A stretch of 64,000 bases of DNA from an uncultured Bacteroidales bacterium (GTDB lineage: Bacteria; Bacteroidota; Bacteroidia; Bacteroidales; Paludibacteraceae), in NCBI GenBank assembly GCA_902798965.1, contig CADBYS010000013.1, positions 1 through 64,000 on the forward strand. Reading direction: 5' to 3'. Positions within the stretch are counted from its first letter, which is position 1. Each line of letters opens with the position of its first letter. The notes beneath the pieces were generated by a model. That model worked only from the letters and a program-made list of their open reading frames with translations. It had not been told where the DNA came from and did not search any database. Positions 1-64,000 of this stretch are shown here, piece after piece. The position numbers and the translations under genes were made by a program.

Positions 1-1
1 G

Positions 2-3000
2 GGTATATCACGCAATAGCACAACACCTGCTGATGAGACGGTAGAGATTTTCTACGCAAGTGCCACCAATTGTAGCACTCATACTACTGCTACATATACT
101 GAGACACCTGTTCCGGCGTTGGCATTTACTATCCCGACAGATCAAGGAACGATAGCTTGCAACGCTGAAAATTATACTCTGCAAGGCTCATTTGATTATA
201 TGTACATCAACGAGCTGCCGGAAATTTGGTTAGATGACAAGACACATATTCATCTCACGTCAGGTCAAGTTACTTTGAGTAATGCATCGCTTCGACATGT
301 TGATCTTAAGGATCTAAGCATCTCTGTTCCAACAGACGGCAAGGCGCATCACTTATACGTGAAAGCCGATGGTTGGAGTGCTACTTGTGGAACCGTAGAT
401 AGCACCTTCACCTCCGTATGGCGTCCGCAGGTAACGAGTGTAACACCATCGCTATCGAAGTCATATATCCATTGCGGTGACAAGTATGATCTCACGCTGA
501 CCATAAACTACGAACGCGGCATAAGCGGCAAGAAGATTTATGCCTCGTGTGAAGACAATGAAACAACCGTTTCTAATAGTGCAGTTTTGGCGGATGGTAC
601 AAGTACCGCGACGATTGTCCTTAAGGACTTGACAGAAATCGGTCATAACAGCCATGCACTCCATATTTACTTTGAAGGTCTGGAAGCAGTATGCCCGATT
701 GATGATAAGACGTATGCTGAGCCGACAATGATAGTCTTCAACTCGTTTAATGTAACTGCTCAACCCAAGAACTGCGATGATGTTTCGTATACCGTTACGG
801 GTGAGTTGACAACGAATACCACGCCGAGTTTGGATATCTACGTTAAGGATGCAAACAGTAATAGTGTAAAAGCCACACATAAGTCAGGCAATACGTATGA
901 ATATTCTTTGAGTGGCGTAACGGTTACCGGTGCAAGTAAACACCTGACGGCTTATTTCGAAGGTAAGGAAGCTTGCTATACCAAGACTTCGGATAATACG
1001 TTCAGCGAACCGGCGAAACCTACGGCAGCACTGAAAAATATTCAACTGAAGACTCCGGCCTGTGATGTAACGACATTCACGCTGACCTTCGATTTGGATT
1101 ATACTTATCAGGATGCCGATTCGCTGATTATTTGGGTGGATGATTCGCACAAGAAAGTGCTGCGGGCAGTTGACGACAAGTTCACAAAGGCAAGCTCCGA
1201 GTCATTGACGGTTTCCGACTCTATCACCGATCTGCCGGCAATTGGCGCAACAGGACAGAAGTTGTACTACAAGTTCACCGGTAGCCATTCGTGTGCCGAT
1301 AGCGAATCGTTGGGTAAGTTCCCCGTAACTCCGATAATAAGCGATGTTGACGTAGATTGTCCCGATAAGATCAGTTGCTCGGAGGGTACATATAACGCAA
1401 CGGTTAAGGTGAACACTACGTATGCAGCCGGTGAGAGGCTGATTGTCAAGTACCTGAAAGCCAACCGCACGCCGCAATATACAACGGCTACGGCAGTACC
1501 TTCTGCTAACTATACAGAGATTGCAGTTACTTTTGACAAGAAAGACGGCTATGCACACGATACCATATATGTCTATTTCGATGGCGACAAGTATGCTGAT
1601 TGCCGCGAAATGGAAGCACATCGCGTGGTATTCAACACACCGTCCAGTTCGTCAATCAACGACTTTGAGGTAACGGTTCACGACTATGCGACATGCGACC
1701 AGCTCTTGTATTCGCTTACCGGAACAATAACCTATGGCGGAACAGCAACCGGTGATATGATCATCTCGTTTGATGATTTGCATACCAAGGATACTGTTAT
1801 TTCGCAAGCGAACTGCAACCCGGCGGGTACGCCGTTTACGATGAGCGGATTGACTAAACCGGTTAGTGGATATAAGATTAGTGCACACTTCGATGGCGAG
1901 AGTTGCTTGTCACATTCGCAAGAATTCAGCTCACCGATATTGCCCAAACTCATTGACATCCTCATCCCTGCCGAGCAAGGTTCTATCAGTTGTGATGCAA
2001 CGCAGTATGCATTGAAGGGAACCATCCATTATGTGAAACTGGACAAGATTCCGTATCTCAGTCTGGATGGTGGTATCAAACGCATGTTGCCGGGCGTAAC
2101 GCTCAATAGCGTTGAAACCAAATCCATGTTGCTTGATACCCTAAATATAAAGGTTCCCACCGATGGCAAGCCACACCACTTGGTATTCAAGATTGATGAT
2201 TGGAACGCGTCATGCGCCGTGGATTCAATGTTCACTGCTGTCTGGCGTCCGCAAATCAGTGAGGTTACTGCCAACAGGTCGGTAGATTTTGCGCATTGTG
2301 ACGGCAAATACAGCGTAAGCGGTAAAGTTTCCTTCTCGCAAGGCAATAAGCAAAGCGTTGTAGTGGAGTGCTACGGTGCAAGCGGCTTGCTCAAATCGGC
2401 AACTTACCCGACTACTGCTATCGGCGAGTCCGGTGACGTGGAGTACACACTGACCGATCTGACAGATATCGGCGAGCAAGTTGATACCATCAAGGCTTAC
2501 TTTGCCGGCACAAGTATCTGTAATGCATCGAAGCAAACGAAGACTTACAAATCACCTGCTACAATTAAGTTGAGTGCTTTCAGCGCAACGGCTCAACCCA
2601 AGACATGTGACAAAGATACATTCACCGTTACGGGTAAGGTAAGCTCGAACCATGCCGGCGAGAGCATAACGATTAAGTATGACGATACACACACTGCAAC
2701 TATAGCATCGTCGGTAAAGGGTGAGAATACATTCGCTATCCGTGGCTTCAATACTACCGGAAGCGACCTCCCGATAGTGGCATACTTTACCGGCCATAAT
2801 ACCGAAAGTTGCAGCGAAGTAACTGCACACTTCGATACGCCGGTTAAGCCGACCATCAGCATATCGGATGTTGCGTACAGCAATCCTGAATGCAACGTGA
2901 CAACTACTGACCTGACGTTCAAACTCAAGTACACGAAGCAGAGCAGTACCTTGAAGTTGTATCTGAATAGCGCAGAGCAAACGTATATAATCGAGGCGGG

Positions 3001-6000
3001 TGATGCGTTGTCGGCTTCTGACAGCGAGCAAGAGGTAACGTTGAAGATAGCCGGTTTGGCGGCTGATAGTCTGACGCGTACACTGCGTGTTGAGTTTGTA
3101 GGCGACAAGTGCTGTGATAAGACGTTCGACCTGGTAGCCACACCTTTCTCACCGAAGATTACCAATGCCAAGGCTACGATGACTGACATCGTGTGTGGTA
3201 ATAATCAGTATAAGCTGAAGGTTGATTTCCATGTGGCTAACAGCCAAAACAAACAGGCAACGATTCGTTTCCGTGGAGTGGATTACAAGTGTGACACACA
3301 TGATGGCGACAATTCGTATTCGATCCCTTCAGTAACTCGTCAGGCTGTGACTCCGGCAGAAGATAGCGTGAAGATCTTCTATGCAAGTGCAAGTTATTGC
3401 ACCAAACCTGTCAAGGCTACATATATTGAGACTCCTGTTCCGTCGTTGGCACTGACTATTTCGGCAGATCAAGGCACGATAGCTTGCAACGCTGAGAGTT
3501 ATACCTTGCAAGGTTCGTTGGATTACTCTTATATCAATGCTTTGCCGGAAATCTGGTTGGATAATAATACACACATTAACCTTACGGAAAGTCAGGTAAC
3601 GTTGAGTAACGCATCACCCTTGCATGTTGATCTTAAGAACCTGAGCATCTCCGTTCCTACCGATGGCAAGACGCATCACTTATATGTGAAAGCCGGTGGT
3701 TGGACTGAATCGTGCGCTACAGTAGAATCAACGTTCATTGCCGTTTGGCGTCCGCAAATCAGTGCGGTTACCGCCAATAGGTCGGTAGATTATGCCCATT
3801 GTGACGACAAATACAACGTAAGCGGTAAAGTTACCTTCTCGCAAGGCAATAAGCAAAGCATTGTAGTGGAATGCTACGGTGCGAGCGGTTTGCTCAAATC
3901 GGCAACCTACCCGACTGCTGCTATCGGCGAGTCCGGTGACGTAGAGTACACATTGACCGATCTGCCAGATATCGGCGAGCACGTTGATACCATTAAGGCA
4001 TACTTTGTTGGCACAAATCGCTGTGAAACCTTGAAACAGACCTACAAGTCACCGATACTGAAGACTCTGCAATTGGATAATATTCACCCGAACACTATCA
4101 ATTGCGGTGATCCGGCGTTCAGCATATCGGGTACGGTAGTATCCAATGTATCCAACGAGGATGTAATCGTTTCGGACGGTCACGGACACGAAGATTCGTT
4201 CAACCTGTCCGAGCGAACAACTTTTACCATTGGCGGCTTGACTTCGGGTGGTAAAATTGCGGTTAAGTTCAAGAATCATGAATGCAGTAAGACTGATTCA
4301 GTTGATTTCGCAAATCAGTCACTCAGACCTATCCCGACTCTCACGCTCAGTGACGCTGCTGCGCAGTGTTATCCTGCCGGTACATTCTCTATTGGCTATG
4401 GGCAGAGCAATGCCCAAACTATCCATTACACGGTTAAGTTAGGTTCTGATGCCAAACTTAGCAATAGTGTGGAGGTAACAAGCGCAATAGGAACATTCAC
4501 AATCACGGTGGATGAAACTTGGAATCATGGCGTTTACAGCGTGATTGCTTATGCCGAAAGTCCCGCGGATTGCTCAAGCCTGCCGGATACAGCTACCTTC
4601 GAGATTTATCCGCAACCGCGTGTAACATCCTTCGAACCGCTGGCTGCTGTGCGCGAGACGACCGACAGCGTCGTTGTCAAGTTCCACTTGGAGCATGCTG
4701 ATACTTATGATTATGAGTTCATCAACAAGAATCATGTGGATGTGTTGCAAAGCAAGACAGGTGTTGCAGCAAGCAAAGATTCTATCGTCTTGACCACGAA
4801 ACTGCTGACCGAAGGCAAGTATGCACTTATTGTAACGCCCAAGTCCTCGCATTGCGACGGTAAGGTGGATAGTATGCATGTAACCATCAACAACAAGCCA
4901 TCTATTGACTTTACCAAGCCTGCTGATGTATGCGTTGGTACAGATTCGATCAAGATTAAGTACGCCATCAATGATGCGAAGACATTCACGTATTGGACAC
5001 ATAAGGATGGTGTTCGGATGGACGAATCTGACAAGACGATACAACTCGCCGAGCATCCGTCGCCGTGGGGCATTCGCATTGCAGATTGGACGGCTGGAAC
5101 TTATACCATCAGTGGCTTTGTAACTTCTGACAAGAGTGTCAAGGGAGATACGTCATCCGTAAGCTTCAAGGTTGTTGCACAGCCTACGATAGTAAGTGTA
5201 TCGAAACCCAAGGCATTCATCGGTTGCAATGAGACGTACAGTGATACGATTGTTGCGAACATCTTCAATGCCGGCGGTAAGACTATCTATGCCGAGTACA
5301 AAGATGGTAATGAGATTCGTACAGCACATGCCAATACGCATGAAAACGATGCAACAGCTACTATCATTCTGCCGAACTTGACAGATACCGATGGCACTGA
5401 GCCTCACAAGGTTAAAGTGTATATCGATGGATTGGAGGATTGCGGCGTGGATACCAGCTACATCGAGCCGCAAGCCATGAAGATCATTGTCGTTTCCGCT
5501 ATCTGCAAGCCCAAAGCATGCGGAGTGGAGAATGATACCGTTTACGGTGGAGTATGGACGAACGGCGCTGTAGGCACAATACGTGCTGAGGCAGTTGATG
5601 ATCCGAACATCCACGATGACATGAGTATGACTGATGATACGACGTATCAACTGATTATACCTGCAGGCGGTTCGCATCAAGTTCGACTGTACTTCGTCGG
5701 CAAGGGCTGTGATCCGTTCGTCAAGGAATATACTCCGACAGTTAAGCCGCAGATGGATATCCGTGATGCGCAATATGTAGAGCCGAAGTGCGACTCAGTA
5801 ACCACAACACTCACGTTTAACCTTGCATATACCAAGCAAAACGGCACGTTGAACTACTGGGTAGATAACCTGTCAAAGCACAGCATTAGCTACAACGTGA
5901 ACCAAGATGCTTCCGATACCCTCAAGAACCTCCGTGTTCATGGTGTGCCGGCTGACGGTAAAGCTCACAAGCTCTACGTGCAGTTCAACCATGCATTGGG

Positions 6001-9000
6001 TTGCTATGACAGCGTTACCGTTAGTGCACCGCAACAACCGGTATTGAACATCACATCAACCAAGCAGACAAAGACCAACCTCAATTGCGGTGAGTCGTAT
6101 TCTGCCAAGGTTTATGTTGACTACTCGAATGGCTTGGGCAAGCGAATCTACGTTTCGTACAACGACAGTAACAAGACTCGTATTGACAGTTCGGCAGTAC
6201 TCACGAAAGATAACGGTTCGGACTCTATCACCTTGCAACCGTTGTATGACTCCGGTACGGATAGCAAGTCTATCAGCGTTTACTTCGGAGGCTTCGAAGG
6301 ATGCCCACGAAGTTCGAGTTATACTTTGCCGGTTCCGAATACAATCAATTACTTCTCAGCCGACGCCAGCCGTGCTACTTGCGATTCGCTCTACTCAGTA
6401 AGCGGAACAATCAAGTTCAACAACGGCGATGGCGATTTGGTAGTATTCTACGATGATACCCACCGTGATACGATTCTGCACCCTGTTGATTCTGCGCATT
6501 ATGAGATCACTGATATGCGTGTTTCGGGTCAGAACTTGCAACTCACGGCATACTTTACCGGAGCAAAGACGTGCACTGTACAATCCGACAAGTTCAATGC
6601 CCCTGTTGTTCCGTGGTTCGATACGCTCAACGTACAATATGACGTGCCGGCTTGTGGTGACACGCTCACTCGTCTACGTTTCAGTATCCCGTATCGCAAG
6701 CAACGCGGCGAGATGACCGTGAAGTTGGATGGTAATCCTATGACTTACTTAATCATTGAAGGTAATTACACGCAAGACTTGTCAACCAACGACACGATGC
6801 GCGTCGCTTTGCCCGATATGCTTGCCGATGGCAAGACACACAAGGTAACTGTAGAATTTAGCGACGGTTGCTCGAAGTCGTTCGATATGCCTGCTGCTCC
6901 GTTCTCACCGAAGGTAACAAGCGCCAAGGCAGAAATATCGAACATCGCATGCAATTCCGATAAGTACAAGCTGACGCTCACTTACACCGTTAACAACCAT
7001 CAAGGCAAAGATGCAACCATCGTCTTCCGTGACGAAACGCGAACCATTGCTACGCACAATGGAAAGAATGAGGTTGTATATAATGTAGCGCGCACGTACG
7101 AGAATAAGAACGATGATTACATCACCATCTACTACAATGGCAGAAATACGTATTGTTTGGATGGTGTAACATCTTACCCGACTGTGCCCGACACCGTTTG
7201 GTTTGAGGAGACACCCAAGCCGAACATAGCTCTGCATATCGCTGACAGCCATGATACGGTTTGTGGCGCGGAGACCTATCGTCTGCATGGGCATATCGAG
7301 TACCAGTACATCGATTCGCTGCCCGAGGTTTGGTTGGACGACAGTGCGCATATCACCTTGCCTGCCGGCAACATCAGCCTGCAAGACACTGCAAGGAAGA
7401 GCTTCAATCTGATTCATCTCCCGCTCTATGTGCCTACCGATGGCAAGACGCACACCTTGCACGTGTCTGCCGGCAAATGGATGAGTAGTTGTCCGATTAA
7501 CCGCGACTTCACAGCCATCTGGCGTCCGGAGATCACGGCTGTTAAGCACCAACTCTCCGATACCATGGTTCATTGCAACCAGACGTACAACGACACCGTT
7601 ACCGTCCTTTACAAGCGCGGCAACGGACAGAAGTTGTATGCTCGCTACACGGATGGTGGAGTGCTAAAGAAGGATAGTGTAACTACCACTGCTGAAGAGG
7701 GGGCGGCTACGATTATTCTCCCGAAACTCACCGACCGCAACCATCTGTCGCATGGCGTAGAAGTATTCTTTGCCGGTGCAGATAGTTGTGTGCATCATTC
7801 GCAATACACAGCAGCCGACAGTCTGCGTATGTTGACCTTCACGGCCGAGGCACAGCCCAAGTCGTGCGATGATGCGACATATACAGTGACAGGTGAAATT
7901 ACTACCAATGCAACGCCGGATTCCGTGATCATCGTGAAGGATGCCAATGGCAACGATACAATCGCCCGCTTAGTATCCGAAAATAAGTACGAGTACACGC
8001 TCACAGGTGTAACGGTAACCGGAACAGACCACCGACTGACGGCTTACTTCAAAGACATGTCGTGCTCGGAGATGAGTTCGCAAGATACGTTCGACGAACC
8101 CACCAAGCCTACAGCCTCTGTTCTGTCAGTCACGCCGATCCAACCCGCTTGCGATGATACGACGTTTACGCTGAAATTCGCGTTGAGTTATACCTATCAA
8201 CCCGGTGACCTGACCGTTTGGTTGGATAGCTTGACAGCGGATAAGGCGCAGTACAAGAAAAACATCCATATTCCTGACAGCCTACGGCATGTAAGTGCTC
8301 GAACGCTGCAAGATTCGCTTGTTGACTTGTCCGCTAATGGTTCAGCCGGTCACGTTCTGCACTATATGTTCGCTGGTAATCACGCATGTAGTGGTAAGCT
8401 GACAGATATAGACTTCCCGAACGTGCCGTTCATTAACAAAGTAGAGATCATCGAGAAGACCGAACGTGTGGATTGCGATAACCCCTTGTATGAATTTAAG
8501 GTCGTTACATCGTATCTACGCGCCGAGAACAAGAGGATCGTAATCGAGTATAAGGATAGTGCAGATAACAGAATCGCTTACTCTTCTCAACCGGTAACCG
8601 GTTCAGGAACAGATACTGTCAAGATTACCGGATTACGAGATATGACTCCGGGTACGCATAACTTGTATGCATACTTCGAAGGTGAAACGACGGAGAGATG
8701 CAAGCATGCCGGCAATCATATCGGCACATATGCTCCTCCTTCGAGTTCGGCTATTCAAAACGGCTTCCCCGTTCAGGTTACTAATCGTAGTTCGTGTGGC
8801 AACCTGTTGTATGATTTGTCAGGTACTGTTCGCTTCGAAGGCGACAAGCATGGTGATATCATCGTCAAGTACGATGACGAGCACTTATTCACCATTCGCA
8901 AAGCAGATTGCGAAGCAAATACTGATTTGCCATATACCATCACCGGTATCTCATCTTATGATCCGAATAAGTTGCTCGAAGCGTACTTTAGCGAGGTATC

Positions 9001-12000
9001 GAATTGCCTCTCGTACTCAGATGCTATATCTGAGCCGATTGTTCCTGCTCTTGTGGATATAACTATCCCTGCCGACCAAGGAACAGTCCTTTGCGAGGCA
9101 CCGACCTTCCCGCTCAAGGGTAAGTTGCGCTACGTGAACATCGACGCAGCACCGTATCTCAGTCTGGATGGCAGCACTCCGCGTTACTTGTATGGCGCTG
9201 AACTCCATAGTACGGATACCTTATCCATGCTATTGGATACGATGGCTATCAACGTACCCACCGATGGTAAGGAGCATCATCTCAAATTGATGATCGACGG
9301 TTGGAACACCTCTTGCGCCGTGGATTCCGTCTTCACTGCAATCTGGCGACCGGAGATCACTAATGTACAGCACAAGCTGTCTGATACATTAGTTCACTGC
9401 GACCGCTCGTACAACGATACGATAACCGTAACGTACCTGCGTGGTAACAAGCAGAACCTGTTTGCTCGCTACACCGATGGCGGTATAGAAAAGACCACCT
9501 CACCGGTAAGCACCACAGCCGATGATAGTACAGCAACGATCATCCTGGAGAACCTCAGCGACCGCAACCATCAGCCGCACGAGGTAGAGGTATTCTTTGC
9601 CGGTGTGGACAGTTGTGCACATCGTTCGCAGTACACCGCTGCCGATAGCATACAGATCCTGACCTTCACGCAGAGCGTATACGCCAAGGATTGCAATGCC
9701 GTAGAATACACGATAGGCAATGCTATCACAACGAACTGCGCGGGACAAGAAATCACGATTGAGTTGGCTAACGGTCAAACGATGACTGTCACATCTACAG
9801 GCGGCGTACAGATCTTCGACTTCGAGCATGTCACCTCGCCGGGTGCTAATCAGATCATCAAGGCATACTTCACCGGTCATGACTGCTCAACCGTAACCAA
9901 CACGTTCAGCGAACCCGCCAAGCCTGTCATGGCATTCGGAGCACAGGCTATCGCAACCGATGATGCATGTGCCGATAGCACGTACACGCTTACCGTACCT
10001 GTTTCGTACACCTTCCAGCTAGGTAAGATGTATGCACAGGTTTCCGGTCAAGCAGCGCAAGAGATAACAGCTGCAGAAGGCTATGTGGCTGAGAACGAGG
10101 ATTCGCAAACAGCTACTATCACCTTCACAGGTCTGCTGGCAGATGGCAATCCGGATACCGTTCGCGTATGGTGTGACGGCCAGCACGCATGCAGCCTGAC
10201 AGGTGATAACGCGCTCATCGTTCCTGCACCCTATAGTCCGGTTATTGACAGCGTGGTGGTTACCCGCACCGAACCGACCTTCGGCGTGCTGACCTACGAT
10301 GCAACGGTGCGCGTATATACGCGTAACTTCCGCAACAACAGCAAAGCCGACTCTATCACCGTTAGTGCGGATATTATCGATGCCGTAACCGGTAATCCGA
10401 TTGCGTTCAGCGATACCGTACCTGCCAATGGCGTTTGGGAGCACACCTACACCGGTCTGCCCACCGAGAACGGCATTGTTCGCACCTTCACCGCACAGTT
10501 CAATAAGCGCAACTGTCCGAAGTCTGCAACCTGCAACACACCGGATCAGCGCAAGTTCCAATCGATGGAAGTAACGCGTATCTCCGAGGTCGCTTGCGAC
10601 AGTACGTATAGCATTGATATCCGTATCATTGCTTCGGAGATTAGCGGCACGCTCGTCATCACCGATGAAGCCGATGGTACGTTGTATTCCGCTTCGCACA
10701 ACACGATAGGTGCTGATAATAACGACACCATTCGTCTGACGCTGAGCGAGCTCCACGCTCCGATGACCGCTATGCAGCACACCCTGCATGCAACGTTCTT
10801 GGCACAGACTTATTCTCGTGGCGATACTACCGAGATATATACTGCTCCCGCTGCACCTATTATCAGTATGGTACGAGCAACGGAAACACCGAATGTGGAT
10901 TGCAACGGTACGGTTCATCTGCCGCTCACGGTAAGTTTCGCCAACCAGACAGGCGACCTTGTTGTTCGTGACAACAACCATGAACTGATTGTTAGTATTT
11001 CTGCCACAGATCTCGCCGGATTGACAAGCATAACCGTCAACTGGTCGTATCCGGCTGACAGCAGTACCACACGCACTGCTTATGCATACTTCCGTAATCG
11101 TAGTGCGTGCCTCACGCTGCCGGTTGCCTCGGTAGTCAAGAAACAACCGTCATGGTCGTATACCACGCATCATTCGACGATTGACTGTGAGGGATACTAT
11201 AGCGACACGTTGCACTTCACCTGGTCGCATGCCAACGGCTACTTTGTAGTGGATAGTATCGTAAGTGGTGGATCGCATCTCTGCTATGACAACAGTGCGA
11301 GCGGTTCGTTCACTCGTATCCTGACAGGCTTGCACGTAACCGATGATCCCGCACAACGTTACCGCATATACTTCAGTACGCGCGCTAACGACTGCGATAG
11401 CATCATCACTTCGATACCGCAGCATGCATCGGTTCTGGATACATTCTACGTATCGGCTCGTTCGTTAGCATGTGATTCGACGCGCTACACCGTAGATCTG
11501 CATTGGGATTATACGATGGCAACGGACAGCCTGTATATCGAGGATGAGAGTCACAACATTCTGTGGCGTGACAGTGCTAACGCTAAACACGCACAGCTCA
11601 CGTTCCTGCTTACCGCAGGCGAACCGCTTAAGAGCCATACGTTCTGCGCGTACTTCAAGGATAAGGGCTATAGTTGCAGGAAGAGTTATGCATTCCGCGA
11701 ACCGGCTATGCCGCATATGGATACTACGGGTGTTCATTACACCGTACCTGCTTGCAACGAGACGACTGATTCGCTCGTATTTGTGCTCCGTTACACCAAG
11801 CAGCAAGGCAACTTGCATGTGGCGTTGAATGGGGCAGAACAAGCGGATACTATTATGGACAGAGTTCTCGAGTTGAATTACGACCGTGATACACTCGTTC
11901 AGATTGCTATCCCGAACCTCAAAGCCCACGGAGCAGTTGATACATTGCACGTTTGGTTCGATGGCGCGAATAGTTGCGACAAGACATACATCTTGCCTGC

Positions 12001-14254
12001 AGCACCGTTCTCACCGCGTATCACGAATGTCAAAGTAGATACTATCACTGATGTCACGTGCGGCAACGATAGCGTCACGCTCGTCGTTTCCTACCGCGTA
12101 GAGAACGGACAGAATGCTATCGCTACAATCGAGAGCAAGGATATACGCGTAACCCGTTCGGTAACCGATGGCCTCTATTCCGACACCCTCCGTAATGTTC
12201 CGCGTACGTATCCGGATAAGACGGATGACACCGTCATGGTATCTATACCTGCTACGTATTGCACAGCTGCGCAGATGGTTACATTCAATCAGGTTCCGCG
12301 TCCGGAACTGCTTGGCATCACGATTGCCGAAAGCCAAACATCGTGCGGTAGCCAGACGTATCCGCTGCAAGGTAGCGTTCGCTACATCAACGCGAGCGGT
12401 GTACCGCAGTTGTGGCTGGATGACGATGAACTCCAAGCGGTAGCCCTTACAGGCACTATCACGCACCAAGGCGATACAACCACCGTTGTCTTCTACACGG
12501 GCATCGATGTGCCTGCCGACGGCTACATGCATACGCTGCATCTCAAGGCGGACGGCACAACGGCTCAATGTCCGATCTCTACCACCTTCAAGGCGTTGCA
12601 GCAACCGCTCATCACAAGCGACATAGTTATCACGCAGCCAACCGCATATATCAGTTGCGGCGAGACCTATAGCGCTTCGGTAAGCATGAGTGTAATGCAT
12701 GCTGATGGCAAGAAACTCTATGTGGCTTATCAGGATAGTACTATCGATCGCCTCGATAGCACGACCGTTGCCGCAGGTGCTACGCAAGCCCTTATCCCGC
12801 TCACGGGATTGCACGATGTAAGTGGCAGCAAGTCGCTCACCATCTACTTCGAAGATGAGTTGTACACTTGCTCAACCGCCAAATCGTTTGTAATGCCTGA
12901 GTTGAACAAGATCGAACCGTTCGACGTGATTACATCCGCCAACCCGTGCGGCACAGTGGATTACACGCTCAGCGGTACAGTGAAGTTCAACAACGCATTC
13001 GGCCTGGGCAACCTCATCGTTAAGTTCGATGATAAGCATGCAGACACTATCAGTATCACTAACCCGACTGATACCACGGCCGATTTCCGCATCGAGCACA
13101 TGGATAGGGAGGGCAGAGAGATGCAACTCACGGCGTACTTCGCCGGTTGGCCGGATTGCGTGGTTGCTTCGAACATGTTTGACTCACCGAAGGTACCTGA
13201 GCTCTCGGCGGACATCACCGCTATTGACACCGTCTTCTGGTGCAGCAACAAGCAGTACAACATCACGCTCAGCATCACGGCTGCCAACCAGGTAGGCTCC
13301 TACACCGTGACGGATAGTATAGTCGGAGGATCGGTACGCACGTTTACGGATGTCGATACCTTCAGCATTGCTCTCCCGAACAGCAACGAGACGCACTACG
13401 TCATCGTTCGCTATCCGGCTACAGGCTGCGAGTTCCTCATCCCGGCAACAATCTTCGCTACGCCGTACGTCAAGCCCGAACCAGTCATCAGCCTCACGCC
13501 GATAGCGCGCCTGTGTAACAGCGAAACGGAGATCAATATCCCGCTCGTAATCGAGCAAGGCGATATCCATAAGGATAGCGTGACACTCACCTTGCTTGAC
13601 AGCAAGGGTAATGATCTGCCCACCGGCAATCTGCTGCTCAGCGACAACCGCGATACCCTTTCGTTCACCTTGTTGTCCACGCCCGCTGCGGGCACATACA
13701 CTGCCATCGTCGAAGCTAAGGATACCTTGGGCTGCGCCGACTTGGATTCCTTGCAGATAGAGTTTGCACAAGAAGGCGTAGTCTTCTCCAAGTGGACTGA
13801 TGTGCTGCTTGTGGATAACGCCGAAGGCTTGTACACCGGTTACCAGTGGTATGAGAACGGTGTAGCTCTCGAAGGCAAGACCGAGCAGACGCTCTACTTG
13901 CCGGATGGTATGAACGGCACATATACTTGCCGACTCACTACCGAGGAAGGAATGATCTTCACTTGCGAGTACGCATTCAGCGATATACCTCGCTCGGCTG
14001 ACAATCCGCCTTCGTCACCCAACCACATCACTGTACTGCCTAACCGCGTACATATGGGCGGTAGCGTCACGGTTCAGCAGTCCGAACTCGAATCGTTGCA
14101 TCTCGTGCTCCTCAGCGCTACAGGTCAACGCATCGCTGAACTTACGCAAACCGAGAGCAAGCAACTCGTGGATATGCCGTCCGTTCAGGGCGTATATATG
14201 CTGCGAATTGAATCCTCAAGTGGCGTACAAGCAGTAAAGATTGTAGTATATTAA
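2..14254 (+). CDS. Giant secreted repeat protein with T9SS C-terminal sorting domain (5' end outside window)
   Basis: The reading frame is open from base 2, so the true start and signal peptide lie upstream; about 4750 residues are visible. The protein is a chain of roughly 100-residue beta-rich modules, each with a Cys near its start (C..Y.V.G) and one near its end (aYF.G..C), followed by a P..P linker. The pattern suggests Ig-like domains closed by disulfides, as expected outside the cytoplasm. Marker blocks recur: an ADQG-like block begins near 125, 1958, 3451, 7220, 9060 and 12312, a WRPQI/WRPEI block follows most of them, and PFSP(K/R)(I/V)T occurs near 3141, 6897 and 12003. Close to the end there is a YQWYENG Ig-like module. 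The last 75 or so residues look like a type A T9SS tail (LLSATGQRI, GVYMLRIES, ending KIVVY). The likely role is a surface adhesin or fibre secreted by T9SS. No catalytic domain was recognised. The glycan genes that follow may act on the surface where it is anchored (inference). Confidence 0.85.
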   Translation, partial: GISRNSTTPADETVEIFYASATNCSTHTTATYTETPVPALAFTIPTDQGTIACNAENYTLQGSFDYMYINELPEIWLDDKTHIHLTSGQVTLSNASLRHVDLKDLSISVPTDGKAHHLYVKADGWSATCGTVDSTFTSVWRPQVTSVTPSLSKSYIHCGDKYDLTLTINYERGISGKKIYASCEDNETTVSNSAVLADGTSTATIVLKDLTEIGHNSHALHIYFEGLEAVCPIDDKTYAEPTMIVFNSFNVTAQPKNCDDVSYTVTGELTTNTTPSLDIYVKDANSNSVKATHKSGNTYEYSLSGVTVTGASKHLTAYFEGKEACYTKTSDNTFSEPAKPTAALKNIQLKTPACDVTTFTLTFDLDYTYQDADSLIIWVDDSHKKVLRAVDDKFTKASSESLTVSDSITDLPAIGATGQKLYYKFTGSHSCADSESLGKFPVTPIISDVDVDCPDKISCSEGTYNATVKVNTTYAAGERLIVKYLKANRTPQYTTATAVPSANYTEIAVTFDKKDGYAHDTIYVYFDGDKYADCREMEAHRVVFNTPSSSSINDFEVTVHDYATCDQLLYSLTGTITYGGTATGDMIISFDDLHTKDTVISQANCNPAGTPFTMSGLTKPVSGYKISAHFDGESCLSHSQEFSSPILPKLIDILIPAEQGSISCDATQYALKGTIHYVKLDKIPYLSLDGGIKRMLPGVTLNSVETKSMLLDTLNIKVPTDGKPHHLVFKIDDWNASCAVDSMFTAVWRPQISEVTANRSVDFAHCDGKYSVSGKVSFSQGNKQSVVVECYGASGLLKSATYPTTAIGESGDVEYTLTDLTDIGEQVDTIKAYFAGTSICNASKQTKTYKSPATIKLSAFSATAQPKTCDKDTFTVTGKVSSNHAGESITIKYDDTHTATIASSVKGENTFAIRGFNTTGSDLPIVAYFTGHNTESCSEVTAHFDTPVKPTISISDVAYSNPECNVTTTDLTFKLKYTKQSSTLKLYLNSAEQTYIIEAGDALSASDSEQEVTLKIAGLAADSLTRTLRVEFVGDKCCDKTFDLVATPFSPKITNAKATMTDIVCGNNQYKLKVDFHVANSQNKQATIRFRGVDYKCDTHDGDNSYSIPSVTRQAVTPAEDSVKIFYASASYCTKPVKATYIETPVPSLALTISADQGTIACNAESYTLQGSLDYSYINALPEIWLDNNTHINLTESQVTLSNASPLHVDLKNLSISVPTDGKTHHLYVKAGGWTESCATVESTFIAVWRPQISAVTANRSVDYAHCDDKYNVSGKVTFSQGNKQSIVVECYGASGLLKSATYPTAAIGESGDVEYTLTDLPDIGEHVDTIKAYFVGTNRCETLKQTYKSPILKTLQLDNIHPNTINCGDPAFSISGTVVSNVSNEDVIVSDGHGHEDSFNLSERTTFTIGGLTSGGKIAVKFKNHECSKTDSVDFANQSLRPIPTLTLSDAAAQCYPAGTFSIGYGQSNAQTIHYTVKLGSDAKLSNSVEVTSAIGTFTITVDETWNHGVYSVIAYAESPADCSSLPDTATFEIYPQPRVTSFEPLAAVRETTDSVVVKFHLEHADTYDYEFINKNHVDVLQSKTGVAASKDSIVLTTKLLTEGKYALIVTPKSSHCDGKVDSMHVTINNKPSIDFTKPADVCVGTDSIKIKYAINDAKTFTYWTHKDGVRMDESDKTIQLAEHPSPWGIRIADWTAGTYTISGFVTSDKSVKGDTSSVSFKVVAQPTIVSVSKPKAFIGCNETYSDTIVANIFNAGGKTIYAEYKDGNEIRTAHANTHENDATATIILPNLTDTDGTEPHKVKVYIDGLEDCGVDTSYIEPQAMKIIVVSAICKPKACGVENDTVYGGVWTNGAVGTIRAEAVDDPNIHDDMSMTDDTTYQLIIPAGGSHQVRLYFVGKGCDPFVKEYTPTVKPQMDIRDAQYVEPKCDSVTTTLTFNLAYTKQNGTLNYWVDNLSKHSISYNVNQDASDTLKNLRVHGVPADGKAHKLYVQFNHALGCYDSVTVSAPQQPVLNITSTKQTKTNLNCGESYSAKVYVDYSNGLGKRIYVSYNDSNKTRIDSSAVLTKDNGSDSITLQPLYDSGTDSKSISVYFGGFEGCPRSSSYTLPVPNTINYFSADASRATCDSLYSVSGTIKFNNGDGDLVVFYDDTHRDTILHPVDSAHYEITDMRVSGQNLQLTAYFTGAKTCTVQSDKFNAPVVPWFDTLNVQYDVPACGDTLTRLRFSIPYRKQRGEMTVKLDGNPMTYLIIEGNYTQDLSTNDTMRVALPDMLADGKTHKVTVEFSDGCSKSFDMPAAPFSPKVTSAKAEISNIACNSDKYKLTLTYTVNNHQGKDATIVFRDETRTIATHNGKNEVVYNVARTYENKNDDYITIYYNGRNTYCLDGVTSYPTVPDTVWFEETPKPNIALHIADSHDTVCGAETYRLHGHIEYQYIDSLPEVWLDDSAHITLPAGNISLQDTARKSFNLIHLPLYVPTDGKTHTLHVSAGKWMSSCPINRDFTAIWRPEITAVKHQLSDTMVHCNQTYNDTVTVLYKRGNGQKLYARYTDGGVLKKDSVTTTAEEGAATIILPKLTDRNHLSHGVEVFFAGADSCVHHSQYTAADSLRMLTFTAEAQPKSCDDATYTVTGEITTNATPDSVIIVKDANGNDTIARLVSENKYEYTLTGVTVTGTDHRLTAYFKDMSCSEMSSQDTFDEPTKPTASVLSVTPIQPACDDTTFTLKFALSYTYQPGDLTVWLDSLTADKAQYKKNIHIPDSLRHVSARTLQDSLVDLSANGSAGHVLHYMFAGNHACSGKLTDIDFPNVPFINKVEIIEKTERVDCDNPLYEFKVVTSYLRAENKRIVIEYKDSADNRIAYSSQPVTGSGTDTVKITGLRDMTPGTHNLYAYFEGETTERCKHAGNHIGTYAPPSSSAIQNGFPVQVTNRSSCGNLLYDLSGTVRFEGDKHGDIIVKYDDEHLFTIRKADCEANTDLPYTITGISSYDPNKLLEAYFSEVSNCLSYSDAISEPIVPALVDITIPADQGTVLCEAPTFPLKGKLRYVNIDAAPYLSLDGSTPRYLYGAELHSTDTLSMLLDTMAINVPTDGKEHHLKLMIDGWNTSCAVDSVFTAIWRPEITNVQHKLSDTLVHCDRSYNDTITVTYLRGNKQNLFARYTDGGIEKTTSPVSTTADDSTATIILENLSDRNHQPHEVEVFFAGVDSCAHRSQYTAADSIQILTFTQSVYAKDCNAVEYTIGNAITTNCAGQEITIELANGQTMTVTSTGGVQIFDFEHVTSPGANQIIKAYFTGHDCSTVTNTFSEPAKPVMAFGAQAIATDDACADSTYTLTVPVSYTFQLGKMYAQVSGQAAQEITAAEGYVAENEDSQTATITFTGLLADGNPDTVRVWCDGQHACSLTGDNALIVPAPYSPVIDSVVVTRTEPTFGVLTYDATVRVYTRNFRNNSKADSITVSADIIDAVTGNPIAFSDTVPANGVWEHTYTGLPTENGIVRTFTAQFNKRNCPKSATCNTPDQRKFQSMEVTRISEVACDSTYSIDIRIIASEISGTLVITDEADGTLYSASHNTIGADNNDTIRLTLSELHAPMTAMQHTLHATFLAQTYSRGDTTEIYTAPAAPIISMVRATETPNVDCNGTVHLPLTVSFANQTGDLVVRDNNHELIVSISATDLAGLTSITVNWSYPADSSTTRTAYAYFRNRSACLTLPVASVVKKQPSWSYTTHHSTIDCEGYYSDTLHFTWSHANGYFVVDSIVSGGSHLCYDNSASGSFTRILTGLHVTDDPAQRYRIYFSTRANDCDSIITSIPQHASVLDTFYVSARSLACDSTRYTVDLHWDYTMATDSLYIEDESHNILWRDSANAKHAQLTFLLTAGEPLKSHTFCAYFKDKGYSCRKSYAFREPAMPHMDTTGVHYTVPACNETTDSLVFVLRYTKQQGNLHVALNGAEQADTIMDRVLELNYDRDTLVQIAIPNLKAHGAVDTLHVWFDGANSCDKTYILPAAPFSPRITNVKVDTITDVTCGNDSVTLVVSYRVENGQNAIATIESKDIRVTRSVTDGLYSDTLRNVPRTYPDKTDDTVMVSIPATYCTAAQMVTFNQVPRPELLGITIAESQTSCGSQTYPLQGSVRYINASGVPQLWLDDDELQAVALTGTITHQGDTTTVVFYTGIDVPADGYMHTLHLKADGTTAQCPISTTFKALQQPLITSDIVITQPTAYISCGETYSASVSMSVMHADGKKLYVAYQDSTIDRLDSTTVAAGATQALIPLTGLHDVSGSKSLTIYFEDELYTCSTAKSFVMPELNKIEPFDVITSANPCGTVDYTLSGTVKFNNAFGLGNLIVKFDDKHADTISITNPTDTTADFRIEHMDREGREMQLTAYFAGWPDCVVASNMFDSPKVPELSADITAIDTVFWCSNKQYNITLSITAANQVGSYTVTDSIVGGSVRTFTDVDTFSIALPNSNETHYVIVRYPATGCEFLIPATIFATPYVKPEPVISLTPIARLCNSETEINIPLVIEQGDIHKDSVTLTLLDSKGNDLPTGNLLLSDNRDTLSFTLLSTPAAGTYTAIVEAKDTLGCADLDSLQIEFAQEGVVFSKWTDVLLVDNAEGLYTGYQWYENGVALEGKTEQTLYLPDGMNGTYTCRLTTEEGMIFTCEYAFSDIPRSADNPPSSPNHITVLPNRVHMGGSVTVQQSELESLHLVLLSATGQRIAELTQTESKQLVDMPSVQGVYMLRIESSSGVQAVKIVVY
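2242..4012 (+). repeat. Near-identical DNA duplication inside the giant gene
   Basis: Bases about 2242-2510 and 3745-4012 are nearly the same at DNA level and share long identical runs (for example around GCAAGGCAATAAGCAAAGC). They encode the WRPQIS..V block and the module that follows. Most other module copies are similar only as protein, so this pair points to a recent duplication or gene conversion about 1.5 kb apart. Confidence 0.8.
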
Positions 14255-14272
14255 TAGCAAAGTGACAAAAAA

Positions 14273-14304
14273 TTTGCAAATATCAAAAATTTTTCGTAAC
14301 TTTG
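14273..14304 (+). promoter_or_regulatory. Bacteroidales-type promoter of the LicD gene
   Basis: A TTTG at 14273-14276 and TAACTTTG at 14297-14304 are 20 bp apart, matching the -33/-7 arrangement known for Bacteroidales sigma factor. The start codon at 14318 lies only 13 bp after the -7 box, so the predicted 5' leader is about 10 nt or less. Confidence 0.7.
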
Positions 14305-14317
14305 TAGGCTTTTTGTA

Positions 14318-15256
14318 ATGAAGTCCGATACGCAAATAATGAATGAGCTCGCCAAGAGCAGTAGTGCCCTTCGTCAGCTGACGCCTGAAGAGTCGTCAGC
14401 GATGAAGGAGGCATTGCTCGATATCTACCGTGACTTGGCAGCTCTGTGCCGGGCACATAACCTCACGCTCATGCTGTGCGGGGGTACGTGTCTGGGTGCT
14501 ATCCGTCATCAGGGGTTCATCCCGTGGGACGACGATCTGGATGTGATGATGCCACGTCGCGATTACGATGCGCTCATTCGTCTGCTCGAGCAGGGGGCAA
14601 TGGGCAGTAAGTACGAGTTCTCGTACCCCAACCCTCGCACCGACTCCAAGAATGTGTTCCTCAAGATCTTCAGGCGTAACAGCCGTGATGTAGAGATCTT
14701 CCACGAGAGCGCACCTTTCCCCAAAGGATTGTACATCGATGTGTTTGCCCTGGATGCAGTACCTGTGACGCGCCTTGGACAACTCTGCAAAGGATTTGTT
14801 GCCAACGCCCTGCAGTATTGCTCCATCCTTACGTCGTATGCTCAGTTCCCCTCCAAACTGTTGGAGCAGTATATGAGTGCTACGCCGGAGTCACGACGCA
14901 GGTATCGCTACAAGCGATTCCTGGGTAGCATACTGCGCATCGTACCTCATCGCAAATGGGTCTGGTGGTTCGACCATTGGGTCAGCAGCTCCGCCCCGGG
15001 GCACCCTATAGGTATACCTACAGGACGTATGTACTACAACGGTGAGATTTTTCCCGCTCAAGTGTACCTGCCTGCCAAACCTGCCACGTTCTGCGGCCTG
15101 ACGTGCGCCGTGCCCAACGACACCGATACCTATCTGCGCAACCTCTACGGCGAGTATATGCAGCTGCCGCCCGAGCATAAGCGCGAACGGCACTTCATCG
15201 TCGATTTCCGGCTCCCCGATGACGCGCCATCCGCTGCAACCGCACAAAACGAATAG
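14318..15256 (+). CDS. LicD-family phosphotransferase (cell-surface glycan modification)
   Basis: A 312-residue cytoplasmic protein. The diagnostic LicD nucleotidyltransferase-fold block is at about residues 50-75 (GGTCLGAIRHQGFIPWDDD followed by LDVMMPRRDYD), with the paired acidic residues that bind metal. LicD enzymes move a phospho-alcohol such as phosphocholine from a CDP carrier onto a surface sugar; the related fukutin/FKRP enzymes transfer ribitol-5-phosphate from CDP-ribitol. Two genes downstream lies a fused CDP-ribitol synthase, so a ribitol-phosphate transferase is the favoured reading (inference from context). The start at 14318 is the first ATG after a good -7 box. Its 3' end is close to the aminotransferase gene (start 15276), suggesting one operon. 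Phosphocholine or another polyol phosphate cannot be excluded. Confidence 0.85.
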   Translation: MKSDTQIMNELAKSSSALRQLTPEESSAMKEALLDIYRDLAALCRAHNLTLMLCGGTCLGAIRHQGFIPWDDDLDVMMPRRDYDALIRLLEQGAMGSKYEFSYPNPRTDSKNVFLKIFRRNSRDVEIFHESAPFPKGLYIDVFALDAVPVTRLGQLCKGFVANALQYCSILTSYAQFPSKLLEQYMSATPESRRRYRYKRFLGSILRIVPHRKWVWWFDHWVSSSAPGHPIGIPTGRMYYNGEIFPAQVYLPAKPATFCGLTCAVPNDTDTYLRNLYGEYMQLPPEHKRERHFIVDFRLPDDAPSAATAQNE

Positions 15257-15275
15257 AATACATATTAACAACTAT

Positions 15276-16514
15276 ATGGCAAGAATATATTTATGCCTGG
15301 CTCATATGAGCGGCAAAGAACAGCAATTTATTCAGGAGGCATTCGATACGAACTGGGTAGTGCCTCTTGGTCCGAATGTCAATGGTTTTGAACAAGACCT
15401 CCGCACCTTCTGCGGCGGCGAGCGTCCTGTCGTTGCCTTGTGCAGCGGTACGGCGGCAGTGCACCTGGCACTCATCGCCTGCGGCGTGCAAGCCGGTGAT
15501 GAGGTCTGTGTGCAGTCGTTCACCTTCTGCGCATCATCGCATCCTGTCACCTATCTGGGGGCAACACCTGTGTTCATCGATTCCGAACCCGACTCATGGA
15601 ACATGGATCCCGCCTTGCTCGAGCAAGCTATCATCGAGCGTAAGCAGAAGACAGGTCGCTATCCCAAAGCTATCATTCCCGTAGCACTCTACGGTATGCC
15701 GTATCGTATTGAGGAGATCCTGGCTATCGGCCGTAAGTACAATATCCCCGTCATCGAGGATGCAGCCGAAGGTTTTGGCAGCCGCTACAAGGGTCAGGTA
15801 CTCGGCACGTTCGGCCAGTACGGTGTGCTCTCCTTCAATGGCAATAAAATGATCACCACTTCCGGCGGCGGAGCACTCATCTGCCCCGACGAGACGGCAC
15901 GCGAACGCATCATGTGGTACGCTACGCAGGCACGCGAAGCCTACCCCTATTACCAGCACGAAGCCATAGGTTACAACTACCGCCTATCGAACATCTGCGC
16001 AGGTATAGGTCGCGGACAGATGACCATCGTCGATGAGCATATACGTCATCATCAGCATATTGCCGACCTCTATCGCAAGGCGTTCGATGGCAGCCGCGGC
16101 GTGCTCTTCCACGACAATCCCAATGCCGATTACGATTCCAACTTCTGGCTATCAACCGTCACCGTCTCACCCGACATACATATAGCAGGCGAGGAGCATG
16201 CCTACGAGCAGGCAATTCAGGGTGCGGTAGGCGGTGCGGCAGGCGTAGTACATCAGGCGGCTACGTTGCGTACCGATTGCCAACCTAACGATAACATCGA
16301 GGCGTTGCGTATCGTCATGGATAAGGCCGGTATCGAAGCCCGACCGCTGTGGAAACCCATGCACAAGCAACCCGTATACCGCAACAACCCCGCGTATGTC
16401 AATGGCATAAGCGAGCAGCTGTTCGCTACAGGTCTATGCCTGCCAAGTGGACCGATGGTCAGCGATGAGGATGCAAAATACATCATCGATACCCTCTATG
16501 CCGCAATACGCTAA
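15276..16514 (+). CDS. DegT/DnrJ/EryC1/StrS-family PLP-dependent aminotransferase
   Basis: A 412-residue sugar aminotransferase. ATG 15276 is chosen because the encoded N-terminus (MARIYLCLAHMSGKEQ) matches the usual start of this family; a longer frame from 15219 would overlap the LicD gene. The PLP-binding features are the EDAAEGFGS block with Asp162 and the Schiff-base lysine K191 in SFNGNKMITTSGGG. The family transfers an amino group to a 4-keto or 3-keto nucleotide sugar to make amino-deoxy sugars for LPS, capsule or glycoprotein glycans. It sits 19 bp after the LicD gene and 26 bp before the CDP-ribitol synthase gene. The exact sugar cannot be told from sequence, and no dehydratase partner is in the window. 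Confidence 0.9.
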   Translation: MARIYLCLAHMSGKEQQFIQEAFDTNWVVPLGPNVNGFEQDLRTFCGGERPVVALCSGTAAVHLALIACGVQAGDEVCVQSFTFCASSHPVTYLGATPVFIDSEPDSWNMDPALLEQAIIERKQKTGRYPKAIIPVALYGMPYRIEEILAIGRKYNIPVIEDAAEGFGSRYKGQVLGTFGQYGVLSFNGNKMITTSGGGALICPDETARERIMWYATQAREAYPYYQHEAIGYNYRLSNICAGIGRGQMTIVDEHIRHHQHIADLYRKAFDGSRGVLFHDNPNADYDSNFWLSTVTVSPDIHIAGEEHAYEQAIQGAVGGAAGVVHQAATLRTDCQPNDNIEALRIVMDKAGIEARPLWKPMHKQPVYRNNPAYVNGISEQLFATGLCLPSGPMVSDEDAKYIIDTLYAAIR

Positions 16515-16540
16515 TTCGATTCATCCATAAAGTACGACTA

Positions 16541-17920
16541 ATGAAAAATATAGCAATCATCCTTGCCGGAGGTTCGGGTTCGCGCCTGGGCAATGAGACA
16601 CCCAAACAGTTCCTGAAGGTGGCCGGTAAACAAGTCATCGAGCATACACTCGCAGTCTTCGACGGCGCAGCGCGTATTGATGAGATCTGTATCATCTCCC
16701 GCGTTGATTATGTTGAGGAGGTGGAGGCACTGGTCAACAAGAACCAGTTCACAAAGGTCAAGAAGATCCTTGTCGGCGGCAAGGAACGCTACGAATCGTC
16801 GCTCACCGCCATCCGTGCCTACACCGACGATAGTGATAACCTCATCTTCCATGATGCCGTGCGACCGCTCGTCAACGAACGCATCATCAACGATTGCATC
16901 GACGCGCTCGAGCATTACAATGCCGTGGATGTGGCAGTACCTACCACCGACACCGTCGTGGCTATCAACCCCGAGACAGGTTGCATCGAGTCGATCCCTA
17001 ATCGTGCGGTGTTGCGTAACGGCCAGACACCTCAGTGTTTCAAGCGTGGTGTCATTCGCCGTGCGTACGAGCTGGCGCTCAACGACCCCAACTTCGTCAC
17101 TACCGACGATTGCGGAACGGTCAAGCGCTACTTGCCCGACGAGCCCATATTCGTAGTCAACGGTGAGAACTTCAATATGAAGATCACCTATGTCGAAGAC
17201 CTCTATCTGCTCGACCGGCTCTTCCAACTCCGTACGCTTCACGGCACCCAGAAGCGACTTGTGCCGCAAGCCGAGAAAGGATTGAGCAAGCGCGTCATCG
17301 TCGTCTTTGGCGGCTCGCAAGGCATAGGCTCAGAGATCGTACGTATTTGCAAGGAACATAAGTGCCGCGTCTATTCCTTCTCACGCACCAACGGCGTGGA
17401 TGTTAACGATATGCAGGCGGTAGAGAAGGCGCTGCATGATGTCAACGAGGAGCAAGGGCGCATCGATGCCGTCATCAATACCGCCGGCGTGCTGATCCGC
17501 AAACCTCTCAACAACATGGAGGACGAAGATATAGTCGAATCCGTCAATACGAACCTCAATGGCGTAGTCAACGTAGCCCGTGCTTCGTTCCCCTACCTGC
17601 GCGAGTCACATGGCGCACTGCTGTTCTATACCTCCTCGTCCTACACCCGCGGGCGTATGTTCTACTCCCTCTATTCGGCCACCAAGGCGGCAATCGTCAA
17701 CTTTACGCAGGCCATCGCCGACGAGTGGGGCGATTGTAACATCCGCGTCAACTGCATCAACCCTGAGCGCACCAAGACGCCCATGCGTATCCAGAACTTC
17801 GGCAACGAACCCGATGGCACGCTCCTCCCACCTGAGGATGTGGCCATCGCATCACTCAATGTCATCTTCTCTTCCGCTACCGGCGAAGTCATCGATGTCC
17901 GCCGCCACCGAGAGGAGTAA
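16541..17920 (+). CDS. Bifunctional CDP-ribitol synthase-like protein (cytidylyltransferase fused to SDR reductase)
   Basis: A 459-residue fusion. Residues 1 to about 235 are an IspD/TarI-type cytidylyltransferase, with the CTP-binding motif LAGGSGSRLGNETPKQFL at 8-25. Residues about 249-459 are a short-chain dehydrogenase, with nucleotide-binding FGGSQGIG, the NTAG motif and catalytic Y378/K382 (YSATK). This order matches Haemophilus influenzae Acs1/Bcs1, which reduces ribulose-5-phosphate to ribitol-5-phosphate and activates it with CTP to CDP-ribitol for capsule. The same product here would feed the LicD protein encoded two genes upstream. A fused IspD for isoprenoids is less likely because of the reductase partner and the glycan neighbours. 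The domains are clear; the substrate is inferred from the shared architecture. Confidence 0.82.
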   Translation: MKNIAIILAGGSGSRLGNETPKQFLKVAGKQVIEHTLAVFDGAARIDEICIISRVDYVEEVEALVNKNQFTKVKKILVGGKERYESSLTAIRAYTDDSDNLIFHDAVRPLVNERIINDCIDALEHYNAVDVAVPTTDTVVAINPETGCIESIPNRAVLRNGQTPQCFKRGVIRRAYELALNDPNFVTTDDCGTVKRYLPDEPIFVVNGENFNMKITYVEDLYLLDRLFQLRTLHGTQKRLVPQAEKGLSKRVIVVFGGSQGIGSEIVRICKEHKCRVYSFSRTNGVDVNDMQAVEKALHDVNEEQGRIDAVINTAGVLIRKPLNNMEDEDIVESVNTNLNGVVNVARASFPYLRESHGALLFYTSSSYTRGRMFYSLYSATKAAIVNFTQAIADEWGDCNIRVNCINPERTKTPMRIQNFGNEPDGTLLPPEDVAIASLNVIFSSATGEVIDVRRHREE

Positions 17921-17929
17921 ATCAATAGT

Positions 17930-17957
17930 ACATCGTACATAATTAAATCGTACATAA
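17930..17957 (+). repeat. Tandem short word in the gap before ftsY
   Basis: The word ATCGTACATAAT is repeated and runs up to the ftsY start codon. The same word (TTAAATCGTACATT) reappears at about 22953-22966 before recF. It replaces any obvious Shine-Dalgarno sequence in both gaps. Confidence 0.6.
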
Positions 17958-17958
17958 T

Positions 17959-18921
17959 ATGGCTTTCTTCGGATTATTCGGAAACAAAACCAAACAAGAG
18001 ACACTCGACAAGGGCTTGGAGAAATCCAACACCTCTGTCCTCAGCAAGATCAGTCACGCTATAGCAGGCCGCTCCACCATCGATGATGATGTGCTCGACG
18101 ACCTCGAGGAGGCGCTCATCACCTCCGACGTAGGCGTGGAGACCACTCTGCGTATCATCGAGCGCATACAGGATCGTGTCAAGCGCGACAAGTATGTCGG
18201 CACTTCCGAACTCAACCGGATGCTCGTGGAAGAGACCTGCGCTCTCCTCGCCGAAAACAATCTGACTTCTGACAGCGATAGCGGTCTGACTTCTGCCAGC
18301 GGCAGCGATCCTTATGTGATTATGGTCGTCGGTGTCAACGGCGTCGGCAAAACGACCACCATCGGCAAGCTCGCTTACCTATACAAGCAAGCCGGCAAGA
18401 AGGTGTATCTCGGCGCTGCCGATACTTTCCGTGCTGCGGCTGTGGAGCAACTATGCATATGGGGCGAACGCGTTGGCGTGCCGGTCATCAAGCAGCAGCA
18501 AGGTTCCGATCCGGCTTCCGTAGCCTTCGATACCCTGCAATCCGCCAAAGCCAACGGCGCGGATGTGGTGCTCATCGATACCGCCGGACGACTGCATAAC
18601 AAGATCAACCTCATGCACGAGCTCACGAAGATCAAGAACGTGATGCAGAAGGTTGTTCCCGGTGCGCCGCACGACGTGATGCTCGTACTCGACGGCTCAA
18701 CAGGCCAGAATGCCTTCGAGCAGGCCAAGCAGTTCACTGCTGCCACACAGGTCAGTTCGCTCGCTATCACCAAGCTCGACGGCACAGCCAAGGGTGGAGT
18801 GGTGCTCGGTATCTCCGACCAGTTCAAGATCCCTGTACGTTACATCGGCCTCGGCGAACAGATGACCGATCTCCAACCCTTCAACGCCGAGCAGTTCGTC
18901 AAAACCCTGTTACATAATTAG
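17959..18921 (+). CDS. ftsY: Signal recognition particle receptor FtsY
   Basis: A 320-residue SRP GTPase of the inner membrane face. It receives SRP-ribosome complexes and delivers nascent membrane proteins to the translocon. The N helical domain is at about 1-95 and the G domain at about 110-320, with P-loop VGVNGVGKTTT, DTAGR, TKLDGTAKGG and the closing LGEQMTDL..F block, all canonical. It is the short form without a long acidic A domain, usual in Bacteroidota. One oddity is the N-G linker (about residues 101-117, encoded by 18261-18310): it is built from two copies of a Ser/Asp-rich word (LTSDSDSG, LTSASGSD) and corresponds to the dispersed repeat described elsewhere in this list. Function should not suffer, because this linker is variable. 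Confidence 0.97.
   Translation: MAFFGLFGNKTKQETLDKGLEKSNTSVLSKISHAIAGRSTIDDDVLDDLEEALITSDVGVETTLRIIERIQDRVKRDKYVGTSELNRMLVEETCALLAENNLTSDSDSGLTSASGSDPYVIMVVGVNGVGKTTTIGKLAYLYKQAGKKVYLGAADTFRAAAVEQLCIWGERVGVPVIKQQQGSDPASVAFDTLQSAKANGADVVLIDTAGRLHNKINLMHELTKIKNVMQKVVPGAPHDVMLVLDGSTGQNAFEQAKQFTAATQVSSLAITKLDGTAKGGVVLGISDQFKIPVRYIGLGEQMTDLQPFNAEQFVKTLLHN
18261..18310 (+). repeat. Dispersed 23-bp-type repeat inserted in frame in ftsY
   Basis: Two tandem units read TCTGACTTCTGACAGCGATA and, one unit later, TCTGACTTCTGCCAGCGGCA. On the other strand each has AGACCGC or a close variant next to a small GC hairpin core, like the units at 18920, 20551, 22388, 42420 and 48648. This is the most diverged copy, so membership is probable rather than certain. 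Confidence 0.55.
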
Positions 18922-19008
18922 ACTGCTGCGCTGAAAGAATAAAGACCGTTTCACTGAAAGAATAAAGACTATTTAGGCTTTTGACTTTCGACTTTTGACT
19001 TTCGACTA
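18920..19008 (+). repeat. Dispersed 23-bp-type repeat, ftsY-thioesterase gap
   Basis: The gap is filled with tandem units (GACTGCTGCGCTGAAAGAAT, then AAAGACCGTTTCACTGAAAG), followed after TTTAGGC by inverted words (TTTTGACTTTCGAC repeated). The ftsY stop codon TAG forms the first bases of the first unit. The direct-then-inverted order would let the transcript fold back on itself. Confidence 0.75.
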
Positions 19009-19011
19009 AAA

Positions 19012-19548
19012 ATGAACTTACTCAAGAATCCCTGGATTGAAACCCCCGGCTACAACTGCTTCGGTTGCAGCCCGAACAACCCCATCGGCACGCGGATGCG
19101 TTTCTATGAGGATGGCGACAGCATTGTCAGCTTCTGGCACCCCACGCAGAATCATCAGTCCTGGCTCAACACCCTGCATGGCGGCATACAAGCCGTGCTC
19201 CTGGATGAGGTCTGCGGCTGGGTAGTCTTCCACAAACTTCAAACAGCCGGCGTGACCGCCAAGATGGAAACGCGTTACCACAAACCTGTCAGCACGCTCT
19301 ATCCCTACATCGAGCTCCGCGCCTACCTGCAAGAGATGCGCCGCAACGTGGCTTACGTGCATGGCGAGATCCGTGCACCGGGCACCAAGAACGATGACGG
19401 ATTGTTCACACCGGGCGAGGTGCTCTGCGAATGTACATGCACCTATTTCACCTTCCCACAGGAGAAAGCCGCGGCGGAGATGATGTATATCCCCTCCACC
19501 ATCGACCCCACTGATGTCTCCCGCGACCAGGCAACGCAAGCAGTTTAA
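19012..19548 (+). CDS. PaaI-family hotdog-fold acyl-CoA thioesterase
   Basis: A 178-residue cytoplasmic protein of the small hotdog thioesterase group. The central helix motif HGGIQAVLLDEVCGW (about residues 57-71) contains the conserved HGG and the catalytic acidic residue after it. An N-terminal stretch (CFGCSPNNPIGTRMRF) carries two Cys that are typical of a PaaI subgroup. Such enzymes cleave acyl-CoA or aroyl-CoA thioesters, but the substrate here is unknown. It lies between ftsY and a TlpA-like lipoprotein gene in the same direction, 20 bp before the latter. Confidence 0.85.
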   Translation: MNLLKNPWIETPGYNCFGCSPNNPIGTRMRFYEDGDSIVSFWHPTQNHQSWLNTLHGGIQAVLLDEVCGWVVFHKLQTAGVTAKMETRYHKPVSTLYPYIELRAYLQEMRRNVAYVHGEIRAPGTKNDDGLFTPGEVLCECTCTYFTFPQEKAAAEMMYIPSTIDPTDVSRDQATQAV

Positions 19549-19568
19549 TCTTTGAAAATATATCGCGT

Positions 19569-20327
19569 ATGAAACGTTTTTTCGGTATCTTAACCATCGC
19601 CCTATTGTTGGTAGGTTGTCAGCGTGAAGACAAATCCGCCAAACTTATTGAGGAATACCAAGCTCTCAGCGATCGTGTTGAGCAGGAATACGAACAGGCT
19701 GCAACGCCGCAAGTTGCCGACTCACTCGTAACCGCCTACATCGAGCAGGCGTTTGCCATGCAGCAGGCACTGCCCGAGTCGGAGGCTGCTTACTTCATTC
19801 TGGCGGATCTGTACTATCTGCTCGAGCCCGCCCAGAAAGCCCAAGCCTTCGCTGTGCTGAACATCGATAGTCTGGATGTACACGGACTCAAGCGGCAATA
19901 CGATGCGTTCCAGGCCGAGCAACGCACAGCGGTAGGAAATCCGCTTACCGATTTTACAGGTGTGTTGCCTAACGGTAACGAGGCTTCGCTGATTCAATAC
20001 AGCTTACGTGCTGAGTATATGCTTGTGGATTTCTGGGCAAGTTGGTGCGGCCCTTGCCGCCGTTCGATGCCCGGACTCAAAGAGCTGTATTCCAAGCATC
20101 ACGACCGCCTGCTTATCCTGGGCGTATCGGTTGACAAGGACGAGCAAGCCTGGCTGCAAGCCGTCAACGACCTGGAACTCACATGGCCGCAAATACGCGA
20201 CAATAACGGAGAGGGTGCCAATGCATACGGCATAATAGCTATTCCTCACACCGTTCTGATCGCAAGCGACGGTACAATCCTCGCGCACAATCCCTCTCAC
20301 GAAGAAATAGAATCAATCCTTCAATGA
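19569..20327 (+). CDS. TlpA-like thioredoxin-fold lipoprotein
   Basis: A 252-residue protein with a lipoprotein signal peptide (MKRFFGILTIALLLVGC, Cys17). An Ala/Glu-rich helical region occupies about 20-120, followed by a thioredoxin/TlpA domain at 125-252 with the redox motif WCGPC at 159-163 (VDFWASWCGPCRRSMPGL) and a cis-Pro in IPHTV. It probably reduces or exchanges disulfides in periplasmic or outer-membrane proteins. This would be relevant in a genome that encodes a Cys-paired giant surface protein, but that link is only inference. Its stop overlaps the next start by 4 bp (ATGA), so the two are likely translationally coupled. Confidence 0.9.
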   Translation: MKRFFGILTIALLLVGCQREDKSAKLIEEYQALSDRVEQEYEQAATPQVADSLVTAYIEQAFAMQQALPESEAAYFILADLYYLLEPAQKAQAFAVLNIDSLDVHGLKRQYDAFQAEQRTAVGNPLTDFTGVLPNGNEASLIQYSLRAEYMLVDFWASWCGPCRRSMPGLKELYSKHHDRLLILGVSVDKDEQAWLQAVNDLELTWPQIRDNNGEGANAYGIIAIPHTVLIASDGTILAHNPSHEEIESILQ

Positions 20328-22204
20328 AACTGACCGAAGTTATTGCTGCCATCCAACCCCAAGAGGTAATTGGCAACCCTGCCAACCAAGAGGTCAACTA
20401 CCTGCTTACCGACAGTCGTCAACTCGGCTCGTCGCAAGCCCCTGACCCCGCCACCACACTTTTCTTTGCGCTTCGCACTGCAAAGAATGATGGTGCGCAT
20501 TATATCCCCGACCTATACAAGCAAGGCGTACGCCTGTTTGTCGTCAATACTAAGTCTTTTGTCTTTGAACGGAGTGGTCTTTTGTCTTTGAGCGAAGCGG
20601 TCTACCTCCTCGTCGAAGACACTCTCGCAGCCCTGCAGCAACTCGCGGCCTATAAGCGTTCGCTGTATAACGTTCCCGTCATCGGTATCACCGGCAGCAA
20701 TGGCAAGACGGTCGTCAAGGAGTGGCTCTACGAGTTGTTGAAGGACGACTACCGCATCGTTCGTTCCCCAAAATCCTACAACTCGCAGATAGGTGTGCCG
20801 CTCTCTGTATGGCAGATGAACGACGATACCCAGCTTGCTATCTTCGAGGCAGGCATATCGATGCCCGGCGAGATGCAACGACTCGAACCAATCATCCGGC
20901 CTACGTTGGGCGTGATAACTTATATAGGCGAGGAGCATGGTGAGAACTTCGCCAACCTCGAGGACAAACGTGCAGAGAAAATGAAACTCTTTGCACATTG
21001 CCAACAGGTAATAGAAGACCCCACGCACCAGAATGTGCGCACCTGCGCTGCGGTGATGCGTGCTTTGGGCTACGACGAGGATACCATCTCCCATCGTATA
21101 TTACATCAGACGCATGAGACGGTGATGCGCGTCAATCTCAGTGCTCTGGTCGATAATGTCCGTTACTTCCGCTCGCTCTTGAAGCCAACCACCAAGCTGA
21201 CCTGTATGGTCAAAGCCTTTGCCTACGGTGCAGGTAGCCTGGAGGTAAGCAAAGCTTTGCAAGCGGCCAAAGTAGCCGACTACCTCGCTGTAGCTGTAGC
21301 CGACGAAGGAGTAGAACTTCGTCGCGCAGGTATCACTCTGCCTATCATCATTATGGATCCCGAGGTCGCTGCCATGAACCTTATCCTCGAGAACAACCTT
21401 GAGCCGAACGTCTATTCGTTTGCCTCACTCGAGCAGGTCATCACCGCTGCGGCTGAGAAAGGCCTTGAAGATTACCCCATACATATCAAGATCGACTCCG
21501 GCATGCATCGCCTCGGCTTCTACGAGGAAGATATGCCGCGACTCATTGAGCGCCTCAACAGCCAGCATGTCGTGCGCGTGCGTTCTGTATTCTCGCACCT
21601 GGCGGGCAGCGACGAAGCACAATTCGATGCCTTCACCATGGAGCAGATACATTACTTCAAGCACTGCGCCGATACCTTGCAAGACAAGCTCGACTATCCT
21701 ATCATCCGACATATATGCAACTCTGCAGGCATCGAACGTTTCACGCCGTATCAATTTGACATGTGCCGCCTGGGCATCGGCCTGTACGGCATATCGTTCA
21801 ACGAAGCCAAACTGCGTAATGTCTGCTCGCTGCTTACCACTATCCTTTCTGTTAAAACCGTCAAGGCCGGTGAGACCATCGGTTACGGACGACACACCAC
21901 CCTCACTACCGACCGGCAGATTGCCGTTATACCTATCGGTTATGCCGACGGTTTCGATCGCCGTTTCTCGAACTATGGCGGAGAGGTTATTGTCCGCGGA
22001 CAACGTTGTCCCGTGGTGGGTAATGTATGTATGGATCAGGCGATGGTGGATGTCACGGGAACTGATGCGCATGTCGGCGACTCTGTTGAGGTATTCGGCG
22101 AGCGACTGCCCTTGCAAGAGCTCTCCGATCGCCTCGGCACTATCCCCTACGAAGTCCTCACCTCTGTCTCCCGTCGCGTTCAAAGAGTGTACTACTACGA
22201 ATAG
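20324..22204 (+). CDS. MurF-Alr fusion with an internally deleted MurF half; intact alanine racemase
   Basis: A 626-residue protein. Residues 1 to about 225 match the MurF N-terminal and first half of the central domain, including P-loop GITGSNGKT (121-129) and the FEAGISMPGEM block. Residues about 231-260 (HQNVRTCAAVMRALGY) resemble a later MurF segment, and alanine racemase begins at about 268. Family members with this fusion are usually about 820 residues, so some 200 residues are gone, including most of the MurF C-terminal ligase domain. The Alr half looks complete: PLP lysine K297 in CMVKAFAYGAGS, HICNSAGIERF, the IGYG catalytic Tyr region and VCMDQAMVDV. It should supply D-Ala; D-Ala-D-Ala ligation to the UDP-MurNAc peptide by this protein is doubtful. 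A dispersed repeat is embedded at 20551-20603. An assembly deletion is the main alternative. Confidence 0.85.
   Translation: MKLTEVIAAIQPQEVIGNPANQEVNYLLTDSRQLGSSQAPDPATTLFFALRTAKNDGAHYIPDLYKQGVRLFVVNTKSFVFERSGLLSLSEAVYLLVEDTLAALQQLAAYKRSLYNVPVIGITGSNGKTVVKEWLYELLKDDYRIVRSPKSYNSQIGVPLSVWQMNDDTQLAIFEAGISMPGEMQRLEPIIRPTLGVITYIGEEHGENFANLEDKRAEKMKLFAHCQQVIEDPTHQNVRTCAAVMRALGYDEDTISHRILHQTHETVMRVNLSALVDNVRYFRSLLKPTTKLTCMVKAFAYGAGSLEVSKALQAAKVADYLAVAVADEGVELRRAGITLPIIIMDPEVAAMNLILENNLEPNVYSFASLEQVITAAAEKGLEDYPIHIKIDSGMHRLGFYEEDMPRLIERLNSQHVVRVRSVFSHLAGSDEAQFDAFTMEQIHYFKHCADTLQDKLDYPIIRHICNSAGIERFTPYQFDMCRLGIGLYGISFNEAKLRNVCSLLTTILSVKTVKAGETIGYGRHTTLTTDRQIAVIPIGYADGFDRRFSNYGGEVIVRGQRCPVVGNVCMDQAMVDVTGTDAHVGDSVEVFGERLPLQELSDRLGTIPYEVLTSVSRRVQRVYYYE
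20551..20603 (-). repeat. Dispersed 23-bp-type repeat inserted in frame in murF-alr
   Basis: Two tandem units on the minus strand (AGACCGCTTCGCTCAAAGAC, then AGACCACTCCGTTCAAAGAC) are read in frame on the plus strand as SFVFERSGLLSLSEA. Homologues have no such sequence in this loop, between the N-terminal domain and the P-loop of MurF. Confidence 0.75.
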
Positions 22205-22216
22205 TTGTTGACTAAT

Positions 22217-22957
22217 ATGATTCATTGTGAAGACATAACCATTGGCTACGGCAGCCGCGTCATCCAGCGCGACTTGACCTTCACGCTGGCAGACGGCACG
22301 ATGACTGCACTGCTCGGTGCCAACGGTTGTGGCAAATCCACGTTGCTTCGTACCCTCGCCGGTCTTCAACCTGCCCTCAGCGGCTCATTTAGTCTTTTGT
22401 CTTTGAGCGGCAGCGGTCTTTCGTCTTTGAGCGAGCAAAGCGAGCGGTCTAAACTCCTCGCCCTCGTCCTAACTGAACGCATCAGCGTCGAGAGTGCTAC
22501 GGTCACGGATGTTGTGGCCATGGGGCGATACCCCTACACCTCGTTCCTCGGCACGCTCACGGCTGCTGATCGACGTATCGTCCGCGAAGCCATGGAGCAG
22601 GTAGGCGTAGCCGATCTCGCCGATACCTATTACAACGACCACTCTGATGGCGAGAAACAACGCATCCTCATTGCCAAAGCTCTGGCGCAACAGACCCCGG
22701 TCATCCTACTCGACGAACCCACGGCTCATCTCGATCTCCCTTCGCGCATCCGCACGCTCAACCTGTTGCGCGATATTGCCCACAATCAAGGCAAGACAAT
22801 CCTCATCTCTACCCACGAACTGGATCTCGCCTTGCGCTCAGCTGACAATATTCTGCTCATGTTCCCGCCCCTGCAAGGCTGCGTGCTCGACACCCCCGAC
22901 CATCTGCACACCACCGATGCCTTCACCCGCGCCTTCGGCATGAACATCAATTATTAA
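22217..22957 (+). CDS. ABC transporter ATP-binding protein, FecE/BtuD-like
   Basis: About 246 residues; ATG 22217 is preferred over an in-frame TTG at 22205. Walker A is GANGCGKST (near residue 34). The signature is SDGEKQRI, an altered LSGGQ typical of iron-siderophore/cobalamin importers, followed by Walker B VILLDEPTAHLD and an H-loop (STHEL). ALVLTER and MGRYPYTSF are family hallmarks of FecE/BtuD/HmuV. No permease or binding protein gene is adjacent, so its partner must be encoded elsewhere. The segment before ALVLTER is replaced by SFSLLSLSGSGLSSLSE, encoded by the dispersed repeat at 22388-22453; homologues usually have a short ..LDG..L..L.. strand there. Membrane-associated import of iron chelate or corrinoid is the likely role. 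Confidence 0.88.
   Translation: MIHCEDITIGYGSRVIQRDLTFTLADGTMTALLGANGCGKSTLLRTLAGLQPALSGSFSLLSLSGSGLSSLSEQSERSKLLALVLTERISVESATVTDVVAMGRYPYTSFLGTLTAADRRIVREAMEQVGVADLADTYYNDHSDGEKQRILIAKALAQQTPVILLDEPTAHLDLPSRIRTLNLLRDIAHNQGKTILISTHELDLALRSADNILLMFPPLQGCVLDTPDHLHTTDAFTRAFGMNINY
22388..22453 (-). repeat. Dispersed 23-bp-type repeat inserted in frame in the ABC ATPase gene
   Basis: Two minus-strand units with enlarged hairpin cores (AGACCGCTCGCTTTGCTCGC, then AGACCGCTGCCGCTCAAAGA) end in ACAAAAGACTAAA. The same ending, AAAAAGACTAAA, occurs at 48693-48704. Confidence 0.78.
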
Positions 22958-22973
22958 ATCGTACATTGTTGCA

Positions 22974-24119
22974 ATGCTTCTCAAGGAACTACATATCATC
23001 GGATTCAAGAACATCCAGGAGACCTCTCTTACCTTTGCCGACAAACTCAACTGTTTTGTCGGAAACAACGGTCAGGGCAAGACCAACCTCCTCGATGCCA
23101 TTTATTATCTGAGCTTTACCAAGTCCGCCTTCAACCCTATTGATTCGCAAAATATCCGCCACGATTCGGACTTTGCCATGATACAAGGGGTGTATGTTCC
23201 TTTCAGCAACAACACCGGGGTCATATCGGGGTCAAATGCTGAGCAAGACGTGGTAGAACCCTTATCTATAACGTGTTCCATCAAGCGCGGCGCAAAGAAG
23301 CAATTCCGCTGTGGCAAGAAGGATTACCAGCGCCTGATTGATCATATTGGTCGTATTCCTCTGGTCATGGTTTCGCCCGAAGATAACCAACTCATCGCCG
23401 AAGGCAGTGACGAGCGTCGCCGGTTCCTGGATATCATCATCGGGCAGACCGACCGCGCCTACCTCGAGCACCTCAGCCTGTACAATGCCCTCGTCAAGCA
23501 GCGCAATGCCCTGCTCAAGCAATACAGCGAAGCACCATCCGTACCTGACGACCTCTTTGAGGTGCTCGAGATGCAGATGGTGCCCCATGCGTCGTATATC
23601 TTTGCCCGCCGCGAGGAGTTTGTTAAGGCGTTCATACCCGTCTTTGCCGATCTGTACAAGACCATCGCCTTGGTGGAGGAGCAGCCGCAACTCACCTACC
23701 GCTCACAACTGCACGACCGTGACCTACTGCAATCCCTCGCCAACACCCGCCGACGCGATTTGATCCTCGGCTGGACTTCCCAAGGCATCCATAAGGATGA
23801 ACTGGAGATGCAATTGGGCGACTATCCCTTGCGCCGCGTAGGTAGCCAAGGGCAGCAAAAGACGTACCTCATCGCCCTCAAACTCGCTCAAGCGCTATAC
23901 TTAAGCGAACAATCGGTCAAGCCGATTCTCCTCCTCGATGACATATTCGACAAACTCGACTCCACGCGCGTGGCGCGTATAGTAGATATGGTACGTAGCG
24001 ACCGATTCGGTCAGATCTTCCTAACCGATACCGATCGCCAGCACCTCACGGATATTGTTCAGCCCTACGGCTCAAGCAAAGTGTTCTATGTCAGCGGCGG
24101 AGATTTCCGCGCCGGATAA
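22974..24119 (+). CDS. recF: DNA replication and repair protein RecF
   Basis: A 381-residue SMC-like ATPase that loads RecA at gaps together with RecO and RecR. The N-terminus LHIIGFKNI is followed by Walker A VGNNGQGKTN at about residues 30-38. The family block GRIPLVMVSPEDNQLI..GS..RRRFLD is at about 123-150, the signature motif is VGSQGQQKTYLIALKLA, and Walker B is LLLDDIFDKLD. All are as expected and the length is normal. It lies 16 bp after the ABC gene, with a short ATCGTACATT word between them. Its last 48 bases overlap the end of the convergent response-regulator gene. Confidence 0.97.
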   Translation: MLLKELHIIGFKNIQETSLTFADKLNCFVGNNGQGKTNLLDAIYYLSFTKSAFNPIDSQNIRHDSDFAMIQGVYVPFSNNTGVISGSNAEQDVVEPLSITCSIKRGAKKQFRCGKKDYQRLIDHIGRIPLVMVSPEDNQLIAEGSDERRRFLDIIIGQTDRAYLEHLSLYNALVKQRNALLKQYSEAPSVPDDLFEVLEMQMVPHASYIFARREEFVKAFIPVFADLYKTIALVEEQPQLTYRSQLHDRDLLQSLANTRRRDLILGWTSQGIHKDELEMQLGDYPLRRVGSQGQQKTYLIALKLAQALYLSEQSVKPILLLDDIFDKLDSTRVARIVDMVRSDRFGQIFLTDTDRQHLTDIVQPYGSSKVFYVSGGDFRAG

Positions 24120-25253
24120 GATAATTAGTCGTTCTACTACGTTCCTCAGTTCGCGGATGTTCCCAGGCCAGTGACGCGCCTGCAATGCTTTGATCGCCTC
24201 TTTGTCGAAGCGCTTCACTGCCCAGCCTTGCTCCTCGCATATCTGTTGGGTAAAGAACTCCACCAGTTCAGGTATATCTTCTTTCCTGTCATCCAACGCC
24301 GGTACATGAATAGGTATAACGTTCAAGCGATGGAACAGGTCTTCGCGGAACGTGCCTTTTTCTATCTCTTTGTGCAGGTCTTTGTTCGTGGCGGCAATCA
24401 CGCGCACGTTCACTTCAATGGGTTTGTCGCTACCCACGCGCGTCACTTCTCCTTCTTGCAGGGCGCGCAGCACTTTTGTCTGTGCTGCCAGACTCATATC
24501 GCCTATCTCGTCCAGGAACAATGTACCGCCGTTAGCCTGCTCGAACTTGCCGGCACGGTCTTTCACCGCGCCTGTAAATGATCCTTTGGTGTGACCGAAC
24601 AGCTCGCTTTCAATCAATTCTGAGGGAATAGCCGCACAGTTACAGGTCACCAGCGGCATATCGGCTCTATGGCTTTGTTCAAATATCATCCGTGCCACAA
24701 CCTCCTTACCTGTTCCGTTTTCGCCGGTAATCAGCACGCGCGCCTCTGTCGGAGCTACCTTGGCTATCATCTCACGTACCGACTCTATCGCCTTGCTCGT
24801 ACCGATCATCTGGTACTTGCTGTTCACCTTCTTTTTCAGTGCTACGGTCTCGCTCCGCAGTGCCTTCGCCTCATGGCGCAGCTGCTTGCTGTCGATGCCG
24901 TGTTTGGTGGTAACCAGCAAACGGTTCAAGTCCAGCGGCTTTTCCAGAAAGTCGTACGCACCCTGCTTGATGCACTCCACAGCTGTCTCGATGTTCCCAT
25001 GACCGGAAATCATCACCACAGGCACGTCGGCACAGTTACTCTCCGGCTGTTTCAATGCTGCCAACAGCTCCGTGCCATCCATCTGAGGCATCTTTACATC
25101 CGAATAGATCAGATCGTAACTTCCTGCCTGAGCCATCTCCACACCCTGAGCACCATTTTCGGCTACGTCAACCTTGTAACCTTCGAACTCTAACGTCTCT
25201 TTTAGGATATTTCTTATCGCTCTTTCGTCGTCAATAACTAAGATTTTTGCCAT
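24072..25253 (-). CDS. Sigma-54-dependent response regulator (NtrC-like) lacking the C-terminal HTH
   Basis: 393 residues. The receiver domain is at 1-118 with phosphoacceptor D52 (IYSDVKMPQMDG) and K106-type EKP. The AAA+ sigma-54 activator domain is at about 145-380: Walker A GENGTGKE at 177-184, the sigma-54 contact loop GSFTGA at 224-229, Walker B LFLDEIGD at 245-252, and FREDLFHRLNV. The protein stops right after ELRNVVERLIILSGAEI..IEHFA, so the Fis-type DNA-binding helix-turn-helix found in full-length NtrC (about 460 residues) is absent. Such short forms would activate sigma-54 promoters from solution or with a partner. No histidine kinase gene is adjacent. The gene is convergent with recF and overlaps it by 48 bp. 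Confidence 0.92.
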   Translation of the reverse strand: MAKILVIDDERAIRNILKETLEFEGYKVDVAENGAQGVEMAQAGSYDLIYSDVKMPQMDGTELLAALKQPESNCADVPVVMISGHGNIETAVECIKQGAYDFLEKPLDLNRLLVTTKHGIDSKQLRHEAKALRSETVALKKKVNSKYQMIGTSKAIESVREMIAKVAPTEARVLITGENGTGKEVVARMIFEQSHRADMPLVTCNCAAIPSELIESELFGHTKGSFTGAVKDRAGKFEQANGGTLFLDEIGDMSLAAQTKVLRALQEGEVTRVGSDKPIEVNVRVIAATNKDLHKEIEKGTFREDLFHRLNVIPIHVPALDDRKEDIPELVEFFTQQICEEQGWAVKRFDKEAIKALQARHWPGNIRELRNVVERLIILSGAEISAADIEHFA

Positions 25254-25309
25254 ATTTGGTTAAAAAATGAAGATTTTTCACTAAAAACGCAACAAAGTTA
25301 CAAAAAAAT

Positions 25310-25340
25310 TTTGAAATTTGCAAAAAAAGTTGTATCTTTG
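25310..25340 (+). promoter_or_regulatory. Bacteroidales-type promoter
   Basis: TTTG at 25310-25313 and TATCTTTG at 25333-25340 are 19 bp apart. A second TTTG sits closer (25317). The same double-TTTG layout with AAAAAAAGTTGTATCTTTG occurs before the secreted-protein gene at 54041. The leader to ATG 25437 is about 90 nt and AT-rich. Confidence 0.75.
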
Positions 25341-25436
25341 CACCGAGTTATGGCGTGTGGTGAATTTTATTTCACCTGCTCATTACAAAATAACGAAAAC
25401 AATTAACAAAATATTCAATCTTTATTAACCAAAATC

Positions 25437-27362
25437 ATGAAAAAATTTTTATCACTCTGCGCAGCTTTTGTTTGCGCATGCACAATGTCTGCCGGTGTAG
25501 TTACTTTCTTGCCGGCTGATTTTGCCAATCAAGGTACAGCTAATACTGGTAGTCCTGTATCGTTGACCAAGAACGATGTAACGGTAGCTTGTTCCAAGGC
25601 TTATGGCGCATCGGAGTCTCTCCGCTGCTACAAGAACTCGCAACTCACCATCAGTTCAACATCTACCATTCAGAAGATTAACTTCGAGTTCGCCGCAGCG
25701 GATAAGACCGGTGGTTTGGATGCAGAAATCGTTGTAAATGCATTGTCATGGCAAGTTGATACGCTTCCTTCGCAGGCTCGTCTGTCGAAGATTGCTGTAA
25801 CCATCGATGCTGAGGTTATTCAGGTGCCTGTTGACACGATCACTGTTTCGCAAGCCTTGGCTCGCTTGGCTGATCCTGAGGGCAACAAAGGTGAGTGCTA
25901 TGTGAAAGGTAAAGTGCTGAGCATCATTACTTCGAACGTAGAAACCTATGGAAATATTTCCTATTGGATGGCTGATACAGAGAACCCCACAGACTCTCTG
26001 CAAGCTTATCGCATGAAAGGTGCTGACAATACAGCTTATCCCAACGCTGCTGCTATTGAATTCGTTGAGGGTGACGAGATCCTCGTTTACGCAGCAGGTT
26101 TGGCTATGTACCATAACAACAATACTAACCAGGATATCCCCGAGTTGAACACCGGTTACTATGTACGCACCATCCGTGGCGCTGATATCGTTAACATCGA
26201 TTGGAGTGTAGGTAACGCTTATCGCTCGACAGGTAAGTGGGCTCTCGAAATCGAGAAGGTTGCTGGTCAGGCTGCCAATGTGCTTCGTCTTGAGTTCAGT
26301 AGCGATAAAGAGACCTCCATTGCCGGTTATCACACTTTGGAGACAGGTTCGGCTATTACTCTTGAAGGTACGAATACTGCTGTCACCGGTTCGGTTAAGC
26401 TCACATTCAAAGAGGTTAACACGAATGGTCTGAATGTATATACTGTTTTGGCTTCAGCAGTTGCCGGCGAAAAAGCTTATCGCTTGAGCAAAGACATTGA
26501 GTTCTACGCTTCGAATGCCGATGGTGACGAGATAGTTCTGATCGGTGACCGTCCCTTCGTTCCGAAGGATGGCGATACCATCACTTGCGCACAAGCTCGC
26601 GAATATACTCTCTCGCTCGGTTCCGGCGAAAGTTCTACGGCTACGGTAACCGTTCGCGGATTCGTTACCGACATGTTCGACAATGGCGTAACCTTCTGGA
26701 TGGATGACAAGCAAGGTTCGGAGAAGACCATTGAGGCTTACTCGTGCACAATGCCTGCAGGCGTAAGTGTAATAAATGGTACAGAGGTATTTGTAACCGG
26801 TAAACTCAAAAACTATGGTGGTACTACTCCCGAGATCGATCACGGTGCAGTTACCGTTATCAGCGGTGCTGGTGAACTGACCATCATCTCTGTAAACGTT
26901 TCTGAGGCTGTGGCTGCTTGTCAGGCTCTGGAGCAGAACAAAGTTTCTGCTGAGACCTACGCTATCACCGGCTACATCACGGAAATTGCTTATGAGTATA
27001 GCGCGGAGTATGGCAACATCTCATTCTGGATGAGCGACAACCTCAACGACAACGGTCAGGTATTCCAGGCTTATCGTGCTAAATGTGAGGCATCGATCGC
27101 AGATAAACTCGTGCCGGGTGCAAAGGTGAAAGTTACCGATAAACTCAAACATTTCCACCAGGATGCTACCGAAGGTGAAAATCCCAAACCCGAACGTACG
27201 GTTTATGAGACCAACGGTGGTGGTACGGTTGAACTTATCGCAGGTGCCGGCGTTGAGGATATCTTTACAAACGCTCCCGCCGTTAAGGTTCTGGAGAACG
27301 GTCAGATCTACATCATCCGTGGTGGTGTACGCTACAACCTCCAAGGCCAAATAGCCGAGTAA
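25437..27362 (+). CDS. Secreted protein with OB-fold-like repeats and a short C-terminal tag
   Basis: 641 residues with a cleavable signal peptide (MKKFLSLCAAFVCACTMSAG). Three similar segments (about 135-250, 375-480 and 485-600) share the pattern ..AL..L..G.....V.G.I........GNISFWM.D......QAYR, which looks like the OB-fold-type repeats seen in Bacteroidota surface proteins and nuclease accessory domains. A beta-sandwich-like segment lies before the first and between the first two. The end carries the tag ENGQIYIIRGGVRYNLQG, seen on four other secreted proteins here. No catalytic residues were recognised, so function is unknown; binding of a ligand at the cell surface is plausible. It has its own promoter (25310-25340) and a strong terminator right after the stop, so it is monocistronic. 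Confidence 0.75.
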   Translation: MKKFLSLCAAFVCACTMSAGVVTFLPADFANQGTANTGSPVSLTKNDVTVACSKAYGASESLRCYKNSQLTISSTSTIQKINFEFAAADKTGGLDAEIVVNALSWQVDTLPSQARLSKIAVTIDAEVIQVPVDTITVSQALARLADPEGNKGECYVKGKVLSIITSNVETYGNISYWMADTENPTDSLQAYRMKGADNTAYPNAAAIEFVEGDEILVYAAGLAMYHNNNTNQDIPELNTGYYVRTIRGADIVNIDWSVGNAYRSTGKWALEIEKVAGQAANVLRLEFSSDKETSIAGYHTLETGSAITLEGTNTAVTGSVKLTFKEVNTNGLNVYTVLASAVAGEKAYRLSKDIEFYASNADGDEIVLIGDRPFVPKDGDTITCAQAREYTLSLGSGESSTATVTVRGFVTDMFDNGVTFWMDDKQGSEKTIEAYSCTMPAGVSVINGTEVFVTGKLKNYGGTTPEIDHGAVTVISGAGELTIISVNVSEAVAACQALEQNKVSAETYAITGYITEIAYEYSAEYGNISFWMSDNLNDNGQVFQAYRAKCEASIADKLVPGAKVKVTDKLKHFHQDATEGENPKPERTVYETNGGGTVELIAGAGVEDIFTNAPAVKVLENGQIYIIRGGVRYNLQGQIAE

Positions 27363-27388
27363 GCATATCAACTATGCAAAATAAAACA

Positions 27389-27416
27389 AAAAAGCCGCCT
27401 TCGGGTGGCTTTTTTG
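27389..27416 (+). terminator. Rho-independent terminator
   Basis: A-run, stem AGCCGCC/GGGTGGCT with a TTC(G) loop, then TTTTTT, 27 bp after the preceding stop. The A and T runs make it bidirectional in appearance. Confidence 0.9.
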
Positions 27417-27424
27417 CTGTAATA

Positions 27425-27456
27425 TTTGTAAATTTCAAAAATTATTCGTATCTTTG
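27425..27456 (+). promoter_or_regulatory. Promoter of thrS with a long leader
   Basis: TTTG 27425-27428 and TATCTTTG 27449-27456 are 20 bp apart. The predicted leader to ATG 27644 is about 185 nt. It has an AT-rich first part (GGATAATTTTGGGTAATTTTTGAC) and a region with CAGTTGTGAGCG..GGACATAAACA near the start codon. Autogenous control by ThrRS is known in other bacteria, but no conserved operator could be recognised here. Confidence 0.65.
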
Positions 27457-27643
27457 CAATCCCAATATAATTTTGGATAATTTTGGGTAATTTTTGACCG
27501 AAAAGTTCATTGTAATTAGTTTAATTCGCTTAATTCGTGAACAGAAAAGAAATCATTGACAGAAATCACAACTAACAACATATTTCGTCTTGGCAGGCAG
27601 TTGTGAGCGTGCCGGACATAAACATTTGTACGTTTATAACAAT

Positions 27644-29608
27644 ATGGTAAAAATCACTTTCCCCGACAATTCTGTTCGGGAGTTCCAAGACGGTATCACC
27701 CCGTATGAGGTAGCCGCAAGTATCTCTTCACGTCTCGCGCAAGACATCCTTTGCGCAAGTATCAAATCCCTTGAACCCGAAGCTGAGTGGACTATCGTCG
27801 AGCTCAATCACCCCATACAGGCGGATGCATGTATTCGTCTGCACAAGTGGGACGACTCCGAGGCAAAGCACGCCTTCTGGCACACGTCCTCCCACCTTAT
27901 GGCGGAAGCCCTGCAAGAGCTCTACCCGGGCATCCAGTTCGGTATAGGTCCGGCTATAGAGAACGGATTCTATTACGATGTTCTCCCCGCCGAAGGACAG
28001 GTGATCAAAGAGAGCGACTTCCCCCAGATCGAGGCGAAGGTTGCCGAGCTCCGCGCAAAGAAAGAGCAGCTCGTCAAGTCGTCCATCGCCAAAGCCGACG
28101 CACTCAAAGCCTTCGGCGACAAGGGTCAGTCCTACAAGTGCGAACTCATCAGCGAACTTGAGGACGGACACATCTCCACCTACACCCAGGGAAACTTCAC
28201 CGACCTGTGCAAAGGCCCGCACCTCGTCAGTACCGAGCCTATCAAGGCATTCAAGGTGCTCAGCTGCGCTGCCGCCTATTGGCGTGGTGACGCTTCGCGT
28301 CCGATGATGACACGTATCTACGGTATCTCCTTCCCCAAGAAAGCCATGCTCGATGAGTACCTGGCGCTGCTCGAGGAAGCCAAGAAACGTGACCACCGCA
28401 AGATCGGCAAAGAGATGGAGCTTTTCATGTTCAGCGACATGATCGGCAAAGGTCTGCCGGTTTGGCTGCCGAAGGGTACTGCCCTGCGTCTGCGCCTCGA
28501 GGATTTCCTCAAGCGCATCCAGAAGCGCTACGGCTACCAGCAGGTTATCACCCCGCATATCGGCTCCAAGCAGCTCTACGTCACCTCAGGCCACTGGGAT
28601 CACTATGGCAAGGACTCCTTCCAGCCTATCACCACGCCCGAGGAAGGCGAGGTATATATGCTCAAGCCGATGAACTGCCCGCACCACTGTATGATCTTCA
28701 AGAATCAGCCGCGCTCCTACAAGGAACTTCCGTTCCGCTGCGCCGAGTTCGGTACGGTATATCGCTACGAGCAGTCGGGTGAGCTCCACGGCCTCACGCG
28801 CGTGCGTTCCTTTACTCAGGATGACGCACATATCTTCTGCCGCCCCGACCAGGTGAAGGACGAGTTCATTCGCGTAATGGAGATCATCGAGATCATCTTC
28901 AAGGCACTCGACTTCCAAAACTTCGAGGCACAGATCAGTCTGCGTGACCCCAAGAACACCACGAAGTACGTCGGCTCCGACGAGGTGTGGGAGAAAGCCG
29001 AGCAAGCCATCATCGAAGCCTGCAAGGAGAAAAACCTCCCTGCACGCGTCGAGTACGGCGAGGCTGCGTTCTATGGCCCGAAACTCGACTTCATGGTTAA
29101 GGATGCCATCGGTCGCCGCTGGCAGCTCGGTACCATCCAGGTGGACTACAACCTGCCCGAACGTTTCGGACTCGAATATGTAGGCGAGGACAACCAGAAG
29201 CATCGCCCCGTAATGATCCACCGCGCACCGTTCGGCTCCATGGAGCGCTTCGTAGCCGTGCTCATCGAGCACACTGCCGGTAAGTTCCCGCTCTGGCTCA
29301 CGCCCGACCAGTGCATCGTGCTGCCTATCTCCGAGAAGAGCAACGAGTACGCTCATAAGGTTCAGGAGATCCTCGAGGCACAGGAGGTTCGTACCCTGGT
29401 TGACGACCGCAACGAGAAACTTGGCCGTAAGATCCGCGACAACGAGATGAAACATATTCCGTTCATGCTCGTTGTGGGCGAGAAGGAAGCCGAGCAAGGC
29501 CTCGTCAGCGTTCGCGTACAAGGCGCTGAGGACAAGGGTCAGATGACCATTCAGGAGTTCGCCGACCTCGTCAAGTCCACCGTTGCCGCACAGATGGCTG
29601 CCTACTAA
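27644..29608 (+). CDS. thrS: Threonyl-tRNA synthetase
   Basis: 654 residues; charges tRNA-Thr. ATG 27644 gives the canonical start [14 protein letters not shown]; a frame from 27590 adds 18 non-family residues. The TGS domain is at about 1-62. The editing domain ([12 protein letters not shown].. [13 protein letters not shown], later SAD Cys region) is at about 65-240. The class II catalytic core follows ([37 protein letters not shown], and motif 3 [11 protein letters not shown]). The anticodon-binding domain is at about 550-654 ([16 protein letters not shown]). Length is normal. In many Bacteroidales thrS is followed by infC-rpmI-rplT; here it is followed by a glycosyltransferase gene instead. 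Confidence 0.98.
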
Positions 29609-29623
29609 GATAGCAATACGAAG

Positions 29624-30481
29624 GTGAGACCTACGTACTCCATTATCATCCCGCATCACGGCTCAAACGAAATGCTTGAGTCGGGATTGCGGTCGATACC
29701 CGCGCGCGAAGATATACAGGTGCTGGTCATCGATGATACGGAGGGTAGGGGTGCGGGTTATGCCCGCAATATCGGTCTCGACCGCGCGCAGGGCAAGTGG
29801 CTGCTGTTCATGGACGATGACGACAACTTCACCCCCGAAGCCTTCCCGGCCTTCGATCGCTTTGCCGACTCCGATTACGATCTCATCTATTTCTATTCCA
29901 CCAGCCGTTTCACGGATACAGGCCAACCCGCCGACCGCCACACGCATCTTTCCCGCTTGCTCGATAACTACCGCCGCCAGCCCTCCGAAGTTACCGAAGG
30001 CTGGCTGCGCTACAACTACAACGAGCCCTGCGCGAAAATGATTCGCCGGTCGATAGTGGTGGATAACGCTATCCGCTTCGAGAACACGCGCTGGGGCAAC
30101 GATGTGCATTTCTCTACGGCGGTAGGCTTCTATGCCCGCACCATTGCCGTGGATTCTGCCGTTGTGTATAGCATCAATGTTGTGTACGGCAGTTTGGTAC
30201 ATCAGCATAACCTCGAGGCACGGCGTTGCCGCTACGAGGTTATTCTGCGCAACAATCAGTACTTGCGCTCGCTCGGCAAACCCGAGTTCCAGGTGTCGGT
30301 CATGTATTCCCTGAGGCGTGCGCTGCGTTACGGCCCGAAGGCGTTCATCGAATTTATCCGCCTGGGCAGGCAGTATGGTCAGGACTTCACCATCGGTTGG
30401 CGCACCTGGCTCACCAGCGCCTGGCGAACCCTTCGCCACGGCGATTACCGCGGACGCGAACGATACATCAGCCATGACTAA
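29624..30481 (+). CDS. Family 2 glycosyltransferase
   Basis: 285 residues, starting at GTG 29624, 15 bp after thrS. A GT-A fold is seen from the N-terminal YSIIIPHHGSNEMLESGLRS, the VLVIDDTEGRGAGYARNIGL segment and the metal-binding acidic run LLFMDDDDNFTP (about residues 63-74). The C-terminal part (about 200-285) is basic with amphipathic segments and may hold an acceptor site or membrane contact. It transfers a sugar from a nucleotide donor to a surface glycan; donor and acceptor are unknown. Its stop overlaps the start of the next gene by 8 bp. Confidence 0.85.
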   Translation: MRPTYSIIIPHHGSNEMLESGLRSIPAREDIQVLVIDDTEGRGAGYARNIGLDRAQGKWLLFMDDDDNFTPEAFPAFDRFADSDYDLIYFYSTSRFTDTGQPADRHTHLSRLLDNYRRQPSEVTEGWLRYNYNEPCAKMIRRSIVVDNAIRFENTRWGNDVHFSTAVGFYARTIAVDSAVVYSINVVYGSLVHQHNLEARRCRYEVILRNNQYLRSLGKPEFQVSVMYSLRRALRYGPKAFIEFIRLGRQYGQDFTIGWRTWLTSAWRTLRHGDYRGRERYISHD

Positions 30482-31298
30482 CCGGTTCGTCAGATATCAG
30501 CAGGCCTTGCTTTGGCAGGGCGATACCACGCCTACCGAAGCCATGGCGCGACAAGCCTTGCGCGATCAGGGTGGGTTGTTCGCCCGCTGGACATCGCATC
30601 ACGACTGCCCGCAGCCTACTGCCTGGTGGTACTGCGTCAAGGAGCAGTTCACGCCGCTCGACAGTTACTCCGCCAAGCAGCGCTACCGTATACGCCGCGG
30701 ATTGCAGAATTGCCGCATCCTACCGCTCACTACCGAGCAGCTCCAACCCTACCACGAGGCGATCTACAGCCTGCTGTGTGAGAGTTTTGCCGACTATCCG
30801 GCGAGTTATCGCCCCAACTATACCCGCAGCGACTTCCTCAAGCAACTCGAGCAGATGAAGGCGAACCATGCGGATTGTTTCCTGGCATTCACGGCGGACA
30901 ACGAGCTTTGTGCTTTCTGCTATTGCGAGGTGGTGGACGACGTAGCATGGCTGCGGCAGGTCAAGGTGCCCACACGCCTCTTGCCTACCGAGGTCAATGC
31001 CGCTCTGGCATTCACCGTCACTCGCTTCTACCTCGAGCAACAGCGCGTGCGCTATATTTGCGACGGCGAGCGCAATATCCGCCATGCTACAGGTTATCAG
31101 GATTTTCTGGTGCGCGTCATCGGTTTCCGCTACGCATATTGCCGGCTGCACGTGGTTTATGCCGCGTGGCTCAAGCCGCTCGTCAGCGTCCTCTATCCCT
31201 TCCGCTCGCTCTTCGAGCGCTTGGGACAACGCAGCAAACTCTGCTTTAACATCAGCAGCCTGCTGCAACAACATACCATTGTCAAAAGTTTTTATTGA
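30474..31298 (+). CDS. GNAT/FemAB-like protein of unknown substrate
   Basis: About 274 residues from ATG 30474, a start chosen because the previous gene ends at 30481 and the upstream in-frame extension belongs to that gene's other frame. The N-terminal half has the pattern SYSAKQRYRIRRGLQNC followed by a helix-rich part. The C-terminal half (LAFTADNELCAFCYCEV..WLRQVKVP) has the strand order of a GNAT-type acyltransferase. Similar proteins are found in Bacteroidales surface-glycan clusters, and coupling to the GT2 gene supports a role in modifying a glycan. No clear acyl-CoA loop can be pointed to, so the name is tentative. Confidence 0.6.
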   Translation: MTNRFVRYQQALLWQGDTTPTEAMARQALRDQGGLFARWTSHHDCPQPTAWWYCVKEQFTPLDSYSAKQRYRIRRGLQNCRILPLTTEQLQPYHEAIYSLLCESFADYPASYRPNYTRSDFLKQLEQMKANHADCFLAFTADNELCAFCYCEVVDDVAWLRQVKVPTRLLPTEVNAALAFTVTRFYLEQQRVRYICDGERNIRHATGYQDFLVRVIGFRYAYCRLHVVYAAWLKPLVSVLYPFRSLFERLGQRSKLCFNISSLLQQHTIVKSFY

Positions 31299-31304
31299 TT
31301 CAGT

Positions 31305-32795
31305 ATGATAACATTTCTTATAGCACTTGTAGTGCTTGTCATTGGTTTTGTGCTGTATGGCACATTTGTGGAGAAGGTGTTCGGCATCGACCCCAAAGCC
31401 GAAACACCCGCCATCACCAAGAACGACGGTGTGGACTTCGTGCCGATGTCCGGATGGCGTATCTTCCTCGTTCAGTTCCTCAATATCGCGGGTCTCGGAC
31501 CTATCTTCGGTGCCATCATGGGTATCTTTTTCGGCCCGTCGGCGTTCCTGTGGATCGTGTTCGGTACGATCTTCGCCGGTGGTGTGCACGACTACCTGAG
31601 CGGTATGCTCTCGCTTCGAAAAGGCGGTGTTTCTCTGCCCGAGATCGTCGGCAGTGAGTTAGGTTCGGGTGTGCGCGTGTTCATGCGCGTGCTTTCGCTC
31701 GTCTTGCTGCTGTTGCTTACCACCACCTTCCTCAGTGGTCCCGCTACCTTGCTCCAGGGGCTTGCTCCGTTGCACGCAATGCCTTTCCAGGGACGCTCGC
31801 TGCCTATCATATGGGTGCTGATCATCTTCGCCTACTATGCCTTGGCTACGGTGCTGCCTGTTGATAAACTCATCGGCCGTTTCTATCCTATCTTCGGTGG
31901 TATGCTGCTGTTCATGGGTGTGGGCATCATGATCGTGATGCTCGGTTGGCACGGCTCGGAGATGCCCGAACTCACCGATGGCCTCTACAACCGCAAAGCC
32001 GACGGTCTGCCTATCTTCCCGATGATGTTCGTCAGCATCGCCTGCGGCGCTATATCGGGCTTCCACGGCACGCAGTCGCCTATCATGTCCCGCTGCCTGA
32101 CCAACGAACGCCAAGGCCGCTGGATCTTCTACGGCGCAATGGTTGCCGAAGGTATCCTCGCGCTTATCTGGGCTGCGGCTGCCGGCACGTTCTTTGCCGA
32201 CCCCGAACAGGGCTTGTACGGCATTGATGGCCTCCAGGCGTTTGCTGCACAGCACAAAGGGGAGAACATCGCTGCCCTGATCGTTGATGTCGTTTCCCGC
32301 TCATGGCTGGGTAGGGTAGGTGGCATTCTTGCTATCATCGGTGTGATTGCTGCGCCTATCACCTCGGGCGACACCGCGCTGCGCTCCGCACGACTCATCG
32401 TAGCCGACTTCCTCCATATCGACCAGAAACCCCGCATGAAGCGTCTCATGATCGCTTTCCCGCTCTTCCTCTGCGTGTTCGGAATGGTGTTTGTCAACTT
32501 CGATATCGTTTGGCGTTACTTCTCCTGGACGAATCAGACGCTTGCCGTCTTCACCCTCTGGGCAGGTACGGTTTGGCTGTACAAGAACGGCGCTCGCAAG
32601 TACGGATATCTGATTGCATTGATTCCCGCGCTGTTCATGACCATGGTTAGCTCCAGTTATATCCTCATTGCTCCCGAAGGATTGCACCTGCCCGAAGCCT
32701 ATCGCTGGATAGGTTATCTTGTGGCTACAGTCATCACCGTTTCCCTGCTCTGTGGATTTATCGTTTGGACAAAAAAGTCTGCGCAAGCAAAGTAA
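31305..32795 (+). CDS. cstA: Carbon starvation protein A (CstA-family transporter)
   Basis: 496 residues, a multi-pass inner-membrane protein. The family start (LVIGFVLYGTFVEKVFGID) is followed by the conserved loop TPAITKNDGVDFVPM, then FLNIAGLGPIFGAI, FAGGVHDYLSGM and GAISGFHGTQSPIMSRCL, all typical of CstA. About 12-13 hydrophobic segments can be read. CstA proteins take up pyruvate or peptides during carbon limitation. This is the short form of about 500 residues usual in Bacteroidota, without the long C-terminus of E. coli CstA (about 700). It starts 6 bp after the previous gene. Its stop codon lies inside the -7 box of the next gene. Confidence 0.93.
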   Translation: MITFLIALVVLVIGFVLYGTFVEKVFGIDPKAETPAITKNDGVDFVPMSGWRIFLVQFLNIAGLGPIFGAIMGIFFGPSAFLWIVFGTIFAGGVHDYLSGMLSLRKGGVSLPEIVGSELGSGVRVFMRVLSLVLLLLLTTTFLSGPATLLQGLAPLHAMPFQGRSLPIIWVLIIFAYYALATVLPVDKLIGRFYPIFGGMLLFMGVGIMIVMLGWHGSEMPELTDGLYNRKADGLPIFPMMFVSIACGAISGFHGTQSPIMSRCLTNERQGRWIFYGAMVAEGILALIWAAAAGTFFADPEQGLYGIDGLQAFAAQHKGENIAALIVDVVSRSWLGRVGGILAIIGVIAAPITSGDTALRSARLIVADFLHIDQKPRMKRLMIAFPLFLCVFGMVFVNFDIVWRYFSWTNQTLAVFTLWAGTVWLYKNGARKYGYLIALIPALFMTMVSSSYILIAPEGLHLPEAYRWIGYLVATVITVSLLCGFIVWTKKSAQAK

Positions 32796-32800
32796 CTTTG
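32793..32800 (+). promoter_or_regulatory. Possible -7 box overlapping the cstA stop codon
   Basis: TAACTTTG at 32793-32800 includes the TAA stop of cstA. ATG 32810 follows after 9 bp, which would give a nearly leaderless mRNA. A TTTG is present at 32764-32767, but the spacing (25 bp) is longer than usual, so this is tentative. Confidence 0.4.
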
Positions 32801-32809
32801 CGTGCTGAA

Positions 32810-33952
32810 ATGAGAAACTCCATCTTCTATATAGTTCTGGCAAGCCTGCTTCTGGCAGGCTGCCGTCATGATGAGCCTGTTCTGCCGCCCGAAGAGGAAA
32901 AGCACGGCGATACCTTGCGTACCTCTGTTGTCGGGATGTATCTGCTCAACGAGGGCAACATGGGTTCCAACAAATCCACGCTCGACTATTACGATTACCA
33001 AACGGCCACCTACCGCCGTAACATCTACGCCGAGGCGAACCCCACGGTGGCTAAGGAACTTGGTGACGTGGGCAATGATCTGCAGATATACGGCAGCCGA
33101 CTTTATGCCGTTATCAACTGCTCGAACAAGATAGAGGTAATGGATGCACGCACGTGCAAGCGAATTGGTCAAGTGGATATCCCCAACTGCCGGTACATAA
33201 CCTTCCAGGGGCAATATGCCTATGTCACTTCCTATGCAGGTCCGGTGTCGGTTGACGCCTCGCACGCGCAGATAGGTTATGTGGCGCGCATCGATACCGC
33301 TACGCTGCAGATCATCGACCGGTGTCTGGTCGGCTACCAGCCCGATGGACTGGCGATAGTGGGCAATAAGATGTACGTGGCGAATTCCGGCGGTTATATG
33401 GTTCCGAACTACGAGAACACGCTGAGCGTGATTGACTTGACCACCTTCACGGAGACCGGTCGCATACCTGTGGCGATCAATCTGCATCAGGTGCGTAAGG
33501 ATAGTCATGACCGGCTGTGGGTCACCTCGCGGGGCGATTATTTCAATACCCCTTCGCGGCTGTACTGTGTGGATACAAGTACGGATCAGGTCATCGACTC
33601 GGTGATGGTGCCCGTGTCGGATATCGATATAGTCGGCGACTCACTGTATCTGTGCGCCACGGAGTGGAGTTATGTCACCATGCGCGATTCCGTCACCTAT
33701 GGCATAGTGGATGTTGTCACACGCCGGATGGTCAACGACCATTTCGTGACGGATGGCACGGCGGCTGATATCACCAAGCCCTACTGCATCAAGGTGCATC
33801 CTATTACGCGTGACGTATATATCACTGATGCCAAGAACTACGTCACGCCCGGCATGTTACACTGCTACAGCCCGCAAGGCCAACTGCAATGGTCGGTGCG
33901 CACCGGCGATATCCCTGCGCATATCGCCTTCCTGTATTTGTTCACGAATTAA
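32810..33952 (+). CDS. YncE-like beta-propeller surface lipoprotein (BtuG/DUF5074-like)
   Basis: 380 residues from ATG 32810, chosen because it gives a clean lipoprotein signal peptide (FYIVLASLLLAGC). The rest is a seven-bladed-type propeller: repeated GDSLYLC, NKMYVANSGG and LWVTSRGD strands, with the start GMYLLNEGNMGSN and GDVGNDLQIYG. These are hallmarks of the DUF5074/YncE group that includes BtuG, the Bacteroides surface protein that captures vitamin B12. No BtuB receptor is in the window, so B12 binding is only one possibility. The nearby orphan FecE/BtuD-like ATPase is too far away to count as evidence. The 3' end converges with the minus-strand gene at 34004. Confidence 0.75.
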   Translation: MRNSIFYIVLASLLLAGCRHDEPVLPPEEEKHGDTLRTSVVGMYLLNEGNMGSNKSTLDYYDYQTATYRRNIYAEANPTVAKELGDVGNDLQIYGSRLYAVINCSNKIEVMDARTCKRIGQVDIPNCRYITFQGQYAYVTSYAGPVSVDASHAQIGYVARIDTATLQIIDRCLVGYQPDGLAIVGNKMYVANSGGYMVPNYENTLSVIDLTTFTETGRIPVAINLHQVRKDSHDRLWVTSRGDYFNTPSRLYCVDTSTDQVIDSVMVPVSDIDIVGDSLYLCATEWSYVTMRDSVTYGIVDVVTRRMVNDHFVTDGTAADITKPYCIKVHPITRDVYITDAKNYVTPGMLHCYSPQGQLQWSVRTGDIPAHIAFLYLFTN

Positions 33953-34003
33953 GCGAAATAATCGTTCGAGTGAAACGAGATAAGAATTAAACGAACGCAT
34001 CGA

Positions 34004-37000
34004 TCAATCAGCAGTGCACTGCTGCCCAAGAACCGTGTAGGTGTTAGTATTACGCTGAATATATACCAGCCCGTTGCGTAGGATTTTCCTGGCAGCGGGT
34101 TGTTTGTTGGAGGTAGTGCTGTCGGTCGGGACGTTCACAGATTTCCATTGGGCGCTCAGGGCGGGTGCTGACCAGTTGCCGCGGTCATCGGCGGCAAAGG
34201 CGGCGTAGTAATACACATCGCCCACTTGCGCCGAAGCATCCATGCAGGTCTCGGCAGTGCCGCGATAGATCTCCGTGCCGTCGGTAGGAGAAGTCGGGAA
34301 CTCGTTGTCCTTGCGGACGATGACCGTCTGTGCATAGTCCGGTGCGGGATAAATATCGCCGGTGAGATGCAGGTCATCAATCCAGAACGTACCGGATACG
34401 GTGTTTCCGGTAGAGACACCGAACGAGAGGCGCACTATACCTTCGCACTGGTTGTGGTCATCGGTGTTAGTGTACCATTCGAAAGCCTGCAAGCTGCGCA
34501 AATCGAGGGTGATTTCCTGCCATGTGCTCTGCGAGAGGTTGATGCTTTCGGTGTACCACCAGTCTTCATGATTGGCGGACATGTTCTTGCAGACAATACG
34601 AAGGTCGGTAGAAGTGCCGTTACCCTTGAGGCGAAACGTAAGGATGGGGGTGAGGTGCATGTCTGCGGGTGCTGTGAAGACATATTCCGCCGCGGCAGTT
34701 GCCCAGGCTTTGGTGAGGGTGTAATCGCATTGCAGCGCACCGTCAGCGAGGCTGAGGCTCATGAGTGCCCCCTCTTCAATGCTCCTGATCACAGGCGTGA
34801 TGCCGGTACTGAAGTCCGTGAGCAGTTCGTCCAAGTGCACGAGGTGCGTGGGATTGAGCCACGTGAGTTGGTAATGACCGTCTTGCTTGTAGCCGCCAAG
34901 AGCCGTAGGAGCGGGCGGAGGGGTAAGATCTTCGAGCAGGTTGACGACGGGTTTGTTCGTACACATATACGTTTGCCCGCCGGAAGTAACGACTGCGTAG
35001 AGGTAATATTTGCCTTTGGGCATAACCGAACGCGTGTGCCACATGTATTTCTCAGCCGTACCCGTGAGGTTGGTGACGATAGGTGTCAAGCCGGTGATGT
35101 CGGTGGCATCGGGTGTCTGCCCGCAGTAGAGAGAGACGGTAGCATCGCCGACGGGATCAAATGTGAACCAGCGAAGCAGAATCGAATCTTCGGCATTGAC
35201 TTCGGTAGCCGGCACGGTGAAGTTGACGGCAGGGGTTACCACTTCGCCATCGTGGAGGAACGTATAGGTGTAGAAGGGGTTGCCGACAGAGTCGTAGGCG
35301 GTGAGGGCGATCGATGAAGCGTCAGCCGCCATATCAAGCGTCGAGAAACAGGAAACCTGCCTATAGAACATCGAGTAGCGGTAGTCCTGGAGTTGTTTCT
35401 GCTGCGCATAGTTGGCGTCGCGTCCGCAACCCGGGCGGAGATAATGGACGCCATCTTTGTAGAGGTGCTCGAAGGAGTGGTCATCACCGGAGAGGGAGAT
35501 GATGCGTTTGTTGTACGGCGCTGCAGCATATTTCTCAAAGAGCGTACCCATCTGTCGCGGTTCGTCTGCCCACTGACCGTGATAACCGGTGGTATGAACG
35601 CCTACGTGGTGGCAGATGATGATCCACGGGCGCGTGCACGTATATAATATGGAGTCCGCCCACGCGTATTGGCGGCTGCCGGGCAGGAACTCGGGCGACG
35701 ACTCATCGCCGTTGAGGTTGAGCATGATGACATCCGCGTTTCCATATACGAAATGGAAATAGGCTTCGTTGCGCGGGTCGATGGTATCTCCTTCGCACGC
35801 ACCCTCATGGGCGAACTGGTGGAAATAGTCGTAGAACGACGACCAGCGTAATCCGCGCGGATCACCGGTCTCATGGTTGCCGGACGAGGACATCAGTGGC
35901 ACTTGGCTCAGGAACGGTGCGCCGGGAGTAAAGAAGTAGTTGTTCCAGTTGCGGTCGTTGCCCTTGCTGCTGACAAAATCGCCGTTCATGAGCGATATGT
36001 CGCAGTTAAGGTCGCAGATAAAATCTTGCATGTTCGACCAGTTGTTGCGGGCGTTGCCGTGGATATCGCTGATGGTGAAGATACGGAAAGCCGTGCCTTG
36101 CTCCGGGGCAGTCTTTGTGCTGCAGACCTTATCGAAACGGCGTGTAGCGCTGGCACCCACGGTGAAGTAATAGCGGGTATTGGGCTGCAAACCGGTAAGC
36201 GTAACTACATGCATATAGCCCTCGTCGGCTACGTTCCAGCCTTCAGAAGATTGGATGCTCTGATCGAGATTAGCCGAATCGGTACCGAAATAGACTATTG
36301 CGTCGGTGGGTTCCCTCTCCTCAATCATCTGCCACAGGATCTTGACGGAGTTCGTAGTCGGAGCCATCGAGTACGGCTGTTTGTAGGGAACGTACGGCTC
36401 GTTGCTGTTGTCGTAATTTTCCGGGGAAACGCCCCAACGCGGGTCGCCGAGTGTGCTGCCGTCCGTACCGGCATTGACCGCAGGGCTGTTGGCGAAGAGT
36501 TGGAAATTACCGGTAGCCGGTTCTACGAAATACGGATTGCGCACCGAGCAGTTGGCTTGTGAACCGCCGGTTCCTACTTTGACAGGCGCATTAAATGCGA
36601 TGCAGTTGTGTACGTACGAGTTGGAGCCATAGACGGCAAAACTGTTGGCACCTTCCCGTTCCTCGGGGTTCATGAAGATGCAATTGGTGATATGACAGCC
36701 GTTGAGGTTCGCCGGATAAACGCCGCGTGTATCGTTGCTGTTGTAGAACGTGCAGTGGTCAATGAAGCACGAGCCTTGCACCGAAGCCAGTTCGCTGGAA
36801 TAGAGATAAATGAACCGCCCGGTACCGTTCACTCCGCCATCAAACGTGCAGTTGGTGATAGCAATGTTTTGCAGCTGCGCGGGAGCGTCTGCTGAATAGA
36901 TAGCGCGTGCCGTGTTAGCGGCTGCGCCTCCGAGAGAGAACAGACAATCGGAGACAGTGAGGTTGTAACGTGCGTCACCGGCGACACAACGAATTACATC

Positions 37001-37297
37001 TGTCGTACTCTGAACAGTTACACCCTTGAACGCAAAATCCGCTTTTATCTCCATGCGAGCGGAGAGTTTAATCACAGGTTTCGCCCCGTTCGCGGCTTGG
37101 ATGGTCAATGCCACGGCGGGTTTGATACTGGAAGACTCAGTGTAGTCGCCGGTAGCCAACACAAGCACATCACCTGCTGCCGCGTTGGTGATGGCGGTTC
37201 TCAGTGTTCCGGAACCCGGAGTTACATTAACGGTGGCTGCATGGATGGCAGTTGCGCAGAGCAGCGCACTTGTCAAAAGGGATATACAACATTTCAT
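34004..37297 (-). CDS. Secreted beta-helix plus calcineurin-like metallophosphoesterase protein with short C-terminal tag
   Basis: 1097 residues. A signal peptide (MKCCISLLTSALLCATAIHA) is followed by a right-handed beta-helix at about 22-300 (repeated ..ITNCTFDGG, ISNCIF-type coils). A purple-acid-phosphatase-like Fn domain at about 310-400 (LTGLQPNTRYYFTVG) precedes a metallophosphoesterase at about 405-670: DIHG, NGDF, SGNHE, ICHHVG and a variant final motif GDDHSFEH where GHxH is usual. Two Ig/Fn-like linkers and a jelly-roll, CBM-like domain (WQEITLDLRSL.., FWIDDLHLTG) follow. The tail is ILRNGLVYIQRNTNTYTVLG. It is probably a surface phosphohydrolase acting on a glycan-linked or lipid phosphate; the substrate is unknown. 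It is downstream of the peptide gene at 37376 and a hairpin. Confidence 0.82.
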   Translation of the reverse strand: MKCCISLLTSALLCATAIHAATVNVTPGSGTLRTAITNAAAGDVLVLATGDYTESSSIKPAVALTIQAANGAKPVIKLSARMEIKADFAFKGVTVQSTTDVIRCVAGDARYNLTVSDCLFSLGGAAANTARAIYSADAPAQLQNIAITNCTFDGGVNGTGRFIYLYSSELASVQGSCFIDHCTFYNSNDTRGVYPANLNGCHITNCIFMNPEEREGANSFAVYGSNSYVHNCIAFNAPVKVGTGGSQANCSVRNPYFVEPATGNFQLFANSPAVNAGTDGSTLGDPRWGVSPENYDNSNEPYVPYKQPYSMAPTTNSVKILWQMIEEREPTDAIVYFGTDSANLDQSIQSSEGWNVADEGYMHVVTLTGLQPNTRYYFTVGASATRRFDKVCSTKTAPEQGTAFRIFTISDIHGNARNNWSNMQDFICDLNCDISLMNGDFVSSKGNDRNWNNYFFTPGAPFLSQVPLMSSSGNHETGDPRGLRWSSFYDYFHQFAHEGACEGDTIDPRNEAYFHFVYGNADVIMLNLNGDESSPEFLPGSRQYAWADSILYTCTRPWIIICHHVGVHTTGYHGQWADEPRQMGTLFEKYAAAPYNKRIISLSGDDHSFEHLYKDGVHYLRPGCGRDANYAQQKQLQDYRYSMFYRQVSCFSTLDMAADASSIALTAYDSVGNPFYTYTFLHDGEVVTPAVNFTVPATEVNAEDSILLRWFTFDPVGDATVSLYCGQTPDATDITGLTPIVTNLTGTAEKYMWHTRSVMPKGKYYLYAVVTSGGQTYMCTNKPVVNLLEDLTPPPAPTALGGYKQDGHYQLTWLNPTHLVHLDELLTDFSTGITPVIRSIEEGALMSLSLADGALQCDYTLTKAWATAAAEYVFTAPADMHLTPILTFRLKGNGTSTDLRIVCKNMSANHEDWWYTESINLSQSTWQEITLDLRSLQAFEWYTNTDDHNQCEGIVRLSFGVSTGNTVSGTFWIDDLHLTGDIYPAPDYAQTVIVRKDNEFPTSPTDGTEIYRGTAETCMDASAQVGDVYYYAAFAADDRGNWSAPALSAQWKSVNVPTDSTTSNKQPAARKILRNGLVYIQRNTNTYTVLGQQCTAD

Positions 37298-37320
37298 CGT
37301 GTTGTAGAGATAATTATTTA

Positions 37321-37358
37321 CATCAAGGGTGGTGGTCTCTATGCCACCACCCTTGATG
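37321..37358 (-). promoter_or_regulatory. Perfect 15-bp hairpin between the peptide gene and the phosphoesterase gene
   Basis: CATCAAGGGTGGTGG and its exact complement flank an 8-nt loop. On the minus-strand transcript the stem is followed by AAATAATTATCT rather than a U-run. It therefore looks more like an mRNA-stabilising or attenuating hairpin than a plain terminator. It could make the upstream peptide and 964-residue protein more abundant than the downstream phosphoesterase. Confidence 0.7.
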
Positions 37359-37375
37359 TATAGACAGACGTCAAT

Positions 37376-37525
37376 TTACATTGGCTTGAAAGCAGGGTCA
37401 GACGTATCGGTTGCAGCTCCGCCGAATTGCATTCCGCTATCACCATGAACTGAACCTACTTGACAAACCATTGGGGAAACGAACGAAACAACTGATGTGC
37501 TCGGATTGCTATATGTCTTTTTCAT
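37376..37525 (-). CDS. Small 49-residue peptide, MKKxYxxP type
   Basis: The peptide starts MKKTYSNPSTSVVSFVSP, then has a single Cys (MVCQVGSVHGD) and a Gly/Asp-rich tail ending FKPM. There is no signal peptide or membrane segment. ATG 37525 is preferred because many small Bacteroidales proteins begin MKK.Y..P...VV; in-frame ATGs at 37534 and 37561 are alternatives. It sits between two large secreted proteins on the same strand, 44 bp after the 964-residue protein gene. Small proteins of this look are common in the order and uncharacterised. The layout (conserved leader-like N-terminus, then a variable Gly/Ser/Asp tail) resembles a precursor peptide, but no maturation enzyme is adjacent. Confidence 0.6.
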   Translation of the reverse strand: MKKTYSNPSTSVVSFVSPMVCQVGSVHGDSGMQFGGAATDTSDPAFKPM

Positions 37526-37569
37526 AACTTTCATTTTTAGAGTTAAACATTTATTGTTCATTCATAACC

Positions 37570-40464
37570 TTATTTGATTCGTACACCGAGAGCATTGTAG
37601 ATAGCTCCATCGCGGATGATGAGCAGTTGTCCGTCGTCGATGCGTTTGGTTACCTGATTGTCGCCGAACTCTGTGGGCAGGGTGTTGCCAACCAGTTCGA
37701 TTTCCGTTACGACGTTTTCATTATTAATGATGCGCGCACGCGTGATTTGCGGAGCTGGAGCCGGTGAGTCGTGGATGACGAACCAGCCGCGCATACCCAA
37801 GACTTCGATATCAACAGCGGGATAATAGAGCATATTATCCTGTGCGAGGAAGAGGATATCCTGATCCGGGCCAAGTGTAGTCTTGACGAACGTGCCGGCG
37901 AAGTTGGCGTTGGTCTTAGTGGTGGTTCCAACAGTTGTGGCTTTTATCGTTACATCTATAAAGATCGGATTCTCTACATCGTTTGCCGGCTTGATAAAGA
38001 TTGGCGTTCCCTGATACGTAGAAGATTCCGACTTCAGCTCGAGATTCAGAATATAATCATCTTCTACGGTTGCCTGTTTGAGTGTGTACATCTCCACATT
38101 TTCGCCGAAGATTTCCTTGGCCTGATCAGACGAAATGGCGAATGGTAAGACGAATGTGTTGTACATACCACCTCTTAGGGTACGGATGATTTTCACATCA
38201 ACATTAGCAACATTCAGTTGATCTTCCCACGAAGTAATAGTTGTTGCTTTCTCGTCAATCGTTATAACATCACCGGGTTCGGTAACAACAAGGCTTGTGA
38301 GATGACCTTTCGAATAGCTACGTGTATTCTCAACCTTAACGGAGTAGTCACCGGCAGCGAGATCGAAGTAGTGTTTAATCGTCTTTGCTCCGGATTCTAA
38401 AGATGTTGTTTGGCAGGAATCTATAACATGTTCACTGTCATCGAGAATGGAAATCTTATAGTTTTGCCCGTTGCTGCTATTCGTGCCCATAGTGAAGAGG
38501 AAGAGTCCGTCGTGGTCTGTTGTTACGTTCCATCGTGCCCATTGACCGCGTGGGTCCTTATCTGCACCAGGTTCATTAAAATAGAGCATACCATCAGTGA
38601 TATTTGCCTTCTCGCTCAATACGGCATTGGAGAAAGCTAGTGTATTTGGCAGTGAAGTAGAGGATGCTGCTACCGGAGCGAAAACAACGCTGGTTACTTT
38701 GGCTTGTGAACCATCAGGAGCATTAGTCACTTTCACTACATAGTTCTTTCCTCCCACAAGATTTACGCGCCCTAACTCAAGCTCAAGACCGTCACCGGTA
38801 GTGCTAACATAAGACCCTTCCGTTATAGATGCCACCGGATCTGCCTCTTCATCTTCATAGATTGCGACCGTGAAGCCATGAGCATGAGTTGTATTAATAT
38901 TAGCGGCCAGATCGTACATCTTTGTTGCAGAAGTAGCAATATTCCACTTAATCCATGCAGAAGCAGTGCCGCTGGAAGGATATTGGATATAGGTCTTTGC
39001 GTTGTCACGTGAACAGCCGGAGAACCAAGCGTCAGCTACATTGAGAGAGGTATTTTCAGAGGTTGAGATAGCTTTAACATCACCTCCAGCATTGGTGAAA
39101 CTTAGGCTGATGATTTTCGGCTGCGCGCCACTCTCTGAATTGGTCACTTTAACTATATATCTATTTCCACCTTCCAAATTAACAATGCCCATCGGGATAG
39201 ATACCGGAGTGCCGTAGGTTTTATTCCATGAACTTTCGGTAAGTGTGGCAAACGGTTCTTCTGCTTCTGGCTCGTAGAAACTTACAGAGAAACGATGTCC
39301 ATATTCAGTCGGGTTATTAATATTCAAAGCCACGTTATAAGCACGTGTCACAGAACCGGGAACTGCAATATTCCATTTTACCCATTGATTGGTATAGGAT
39401 GTAAATGTAATCATTCCGTCTGCACGTGTACCTTTGGGAGAGAACCAAGATTCGCTATTATCGGTCGTAGTAGGTAATGTTTGAACTGCACCGCCTACAT
39501 ATGTACCAGCTAAACTTAACAAGCGACCATAAGCTCTTGCCTGCACCTTCAGCACATAATTGCCTGCAGGGATATCCCACGCATCGGTAGAAATTTCCCA
39601 ATTCGCTTTTTGGTTATTCCAATCATATCCAGTCCCTTCTGCTTCTTGCCAAGTATGGATGGTAGAACTCTCATCTGCAGAGAGAAGCATGATACGATAG
39701 TTATGACCTTGTTTGCAATAGGTATTGGCCGTGAACTTATAGTAGCCGTCTTTTGCTACTTTAACATTCCATTTTACATATTCGGAGCCGGCTACCGTAT
39801 AGCTTGCATCAGCAGCTTCGCTTTCATGGTCAGCGCGTGCAAAGCGGATAGAGTCGGATGTACCGGATTTATCTAACCAAGCGTGAGTACTGAAAATAGC
39901 ATCACCAAAGGGGATATTAGCAGCCGGTATATCAACTTGTGCGCCGCCGGCGTAGGTAAGGATGACATTATTAACAGCGCCTTTGCCATATCCGCGAATA
40001 TTACGTAATTCTATGGTATATTCACCAGCTTCAGGGAGGAAGATGCTTCCTTCCAAAGGTTTCACTTTGTCATAATCATTTTTATATCCATCAGTATCTC
40101 CGTTCGGATCTGCTGCGCCTTCTGCAACAGTACCTATTTCAGTGCTGCCTTGTAAAATCTTCACTTCAAAGATGTGTTTGTTGTTATTATAAGAACCTAA
40201 ATCAAGGGAGACAGAAACATAGCAACTTCTTGTAGCCGTAATATTCCAAGTGGCCTCTGCTGCACCGTAAGCCACGTCATACCAAACAATAGAATGGGGG
40301 TCTGAGTCTGTTTTGAGGAAGAATTTGTTAGACGGAGCCGTTCCACTCAAAGTGGCATCATCTGCAGCAAACGTATAACCACCGGAGAAGTCCGTTGAGG
40401 GAGTTGTGGCATTAACTGCCAATGCAAGCACCAATGCCGGAATAAGTAGTAAAACCTTTTTCAT
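37570..40464 (-). CDS. Secreted protein of tandem CBM-like beta-sandwich domains with short C-terminal tag
   Basis: 964 residues; signal peptide MKKVLLLIPALVLALAVNA. About five or six jelly-roll-like modules of 120-150 residues follow one another. They share the pattern W.KWNI.V...G.Y......N......Y.I.(L/I)......I....(I/L)....G.Y.(V/I)KV.N......(A/P)KI.SL, which resembles CBM6/CBM35-type carbohydrate-binding domains. The region around 720-930 (GGMYNTFVLPFAIS, GTPIFIKPANDV) is a different beta-rich domain common in Bacteroidales secreted proteins. The end is RIDDGQLLIIRDGAIYNALG, the shared tag. No catalytic motif is visible; surface glycan binding is the best guess. It is first in a minus-strand operon with the small peptide and the phosphoesterase. 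Confidence 0.78.
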   Translation of the reverse strand: MKKVLLLIPALVLALAVNATTPSTDFSGGYTFAADDATLSGTAPSNKFFLKTDSDPHSIVWYDVAYGAAEATWNITATRSCYVSVSLDLGSYNNNKHIFEVKILQGSTEIGTVAEGAADPNGDTDGYKNDYDKVKPLEGSIFLPEAGEYTIELRNIRGYGKGAVNNVILTYAGGAQVDIPAANIPFGDAIFSTHAWLDKSGTSDSIRFARADHESEAADASYTVAGSEYVKWNVKVAKDGYYKFTANTYCKQGHNYRIMLLSADESSTIHTWQEAEGTGYDWNNQKANWEISTDAWDIPAGNYVLKVQARAYGRLLSLAGTYVGGAVQTLPTTTDNSESWFSPKGTRADGMITFTSYTNQWVKWNIAVPGSVTRAYNVALNINNPTEYGHRFSVSFYEPEAEEPFATLTESSWNKTYGTPVSIPMGIVNLEGGNRYIVKVTNSESGAQPKIISLSFTNAGGDVKAISTSENTSLNVADAWFSGCSRDNAKTYIQYPSSGTASAWIKWNIATSATKMYDLAANINTTHAHGFTVAIYEDEEADPVASITEGSYVSTTGDGLELELGRVNLVGGKNYVVKVTNAPDGSQAKVTSVVFAPVAASSTSLPNTLAFSNAVLSEKANITDGMLYFNEPGADKDPRGQWARWNVTTDHDGLFLFTMGTNSSNGQNYKISILDDSEHVIDSCQTTSLESGAKTIKHYFDLAAGDYSVKVENTRSYSKGHLTSLVVTEPGDVITIDEKATTITSWEDQLNVANVDVKIIRTLRGGMYNTFVLPFAISSDQAKEIFGENVEMYTLKQATVEDDYILNLELKSESSTYQGTPIFIKPANDVENPIFIDVTIKATTVGTTTKTNANFAGTFVKTTLGPDQDILFLAQDNMLYYPAVDIEVLGMRGWFVIHDSPAPAPQITRARIINNENVVTEIELVGNTLPTEFGDNQVTKRIDDGQLLIIRDGAIYNALGVRIK

Positions 40465-40500
40465 GATATTTTGAGTTTTTGATTATGTTAGTTGGGGCGA

Positions 40501-40537
40501 TTTTGTGGAGAAGCCCACAAAAAGCAATGCAAAGTTA
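40501..40537 (-). promoter_or_regulatory. Promoter and start-site hairpin of the minus-strand operon
   Basis: On the minus strand TAACTTTG lies at 40537-40530. Just after the expected start point, TTTTGTGG and CCACAAAA (40501-40522) form a hairpin with a 6-nt loop. The leader to ATG 40464 is about 60 nt. Confidence 0.6.
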
Positions 40538-40667
40538 CAAAAAAATACGCATATATGCACGCGAATGCGTGTGTTACGAAACATAAAACGAAACGTTGCG
40601 ATACTTCGTTGTTCGTAATGCGCTTATATACTGATTGTTTGGAAATCTGGCAAAGAGGAAAATATTT

Positions 40668-40685
40668 TTTCGAAAGGTTTCGAAT
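40668..40685. promoter_or_regulatory. Candidate operator, 18-bp TTTCGAAA dyad (copy 1)
   Basis: TTTCGAAAGGTTTCGAAT is two TTTCGAAA-like halves separated by GG. It lies about 130 bp upstream of the minus-strand promoter at 40530. The same arrangement occurs at 41014 and 59173. Confidence 0.55.
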
Positions 40686-40860
40686 GTTGAGATGGGGGAA
40701 AAGGTCAATCCCTTGATGTTGATAAAGCGTTAGGAAGGACAATAACTAATCAATAATTAAGGAATATATAAGGAATAACTAAAGTTTCAGTGATGCTGTA
40801 TTATATATAAATATATAATACTAATAGATTTTCATTGAATCTAAGAACAAAAAAATGCAT

Positions 40861-40978
40861 TGGCGAAAGTGGCGATATTGGCGATATCGCCACTTTCGCC
40901 AATATCGCCATGCAAAAAAATGACATGGCAGAAATGGCAAAAGTGGCAAAAGTTTTGCCATTTCTGCCACTTTTGCCA
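40861..40978. repeat. Two 9-bp word arrays forming alternative hairpins
   Basis: The first array (40861-40910) is three words of TGGCGAAAG or TGGCGATAT followed by inverted words CGCCACTTT, CGCCAATAT, CGCCA. The second (40926-40978) has the same plan with TGGCAGAAA and TGGCAAAAG followed by TTTTGCCAT, TTCTGCCAC, TTTTGCCA. Within each array the order of inverted words allows two mutually exclusive stems of 15-17 bp. They lie in an 834-bp gene-free gap (40465-41298) between divergent operons. The rest of that gap is AT-rich, with the operators and promoters listed separately. Confidence 0.85.
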
Positions 40979-41013
40979 GTGCAAAAATTTGAAAGGCTGA
41001 ATATTGGGAAAAT

Positions 41014-41031
41014 TTTCGAAAGGTTACGAAA
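41014..41031. promoter_or_regulatory. Candidate operator, 18-bp TTTCGAAA dyad (copy 2)
   Basis: TTTCGAAAGGTTACGAAA lies about 110 bp upstream of the agaS -7 box. Confidence 0.6.
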
Positions 41032-41082
41032 TAGCAAATGAAACATTCAATAGGCTGATAATTATATGTATATAATAAGTAG

Positions 41083-41147
41083 TTTCGAAAATATGTCCAA
41101 AAGCATAGCGAATAGTTTCGAAATGTCAAAATTATTTTGTAATTTTG
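41083..41147 (+). promoter_or_regulatory. agaS promoter region with shared upstream block
   Basis: TTTCGAAA half-sites lie at 41083-41090 and 41116-41123, and the -7 box TAATTTTG at 41140-41147. The stretch TTTCGAAAATATGT followed a few bases later by AGCATA is repeated at the same distance from the -7 box of the amidohydrolase gene (59242-59307). This suggests that one regulator controls both, possibly the DeoR-type protein at 57434. Confidence 0.65.
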
Positions 41148-41220
41148 CACTCGCGTTCGGTAATCGGATCGCACTGACTGACCGCTACGCGCTCATTAAA
41201 GCGACCGATACCTCCGCTCT

Positions 41221-41259
41221 CCCCACCGCAAACAGCTTACAGCTTGGTTTGCGTCGGGG
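41221..41259 (+). promoter_or_regulatory. GC-rich leader hairpin before agaS
   Basis: CCCCACCGCAAAC and GTTTGCGTCGGGG pair with few mismatches around a loop holding AGCTTACAGCT. It lies in the roughly 145-nt leader of agaS, 39 bp before the start codon. It is not followed by a U-run, so a translational rather than terminator role is more likely. No known riboswitch class was recognised. Confidence 0.5.
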
Positions 41260-41298
41260 ATCCCATACAAAGGACAAAATCATTAAAAACACAATCAT

Positions 41299-42420
41299 AT
41301 GAACAATTCATTTACCTACAACGAGATTCATCAGCAGCCGGCAATGTGGCGTAAGGAGTACGCAGCGGTGCTGGCAGCGAAAGAGGAGATTCGTGCATTC
41401 ATGCACAAGTATCTGACCCCTGACACCGACGTCGTATTGACAGGTGCGGGCACATCGGCCTTCATCGGCGATGCGTTGCAGCCTATCATGCGCGGTTTGT
41501 GGCGTAACGTTCGTTCGGTTCCTACAACCGACATCGTGACTCATGCACAGTACCTGCTGGACAAGGAGCGTCCGTTGCTGTTGGTTAGTTTTGCACGTTC
41601 GGGTAACAGCCCCGAGAGCGTGGCTGCCGTGAACCTGGCAAACAAGCTCTGCAAGAACGTGGCACATGTGTACATCACCTGCAACAAGAACGGCAAACTG
41701 GCACTTCAGGCTGCGGGCAAGGAGAATGTGCTGGCAATGTTGCTGCCGGAAGAAACCGATGACAAGTCGCTGGCTATGACGAGTTCGTTCTCAACGATGC
41801 TGCTGACCTGCATGATGTTAGGCCATATCGACACGATCGAGAAAGATGCCGAGATGATTGAGAGTGCAGCAAAGAACGCTGAGGCTGTGATCGCCGAGTA
41901 CGAAGAGAAACTGAAAGAGATCGCCAGTCGTCCGTTTGAGCGCGGTGTATTCTTGGGTTCGGGTGCGCTGAAGGGCATCGCCGAGGAGTGCCACCTGAAG
42001 CTGCAAGAGCTGACCGACGGTGCTGTGGTTTGCAAGTTCGACTCGTTCCTGGGCTTCCGTCACGGACCAAAAGCTGTGGTGAACAGCAAGTCGATCGTCG
42101 TTTATCTGATGACCGAGCAAGAGGATGTTCAGCGCTACGAGCGTGACCTGGTTAAGCAGGTGGATGCCAACAACAAGCCTGTAGCACAGATCATCGTGAT
42201 TGCCGGCAAGGCTCCCGAGCTGCCGGGCGTAAAGGCTGACTTGGTAGTACGGATGCCGTTTGGTCCGGGTGAGAATGACTTCTATGGTGTAGTACCTTAC
42301 GTATTGGTAGGTCAGTTGTTAGGCTTCTACGCATCGCTGGCACACGGGCTGAATCCCGATGCACCGAGCGTAAGCGGCAACATTCACCGCGTGGTAGAAG
42401 GCGTGACGATCTACGAATAG
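41299..42420 (+). CDS. agaS: AgaS-type SIS-domain isomerase/deaminase
   Basis: 373 residues with two SIS domains: TGAGTSAFIGD and SFARSGNSPESVA in the first (about 50-200), and GSGALKGIAEE..LKLQELTDG in the second (about 215-350). The C-terminal FRHGPKAVV motif is typical of AgaS and GlmS-type isomerases. AgaS converts galactosamine-6-phosphate to tagatose-6-phosphate plus ammonia in the cytoplasm. The neighbours (kinase, tagatose-bisphosphate aldolase subunit, DeoR regulator) support this use. It is the first gene of a long plus-strand operon; its stop codon is part of a dispersed repeat that fills the gap to the next gene. Confidence 0.9.
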   Translation: MNNSFTYNEIHQQPAMWRKEYAAVLAAKEEIRAFMHKYLTPDTDVVLTGAGTSAFIGDALQPIMRGLWRNVRSVPTTDIVTHAQYLLDKERPLLLVSFARSGNSPESVAAVNLANKLCKNVAHVYITCNKNGKLALQAAGKENVLAMLLPEETDDKSLAMTSSFSTMLLTCMMLGHIDTIEKDAEMIESAAKNAEAVIAEYEEKLKEIASRPFERGVFLGSGALKGIAEECHLKLQELTDGAVVCKFDSFLGFRHGPKAVVNSKSIVVYLMTEQEDVQRYERDLVKQVDANNKPVAQIIVIAGKAPELPGVKADLVVRMPFGPGENDFYGVVPYVLVGQLLGFYASLAHGLNPDAPSVSGNIHRVVEGVTIYE

Positions 42421-42549
42421 ACCGCCTTCGGCTAAAAGAAAAAAGACCGCTTCGCTAAAAGACAAAAGCCTATTATGTGCTAGCGATGAAAGGTAATTAG
42501 GCTTTCGACTTTTTTCTTTGAGCGAGTGAAACGAACGGTCTTTCGACTA
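42420..42549. repeat. Dispersed 23-bp-type repeat, agaS-gatZ/kbaZ gap
   Basis: Two direct units (AGACCGCCTTCGGCTAAAAG, AAGACCGCTTCGCTAAAAGA) are followed by a spacer and then inverted units ending ACGAACGGTCTTTCGACTA. The arms pair imperfectly over more than 40 bp. The agaS TAG stop is the first base block of the repeat, as at 18920. Confidence 0.8.
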
Positions 42550-42573
42550 TGAACAATAAAAAATCAACAGAAT

Positions 42574-43809
42574 ATGGCAAAGACAGAGAACATCCTCCGC
42601 GTGATGGAGGAGAGAAAGAAAGCAACCGGAGTTCCGATGACACTATTTGCAGCGTGCCCGAACTCCTTGTCGGTAATCAAGGCATCGTTCCGCGCAGCAA
42701 AGCGTAACAACTCGCCAATCTATTTTGCAACCACCCTGAACCAGGTGGACTGCGACGGCGGTTATACGGGTATGACGCAAGAGATGTTCACGAAGATCCT
42801 GGCTCGCGAAGCTGCGGCTGTGAACTATACGGGTCCGTACGTAGTGGCTATCGACCACGGAGGTCCATGGCTCAAGGATGTGCAGTCGATAGAGCGTTGG
42901 GACACCGAGCGCGCTATGAACGGCGTAAAGAAGAGCTACGAGGCTGCTATCCTGGCAGGCTACGACCTGATTCACGTTGACCCGACCGTTGATATCTTCC
43001 TGCCCAAGGGCGAGATCATTGATATCCATGTGGTGGTAAAACGTACGGTAGAACTGATCAAGCATGCCGAGGATTTCCGCAAGGCTCACGGCATTGCTCC
43101 TATCTCCTACGAGGTAGGTACCGAAGAGGTTCACGGTGGTCTGGCAGACGAGAAGACGTTCGACACCTTCCTGGAGGGACTCAAGGCCGGCTTGCATGAG
43201 GTAGGTTTGGATGATATATGGCCTTGCTTTATCGTAGGTAAGGTAGGTACCGACCTGCACACCACGTTCTTTGATCCGAAGGTAGCCCGCGAGTTGACTG
43301 CTAAGGTTCGTCCGTACGGCAGCTACATCAAGGGTCACTACTCTGACGATGTAGAGAACCCCGAGGATTACCCGAAGGCAGGCATGGGTGCAGCTAACGT
43401 TGGTCCGGAGTTCACGATGAACGAGTACGACGCACTGGCTGAGCTCGAAGAGGTTGAAAAGAGACTGTTTGAGGAAGGCAAGGTTGCCCAGCTGAGCCAC
43501 ATGACCGATGTGCTGTGGAAATGCGTATATGACAGCAACCGCTGGAAGAAGTGGCTACACGGCGAGGAGGTTGGCAAAGACCTGAGCGAGTGCACGAAGG
43601 ATCGTCAGCTGTGGCTGGTGAAGACCGGATGCCGTTACATTTGGCAGAAGCCGGAAGCACTGGTAGCCCGTCAGATGTTGTACGAAAACCTGGAGCGCTT
43701 CGGTATCAAGGCCGAGGAGATCGTGTTGATGCGCATTGAGCACAATATGGATAAGTACTACAATGCCTTCAATATCGTGAACCTCAACGACTATATGAAG
43801 GACATTTAA
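42574..43809 (+). CDS. Tagatose-bisphosphate aldolase class II, non-catalytic subunit (GatZ/KbaZ family)
   Basis: 411 residues. The family features are the N-terminal ACPNSLSVIKASFRAAKRN, ATTLNQVDCDGGYTGMT, VAIDHGGPW, the SYEVGTEEVHGG block and FIVGKVGTDLHTTF. GatZ/KbaZ stabilises the catalytic GatY/KbaY aldolase, which splits tagatose-1,6-bisphosphate to dihydroxyacetone phosphate and glyceraldehyde-3-phosphate. No GatY/KbaY gene is in the window, so the catalytic subunit must be elsewhere or a different aldolase is used. It follows agaS in the same direction after a 153-bp repeat-filled gap, and is followed 34 bp later by the esterase gene. Confidence 0.9.
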   Translation: MAKTENILRVMEERKKATGVPMTLFAACPNSLSVIKASFRAAKRNNSPIYFATTLNQVDCDGGYTGMTQEMFTKILAREAAAVNYTGPYVVAIDHGGPWLKDVQSIERWDTERAMNGVKKSYEAAILAGYDLIHVDPTVDIFLPKGEIIDIHVVVKRTVELIKHAEDFRKAHGIAPISYEVGTEEVHGGLADEKTFDTFLEGLKAGLHEVGLDDIWPCFIVGKVGTDLHTTFFDPKVARELTAKVRPYGSYIKGHYSDDVENPEDYPKAGMGAANVGPEFTMNEYDALAELEEVEKRLFEEGKVAQLSHMTDVLWKCVYDSNRWKKWLHGEEVGKDLSECTKDRQLWLVKTGCRYIWQKPEALVARQMLYENLERFGIKAEEIVLMRIEHNMDKYYNAFNIVNLNDYMKDI

Positions 43810-43843
43810 GTCAACAACAACCAACAACTGCAGAGATCTAAAA

Positions 43844-45214
43844 ATGTCAAAGCAATTATCTATATGGTTAGCGGTGGTTCTGGCGGTTACGCTCGGCGCG
43901 TGCGGGGGATGTAAAGGTCCCTCGGCGCAAGAGCCAACGCCGGAGGAAGCTGACTTGTCGCTCATCAAGTCGTCGGTGCTTGTCACCAACGACTGGGTGT
44001 GGAGCGGCAAGCCGGCCATCACCGTGCACATAGAGAACCCGAACGAAGCGAAGGTGAAGGTAGGAGTGACGGTGAACATCTCTACCGACATGAAACAAGC
44101 CGTGACGGATATACTGGACAGCGTGGAGGTTGCCGGGAAAAGCGAGGTGGATTATATCGCTACCACTGAGCAGAATCTGGAGCCCGGGTACTACCGTGCC
44201 CGTTGCTACGTGAACGGTAAGACCGCCCGGATGTTCTACTTCGGTATCGATCCGTTCCAGATCGTTTCGCCGCCCGACAAGCAGCCGGATTTCGAGGCTT
44301 TCTGGCAAGCAGCGAAGGATCAGTTGGCAGCCATCGATATGAATGCCCACCTGATTGAGTTGCCGAGCAAGAGCACCGACAAACGGAAAGTATATCTGGT
44401 GGAGCTGAACTCTGTTCCGGATGGTCTGGATGGTGAGCCGGTGGTGGTTCGCGGGTATTACTGCGAGCCGCAAGACGGGCAGAAGCACCCCGTGATCATG
44501 CACTTCTACGGCTACGACACCCAAGGCTCGAAAGCTAAGGTGGAGTGTCCGTCGGGTAACGGTTCAGAGCATGCTGAGTTCTACCTGTCGCATCGCGGGC
44601 AGTACATCAACAACCGCCCGGAGTCGTCGCGCGTGCCGGATGGCCTGGGTGACTTGGAAAACCCGTACGGCGACTGGTTCTCGTACAACTTCGGCGACAA
44701 GAACAGCTGGTACTACCGTGGCGCGTTCATGGATGTGGTGCAGGCTGTTCGGTTCATGGCCACGAGGGAGACGAGCGACATGACGCGTCTGTTTGCCGAG
44801 GGTTCGAGCCAAGGCGGTGCGCTGACTTACGCTTGCGCGGCGCTGAGCGACTACCCGTGCAAAGCCATCGCTGCAAACGTGGCGTTCCTGGGTGACTATG
44901 CCGACGCGATGAAGATCGGCGGTTTGGCAGCCGAGACAGCCAAGCGTTGCCAAGGCGCGATGACCGACGAAGAGATGCTCCGCTTCCTCTCGTACTTCGA
45001 CACCAAGAACCTCACGCCGCGCATCTCGTGCGCCGTGTTGGCCAGCAGCGGGTTGCAAGACGATGTGTGTCCGCCGCGAACGAACACCGTGCCGTTCAAT
45101 AACCTGGCTACGCCGGAACAGGACAAGGTGTATCTGTTTGGACCGGAGATGGGACACAGTTATCCGGGTAAGTGGTACACAGAAATGAATAAACTCTTTA
45201 ACGACAGAATGTAA
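43844..45214 (+). CDS. CE7-type (acetyl xylan esterase-like) lipoprotein
   Basis: 456 residues with a lipoprotein signal (WLAVVLAVTLGAC). About residues 35-140 are a beta-sandwich (VTVNISTDMKQ..). An alpha/beta-hydrolase domain of the AXE1/CE7 type follows: FEAFWQAAKDQL start motif, nucleophile in EGSSQGGALTY, RGQ in HRGQYINNR, Asp in SSGLQDDVCPP and His in EMGHSYPGKW. CE7 enzymes remove O-acetyl groups from sugars or small esters. Being a surface or periplasmic lipoprotein in a galactosamine-type operon, it may deacetylate a host or dietary glycan. The next gene starts 1 bp after its stop, so they are co-translated. Confidence 0.88.
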   Translation: MSKQLSIWLAVVLAVTLGACGGCKGPSAQEPTPEEADLSLIKSSVLVTNDWVWSGKPAITVHIENPNEAKVKVGVTVNISTDMKQAVTDILDSVEVAGKSEVDYIATTEQNLEPGYYRARCYVNGKTARMFYFGIDPFQIVSPPDKQPDFEAFWQAAKDQLAAIDMNAHLIELPSKSTDKRKVYLVELNSVPDGLDGEPVVVRGYYCEPQDGQKHPVIMHFYGYDTQGSKAKVECPSGNGSEHAEFYLSHRGQYINNRPESSRVPDGLGDLENPYGDWFSYNFGDKNSWYYRGAFMDVVQAVRFMATRETSDMTRLFAEGSSQGGALTYACAALSDYPCKAIAANVAFLGDYADAMKIGGLAAETAKRCQGAMTDEEMLRFLSYFDTKNLTPRISCAVLASSGLQDDVCPPRTNTVPFNNLATPEQDKVYLFGPEMGHSYPGKWYTEMNKLFNDRM

Positions 45215-45215
45215 T

Positions 45216-46160
45216 ATGAAAAAGTTTGATATTATAGCATTGGGTGAGTTGAATGTGGATCTGATTCTCAATAACATTGAAGGTTTTCCCGAAGTAGGCA
45301 AAGAGAAGTTTGCCAAACAGATGACGCTGACGCTGGGCAGCTCGACCGCCATCTTTGCGGCTAATGCAGCTGCGCTGGGTGCGAAGGTAGCTTTCTGCGG
45401 TATGATCGGCAACGACAGTTTCGGCGACCTGGTGGAGAGCAGCCTGAAAGCCAAGGGCGTAGATACCTGTTTCCTTATTCGTCAGGACAAATATGCCACG
45501 GGTGCCACGATCTGCATGAGTTACGATGAGGATCGCGCCAACCTGACCTATCAGGGTGCGATGGATTATATGGGACTCGACGACATCAATCCCGAGGTAT
45601 TCACGCAAGCCAAGCATATCCATATATCCTCTATATATATGCAGAGCGGCGTGAAGCGCGACCTGATGAAGATCCTGGAGCTGTGCAAGCAGCACGGTGT
45701 GACCGTTTCGCTGGACAGCCAGTGGGATCCCGCCGAGCAGTGGGATCTGGATTGGAAGCAGGTATTGCCGATGCTCACGGTATTCATGCCGAACGAGACA
45801 GAGTTGAAGTTCCTGACGCGTTGCGAGACGCTGGAGGAGGCGATAGAGACGATTCGTCCTTACACCAACGCCGCCGTCATCAAGTGTGGCAGCAAGGGCA
45901 GCATCCTGATGCGCAAGGGACAACCCGACCGCAAGCAAGAGGCGCTGCTGAACAAGAACGTGGTGGACTGCATCGGTGCGGGCGACTCGTTCAACTCAGG
46001 CTTCATTGCACGGTTGGCAGCCGGTGACGATCTGGCACGGTGCCAGGAGTACGGCAACATGACCGGTGCTGTGAACACCACCGCTGCCGGTGGCACGACG
46101 GCTTTCACCTGCCGTGAGGACGTTGAGCGCATTGGTCGCGAACGCTTTGGCTGGAGCTAA
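45216..46160 (+). CDS. PfkB-family sugar kinase (probable tagatose-6-phosphate kinase role)
   Basis: 314 residues, ribokinase-like fold. The substrate-binding start is ALGELNVDLILNNI, the GSS.A..A.NAAALGAKVAFCGMIGND block is canonical, and the catalytic signature DCIGAGDSFNSGF is near residue 250 with the Asp base. PfkB kinases phosphorylate sugars or sugar phosphates in the cytoplasm. Placed between AgaS and a tagatose-bisphosphate aldolase subunit, phosphorylation of tagatose-6-phosphate is the simplest role (inference). It starts directly after the esterase gene. Confidence 0.9.
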   Translation: MKKFDIIALGELNVDLILNNIEGFPEVGKEKFAKQMTLTLGSSTAIFAANAAALGAKVAFCGMIGNDSFGDLVESSLKAKGVDTCFLIRQDKYATGATICMSYDEDRANLTYQGAMDYMGLDDINPEVFTQAKHIHISSIYMQSGVKRDLMKILELCKQHGVTVSLDSQWDPAEQWDLDWKQVLPMLTVFMPNETELKFLTRCETLEEAIETIRPYTNAAVIKCGSKGSILMRKGQPDRKQEALLNKNVVDCIGAGDSFNSGFIARLAAGDDLARCQEYGNMTGAVNTTAAGGTTAFTCREDVERIGRERFGWS

Positions 46161-46162
46161 CC

Positions 46163-46210
46163 CTCGAAAATTCGAAATATCGATAAATCGATAAATCGAA
46201 ATATCGAAAA
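46163..46210 (+). repeat. TCGAAATA/TCGATAAA word array running into a start codon
   Basis: The whole gap is made of 8-bp words TCGATAAA and TCGAAATA and stops exactly at ATG 46211. The same words fill 62538-62578 before the SusC gene. Confidence 0.75.
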
Positions 46211-48673
46211 ATGAAAAGAATCTTTCACATAGTACTTTTCGTAGCGCTGGCGCTGAGTGCGTCAGCCGCTACGCGGTACGTGCGACCGAATGAGGCGATT
46301 CGCGCGGGCATCGACAACTGCCGCGCCGGGGATACCTTGCTGATTGAGGCCGGTACGTACCGCGAGGCGATTGTGCTCAAGGACGGCATAGCCATCATCG
46401 GTCAGGGTGAGGTCATACTGGATGGCACGAACGTAGGAAGTCGCTTGATCTCGTGCGATCAGGACTGCCAACAACCTACGCTCATCGAGAATCTGATCCT
46501 CCAGAATGCCCGCCATAACCAGCGCGGCGGTGCTGCATGGCTACGCGGGAAGGTAACGATGCGGCATTGTGTGGTTCGCGGTTGCAGCGGCGTGCAGTGC
46601 GGCGGTGTGCTGATCAAGGGCGATCTGCCGGAAGCTTCGGCACTGGGTGCACGGCTCGAAGAGTGCGTGATACACAACTGCAGCGCTACGGGGCACGACT
46701 GGCCTGATGCCGGCGGTGTGGCGAACTTCGACGGCACGCTGACAGCTTGTATCATCGCCAACAATTACGGTGACCGTTACGGCGGCATACACAGCGAGAG
46801 TTCGGTATATGACTGCACGATGTGGGGCAACCGGAATGAGTACGGCTTTGTGGATCCCTGCAACTATGTGAGCGATGAGAGTGAGTCCGGGCAGAGCCGT
46901 GCGGACGAGGGATTTGAAGAGCACTTCTTTGCCAAGCCGTGGCTCAGCACCGACAACCTGGCTGCTGATGGTCCGCATTTCCGCGACCCGAGCACGTTTG
47001 TGGGAGTGCCTATCACCGAGGCGGAGGAGAACATTCTGTTGGTCGCCGACTACAGTTACGGTGCACCGACGCACCGTATAGCCTCTATGCCACCCGCCTC
47101 GCCGCGCAGCGATCTGCCGACGGAGGTGCTGACTTTCCCGTGCGAAAAGAAGGTAGGGAATACGATATATAAGAGCGAGGATTACACCGTGCCATCGTTC
47201 GTCGCGTACCTGCTTGACGAGCAGAAACCACTCATCGGGAAAGACGAACCGTATTGCATGGTAGCCACGATCAACGGCGACCCGGGCAGCCGCATGGGAT
47301 TCTGCTGGTTCACCAACGAAGGGGTGGAGCAGGGCGTAGTACAACTGCTACCCAAGGCACATGCTACGGCTGAGGATTTTGACAAGGCGGGGAATGTGCT
47401 GACTGTAGCCGCCACAGCCACAACCACCGTGCCGCTGCATTATGCCATCTCGACCTCGGGCATACTAAAGAAAGCGAAGATCGACAAGAACACCGCTTTC
47501 CGCTATGTGAGCCACAAGGCGTTGGCGCAGGGGCTGCAAGCCGGCACGGATTACTCCTACCGCGTGGGATTCGACGGCCACTGGAGTGAGATTGCCCATT
47601 TCCGAACGGAAGATAAGGAACAGGGAGAGTACAGTTTTATCTATATGACCGACAGTCATATACAGAATCAGGAATATATCGACGCAGCCCGTATGTGCGC
47701 TGAGGCTGTGGCTCGATACGAGAAGAGCGCACGATTCTGCGTGTTCCCGGGCGACTTTGTGGATACCGGAACAAGCAATAACTCGGAGTGGGAGTGGGAA
47801 CGCTGGTTTGAGGAGGTGATGCGCCCCGTGACCCGTTGGATGCCTATCGTGCCTACCGACGGCAATCATGACGACAGCCCGCTGCTGAACTACACCTACC
47901 ACTTCAACACCGATACGACGTTCAATCTGCAGACGAAGGTTCGTCCGCAGTTCGCGGGCATCAACTACAGCTTCACCTATGGTGACATGCAGCTCATCGC
48001 CTTTTCCGAGCAAGACTTCTGGCGCGGGGAGTACGACTATGCCGCCGGCACTTCGGAATATTTGCAGCGCGACCTGGGCGGCTGGTTCCGCAGGCAGGTT
48101 GCCGCAGCACCGAACGCCACATGGCGGGTAGGCCTGGTGCACAAGAACCTGTTCTCGGGTTCCGACCACCAGCGCGACAAGGAGACGCCGCTGCTGCGCG
48201 CAACGATGTTGCCGGTAATGAAAGATTGCCATATCGACGTGGTGCTGCAAGGCCACGACCACACCTACGAGGTGATTGGCCCGGTGGATCCCGATACGCG
48301 CAAGCCGCTGCTGTCAGCCATCAGCAATCAGCAGTCGGTAGCCGTTGACCCGATCGGCAATGCCACGGGCAAGAAAGGCGGCACGTACAACGTGAAGGAC
48401 GGTACCTTATATTTTATAGGCGCTACCTGCGGTGCCAAACGCTACACGCCCCTCTCCCGCGAAGAGATGGATGCCAGCAAGCATATCCATAAGATTGACG
48501 ATTACTTCGATCTGTTCACGGGTATGTTCGGGCAGCCGGGGGCGCCCAGTTACACGCGCGTAACAGTAAGGAAAGAGAACCTGCTCATTGAGTCGTTCAA
48601 GGTACTGCCCAACGGCAAGACAGAGAAATTCAACGAGATGGTGATAGAAAAGACCGCTGCGCTGAAAGAATAA
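46211..48673 (+). CDS. Secreted beta-helix plus calcineurin-like phosphoesterase (tandem copy 1)
   Basis: 820 residues; signal peptide MKRIFHIVLFVALALSASA. The beta-helix at about 20-230 (DGTNVGSR, RGCSGVQCGGV coils) is followed by a linker and a purple-acid-phosphatase-like Fn region at about 340-470 (GFCWFTNEGVEQGVVQLL; AGTDYSYRVGFDGHWSEI). The metallophosphoesterase at about 476-800 has all metal ligands: TDSH, FPGDFVDTG, DGNHDDSP, GLVHKNLFSGSDH and QGHDHTYE. The last seven residues (KTAALKE) and the stop codon are encoded by a dispersed repeat; the two paralogues downstream lack them. There is no short C-terminal tag, so its export fate may differ from the 50500 protein. Substrate unknown. 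Confidence 0.88.
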   Translation: MKRIFHIVLFVALALSASAATRYVRPNEAIRAGIDNCRAGDTLLIEAGTYREAIVLKDGIAIIGQGEVILDGTNVGSRLISCDQDCQQPTLIENLILQNARHNQRGGAAWLRGKVTMRHCVVRGCSGVQCGGVLIKGDLPEASALGARLEECVIHNCSATGHDWPDAGGVANFDGTLTACIIANNYGDRYGGIHSESSVYDCTMWGNRNEYGFVDPCNYVSDESESGQSRADEGFEEHFFAKPWLSTDNLAADGPHFRDPSTFVGVPITEAEENILLVADYSYGAPTHRIASMPPASPRSDLPTEVLTFPCEKKVGNTIYKSEDYTVPSFVAYLLDEQKPLIGKDEPYCMVATINGDPGSRMGFCWFTNEGVEQGVVQLLPKAHATAEDFDKAGNVLTVAATATTTVPLHYAISTSGILKKAKIDKNTAFRYVSHKALAQGLQAGTDYSYRVGFDGHWSEIAHFRTEDKEQGEYSFIYMTDSHIQNQEYIDAARMCAEAVARYEKSARFCVFPGDFVDTGTSNNSEWEWERWFEEVMRPVTRWMPIVPTDGNHDDSPLLNYTYHFNTDTTFNLQTKVRPQFAGINYSFTYGDMQLIAFSEQDFWRGEYDYAAGTSEYLQRDLGGWFRRQVAAAPNATWRVGLVHKNLFSGSDHQRDKETPLLRATMLPVMKDCHIDVVLQGHDHTYEVIGPVDPDTRKPLLSAISNQQSVAVDPIGNATGKKGGTYNVKDGTLYFIGATCGAKRYTPLSREEMDASKHIHKIDDYFDLFTGMFGQPGAPSYTRVTVRKENLLIESFKVLPNGKTEKFNEMVIEKTAALKE

Positions 48674-48704
48674 AGACCGCTGCGCTAAAAGAAAAAAGAC
48701 TAAA
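48648..48704 (+). repeat. Dispersed 23-bp-type repeat across the stop codon of a phosphoesterase gene
   Basis: Two direct units (AAAGACCGCTGCGCTGAAAG, AAAGACCGCTGCGCTAAAAG) are followed by AAAAAGACTAAA. The first unit codes for the last residues of the protein and its TAA stop. Confidence 0.85.
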
Positions 48705-48716
48705 TGATATCATACA

Positions 48717-50459
48717 ATGAAAAAGTTTACTTATTTTCTGATGATGAGCTGCATGGTGCTATTTGCAGCGTGCAAGCCGAACATCCCCGATACGCCGGAC
48801 AATCCGGATCAACCGAAAGACACCGTTCACGAGCTGACTGAATGGGAGAAGGTGGATTCGATGTACACCGTGGACGACTGGACAGTGCCCAGCCACACCA
48901 TGCTGAAGATCGCCATCCAGGCATGCGCCAACGATCCGAGCGAGGCGAACCTGAAAGCGATGTACGACAAGGTTAAGGAACTTGTGCCCAAGACCGAGCC
49001 GTATTGCATGGTTGCCAACATCAACGGCGACCCGAAAACCCGCATGGGCTTCTGCTGGTTCACCAACGATGGTGTGACCGACGGCGAGGTACAGATCGTA
49101 GCCAAGGCCGATGCCACGGAGGCGGACTTTGCGGCCAACGTGATTACCGTGCCGGCCTCCGCAGAGCGCACCAAGGGCTTGCGTTACACAGGTAAGGCAC
49201 GTTACATCGTCAACCTGTCGGGTATTCCTGCCAGCGAGCGCTACAAGTACATCACCCACAAGGCTATAGCCACCAATCTCACCCCGGGTACGGAATACTC
49301 GTGGCGTGTGGGCTACGACGGCCACTGGAGCAAGATCGGACATTTCCGCACCGAGGATGCCGACCAGGGCGAATACTCGTTCATCTACATGAGCGACAGC
49401 CACATCATGAATGCCGAGTATATCCGCTATGCCCGCCGCTGCGCACTGGCTGCCGCGAAGACTGTTCCCGAGGCACGGTTCTGCGTGTTCCCCGGCGACT
49501 TTGTGGAGGACGGCGATGCCAACAACTCCGAGTGGGAGTGGGAACGTTGGTTCGAGGAGGCGCTGAACCCCGTGATCATGAATATGCCGATGGTGGTTAC
49601 CGACGGCAATCACGACGACAGCCCGAACATCAACTACACCTACCACTTCAACACCGACAACGAGTTCAACCTCACCATCACCAACAAGCCGCAGTTCGAA
49701 GGCATCGTGTATAGCTTCATCTATGGCGATGTGCTGTTCTGTGTATTCTCGATGCAAGACTTCTGGCGCGAGCCGTACGTATATACCGACATGACATCCG
49801 AATACCTGACCGATCATGTGGGTTACTGGTTCCGCAAGACGGTGACGGAGAACCCGAACACCAAGTACCGCATATCGCTCGCGCACTTCAACCTGTTCTC
49901 TGGTTCCGACCACTCGACCGACGAGGAGCCGCCGTTGTTCCGCGCATGTATGTTGCCCGTGATGAAAGATTGCGAGATCGATATCGCTCTGCAAGGCCAC
50001 GACCACACCTATGAGGTGATTGGTCCGGTTAATCCCGACGACTGCACGCCGATCCTGGATGCCATCACCGACCGCGAGATTGTGGAAGGCGGCACTAACA
50101 AGAACATGACCGGCTACAAGGGCGGCACCTACTGCACCGACAACGGTACGTTCTATTTCATCGGCGCTACCTGCGGACGCAAAAAATACTATCCGCACAC
50201 CCGCGAACGGATGGAAAGCGACTACACCGACGACATCGAGGCGCTGCACGACAACAAGCACCACAATGTAAAGAATTACTTCGACTTGTTTACAGGTATG
50301 TTCGGTCAGCCCGAAGCCCCGAGCTTCACGAAGATCACCGTCAAGGACGACTGCATAGAGTTCAACTCCTACACAGCGGACGACGACCAGGGCAACGTAA
50401 CCCTGTTCAACACCATGCGCGTGGTGCGCAACGCAGCGCACGGAGTTCCCGCGAACTGA
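48717..50459 (+). CDS. Calcineurin-like phosphoesterase lipoprotein (tandem copy 2)
   Basis: 580 residues with lipoprotein signal MKKFTYFLMMSCMVLFAAC. It is closely similar to its two neighbours but lacks the beta-helix. After a short Pro/Asp linker and a helical segment comes the shared GFCWFTNDGVTDGEVQIV region and Fn-like part, then the catalytic domain at about 221-560: SDSHIM, FPGDFVEDG, DGNHDDSP, SLAHFNLFSGSDH and QGHDHTYE. It would be anchored in a membrane by lipid, whereas copies 1 and 3 look secreted. The substrate is unknown; a phosphomonoester or phosphodiester on the same glycan is plausible. Confidence 0.88.
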   Translation: MKKFTYFLMMSCMVLFAACKPNIPDTPDNPDQPKDTVHELTEWEKVDSMYTVDDWTVPSHTMLKIAIQACANDPSEANLKAMYDKVKELVPKTEPYCMVANINGDPKTRMGFCWFTNDGVTDGEVQIVAKADATEADFAANVITVPASAERTKGLRYTGKARYIVNLSGIPASERYKYITHKAIATNLTPGTEYSWRVGYDGHWSKIGHFRTEDADQGEYSFIYMSDSHIMNAEYIRYARRCALAAAKTVPEARFCVFPGDFVEDGDANNSEWEWERWFEEALNPVIMNMPMVVTDGNHDDSPNINYTYHFNTDNEFNLTITNKPQFEGIVYSFIYGDVLFCVFSMQDFWREPYVYTDMTSEYLTDHVGYWFRKTVTENPNTKYRISLAHFNLFSGSDHSTDEEPPLFRACMLPVMKDCEIDIALQGHDHTYEVIGPVNPDDCTPILDAITDREIVEGGTNKNMTGYKGGTYCTDNGTFYFIGATCGRKKYYPHTRERMESDYTDDIEALHDNKHHNVKNYFDLFTGMFGQPEAPSFTKITVKDDCIEFNSYTADDDQGNVTLFNTMRVVRNAAHGVPAN

Positions 50460-50499
50460 TTGCTGATAACTGAATACTGACAACTAAAACATTTATATC

Positions 50500-53400
50500 A
50501 TGAAACGAACTTTATTTCTTTTGACGCTTTGCATGGCAACGCTGTGTGCGTCAGCAAGCAACAGGTACATCTCTCCGACGGGTGATGACGGCAATGGTAA
50601 ATCCTGGGAACATGCCAAGACAACAATTGCTGCAGCCATCTGGGATGTAGGTGTCGGTGATACAATGTTTATCGCCGAAGGTGTGTACAACGAGAATATC
50701 TCCGTTCAGGATGGAGCCACCTATCTCGGCGGCTACAACGCAGAGACCGGCGTACGTGATCCGGAACTGTACGAGAGTATTATCGACGGAACAGGCTTAA
50801 CGCAATGGCTCGTGGTGAAGTACGGTGGCAACGCTGACAATATCATTACGATTGACGGTTTGGTATTCCGGAATGCTAACCACAGCCAGTGGGGTGGAGC
50901 TGCTATCTACTGCCGTGGCGGTATGGTTGTCAGCAACTGTATTTTCCGCAACTGCGTGAGTGGTTCGAAAGCCGGTGGTATCTTTGTGGACGAAACGGCC
51001 GCAGGTTCATCTGCTCTTATTCCGGCAGTTATTCGTGGCTGTCTGTTCGACAACTGCTCGTGTACCTTGGCACAACAAGCGGGAGCAATCCACTGCGAGA
51101 GTTCCGGTGCTTTTATTGTTGAGGATTGTATCATCCGCGGCTGCAAAGGCGGTGTGATGATCAACGCCAATGCCGAGGCTACGGTGCGCAACTGCGTCAT
51201 TTACAATAACCAGGTGGACTACAACGGCGCTTTGTATGGCGGCGGTACGTTTATCAACAATACCGTTTGCAATAACCAAGGTGTAGAAAGTCGTTATGCC
51301 GGTTGCCGTGTTACCGGCAAAGCGGTGAACAATGTCTTCTGGGGCAATGTGGTGCCCAACGGCTCGGCTACCAATCATAACTACCTCGCTTCCGGTGTTG
51401 GTTCTACGAATAACATTGCTGATATAGGTTCAGGAATGACTACGGGGCTGGCTGCCGACAACAATGCTACCGACGGCCCTAACTTCCGCAACCCGACAGG
51501 ATTTGTGGGACTGCCGAAGACCGATGCCGAAAGAACAGCTGTAGCTAACGCCGATTTCTCGCTGACTGCCGCTTCTACACCATTGCTCGACAACGGTGAT
51601 GCCACATCCGCTCCGGCAAAAGACATTATAGGTGTGGCTCGTCCCAAGGGTACCGGCGTGGATTTAGGCGCTTACGAATACGACCCGGATGCTGTGATCA
51701 TTGCCGTAACGGGCGTAAGCATCACGCAAGACTCCATTAAGATTATTCAAGGACGAACAGGTACACTGGTTGCTCAAGTGGAGCCGGCTAACGCCAACAA
51801 CAAACGCGTAGATTGGACGACCGATGACCCGACTATTGCTACCATCAAGAACGGCGTAGTAACCGCAGTGCAAGAAGGCACTACCATAGCACGCGTCACA
51901 ACCCAGGAAGGCGGATTCTCCGCCAGCGCTGTTGTGGTTGTTCTGCCTCTGCCGCCTGTAAAATATCCGCAAGAGGTTCTGGATGCAGAAGCTACCTATC
52001 ATATCGAGGACTATACGATTCCAAGTTTCATTCCGTTCCTTGTTGCCAAGCAGGCTGCGAAGATCGATAGCATGAGTCCGGACGTCACGCCGGAGGATAT
52101 TGCGTCTATCGCCGGAAAACTGGTTACGATGAACGCTGCTATCGCAGAACTGCAACCCAAGGAGCAGCCCTACAACCAGATTGCCACCTTCTATGGCGAC
52201 CCGGCTACCCATATGGGCTTCTGCTGGTTCACCAACGGAGGTATCACGCAAGGTAAGGTACAACTGCTGCCGATGGCGAATGCTACAGCCAACGATTTTG
52301 CCACCAACAACGGCGTCATTGAGGTTACCGCACAGACCACCAACGCCAACCTCCACTACACGCCTATTCAGTCCAGCGAGAGTCCGAAGTACGACATCTG
52401 TACTGCTGCAGGTCTGCCGCGTAACACGAAATTCGACTACGTCAGCCACAAGGCACAGGCTACGACCCTGACACCGGGTACTACCTATAGTTGGCGTGTA
52501 GGTTACGAGGGACACTGGAGCGAAATAGCTCAGTTTGTTACCAAGGATGCTCAGCAAGGCGACTTCTCCTTCGTATATATGACCGACAGCCACATCCAGG
52601 ATGCCGAGTACATCGAGCAGGCTCGTCAATGTGCGGAAGCAGTAGTTATGAACGAGCAAGACGTCAAGTTCTGCCTCTTCCCGGGTGACTTCGCCGATAC
52701 AGGTGGAGCTACGAACTCCGAGTGGCAGTGGGAACAGTGGTTCGAGGGATCAATGCGCCCCGCAATTAACAAAATGGCGTTTGTTCCTACCGATGGTAAC
52801 CATGACGACAGCCCGAGTCTGAACTACGATTACCACTTCAACACCGATTGGGGATTTGCCAATGCAGCAGAGACCAAGCCGCAGTTCAAGGGCATCACTT
52901 ACAGCTTCGTTTATGGCGACGTGCTCTTCCTCGTTTATTCGCTCCAAGACTGGTGGCGTGCGCATGGCAGTAGCGACAAGAATATGGTTTCGTCGTACAT
53001 CACGACTGATCTTAGGAACTGGTTCCAAGACCAGATTGCCGCTTACCCGAATACGAAATATCGCGTAACCCTGTCGCACAAGAACATCTTCTCCGGTGCC
53101 GGTCACCACGAGGATGACGAGTGCCCGCTGATTCGCGAACTGATGTTGCCGATCTTCAAGGATTGTGAGATCGACCTGGCTATCCAAGGTCACGACCACT
53201 GCTACGAGGTGATGGGTCCTGTTGATCCGGATACCCGTACCGTTGTTCCCGGTTCCGTAACCGACACCGTACGCGTAGCGCCGGAAGCAACCGGTAGATG
53301 GGATCGCAGCAATAACAAGACCGGTCTCGAAGGCGGTACGTTTACCACCGACGACGGTACACTCTACTTCATCGGTGCCACCTGCGGACGCAAACGCTAT

Positions 53401-53781
53401 GAGCCGTACAACCGCGAGACCATGGAGGCCAACTATACGACCGATCCGGAACTGCTGTTTGACAACAAGCACCATAATGTGAACAACCTCTTTGACCTGT
53501 TTACATCACGTTTCGGTCAGCCGGGCAGTCCTTCTTACACCCGCTTCAACGTAACGAATGCAGGTATCGAGATGATTACCTACAAGACCGATGCTCAGGG
53601 CAATAAGGAGGTATTCAACACCATTAACGTGGTTCGCACCCGCCCGCACTCTACGCCCACCGGCTGCGAGAATGTAACGAAAGCTGTAATCAACGACGGC
53701 GAGAAGTTCATCCGCAATGGTCAGGTTTATATCCGCAAGGACGGAAAGACCTACAACGTCCTCGGCGAAAGAGTGGAGTAA
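50500..53781 (+). CDS. Secreted beta-helix, Ig-like and calcineurin-like phosphoesterase with short C-terminal tag (tandem copy 3)
   Basis: 1093 residues; signal peptide MKRTLFLLTLCMATLCASA. Order: beta-helix at about 20-395 (SNCIFRNCVSG, VRNCVIYNNQ coils); a bacterial Ig-like (Big_2) domain at about 400-485 (VTGVSITQDSIKI, VDWTTDDPTIATI); the shared GFCWFTNGGITQGKVQLL and Fn-like region; the metallophosphoesterase at about 690-1040 (TDSHIQ, FPGDFADTG, DGNHDDSP, LSHKNIFSG, QGHDHCYE); and the tail RNGQVYIRKDGKTYNVLG. It is the largest of three adjacent paralogues. The gap before it (50460-50499) holds words of the ACTGATAACTGA type. A hairpin terminator follows at 53866. Confidence 0.88.
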   Translation: MKRTLFLLTLCMATLCASASNRYISPTGDDGNGKSWEHAKTTIAAAIWDVGVGDTMFIAEGVYNENISVQDGATYLGGYNAETGVRDPELYESIIDGTGLTQWLVVKYGGNADNIITIDGLVFRNANHSQWGGAAIYCRGGMVVSNCIFRNCVSGSKAGGIFVDETAAGSSALIPAVIRGCLFDNCSCTLAQQAGAIHCESSGAFIVEDCIIRGCKGGVMINANAEATVRNCVIYNNQVDYNGALYGGGTFINNTVCNNQGVESRYAGCRVTGKAVNNVFWGNVVPNGSATNHNYLASGVGSTNNIADIGSGMTTGLAADNNATDGPNFRNPTGFVGLPKTDAERTAVANADFSLTAASTPLLDNGDATSAPAKDIIGVARPKGTGVDLGAYEYDPDAVIIAVTGVSITQDSIKIIQGRTGTLVAQVEPANANNKRVDWTTDDPTIATIKNGVVTAVQEGTTIARVTTQEGGFSASAVVVVLPLPPVKYPQEVLDAEATYHIEDYTIPSFIPFLVAKQAAKIDSMSPDVTPEDIASIAGKLVTMNAAIAELQPKEQPYNQIATFYGDPATHMGFCWFTNGGITQGKVQLLPMANATANDFATNNGVIEVTAQTTNANLHYTPIQSSESPKYDICTAAGLPRNTKFDYVSHKAQATTLTPGTTYSWRVGYEGHWSEIAQFVTKDAQQGDFSFVYMTDSHIQDAEYIEQARQCAEAVVMNEQDVKFCLFPGDFADTGGATNSEWQWEQWFEGSMRPAINKMAFVPTDGNHDDSPSLNYDYHFNTDWGFANAAETKPQFKGITYSFVYGDVLFLVYSLQDWWRAHGSSDKNMVSSYITTDLRNWFQDQIAAYPNTKYRVTLSHKNIFSGAGHHEDDECPLIRELMLPIFKDCEIDLAIQGHDHCYEVMGPVDPDTRTVVPGSVTDTVRVAPEATGRWDRSNNKTGLEGGTFTTDDGTLYFIGATCGRKRYEPYNRETMEANYTTDPELLFDNKHHNVNNLFDLFTSRFGQPGSPSYTRFNVTNAGIEMITYKTDAQGNKEVFNTINVVRTRPHSTPTGCENVTKAVINDGEKFIRNGQVYIRKDGKTYNVLGERVE

Positions 53782-53865
53782 TCCTGTCAACAAGCGGACT
53801 TTGAGATGTTGTTTATGAAATAAACCTTTTGGGTACAACGTCGGTTAATGTTTGTCAAAAATTTC

Positions 53866-53904
53866 AAAAATTTCCCGTGAACAACCCTGTTTGCGGGAAA
53901 TTTT
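53866..53904 (+). terminator. Probable terminator after the phosphoesterase genes
   Basis: AAAAATTTCCCG and CGGGAAATTTT pair over 11 bp around a 16-nt loop, about 85 bp after the stop. Confidence 0.65.
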
Positions 53905-53944
53905 GCAAAAAAATGCAACATTTTTCACTTTTTTTGCAACAAAA

Positions 53945-53976
53945 TTTGCATTTTTGCAAAAAAAGTTGTATCTTTG
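53945..53976 (+). promoter_or_regulatory. Bacteroidales-type promoter
   Basis: TTTG 53945-53948 and TATCTTTG 53969-53976 are 20 bp apart, with a second TTTG at 53953. It is nearly the same as the promoter at 25310. The leader to ATG 54041 is about 60 nt. Confidence 0.75.
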
Positions 53977-54040
53977 TATCGAAATTTTGTTTGTGAACAT
54001 ACAATGTTAACCCAATATTTATTAACCAAAATCTAAAAGC

Positions 54041-56956
54041 ATGAAAAAGATTCTCTCGTTTTTCGCTGCAATGCTTGTAGCAGTTGCAGCAAACGCAGCG
54101 GTGATCAACATCGACACTTCCACTGCAAATGCAATTCAAGGTGCATTGAATAGTGCAGCAAGTGGTGACGAAATCGTCTTAGCTGCAGGTACGTACAACG
54201 AGTCTGGTAACTACCTCGCATTTACAGGTAAAAATCTTACTGTACGTGCAGCCGAAGGCGCCGAGGTTATTATCAAAACAGTTTGCCCTGTTCGCCTGAA
54301 AGAGGGCGCTACGGCTGAGTTTATCAACGTCAAGTTTGATTGCAGCACTATTGGCGAGTATGAGCAAGTAATCGTGGCAGCTGATGACACTGACGGCAAA
54401 CGTGTTGTTCTCAACGGTTGCGAATTCTATGGCTGGCAAAAGAACAAGGCCATGATTCAAGCCACATCCAGCAGAAGACTCGCTCAGGTGATGATTACTG
54501 ACTGTTATTTCCACGATTGTATGAAGAGCGTTGTGTTCATGGAGAATACCAATCCCAGCGATTTGATTATTCGGAACTCAACTTTCGCTAACATCTCTAC
54601 CGACGCCTCTTCTTTTTGGGCTGGTGTGATTGACAGCCGTGCTACTTCCGGTATATTCGTAGTTGACCGTTGTACGTTCTACAATGTACTGGCCATGAAC
54701 ACCGACTATGCCGCTGTAGGTAAAGTAAGCAATTCGGCTTCTACTGTCACTAACTCGATCTTTATGTTGCCGGCAAGCCGAGACAACGTACGCGCTATCC
54801 GCGACGTAGCTGAAGCTGTTAACTGCATCACGTATAACTATCTCAAGGATTCCGGTAAAGGTATTCACAGCGATGTGACCAAAACCAACTGCATCCAACA
54901 AGACCCGCTCTTCGTAAATGCTGCTGAGGGTAACTTCACACTTGGTGAAGGTTCGCCGGCTTTGACGCTCGCTGACGGTGAACCGGTCGGTGACCCGCGT
55001 TGGGTTCCCGCTGCTGCTCCCGCACACACCTATACCGTAGCAGGTAGCAGTACTGACTTGTTCGGTACAACTTGGGCTCCCGCTAACACGGCCAACGATA
55101 TGACTCTCCAATTAGACGGAACATACAAATGGGAGAAAGCTGAACTTACTCTTGCTGCAGGTTCTATTGAGTTCAAGGTTTGCCAAGACCACGTTTGGGA
55201 TCCCTCATATCCCTCACAGAACTACGTCCTCAATATCACTGAGGCAGGTATCTACACCATCACTATCACCTTCGATCCTTCGAACAACAGTGTTAACGCT
55301 GTTGCTACCAAGACCGGTTCGGCTGAAGTCCTCCCGACTGTTGCTATGCACGGTAACTTCCTTGGCTCATGGGCTGACACCCAGAACTTCACCGAAGCTG
55401 ACGACAAAGCTACCGCTTCAATCAAACTGACACTTGCTGTCGGCAACTATGAGTTCGGTATGCGTATCGGTGGATCGGGCAACTGGACTGCCAATGGTAC
55501 TGCGTTTACACGCCAGAATAATTCTGCTGAGGTTGTATCCGGACAAGGCAACTTGACACTCGTTGCTGATGCTGCTGGTGAATATACCTTCACATGGACT
55601 TATGCCACCAACAATTTGGCAATCACATTCCCTGAAGCTGCTCAGGTTGTTAAGTTCTACGTCGCAGGTTCAATGACCTCTTGGGACGACAACAAGATTC
55701 CTGTTTACGAAGACAGCTATACCTTCGAGAATATGGCTGCTGGCAAGTACCAGATGAAGGTGGTTGCCGGTGCTGAATGGAAAGGCATCGATGCCATGAC
55801 CGATGTAGCCGGTGGCTTGTATAAAGACCAAGACGGCAATATCTGCTTCATCCTTGATGAGGCTGGCAACGTAACTGTTAACTACACCGAAGAAGCATTC
55901 ACGATGACCGGTAATTTCGTGGCTCCTGAGATGAAGTTGATTGGTATCAACGGTTGGGTGGAAGCAACGGACGCTATCGCAATGACTGCCGCTGAGGACA
56001 AGAAGTCGACAAGCGTTAAACTGAACCTGACCGGTGAGTGGTACGACTTCAAGGTGATCCGTGACGGTGAATGGCTTGGTAAGGCTAACGAAGGTTCCGA
56101 GAACTACAAGATTTGGGCTGACTACAATTGGGTAGATGGTCTGGTTAGAGACTATGAGGGACTGAAGAGTGTATCTCTCCAACCGAATGGCGCCGGTGAA
56201 TACACCTTTACGTATGACTACGCAGCCGGCAAACTCACCGTTACCTTCCCGACCCCTGCTCCTACAGGTATCACTTGGGAACTCAATGGTGGTGCTGCGC
56301 TGCCTAAGGGGTGTGACACCAACGAAGAGCTCTGGGAGGCATTCAAGCCCGATTACAACGCATTCTACAGTGTAACTCGTTCTGATCAGCCGATTGCTAA
56401 TGTTGCAACGTTCATCACAGATGCCATTGGAAGTTCGAGCATGATGAAGAGCGAGACTGCCGGTTGGAAGTGGTTAGGTGACTATGTTATCTACGTTTGC
56501 GGTCACCAAGGTGAGGAAAGTTGGGATTTGACTGCTGGTTCTGAAGCACAGTGGCGCTGGGTTCTTGACTCGTTCTTTAACAAACGCGACAGAACTGCAT
56601 GGCCGATGGGTAGCTCTCACGCTATCTTCACCGAAGCCGGTAAAGAGGAGCATTGGTTGGCTGCTTATGCAGAGATGGTTCTCCCCGAATCTGTAAGCGC
56701 TGAATATACACTGCCTGCTGTTTACAAAGCGGAAGCAACGTTCGGTGGCTGGTATGACAATGCTGAGTTCAGTGGCGAGGCTTTGACGGTTATTCCTGCC
56801 AACTATGCAGGTGCGCTCTACGCTAAGTGGAATAGCCCGGCAACCAACATCGAGAACACCGCTGTTGACGCTAAGGTTGTTAAGCTTATCGAGAACGGAA
56901 AACTCATCATCATCCGCAACGGCGTTCGTTACAACGCTCAAGGACAAATGGAGTAA
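54041..56956 (+). CDS. Secreted beta-helix protein with SusE/F-like modules and short C-terminal tag
   Basis: 971 residues; signal peptide MKKILSFFAAMLVAVAANA. The beta-helix at about 20-320 starts like the 37297 protein (STANAIQGALNSAASGDEIV, VGDPRWVP at its end). Three or four beta-sandwich modules at about 330-765 (FGTTWAPANTANDMTL, YVAGSMTSWDDNKIPVY, MKLIGINGWVEA) resemble SusE/SusF starch-binding-type domains. A segment at about 770-930 ends in an InlB-repeat-like FGGWYDN..LYAKW. The tail is IENGKLIIIRNGVRYNAQG. There is no catalytic motif; binding of a glycan at the cell surface is likely. It has its own promoter and a strong terminator. Confidence 0.8.
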   Translation: MKKILSFFAAMLVAVAANAAVINIDTSTANAIQGALNSAASGDEIVLAAGTYNESGNYLAFTGKNLTVRAAEGAEVIIKTVCPVRLKEGATAEFINVKFDCSTIGEYEQVIVAADDTDGKRVVLNGCEFYGWQKNKAMIQATSSRRLAQVMITDCYFHDCMKSVVFMENTNPSDLIIRNSTFANISTDASSFWAGVIDSRATSGIFVVDRCTFYNVLAMNTDYAAVGKVSNSASTVTNSIFMLPASRDNVRAIRDVAEAVNCITYNYLKDSGKGIHSDVTKTNCIQQDPLFVNAAEGNFTLGEGSPALTLADGEPVGDPRWVPAAAPAHTYTVAGSSTDLFGTTWAPANTANDMTLQLDGTYKWEKAELTLAAGSIEFKVCQDHVWDPSYPSQNYVLNITEAGIYTITITFDPSNNSVNAVATKTGSAEVLPTVAMHGNFLGSWADTQNFTEADDKATASIKLTLAVGNYEFGMRIGGSGNWTANGTAFTRQNNSAEVVSGQGNLTLVADAAGEYTFTWTYATNNLAITFPEAAQVVKFYVAGSMTSWDDNKIPVYEDSYTFENMAAGKYQMKVVAGAEWKGIDAMTDVAGGLYKDQDGNICFILDEAGNVTVNYTEEAFTMTGNFVAPEMKLIGINGWVEATDAIAMTAAEDKKSTSVKLNLTGEWYDFKVIRDGEWLGKANEGSENYKIWADYNWVDGLVRDYEGLKSVSLQPNGAGEYTFTYDYAAGKLTVTFPTPAPTGITWELNGGAALPKGCDTNEELWEAFKPDYNAFYSVTRSDQPIANVATFITDAIGSSSMMKSETAGWKWLGDYVIYVCGHQGEESWDLTAGSEAQWRWVLDSFFNKRDRTAWPMGSSHAIFTEAGKEEHWLAAYAEMVLPESVSAEYTLPAVYKAEATFGGWYDNAEFSGEALTVIPANYAGALYAKWNSPATNIENTAVDAKVVKLIENGKLIIIRNGVRYNAQGQME

Positions 56957-56988
56957 TCCCTACCCTCAGCATATAGGCTGACTAAATC

Positions 56989-57020
56989 AAAGAGGCGTGC
57001 TGTTTTGCACGCCTCTTTTT
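56989..57020 (+). terminator. Rho-independent terminator
   Basis: AAAGAGGCGTGC, a 6-nt loop, then GCACGCCTCTTTTT: a near-perfect stem with a U-run, 33 bp after the stop. Confidence 0.93.
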
Positions 57021-57034
57021 GTATTTATACGATA

Positions 57035-57179
57035 TTTAGCCAATCTTTAGCCAATCTTTAGCCAATCTTTATCCTATATTTAGCCTTTATTTAGCCTCCA
57101 AGCCACTACCCTTTAGCATCCATTTAGCTGGTCTTACCGTAGGATAACCGTAGGATACCCATAGGATAACCGTAGGATA
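57035..57179. repeat. Two 11-bp tandem arrays
   Basis: Three exact copies of TTTAGCCAATC (57035-57067) are followed by degenerate copies to about 57097. Four copies of ACCGTAGGATA or one-two base variants lie at 57136-57179. Both have an 11-bp period. They fill part of the 477-bp gene-free gap 56957-57433, whose remainder holds the terminator, an AT-rich palindromic stretch (TATACTATATATATACATAG) and cloverleaf element A. Confidence 0.8.
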
Positions 57180-57237
57180 CCACAACCTTTTTTGACATTT
57201 CTAACATATACTATATATATACATAGTATATATATAC

Positions 57238-57399
57238 TTTTATTTATGTTGTATTGCTTTTGAGTGTTTTGCTCGTAGAGTGGTGATAATTGATGATAAA
57301 AACTATCTAAAAATTTATTTTTAAGGAGTTTTGGGCAGCAATTAGCACAGGATGCGCAAGCATCAAAACACTCAAAAGGGTTTATTTAGGTTTATTTTC
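57238..57399 (+). repeat. Cloverleaf element A
   Basis: 162 bp. Left end TTTTATTTATGTTGTATTGC, right end GGGTTTATTTAGGTTTATTT plus TC. Closing stem 57258-57271 with 57364-57377 (TTTTGAGTGTTTTG and its exact complement); hairpin 1 CTC-GTA-GAG (57272-57280); stem 2 57281-57349 with an apical hairpin; hairpin 3 GATGC-GCAA-GCATC (57351-57364). It lies just past the stop of the DeoR gene, pointing toward it. It is the inverted relative of element B. Confidence 0.88.
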
Positions 57400-57433
57400 T
57401 GAACGTTATCGCAACAGTACCAATATCACTTTT

Positions 57434-58210
57434 TCACACAACTCGCACTTCAACGCCCAAAGCCTTCAGTTTCGATACCATTCCTACGGGTATTGCCCTG
57501 TCGGTAATGATGTAGTCCAGCTCCTCGGCGTTCGCCACGTGCACGAAGCTGCGCTTGTTGAACTTCGACGAGTCGAACACCGCAATCACTTTTGCCGCCT
57601 GTTGTATCATGATCTGGTTCAGCAGCGCCTCTTCCAGACTCGGTGTGCTTACGCCATGCTCCAGCGAGAACGAATCCACGCCTAAAAACAGCTTGTAACG
57701 GCTGAAGTTTCGTAGCACGGATAGTGCCAGCGGCCCAACGGTGGACTGACTGTTCGTGCGCACATTACCGCCAAGCAGCACAACATCGAAGCGCTTGTAA
57801 GCCATCAGCTCCACGGCTATGTTCATCGCGTTGGTGACGATATGCAGGTTCTGGAAGCGATCCAGGTGCCGCGCTACCTCAAGCGTCGTGGTGCCCGAGT
57901 CGAACATCACATAGTCGCCGTCCTTGATCAGTTTGGCTGCCTCCTCGCCGATACGTTCCTTCTCCTTGAAGTTGAACATCTTCTTGGTGTCGATGGCTTT
58001 CTCCTGGTTCTGGTTCTCTACGGGCTTGCGCATAGCGCCGCCGCGCGTACGCAGCAGCAGATGCCGGTTCTGCAGTACTGTCAGATCCTTGCGGATCGTC
58101 ACTTCGGAGATCCCGGTCTCACGGCTCAGTTCCGTGACCGACACTTCCTCTTTCTGTTCCAGCAGGCGCAATATCAACGCCCTGCGTTCCTTTGCCGATG
58201 ATGCATTCAT
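57434..58210 (-). CDS. DeoR/GlpR-family transcriptional regulator (AgaR-like)
   Basis: 258 residues. ATG 58210 gives MNASSAKERRALILRLL; an in-frame ATG at 58243 adds residues encoded by element B and is rejected. The N-terminal winged HTH (VSVTELSRETGISEVTIRKDL, shown in two parts: TELSRETGIS and VTIRKDL) is at about 20-60. The sugar-phosphate sensing domain at about 75-258 has the DSGTTTLEVARHL and VVLLGGNVR motifs usual in DeoR repressors. In other bacteria AgaR of this family controls galactosamine use, and the agaS operon lies upstream here, so a similar role is likely (inference). The gene is bracketed by cloverleaf elements A and B in inverted orientation. Confidence 0.9.
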   Translation of the reverse strand: MNASSAKERRALILRLLEQKEEVSVTELSRETGISEVTIRKDLTVLQNRHLLLRTRGGAMRKPVENQNQEKAIDTKKMFNFKEKERIGEEAAKLIKDGDYVMFDSGTTTLEVARHLDRFQNLHIVTNAMNIAVELMAYKRFDVVLLGGNVRTNSQSTVGPLALSVLRNFSRYKLFLGVDSFSLEHGVSTPSLEEALLNQIMIQQAAKVIAVFDSSKFNKRSFVHVANAEELDYIITDRAIPVGMVSKLKALGVEVRVV

Positions 58211-58231
58211 ATGATTGATGATTATATTTCT

Positions 58232-58391
58232 GAAAATAAACAAATATAAACCCTTTTGAGTGTTTTGAAACTAACGTTTCTTGTGCTACTTGCTGCTAAA
58301 AACTCCTCGAAAGTGAACTATCGGATAGTTTTTATCACCAATTATCACTACTCTCCGAGCAAAACACTCAAAAGCAATAAACATAAATAAA
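58232..58391 (-). repeat. Cloverleaf element B
   Basis: 160 bp, read on the minus strand. Left end TTTATTTATGTTTATTGC, right end GGGTTTATATTTGTTTATTT plus TC. Closing stem 58360-58373 with 58254-58267, the same as in A. Hairpin 1 CTC-GGA-GAG, hairpin 3 GAAAC-GTTA-GTTTC. Compared with A, hairpin 3 and the apical part of stem 2 changed on both sides and keep pairing. It ends 21 bp before the DeoR start codon. The right end contains TATATTTG, which could act as a -7 box. Confidence 0.9.
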
Positions 58392-58485
58392 TTTCAATGA
58401 TCAATTTGGCAATGCATAATGAAATAATGATTCGATAGGCTAAAATGATATACGATGACTATAATACAATATAGAGTATAATAGT

Positions 58486-58926
58486 TTAAAACATATACAT
58501 TGTTCCATCGGAATCTAAATAGTAATGCTCTGACTGATCTTTAATCGGCGCAAAGTTATACAAAATGCCTATACTCTTTTTAGTAAGTCGCATATAGTTC
58601 CATAATTGTTGCCGATGCTCTATACATAACTTCTCTACTGCTTTACACTCAATGATTATACTATCTTCAACCAAAAAATCCACGAAATGCTTATGCGCAA
58701 TCTGCTTACCACGGAAATCTACATGAAAACAATATTCCTTTATATAAGGTATCTTTCGCTCGTCAAACAATATTTGTAAAGCATCTTGATAAATATACTC
58801 ATTTAAGAATGGTCCGAGCTCGCTATGAACTTGTGTACAGCATCCATTCACAGCATAACACCGCTGTTTCAGACTATTCAACCATTCAGGATGTGTCTCA
58901 TCTATCCGTTTAAACGTGTATTGCAT
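58486..58926 (-). CDS. GxxExxY-family protein (PD-(D/E)XK nuclease-like)
   Basis: 146 residues. The family motif appears as GPFLNEYIYQDALQIL (about 38-53). The PD-(D/E)XK-like core follows: DFLVEDSIIIECKAVEKL (about 83-100), with Asp, Glu and Lys in place for metal binding, then HRQQLWNYMRLT and the closing GILYNFAP. These small proteins are widespread and uncharacterised, often near repeats or intervening sequences. Its start codon lies 11 bp from the left end of cloverleaf element C and its 3' end is 94 bp from element B. It is AT-richer than its neighbours, which suggests acquisition. A nuclease acting on hairpin DNA is a speculation based on position. Confidence 0.85.
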   Translation of the reverse strand: MQYTFKRIDETHPEWLNSLKQRCYAVNGCCTQVHSELGPFLNEYIYQDALQILFDERKIPYIKEYCFHVDFRGKQIAHKHFVDFLVEDSIIIECKAVEKLCIEHRQQLWNYMRLTKKSIGILYNFAPIKDQSEHYYLDSDGTMYMF

Positions 58927-58937
58927 ATACTTCGTTA

Positions 58938-59098
58938 TATTTATGTTTATTGCTATTTGTATGGTTGCACCATGTAATGGTAAGGATTAGGTCGATAAGG
59001 GGCACTCAAATATATTTGAAAGTGCACCTTAGCGAACTAAGCCTTAATGTACGTAGTACATGCAACCATACAAATAGTGTTTATTTATGTTTATTTTC
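58938..59098 (+). repeat. Cloverleaf element C
   Basis: 161 bp. Left end TATTTATGTTTATTGC, right end GTGTTTATTTATGTTTATTT plus TC. Closing stem TATTTGTATGGTTGCA (58954-58969) with its exact complement at 59061-59076; hairpin 1 CCAT-GTA-ATGG (58970-58980); stem 2 from 58981-58990 with 59037-59046, plus an inner hairpin centred on CAAATATATTTG; hairpin 3 TGTAC-GTA-GTACA (59048-59060). The stems share no sequence with A/B or D. It occupies part of the 392-bp gap 58927-59318; the remainder holds operators and a promoter. Confidence 0.9.
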
Positions 59099-59159
59099 AT
59101 AAAAATCTCATTTCAGACTGCAAAGATACAAAAAATTTTTGACATTTGCAAATAAAAAG

Positions 59160-59249
59160 TTTCGAATATTTTTTTCGAAACATTACGAAAGGTCTATTTC
59201 GAAACGTAATATATTGTAAATATATGCATTACAAAAAACACTTTCGAAA
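59160..59249. promoter_or_regulatory. Cluster of TTTCGAAA operators before the amidohydrolase gene
   Basis: Sites lie at 59160-59167 (TTTCGAAT), 59173-59190 (18-bp dyad TTTCGAAACATTACGAAA), 59197-59204 and 59242-59249. The last, with the following ATATGT and AGCATA, repeats the layout found upstream of the agaS promoter. Confidence 0.6.
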
Positions 59250-59299
59250 ATATGTTATAGAGCATATAGCAATCAGTTGGAAATTTGAAAAAAAAGTTG

Positions 59300-59307
59300 T
59301 AATTTTG
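59300..59307 (+). promoter_or_regulatory. -7 box of the amidohydrolase gene
   Basis: TAATTTTG lies in the context AAAAAAAAGTTGTAATTTTG, matching the agaS -7 box. ATG 59319 follows after 11 bp and an in-frame ATG at 59331 after 23 bp. Confidence 0.65.
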
Positions 59308-59318
59308 CAAGCAAAATT

Positions 59319-60431
59319 ATGAAAAACGACATGAAAAAGTCTAATCTTCTACTCATTTGTGCCGCTTTTGTGCTTGCGGCTTGCAACGCCCCAAAGGCAA
59401 GTGATTCAGCTGATTCGCCTGTTGACAAGATTTTGCTCCGTGATTTCAACCCCACGGTTGTCAACAACATCCCTGTCACGAATGTTGACAAGGCCAAGTT
59501 CCCTATCATCGACATGCACTCGCATGATTATGTGGAGGATGCCGGGCAGATCGCACAGTGGTGCAAGAACATGGATGAGGTAGGTGTACTGCACACCGCC
59601 ATCATGCATTGCTCATGGATCGGCCGCCCGTTTGAGGAGGTGGTTGAGCTCTACGCTCCGTACAAAGACCGCTTCCGTTTCTGGTGCTGCTTCGACTACA
59701 GCGACATGTCGCCCGAAGGAATCGAGAAAGCTTGCGCCCTGCTGGAGCGTTATCACAACGAGCTGGGCGCTACCGGTGTAGGTGAGCTCGGCGACAAAGG
59801 CGAAGGTGATACCTACGCTCGCCCCGTAGAAGGTCGTGACATTCATATCGACGATCCGCGCATCCAACCCCTCATCCGCAAAGCCGGCGAACTGCACATG
59901 CCGATCAGCATCCATATAGCTGAGCCCTACTGGATGTATCTGCCTATGGATGAGACGAATGACGGAATGGTCAACGCCGTTAATTGGCACGTGGATACCA
60001 CCAACTGCTACGGCTACTGGAAGCTCATGGAGACCTTCGAGAACGCCGTTCGCGAGAACCCCGGTACCCTGTTCATCGCTTGCCACTATCTGAACATGTC
60101 GCACGACTGGCCAACGCTTGGCGCGATGCTTGATAAGTATCCCAACATGTACGTCGACATCTCCGCACGCGTTGCCGAAAGTGCCCACACTCCACGCGCT
60201 ACACGCGAGTTCCTTATTAAGTATCAGGATCGCGTACTTTTCGGTACCGACAACGGCTTCGAACCTGAGATGTATCGCAACATCTTCCGTGTTCTCGAGA
60301 CCAACGACGAGCACTTCTATATCCCCGAGTTCGGTTATCACTGGGCACTCAGCGCCTTCAACCTGCCTGACGATGTGCTCAAGAAGATTTACCACGACAA
60401 TGCCGAGCGCATCCTGACGGAATACAAATAA
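59319..60431 (+). CDS. Amidohydrolase-2-family metal-dependent hydrolase, lipoprotein
   Basis: 370 residues. A lipoprotein signal (KKSNLLLICAAFVLAAC) is best explained by a start at 59331, with 59319 the longer option. The TIM-barrel of the Amidohydro_2 group is indicated by the first metal-binding motif DMHSHD (about residue 67), a central His strand (ISIHIAEPYW), CHYLNMSHDW and the final FGTDNG Asp motif (about 308). Family members hydrolyse or decarboxylate small cyclic compounds. It is not a NagA-type deacetylase, because the NagA blocks are missing. Export as a lipoprotein is unusual for the family. Its promoter carries the same operator block as agaS, so it probably acts on a product of the same glycan pathway. 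Substrate unknown. Confidence 0.82.
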   Translation: MKNDMKKSNLLLICAAFVLAACNAPKASDSADSPVDKILLRDFNPTVVNNIPVTNVDKAKFPIIDMHSHDYVEDAGQIAQWCKNMDEVGVLHTAIMHCSWIGRPFEEVVELYAPYKDRFRFWCCFDYSDMSPEGIEKACALLERYHNELGATGVGELGDKGEGDTYARPVEGRDIHIDDPRIQPLIRKAGELHMPISIHIAEPYWMYLPMDETNDGMVNAVNWHVDTTNCYGYWKLMETFENAVRENPGTLFIACHYLNMSHDWPTLGAMLDKYPNMYVDISARVAESAHTPRATREFLIKYQDRVLFGTDNGFEPEMYRNIFRVLETNDEHFYIPEFGYHWALSAFNLPDDVLKKIYHDNAERILTEYK

Positions 60432-60444
60432 AGATCTTTGAAAA

Positions 60445-60608
60445 TTTATTTATGTTTATTGCCGAAGTTGGCTGTTACATGCAAAGCATGTGTGGATTAG
60501 ACTGATTAGTCGCACGTCAAGCTTGCTTGTAAGGGTGGCTAAACAGACTAATACACAAAGCACAACAGTGCAAACAGACAACTGAGGGGTTTATGTAGGT
60601 TTATTTTC
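60445..60608 (+). repeat. Cloverleaf element D
   Basis: 164 bp. Left end TTTATTTATGTTTATTGC, right end GGGTTTATGTAGGTTTATTT plus TC. Closing stem AGTTGGCTGTT (60466-60476) with AACAGACAACT (60573-60583), one mismatch; hairpin 1 ACATGC-AAA-GCATGT (60477-60491); stem 2 60492-60509 with 60539-60556, imperfect, plus an inner CAAGCTTGCTTG hairpin; hairpin 3 GCAC-AACA-GTGC (60560-60571). It ends 18 bp before the GH36 start codon and begins 13 bp after the amidohydrolase stop. Confidence 0.88.
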
Positions 60609-60626
60609 CAAAAAACGACAACGAAT

Positions 60627-62536
60627 ATGAAACGCAACATTCTATATTTTCTCGGTATTGCAGCCATGATGGTTGCGTGCCAACCCAAGGCTGACACCGA
60701 GCGGCTCATCTGCACCGAGGCGGACATGCAAGCGTTCCCCTATCAGCAAGCCGGGCTGCATGTAGTTAAGCAACAGACCGTCACCCCCGTAGCTGAGATG
60801 CCGGGGCTGGAGGTCATCGAGACCCGCTTCATCAACCTGGGCAAGCCCGTGACCGTCAAGGGCTACGAGCTCTGCCGCACCGAGGTTGAGGCGAAGGAAG
60901 ACGTCGTTTGGTCATTGCAACCCTCCTCCACCAACGCCCGCAAAGATTGGGTGTTGCCCGTCAAAGAAGGCTTTGAGCAAGAGAACTACCTGGGCATGAA
61001 CAATTCCGATTACGGCGGAGGTATCCCCGTACTGGACTTGTGGCAGCGTGACGGTGGCGTAGCTATCGGTCTTCTGGAGCCGGTGCTCCGCATGATCTCG
61101 ATGCCCGTGGAGTGGAAGCGCTACGACAACAAGATCACCGCTTGCCTGCATTACAATCTGCCCGAGGCTATCGAACTGGGTACAGGCGACACACTGCACT
61201 GTTTCAAGGCTTTCCGCCTCTCGCACAAAGGCGACTATTTCAATGCCTTGCGCACCTTCTCGGAGTATATGCAAGCCAACGAAGGCATTAAGTTGCAACC
61301 CTCCGAGCCGCAATCCTTCGAGCCTGTTTGGTGCGCGTGGGGCTACGAGCGCACATTCACCATCAACGAGGTCGTTGGTACGCTCGACAAGGTCGCTGAA
61401 CTCGGCTTCACCTGGGTGGATGTGGATGATGGTTACCAGATTGCCGAAGGCGACTGGAACACCAACAGCCGTTTCCCGGGTGGTGACAAAGATATGCGTC
61501 GCATCACCGACGAGATACACAAACGCGGTATGAAAGCCAAACTCTGGTGGGCTCCGCTGGCTGCCGACCCCGACACCAAGCTCGCCAAGCAACATCCTGA
61601 ACTGCTGCTGCTTACCCCTGGTGGGACAGCTGGTATCTCTCGCCTGTTAACCCCGCTACCGACGCGTACACCAAGGACTTGCTGAAGATGTTCATGCTCA
61701 CTTGGAACTTCGACGGCTTGAAACTCGATGGTCAGCACATGAACTGCTGCCAACCCGACTTCAACGAAGGTACAGGCCTCGAGAGTGGCTGGCAAGCACC
61801 GGAGCTGATGCCTTCGTACTTCGAGAAACTCTACGCCGAGGCACGCCAGATGAAACCCGACGCAGTCATTCAGTTCTGTCCCTGCGGTTGCGCGATCAAC
61901 TATTATATGATCCCTAACTTCAACCAGGCAGTAGCCAGCGACCCGATGTCGTCGTGCCAGGTGCGCATGAAGCGCAAAGCGTACGCCGCCATGGCGCCGC
62001 AACTCGCTTACTATGGCGATCATATCGAGCTCACCGACGGCGGTTTGGATTTCGGCACGCAGATCGGTGTAGGCGCCGTTATAGGTTCCAAGTTCACATG
62101 GCCGAAGGACAACCCCGACGTGAAAGATGGTCCGTTTGTTCTTACTCCCGAGAAGGAAGCCCTCATCCGCAAGTGGATGAAGATATATAAGGAGAACAAC
62201 CTCGCACGTGGTGAGTACCTCAACCTCTACACCTGGGGCTACGACTACCCCGAGGCACACGTCATTCGCCAGAATGATGCGCTCTATTATGCCTTCTACG
62301 TTAATCCCGAAGCTCCGCTTGGCGCAATGGATCCCGCACATGTTGATAAAGCTACTGTTCCCGAACCCACCTATAGTGGTACCTTGGAGCTCCGCGGACT
62401 TGATCCCGCCAAGACCTACACGGCCATCGAATATACCGCCGATGAGCCCCGTGAGTTCACCGTGGATGGCAGCAATCCGAAAATTGACGTAAACTTCACT
62501 CGTAACTACCTGCTCAAAGTAATAGAGAACAATTAA
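60627..62536 (+). pseudogene. GH36-type alpha-galactosidase lipoprotein interrupted by one frameshift
   Basis: The signal is of lipoprotein type (YFLGIAAMMVAC). The first frame (60627 to about 61610) covers the N-terminal beta-sandwich and the start of the TIM-barrel (FTWVDVDDGYQIAEGDW, HKRGMKAKLWWAP). It then runs out of frame to a stop at 61685. The second frame resumes at about 61610 with YPWWDSWYLSPVNP and contains the nucleophile region LKLDGQHMN, the acid/base region ASDPMSS and the C-terminal sandwich, ending at 62536. Joined, the length (about 635) and motif order fit GH36, a family with alpha-galactosidases and alpha-N-acetylgalactosaminidases. The break is at a GCTGCTGCTGCT run. Either a recent mutation or a sequencing error would explain it; a programmed shift is possible but has no classic slippery site. 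Confidence 0.82.
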
Positions 62537-62537
62537 C

Positions 62538-62578
62538 TTCGAAATATCGATTTCTCGAAATATCGAAATATCGAAAAT
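62538..62578 (+). repeat. TCGAAATA word array before the SusC gene
   Basis: Repeated words TTCGAAATA, TCGATTTC and TCGAAATATCGAAA match the words at 46163-46210. Confidence 0.7.
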
Positions 62579-62602
62579 AACAAACCAAAATAATAACATC
62601 CC

Positions 62603-64000
62603 ATGAAAAGATTTCCAGCAATCTTATTGAGCCTGATGCTCGCTGTTGCGGCTTATGCCGACATCAACGTGCGTGGACAGGTTATTGACGCCGACGGCTC
62701 GGAACCTCTGATTGGTGTAAGTATCCTTGTTGAGGGTACAACCCAAGGTACCGTAACCGACTTCGACGGTAACTTTGAAATGGCAGTACCCGACAAAGCG
62801 GTGCTGCAATTCTCGTACATCGGCTACAAGACGATCACCGTTCGCGCCGTAGCTTCGATGCAAGTGATCATGGAGGCTGATGCCCAGCAACTGCAAGAAG
62901 TTGTGTCTCTGGGTTATTCGGCAGTGAAACGTGCTGAGTTGAGTTCGGCAGTTGTAACGGTTAGCGCCGATGCCCTCACCGATGTTACATCGAGTGATAT
63001 CGGAAACATGTTGCAAGGTAAGGTAGCCGGTCTGACGGTTACCAACGCCAGTGGTCAGCCGGGTGAATCGGCACAGCTTCGTATCCGCGGTACCGGTTCC
63101 ATCAGTGCCGGTAGTGCTCCTATCTACGTAGTAGATGGTGTTGTTGGCGGTGCATTCAACCCCAACGATGTAGAAACGATCTCCGTCCTCAAGGATGCAG
63201 GTTCGACCGGTATCTACGGTGCACAAGGTGCAGGTGGTGTAATCGTCGTTACAACGAAATCCGGTAAGAAAGGCGATAAGGTACATGTGGACGTTAAGGC
63301 CACAGCCGGTGCTAAGCAAGCCCTCTTTGGTAACTACAAGATGATGGCATCGGAGGAGTTGTATAACTTCCACAAATCGCTGTATTCGGCAGGCGTATTC
63401 CGCGCAATCTATCCGTCATTGGATGAGCTGCCTGATTATAACTGGCAGAATGAGTTCTTCCATACTGGCGTTGTACAGAACTACAACATTGCTGTTCATG
63501 GTGGTGCGGAGCACGTTGGTTACTATGTATCTCTTGACTATTTCGGTGAGCAAGGAACCTTGATCGGTACCGGAATGCAGAAAGTGAGCGGTCACGCTTC
63601 TCTCAAAGCAGACATCACCAAATGGCTGGATATGAACATCAAAGTGGACTTCAGCAAATCGAACGTTGACTATCCGACGAGTTGGACAATGCTGGGTGAC
63701 GCCTACTTCAAGATGCCGTGGGATTGCCCGTACGAATATGACGCGTCAGGCAATGTTACCAACCGATATGTCAGAATCGACAGCAGCAAACGTCCGGATA
63801 ACGGTGGCAAATGGTGGAGCCAGGAAACATGGAACTCGCTGCATGGTACGAAATACAACTATGCAAAGGGCGATAACTTCGATTTCGCCGGTGTGCTCCA
63901 ACTGGGTGTTCACTTCACTGACTGGTTGCACTTCACTACTACTAACACCTTTGGTGCAGGTCACTGGTTGAGTTCTACCTATATTGATCCGCGAACCTAT
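62603..64000 (+). CDS. SusC/RagA-type TonB-dependent outer-membrane receptor (3' end outside window)
   Basis: 466 residues are visible and the frame is still open at the window end. A signal peptide (FPAILLSLMLAVAAYA) is followed by a carboxypeptidase-regulatory-like domain at about 22-100 (VRGQVIDADGSEPLIGV, VTDFDGNFEM) and a TonB-box/plug start (EVVSLGYSAVKRAEL). The plug contains the family signature VLKDAGSTGIYGAQGAGGVI (about residues 196-215). The barrel follows. SusC proteins import oligosaccharides with a SusD lipoprotein partner, presumably encoded just beyond the window. It lies downstream of GH36 and would import the products of the secreted enzymes here. Confidence 0.95.
   Translation, partial: MKRFPAILLSLMLAVAAYADINVRGQVIDADGSEPLIGVSILVEGTTQGTVTDFDGNFEMAVPDKAVLQFSYIGYKTITVRAVASMQVIMEADAQQLQEVVSLGYSAVKRAELSSAVVTVSADALTDVTSSDIGNMLQGKVAGLTVTNASGQPGESAQLRIRGTGSISAGSAPIYVVDGVVGGAFNPNDVETISVLKDAGSTGIYGAQGAGGVIVVTTKSGKKGDKVHVDVKATAGAKQALFGNYKMMASEELYNFHKSLYSAGVFRAIYPSLDELPDYNWQNEFFHTGVVQNYNIAVHGGAEHVGYYVSLDYFGEQGTLIGTGMQKVSGHASLKADITKWLDMNIKVDFSKSNVDYPTSWTMLGDAYFKMPWDCPYEYDASGNVTNRYVRIDSSKRPDNGGKWWSQETWNSLHGTKYNYAKGDNFDFAGVLQLGVHFTDWLHFTTTNTFGAGHWLSSTYIDPRTY

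Follow-up and report, generated by a model that had tools for sequence, protein, structure and literature searches.

Four cloverleaf repeats in a 64,000-nucleotide stretch of an uncultured Bacteroidales genome (contig CADBYS010000013.1, positions 1 to 64,000; here called the window) belong to one element family, E, whose ends are sharp and whose four-way-junction fold is conserved, and E is tightly linked to the GxxExxY gene that lies between two of them. Gene and element behave as if they were a new kind of mobile DNA. Our preferred reading, to which we give a probability of about 0.57, is that E provides a mobile system with its recognition end, the folded strand of E being processed by GxxExxY proteins of the window gene's clade (clade X), an arrangement that would resemble REP sequences and their RAYT enzymes, with a PD-(D/E)XK nuclease replacing HUH. 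This gives the large orphan GxxExxY nuclease family a concrete candidate substrate: a folded DNA repeat that selection has preserved within a genus. Should GxxExxY act on E, it would be a class of mobile-element enzyme unlike the DDE, HUH, serine and tyrosine recombinases; even if it is mere cargo, a 160-bp four-way-junction repeat is a striking selected nucleic-acid structure.

Elements in the window

The features are as follows; bit scores are those of the covariance model R1.

57239..57399, + strand: element A, subfamily S1, solo; 161 bp; 111.7 bits; between the end of the gene at 54041-56956 and the 3' end of a DeoR-type gene
58232..58391, - strand: element B, S1, 3'-side partner of GxxExxY; 160 bp; 114.5 bits; points away from GxxExxY, 94 bp past its stop, and ends about 22 bp ahead of the likely DeoR-type ATG
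58486..58926, - strand: GxxExxY gene (TIGR04256 / PF13366), 146 aa; proposed partner enzyme
58936..59098, + strand: element C, S2-like, 5'-side partner; 163 bp; 133.7 bits; points away from GxxExxY, 9 bp from its ATG
58232..59098, no strand: proposed autonomous unit B / GxxExxY / C; 867 bp; elements divergent
60445..60608, + strand: element D, S3-like, solo; 164 bp; 123.1 bits; between two same-strand genes (stop at 60431; ATG at 60627, 18 bp downstream)

A preliminary description of this DNA had reported four elements of 160-164 bp, and R1 places all of them within 2 bases of the positions given there. Their stems, in A/B, C and D, had been taken to be unrelated; they are rather those of diverged subfamilies that can be aligned along their whole length, A and B being 84% identical. 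The B/GxxExxY/C layout recurs at C2 of the host genome (L033:3439-4261) and in genome G029.

E sites differ between species. The comparison of occupied and empty sites that had been proposed found the orthologous site of A empty in G001 and E-bearing in G002, and that of D carrying E on the opposite strand in G001; the genomes compared are drafts. For the whole unit, neither a target-site duplication nor a precise empty site was found by eye. Around 16 units no flanking duplication was visible by eye, the ends of E being direct repeats and not terminal inverted repeats (TIR), and no circular intermediate was found. Left outer flanks are alike in several gene-less E pairs too, which makes the boundary of the unit provisional.

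The element family and its distribution

The two ends of E are, as had been noted, near-direct repeats of each other, of about 17-20 bp. Allowing up to 2 mismatches, the end motif TTTATTTATGTTTATTG is present 47 times in the genome against once for its reversed control, and GTTTATTTAGGTTTATTT occurs 43 times against 0 for its control. Pairing of ends gave 41 candidates, from which 6 spurious pairings were removed to leave 35 copies for folding; end scanning overlooked some copies that were later recovered by R1, with which 42 copies are found in the host genome. From 111 R1 matches, 89 were retained (140-215 bp, overlaps and echoes removed), and many of the loci behind this set were chosen for holding several E matches. 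When 87 copies are superposed, sequence conservation stops at the borders of E.

In the sample, E is restricted to the host's genus: the covariance model detects it in 98 of 178 genomes of that genus and in none of 147 sampled genomes of the same order outside it, and the pattern matches that carry organism names are all Paludibacteraceae or uncultured Bacteroidales. No match to the two-ended E pattern was found in viral contigs. Matches per genome across the genus range from 0 to 42; the per-genome tallies, in which up to 16 candidates were scored in one count and up to 20 in another, are lower bounds. The covariance-model search that had been suggested thus returned further copies rather than none, with strong covariation (next section).

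Among the copies kept from R1, neighbouring elements less than 300 bp apart are divergent in 11 cases, tandem in 3 and convergent in 0. Among the matches listed by another R1 search, the 4 divergent neighbour pairs 300-1500 bp apart all enclose GxxExxY. In 13 of 35 copies, an ORF on the same strand starts no more than 60 bp from the end of E. GC skew correlates with the strand of E (rho -0.36, p 0.026, 38 copies), a confounded relation to which we give no weight.

Fold and folding strand

The common cloverleaf plan drawn in the preliminary description is borne out by unconstrained minimum-energy folding, which gives the four-way junction in 28 of the 35 host-genome copies, A-D included; in the remaining 7 the junction hairpins are rearranged. 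Selection on this fold, also claimed there from covariation, is supported by two alignments. In A1 (34 copies, one copy containing N having been left out; MAFFT, not structure-fitted, although the structure itself comes from folding these copies), 82.8% of cells are paired against 66.0% after shuffling, and covariation is 0.454 against 0.175 shuffled and 0.079-0.126 when slid. In A3, with 54 R1 matches from other species, some of them short or partial and one an antisense echo, covariation is 0.647 against 0.196 shuffled, with 717 double-sided paired cells, which count sequences and not events.

In the 37 pairs (of 49) with a Watson-Crick share of 75% or more, G.T exceeds A.C by 107 to 34 (89 elements; model-fitted alignment), 55 elements of the 89 having a G.T excess against 9 with an A.C excess; on the unfitted A1 the counts are 47 and 23. 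The loops of these 89 copies are GNA in 52 and GNNA in 11 for hairpin 1, GNA in 49 for hairpin 3, and CTTG, CTCG or TTTA in 68 at the apex of stem 2. GNA and GNNA loops form extraordinarily stable DNA mini-hairpins, according to excerpts of PMC4686876. The excess of G.T over A.C, together with loops that are mostly GNA, CTNG or TTTA, suggests that one strand of E folds, probably as single-stranded DNA; we infer that it would do so as DNA rather than as RNA.

Linkage of clade X and E

The preliminary description had mentioned the gene between B and C in passing as GxxExxY-like. Its family membership is confirmed, and it proves central: at all 33 clade-X loci examined, E lies within 120 bp. These comprise 9 full clade-X genes, 1 fragment and 23 others (second set n = 28, 5 overlapping), three further clade-X places (G285:C77, G281:C45 and the partial G286:C8) having been left out. 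The 5'-side E is directed away from the gene at 28 of the 33 loci, and at 17 loci it stands 5-11 bp from the ATG. In the second set, E is found on both sides of the gene at 19 of 28 loci (up to 1.5 kb per side, shorter at some contig ends); the 3'-side E points inward at 7 of the 19 loci that have one within 120 bp, and the nearest 5'-side E does so at one locus. Distant GxxExxY clades have E at 0 of 11 loci, and intermediate clades are mixed.

Genomes with clade X are all E-positive (29/29), against 69 of 149 without it (p 3.5e-9), and the median number of E per genome is at least 12 and 0, respectively, with up to 16 scored. At least 10 copies are present in 17 of the 149 genomes that lack an intact clade-X gene, which must be explained by incompleteness, loss or another mobiliser. 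One of these 17, G001, carries GxxExxY remnants and was scored as X-positive in one tally and X-negative in the comparison of copy number. Divergence of the protein and of the 5'-side E correlate (Mantel r 0.41, p 0.0002, 26 loci, no phylogeny correction).

The GxxExxY protein

By its sequence, the window protein clearly belongs to the GxxExxY family (NCBIfam TIGR04256, E-value 3.4e-30, 104.8 bits against a cut-off of 35; Pfam PF13366, E-value 4.5e-30). It is predicted to be a PD-(D/E)XK nuclease of the RecB/Cas4/lambda-exonuclease type: the structure model (pLDDT 94) has Foldseek matches to 4ic1, LHK-Exo, lambda exonuclease, MGME1 and RecE, and neither a transposase nor a junction resolvase appears among the best matches listed. 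We take 4ic1 to be Cas4; it was also the sole match of the sequence profile to solved structures (E-value 0.2). Identity as a Holliday-junction resolvase or TnsA was rejected, the Foldseek matches being of Cas4/exonuclease type. Residues E43, D83, E93 and K95 are invariant in 30 of 30 clade-X sequences (one frameshifted). The clade-X gene is under purifying selection, with a median dN/dS of 0.06 and a median dS of 1.2 over 30 pairs limited to 75-98% protein identity and dS below 3. Searches of titles and abstracts for GxxExxY, PF13366 and TIGR04256 found, in the library searched, no work on function or a repeat partner.

Proposed mechanism and comparison with known systems

We propose that one strand of E would form the four-way junction, with its DNA-type mini-hairpin loops, when exposed as single-stranded DNA, for instance in replication, and that clade-X GxxExxY, a small Cas4/lambda-exonuclease-like PD-(D/E)XK protein, would recognise and process this folded strand. 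The autonomous unit would be E<-[GxxExxY]->E, and given the linkage at every clade-X locus examined, B-GxxExxY-C (58232-59098) is probably such a form. Gene-less divergent pairs and solo elements would be non-autonomous derivatives mobilised in trans. The action of GxxExxY on E, its chemistry and the route of movement are what we infer here. Several observations count against the mechanism: the 17 genomes with at least 10 E but no intact clade-X gene; the negative results for target-site duplications, circular intermediates and precise empty sites of whole units; the inward-pointing and one-sided elements at some loci of the second set; the similar left outer flanks of gene-less pairs; the mixed intermediate clades; the likeness of the protein model to exonucleases (4ic1, lambda exonuclease, MGME1); and the low dN/dS in clade X, whereas RAYT genes are described as fast-evolving in excerpts of PMC2817692.

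That E had not been recognised as a known family agrees with our searches. Rfam covariance models run at a relaxed E-value over the window stretch and 9 loci gave no relevant match, nor did a tRNA search, and a known RNA or tRNA identity was rejected on this ground. Literature on palindromic repeats, Paludibacteraceae and MITEs, and cloverleaf repeats showed no such element among the matches listed. Likewise, inspection of the neighbouring ORFs by eye reveals no transposase, the profile scan having covered Y1 alone.

Integron attC sites vary in sequence and keep their single-strand fold. E shares this combination of variable sequence and retained fold, but it is four-way and is dispersed as solo or divergent copies. 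MITEs, such as 'BrickBuilt', are small, non-autonomous and intergenic, as is E; one of P. gingivalis is the subject of PMC4596501. The ends of E, however, are direct and not inverted repeats, and the gene tied to it is not a known transposase. Excerpts of PMC6006769 describe subterminal secondary structures in IS200/IS605 that the transposase recognises on single-stranded DNA, which E would resemble, but E has near-direct repeats around a cloverleaf and no Y1 match was found in four E-rich genomes. The proposed architecture is that of REP/REPIN and RAYT, for which excerpts of PMC2817692 and PMC3116915 describe folded repeats that are scattered between genes and form inverted pairs, inverted repeats on either side of a gene, co-divergence of repeat and gene, and a gene presence that tracks repeat number. 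Clade X and E show the last two relations; an E on both sides of the gene is seen at 19 of the 28 loci of the second set. The partner of E differs in being PD-(D/E)XK, Cas4/exonuclease-like, and not Y1 HUH, and REP is a palindrome of 20-40 bp (excerpts of PMC3733652) where E is a 160-bp four-way junction.

Alternative explanations

E may instead be a genus-specific dispersed intergenic repeat that is moved by another enzyme, with GxxExxY carried as cargo in the way that toxin-antitoxin and nuclease genes are in other repeats. We consider this rather doubtful. It would suit the high-copy genomes without clade X, the solitary genes that also adjoin E (an L034 toxin-antitoxin-like and an L062 HigBA-like pair, judged by eye), and the non-GxxExxY genes that lie between repeats in other genera (21/285; 16/95 with both gaps of at least 80 bp), but the tight spacing to the ATG, the linkage at 33/33 loci, the co-divergence of protein and E, and the listed divergent pairs 300-1500 bp apart, all enclosing GxxExxY, speak for a closer relation.

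The preliminary description had offered two options, an element moved in trans by a single-strand or hairpin-specific enzyme, which fits best, and a structured control element. As a primary role the latter is disfavoured because E is found in either orientation at the orthologous D site and the 5' partner is antisense to the gene it precedes. More broadly, that E is a structured RNA, either cis-regulatory or small, whose copies arose through recombination seems improbable. Covariation and tolerated G.T pairs would suit RNA equally, the G(CUUG)C loop is stable in RNA too, and 13 of 35 copies end near a same-strand ORF start; against this stand the lack of a relevant Rfam match, GNA triloops, which fit DNA, and the spread from 0 to 42 matches per genome within one genus, and the divergent pairs, like the strand use at the D site and the antisense E ahead of GxxExxY, do not suit a UTR.

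Mobilisation of E as a REP-like repeat by a Y1 (HUH) transposase acting in trans, with the GxxExxY link secondary, is very improbable, even though excerpts of PMC3116915 give dispersed folded repeats arranged as inverted pairs as the defining mark of REPINs. Y1_Tnp (PF01797) was not found in G001, G002, G006 and G029, each with at least 20 E, an absence that is not strict since these genomes are 82-90% complete; two Y1_Tnp matches in the host genome are partial and near the cut-off. That E is a passive passenger of TIR transposons and segmental duplication is hardly credible. Several S1 copies do sit within a TIR element, but conservation across the 87 copies stops at E itself.

GxxExxY beyond the genus

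Our preferred reading, in which clade-X GxxExxY processes E, may be extended to the whole family, and we do so tentatively, as a possibility rather than an expectation: GxxExxY would be a general class of mobilising nuclease, each clade being paired with a folded intergenic repeat specific to it, and a Cas4/lambda-exonuclease-like enzyme would process a single strand in its folded state, a four-way junction in the case of E. If true, this would be DNA mobility with neither a DDE, HUH, serine nor tyrosine recombinase.

Family matches are present in 62 of 113 sampled genera of the order; one survey gave 31 TIGR04256 places, two below the cut-off (L150, L158) being excluded. Across the order, GxxExxY lies between repeats in 12 of 21 cases against 21 of 285 for other genes in the same stretches, and in 10 of 11 against 16 of 95 where the gap on each side is 80 bp or more (21 of 23 GxxExxY genes were scored, one being that of the window). 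In a further, partly overlapping sample the count is 8 of 19. Several of the other genes between repeats are solitary and of mobile type by eye. Comparison of the flanks of GxxExxY copies within other genomes was mixed: 2 of 74 same-genome pairs share flanks, both in G048, and their proteins start alike.

Element family and fold

A preliminary description had picked out four cloverleaf elements of about 160 bp in the window. They are real and belong to one family. A covariance model (R1), trained on 34 copies all from this genome, places all four:

57239-57399, plus strand: element A, subfamily S1
58232-58391, minus strand: element B, subfamily S1
58936-59098, plus strand: element C, S2-like
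60445-60608, plus strand: element D, S3-like

When searched against this genome (2.85 Mb, 51 contigs), R1 gave 42 matches, and several contigs terminate within or next to copies. Allowing up to two mismatches, there are 47 instances of the start motif and 43 of the end motif in the genome, compared with 1 and 0 for reversed controls. The stems of A/B, C and D, described earlier as unrelated, do differ between subfamilies but can be aligned over their full length. Across 87 copies, conservation is mostly 1-2 bits inside and at most 0.51 bits immediately outside both ends, and because of this drop at both boundaries the element itself is considered a discrete unit.

Judged by eye, a small TIR element (TACTGTCCACTATAAA ... 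TTTTAGTGGACACTAATG) encloses several copies or fragments of S1 at the extracted loci L041:2163-2221, L042:2203-2272, L047:2255-2510, L049:2236-2408 and L039:2082-2241, in some cases with deletions or insertions in the interior. A mini-element at L041:3220-3280 has the closing stem alone between both ends. Upstream of A, at 57024-57180, are two short repeat arrays with an 11-bp period (TTTAGCCAATC and CCGTAGGATAA types).

The common plan drawn earlier on paper (closing stem, hairpin 1, long stem 2, hairpin 3) held, and stem 2 carries purine-rich internal loops. Folded without constraints, 28 of 35 copies show the four-way junction in their minimum-energy structure, and seven rearrange it. The covariation suspected from A and B was borne out on a MAFFT alignment of the 34 copies (0.454 versus 0.175 shuffled and 0.079-0.126 slid), with 82.8% of cells paired (66.0% shuffled) and two-sided changes in 41 of 49 pairs. 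In other species within the genus, 54 matches gave 717 double-sided cells and a covariation of 0.647 versus 0.196 shuffled and at most 0.123 slid, in an alignment biased toward the model fold because the sequences were aligned to R1.

Linkage to a GxxExxY gene

The gene between B and C (58486-58926, minus strand) encodes a GxxExxY protein (TIGR04256, PF13366), whose clade we call X. TIGR04256 was found at 31 places in 37 genomes of the genus. All nine full clade-X genes and one fragment have an element within 46 bp, and none was found near the 11 distant-clade loci. For the intermediate clades, a clear element was present at one of three X-prime and one of five Y loci, with weak matches at others. 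Four weak R1 matches, in tandem and about 235 bp apart, immediately follow a clade-Y gene (L161:1941-2809) in genome G014, which had no match in the genome-level search.

A search of 178 genomes of the genus with the window protein gave 28 further clade-X loci, five of them seen before, and one X-prime locus without an element. All 28 have an element within 120 bp: on the 5' side in 25 (24 outward, 13 of these at 5-11 bp) and on the 3' side in 19 (12 outward, 7 inward). In total, 33 of 33 distinct clade-X loci are linked to the element; three other listed places stand outside this count. R1 matches were present in 98 of the 178 genomes, namely in 29/29 with clade X versus 69/149 without (p 3.5e-9). 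Up to 16 matches were counted per genome, so that the median numbers of 12 with clade X and 0 without derive from lower bounds; 17 of the 149 still have at least 10. Within the 37-genome sample, element number is tracked by clade X (p 9e-4) and not significantly by clade Y (p 0.15) or other clades (p 0.12).

The catalytic residues are retained in 30/30 clade-X sequences. Median dN/dS is 0.06, with dS close to saturation (median 1.2), and protein distances correlate with those of the 5'-side element (Mantel r 0.41, p 0.0002, phylogeny ignored). The structure model (pLDDT 94) best matches 4ic1 (SSO0001; E 2.3e-5), which we take to be Cas4, and more weakly LHK-Exo, lambda exonuclease, MGME1 and RecE. 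The protein is thus read, from a predicted structure, as a putative member of the RecB/Cas4 branch of PD-(D/E)XK nucleases.

Arrangement and distribution

Among 89 full-length copies, neighbors separated by under 300 bp diverge in 11 cases, run in tandem in 3 and converge in none; at 300-1100 bp the numbers are 3, 6 and 3. The partners in divergent units are usually of different subfamilies (core identity 0.52-0.70 in 16 units, clustered by eye), and the two are like left and right ends. Among the matches listed, all four divergent pairs 300-1500 bp apart enclose a GxxExxY gene. Gene pairs judged from sequence to be toxin-antitoxin-like adjoin copies at L034:2910-3387 and L062:566-1283.

Outside the genus, no R1 match was found in 147 genomes of 131 other genera of the order, with up to 20 candidates scored per genome under filters stricter than those in the genus. 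A scan for the two-ended pattern gave 13 named stretches, all from Paludibacteraceae, 'Bacteroidales bacterium' or 'uncultured Bacteroidales' records, some labeled sheep colon, goat rumen or red deer, and no match in viral contigs.

Occupancy of orthologous sites varies from species to species. Site A holds an element in this genome and in genome G002 and none in G001. Site D is occupied in the same orientation in this genome and G002, and on the opposite strand in G001. At site B, G001 has an element of a different subfamily, preceded (by eye) by the final codons of a GxxExxY gene, and G002 has none. Of the second element/GxxExxY/element unit of this genome (L033:3439-4261), G001 retains the 3'-side element, roughly half of the GxxExxY gene and the outer tip of the partner element, the rest being deleted. 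Single end repeats without an interior, in typical flanks, were noted by eye at L034:2372, L065:2028-2056 and L068:1950-1966 of this genome; these are possibly scars of elements lost between their end repeats.

Interpretation

We favor, at a probability of roughly 0.57, the reading that the element and clade-X GxxExxY form a REP/RAYT-like mobile system with a different enzyme. The RAYT paper (PMC2817692) puts forward inverted-repeat flanking, co-divergence and copy-number correlation, and the same three arguments are used here. Confidence is slightly reduced because elements do not flank the gene on both sides at every locus. Actual membership in REP/RAYT was rejected, as no Y1 match was found in four element-rich genomes (G001, G002, G006, G029), each with at least 20 copies. 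The system is rated a new category because the enzyme class defining its nearest kind, REP/RAYT, was looked for in these four genomes and not found; the literature searched, with subscription papers and preprints outside its scope, gave no earlier description of the element or of GxxExxY function.

In the leading alternative, some other factor moves the repeat and GxxExxY travels with it as cargo; the finding would then amount to a new family of structured repeats in dispersed copies. A role of the element as RNA is less likely, since copies preceding the GxxExxY start are antisense to its mRNA and the orthologous D site holds elements on different strands.

At the 37 positions that pair well, G.T occurs 107 times and A.C 34 times, with G.T in excess in 55 of 89 elements and A.C in 9. 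Under DNA parameters the mean folding z is -7.8 for the given strand and -5.1 for its complement (30 of the 89 sampled), the given strand being lower in 28 of the 30. The loop of hairpin 1 is a GNA triloop in 52/89 and GNNA in 11/89, that of hairpin 3 is GNA in 49/89, and 68/89 have CTTG, CTCG or TTTA at the apex of stem 2. According to PMC4686876, DNA mini-hairpins of extraordinary stability form where GNA or GNNA loops are combined with G-C pairs. We infer that the given strand folds, most likely as single-stranded DNA and less likely as RNA. Element strand correlates weakly with local GC skew among copies of this genome (L031-L065 and the window; rho -0.36, p 0.026, n=38), confounded by gene direction.

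GxxExxY across the order

GxxExxY matches occur in 62 of 113 sampled genera of the order. Repeats, either direct or inverted and scoring 40 or more, surround 12/21 scored GxxExxY genes versus 21/285 other genes of the same stretches, and 10/11 versus 16/95 where both gaps are at least 80 bp; several of the repeat-flanked other genes resemble, by eye, solitary mobile-type genes. In another set, of 20 loci in part shared with the first, the figure was 8/19, and same-genome GxxExxY copies shared flanks in 2 of 74 pairs. This pattern fits, suggestively only, the expectation that every clade has its own repeat. That GxxExxY is a general class of mobilizing nucleases, each clade paired with its own folded intergenic repeat, is a speculative extension that we hold to be rather doubtful. 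Other-clade genes lie between direct repeat copies at L069, L136, L164, L172, L173, L175, L179, L181 and L184; many of these repeats are hairpin-forming, with lineage-specific differences.
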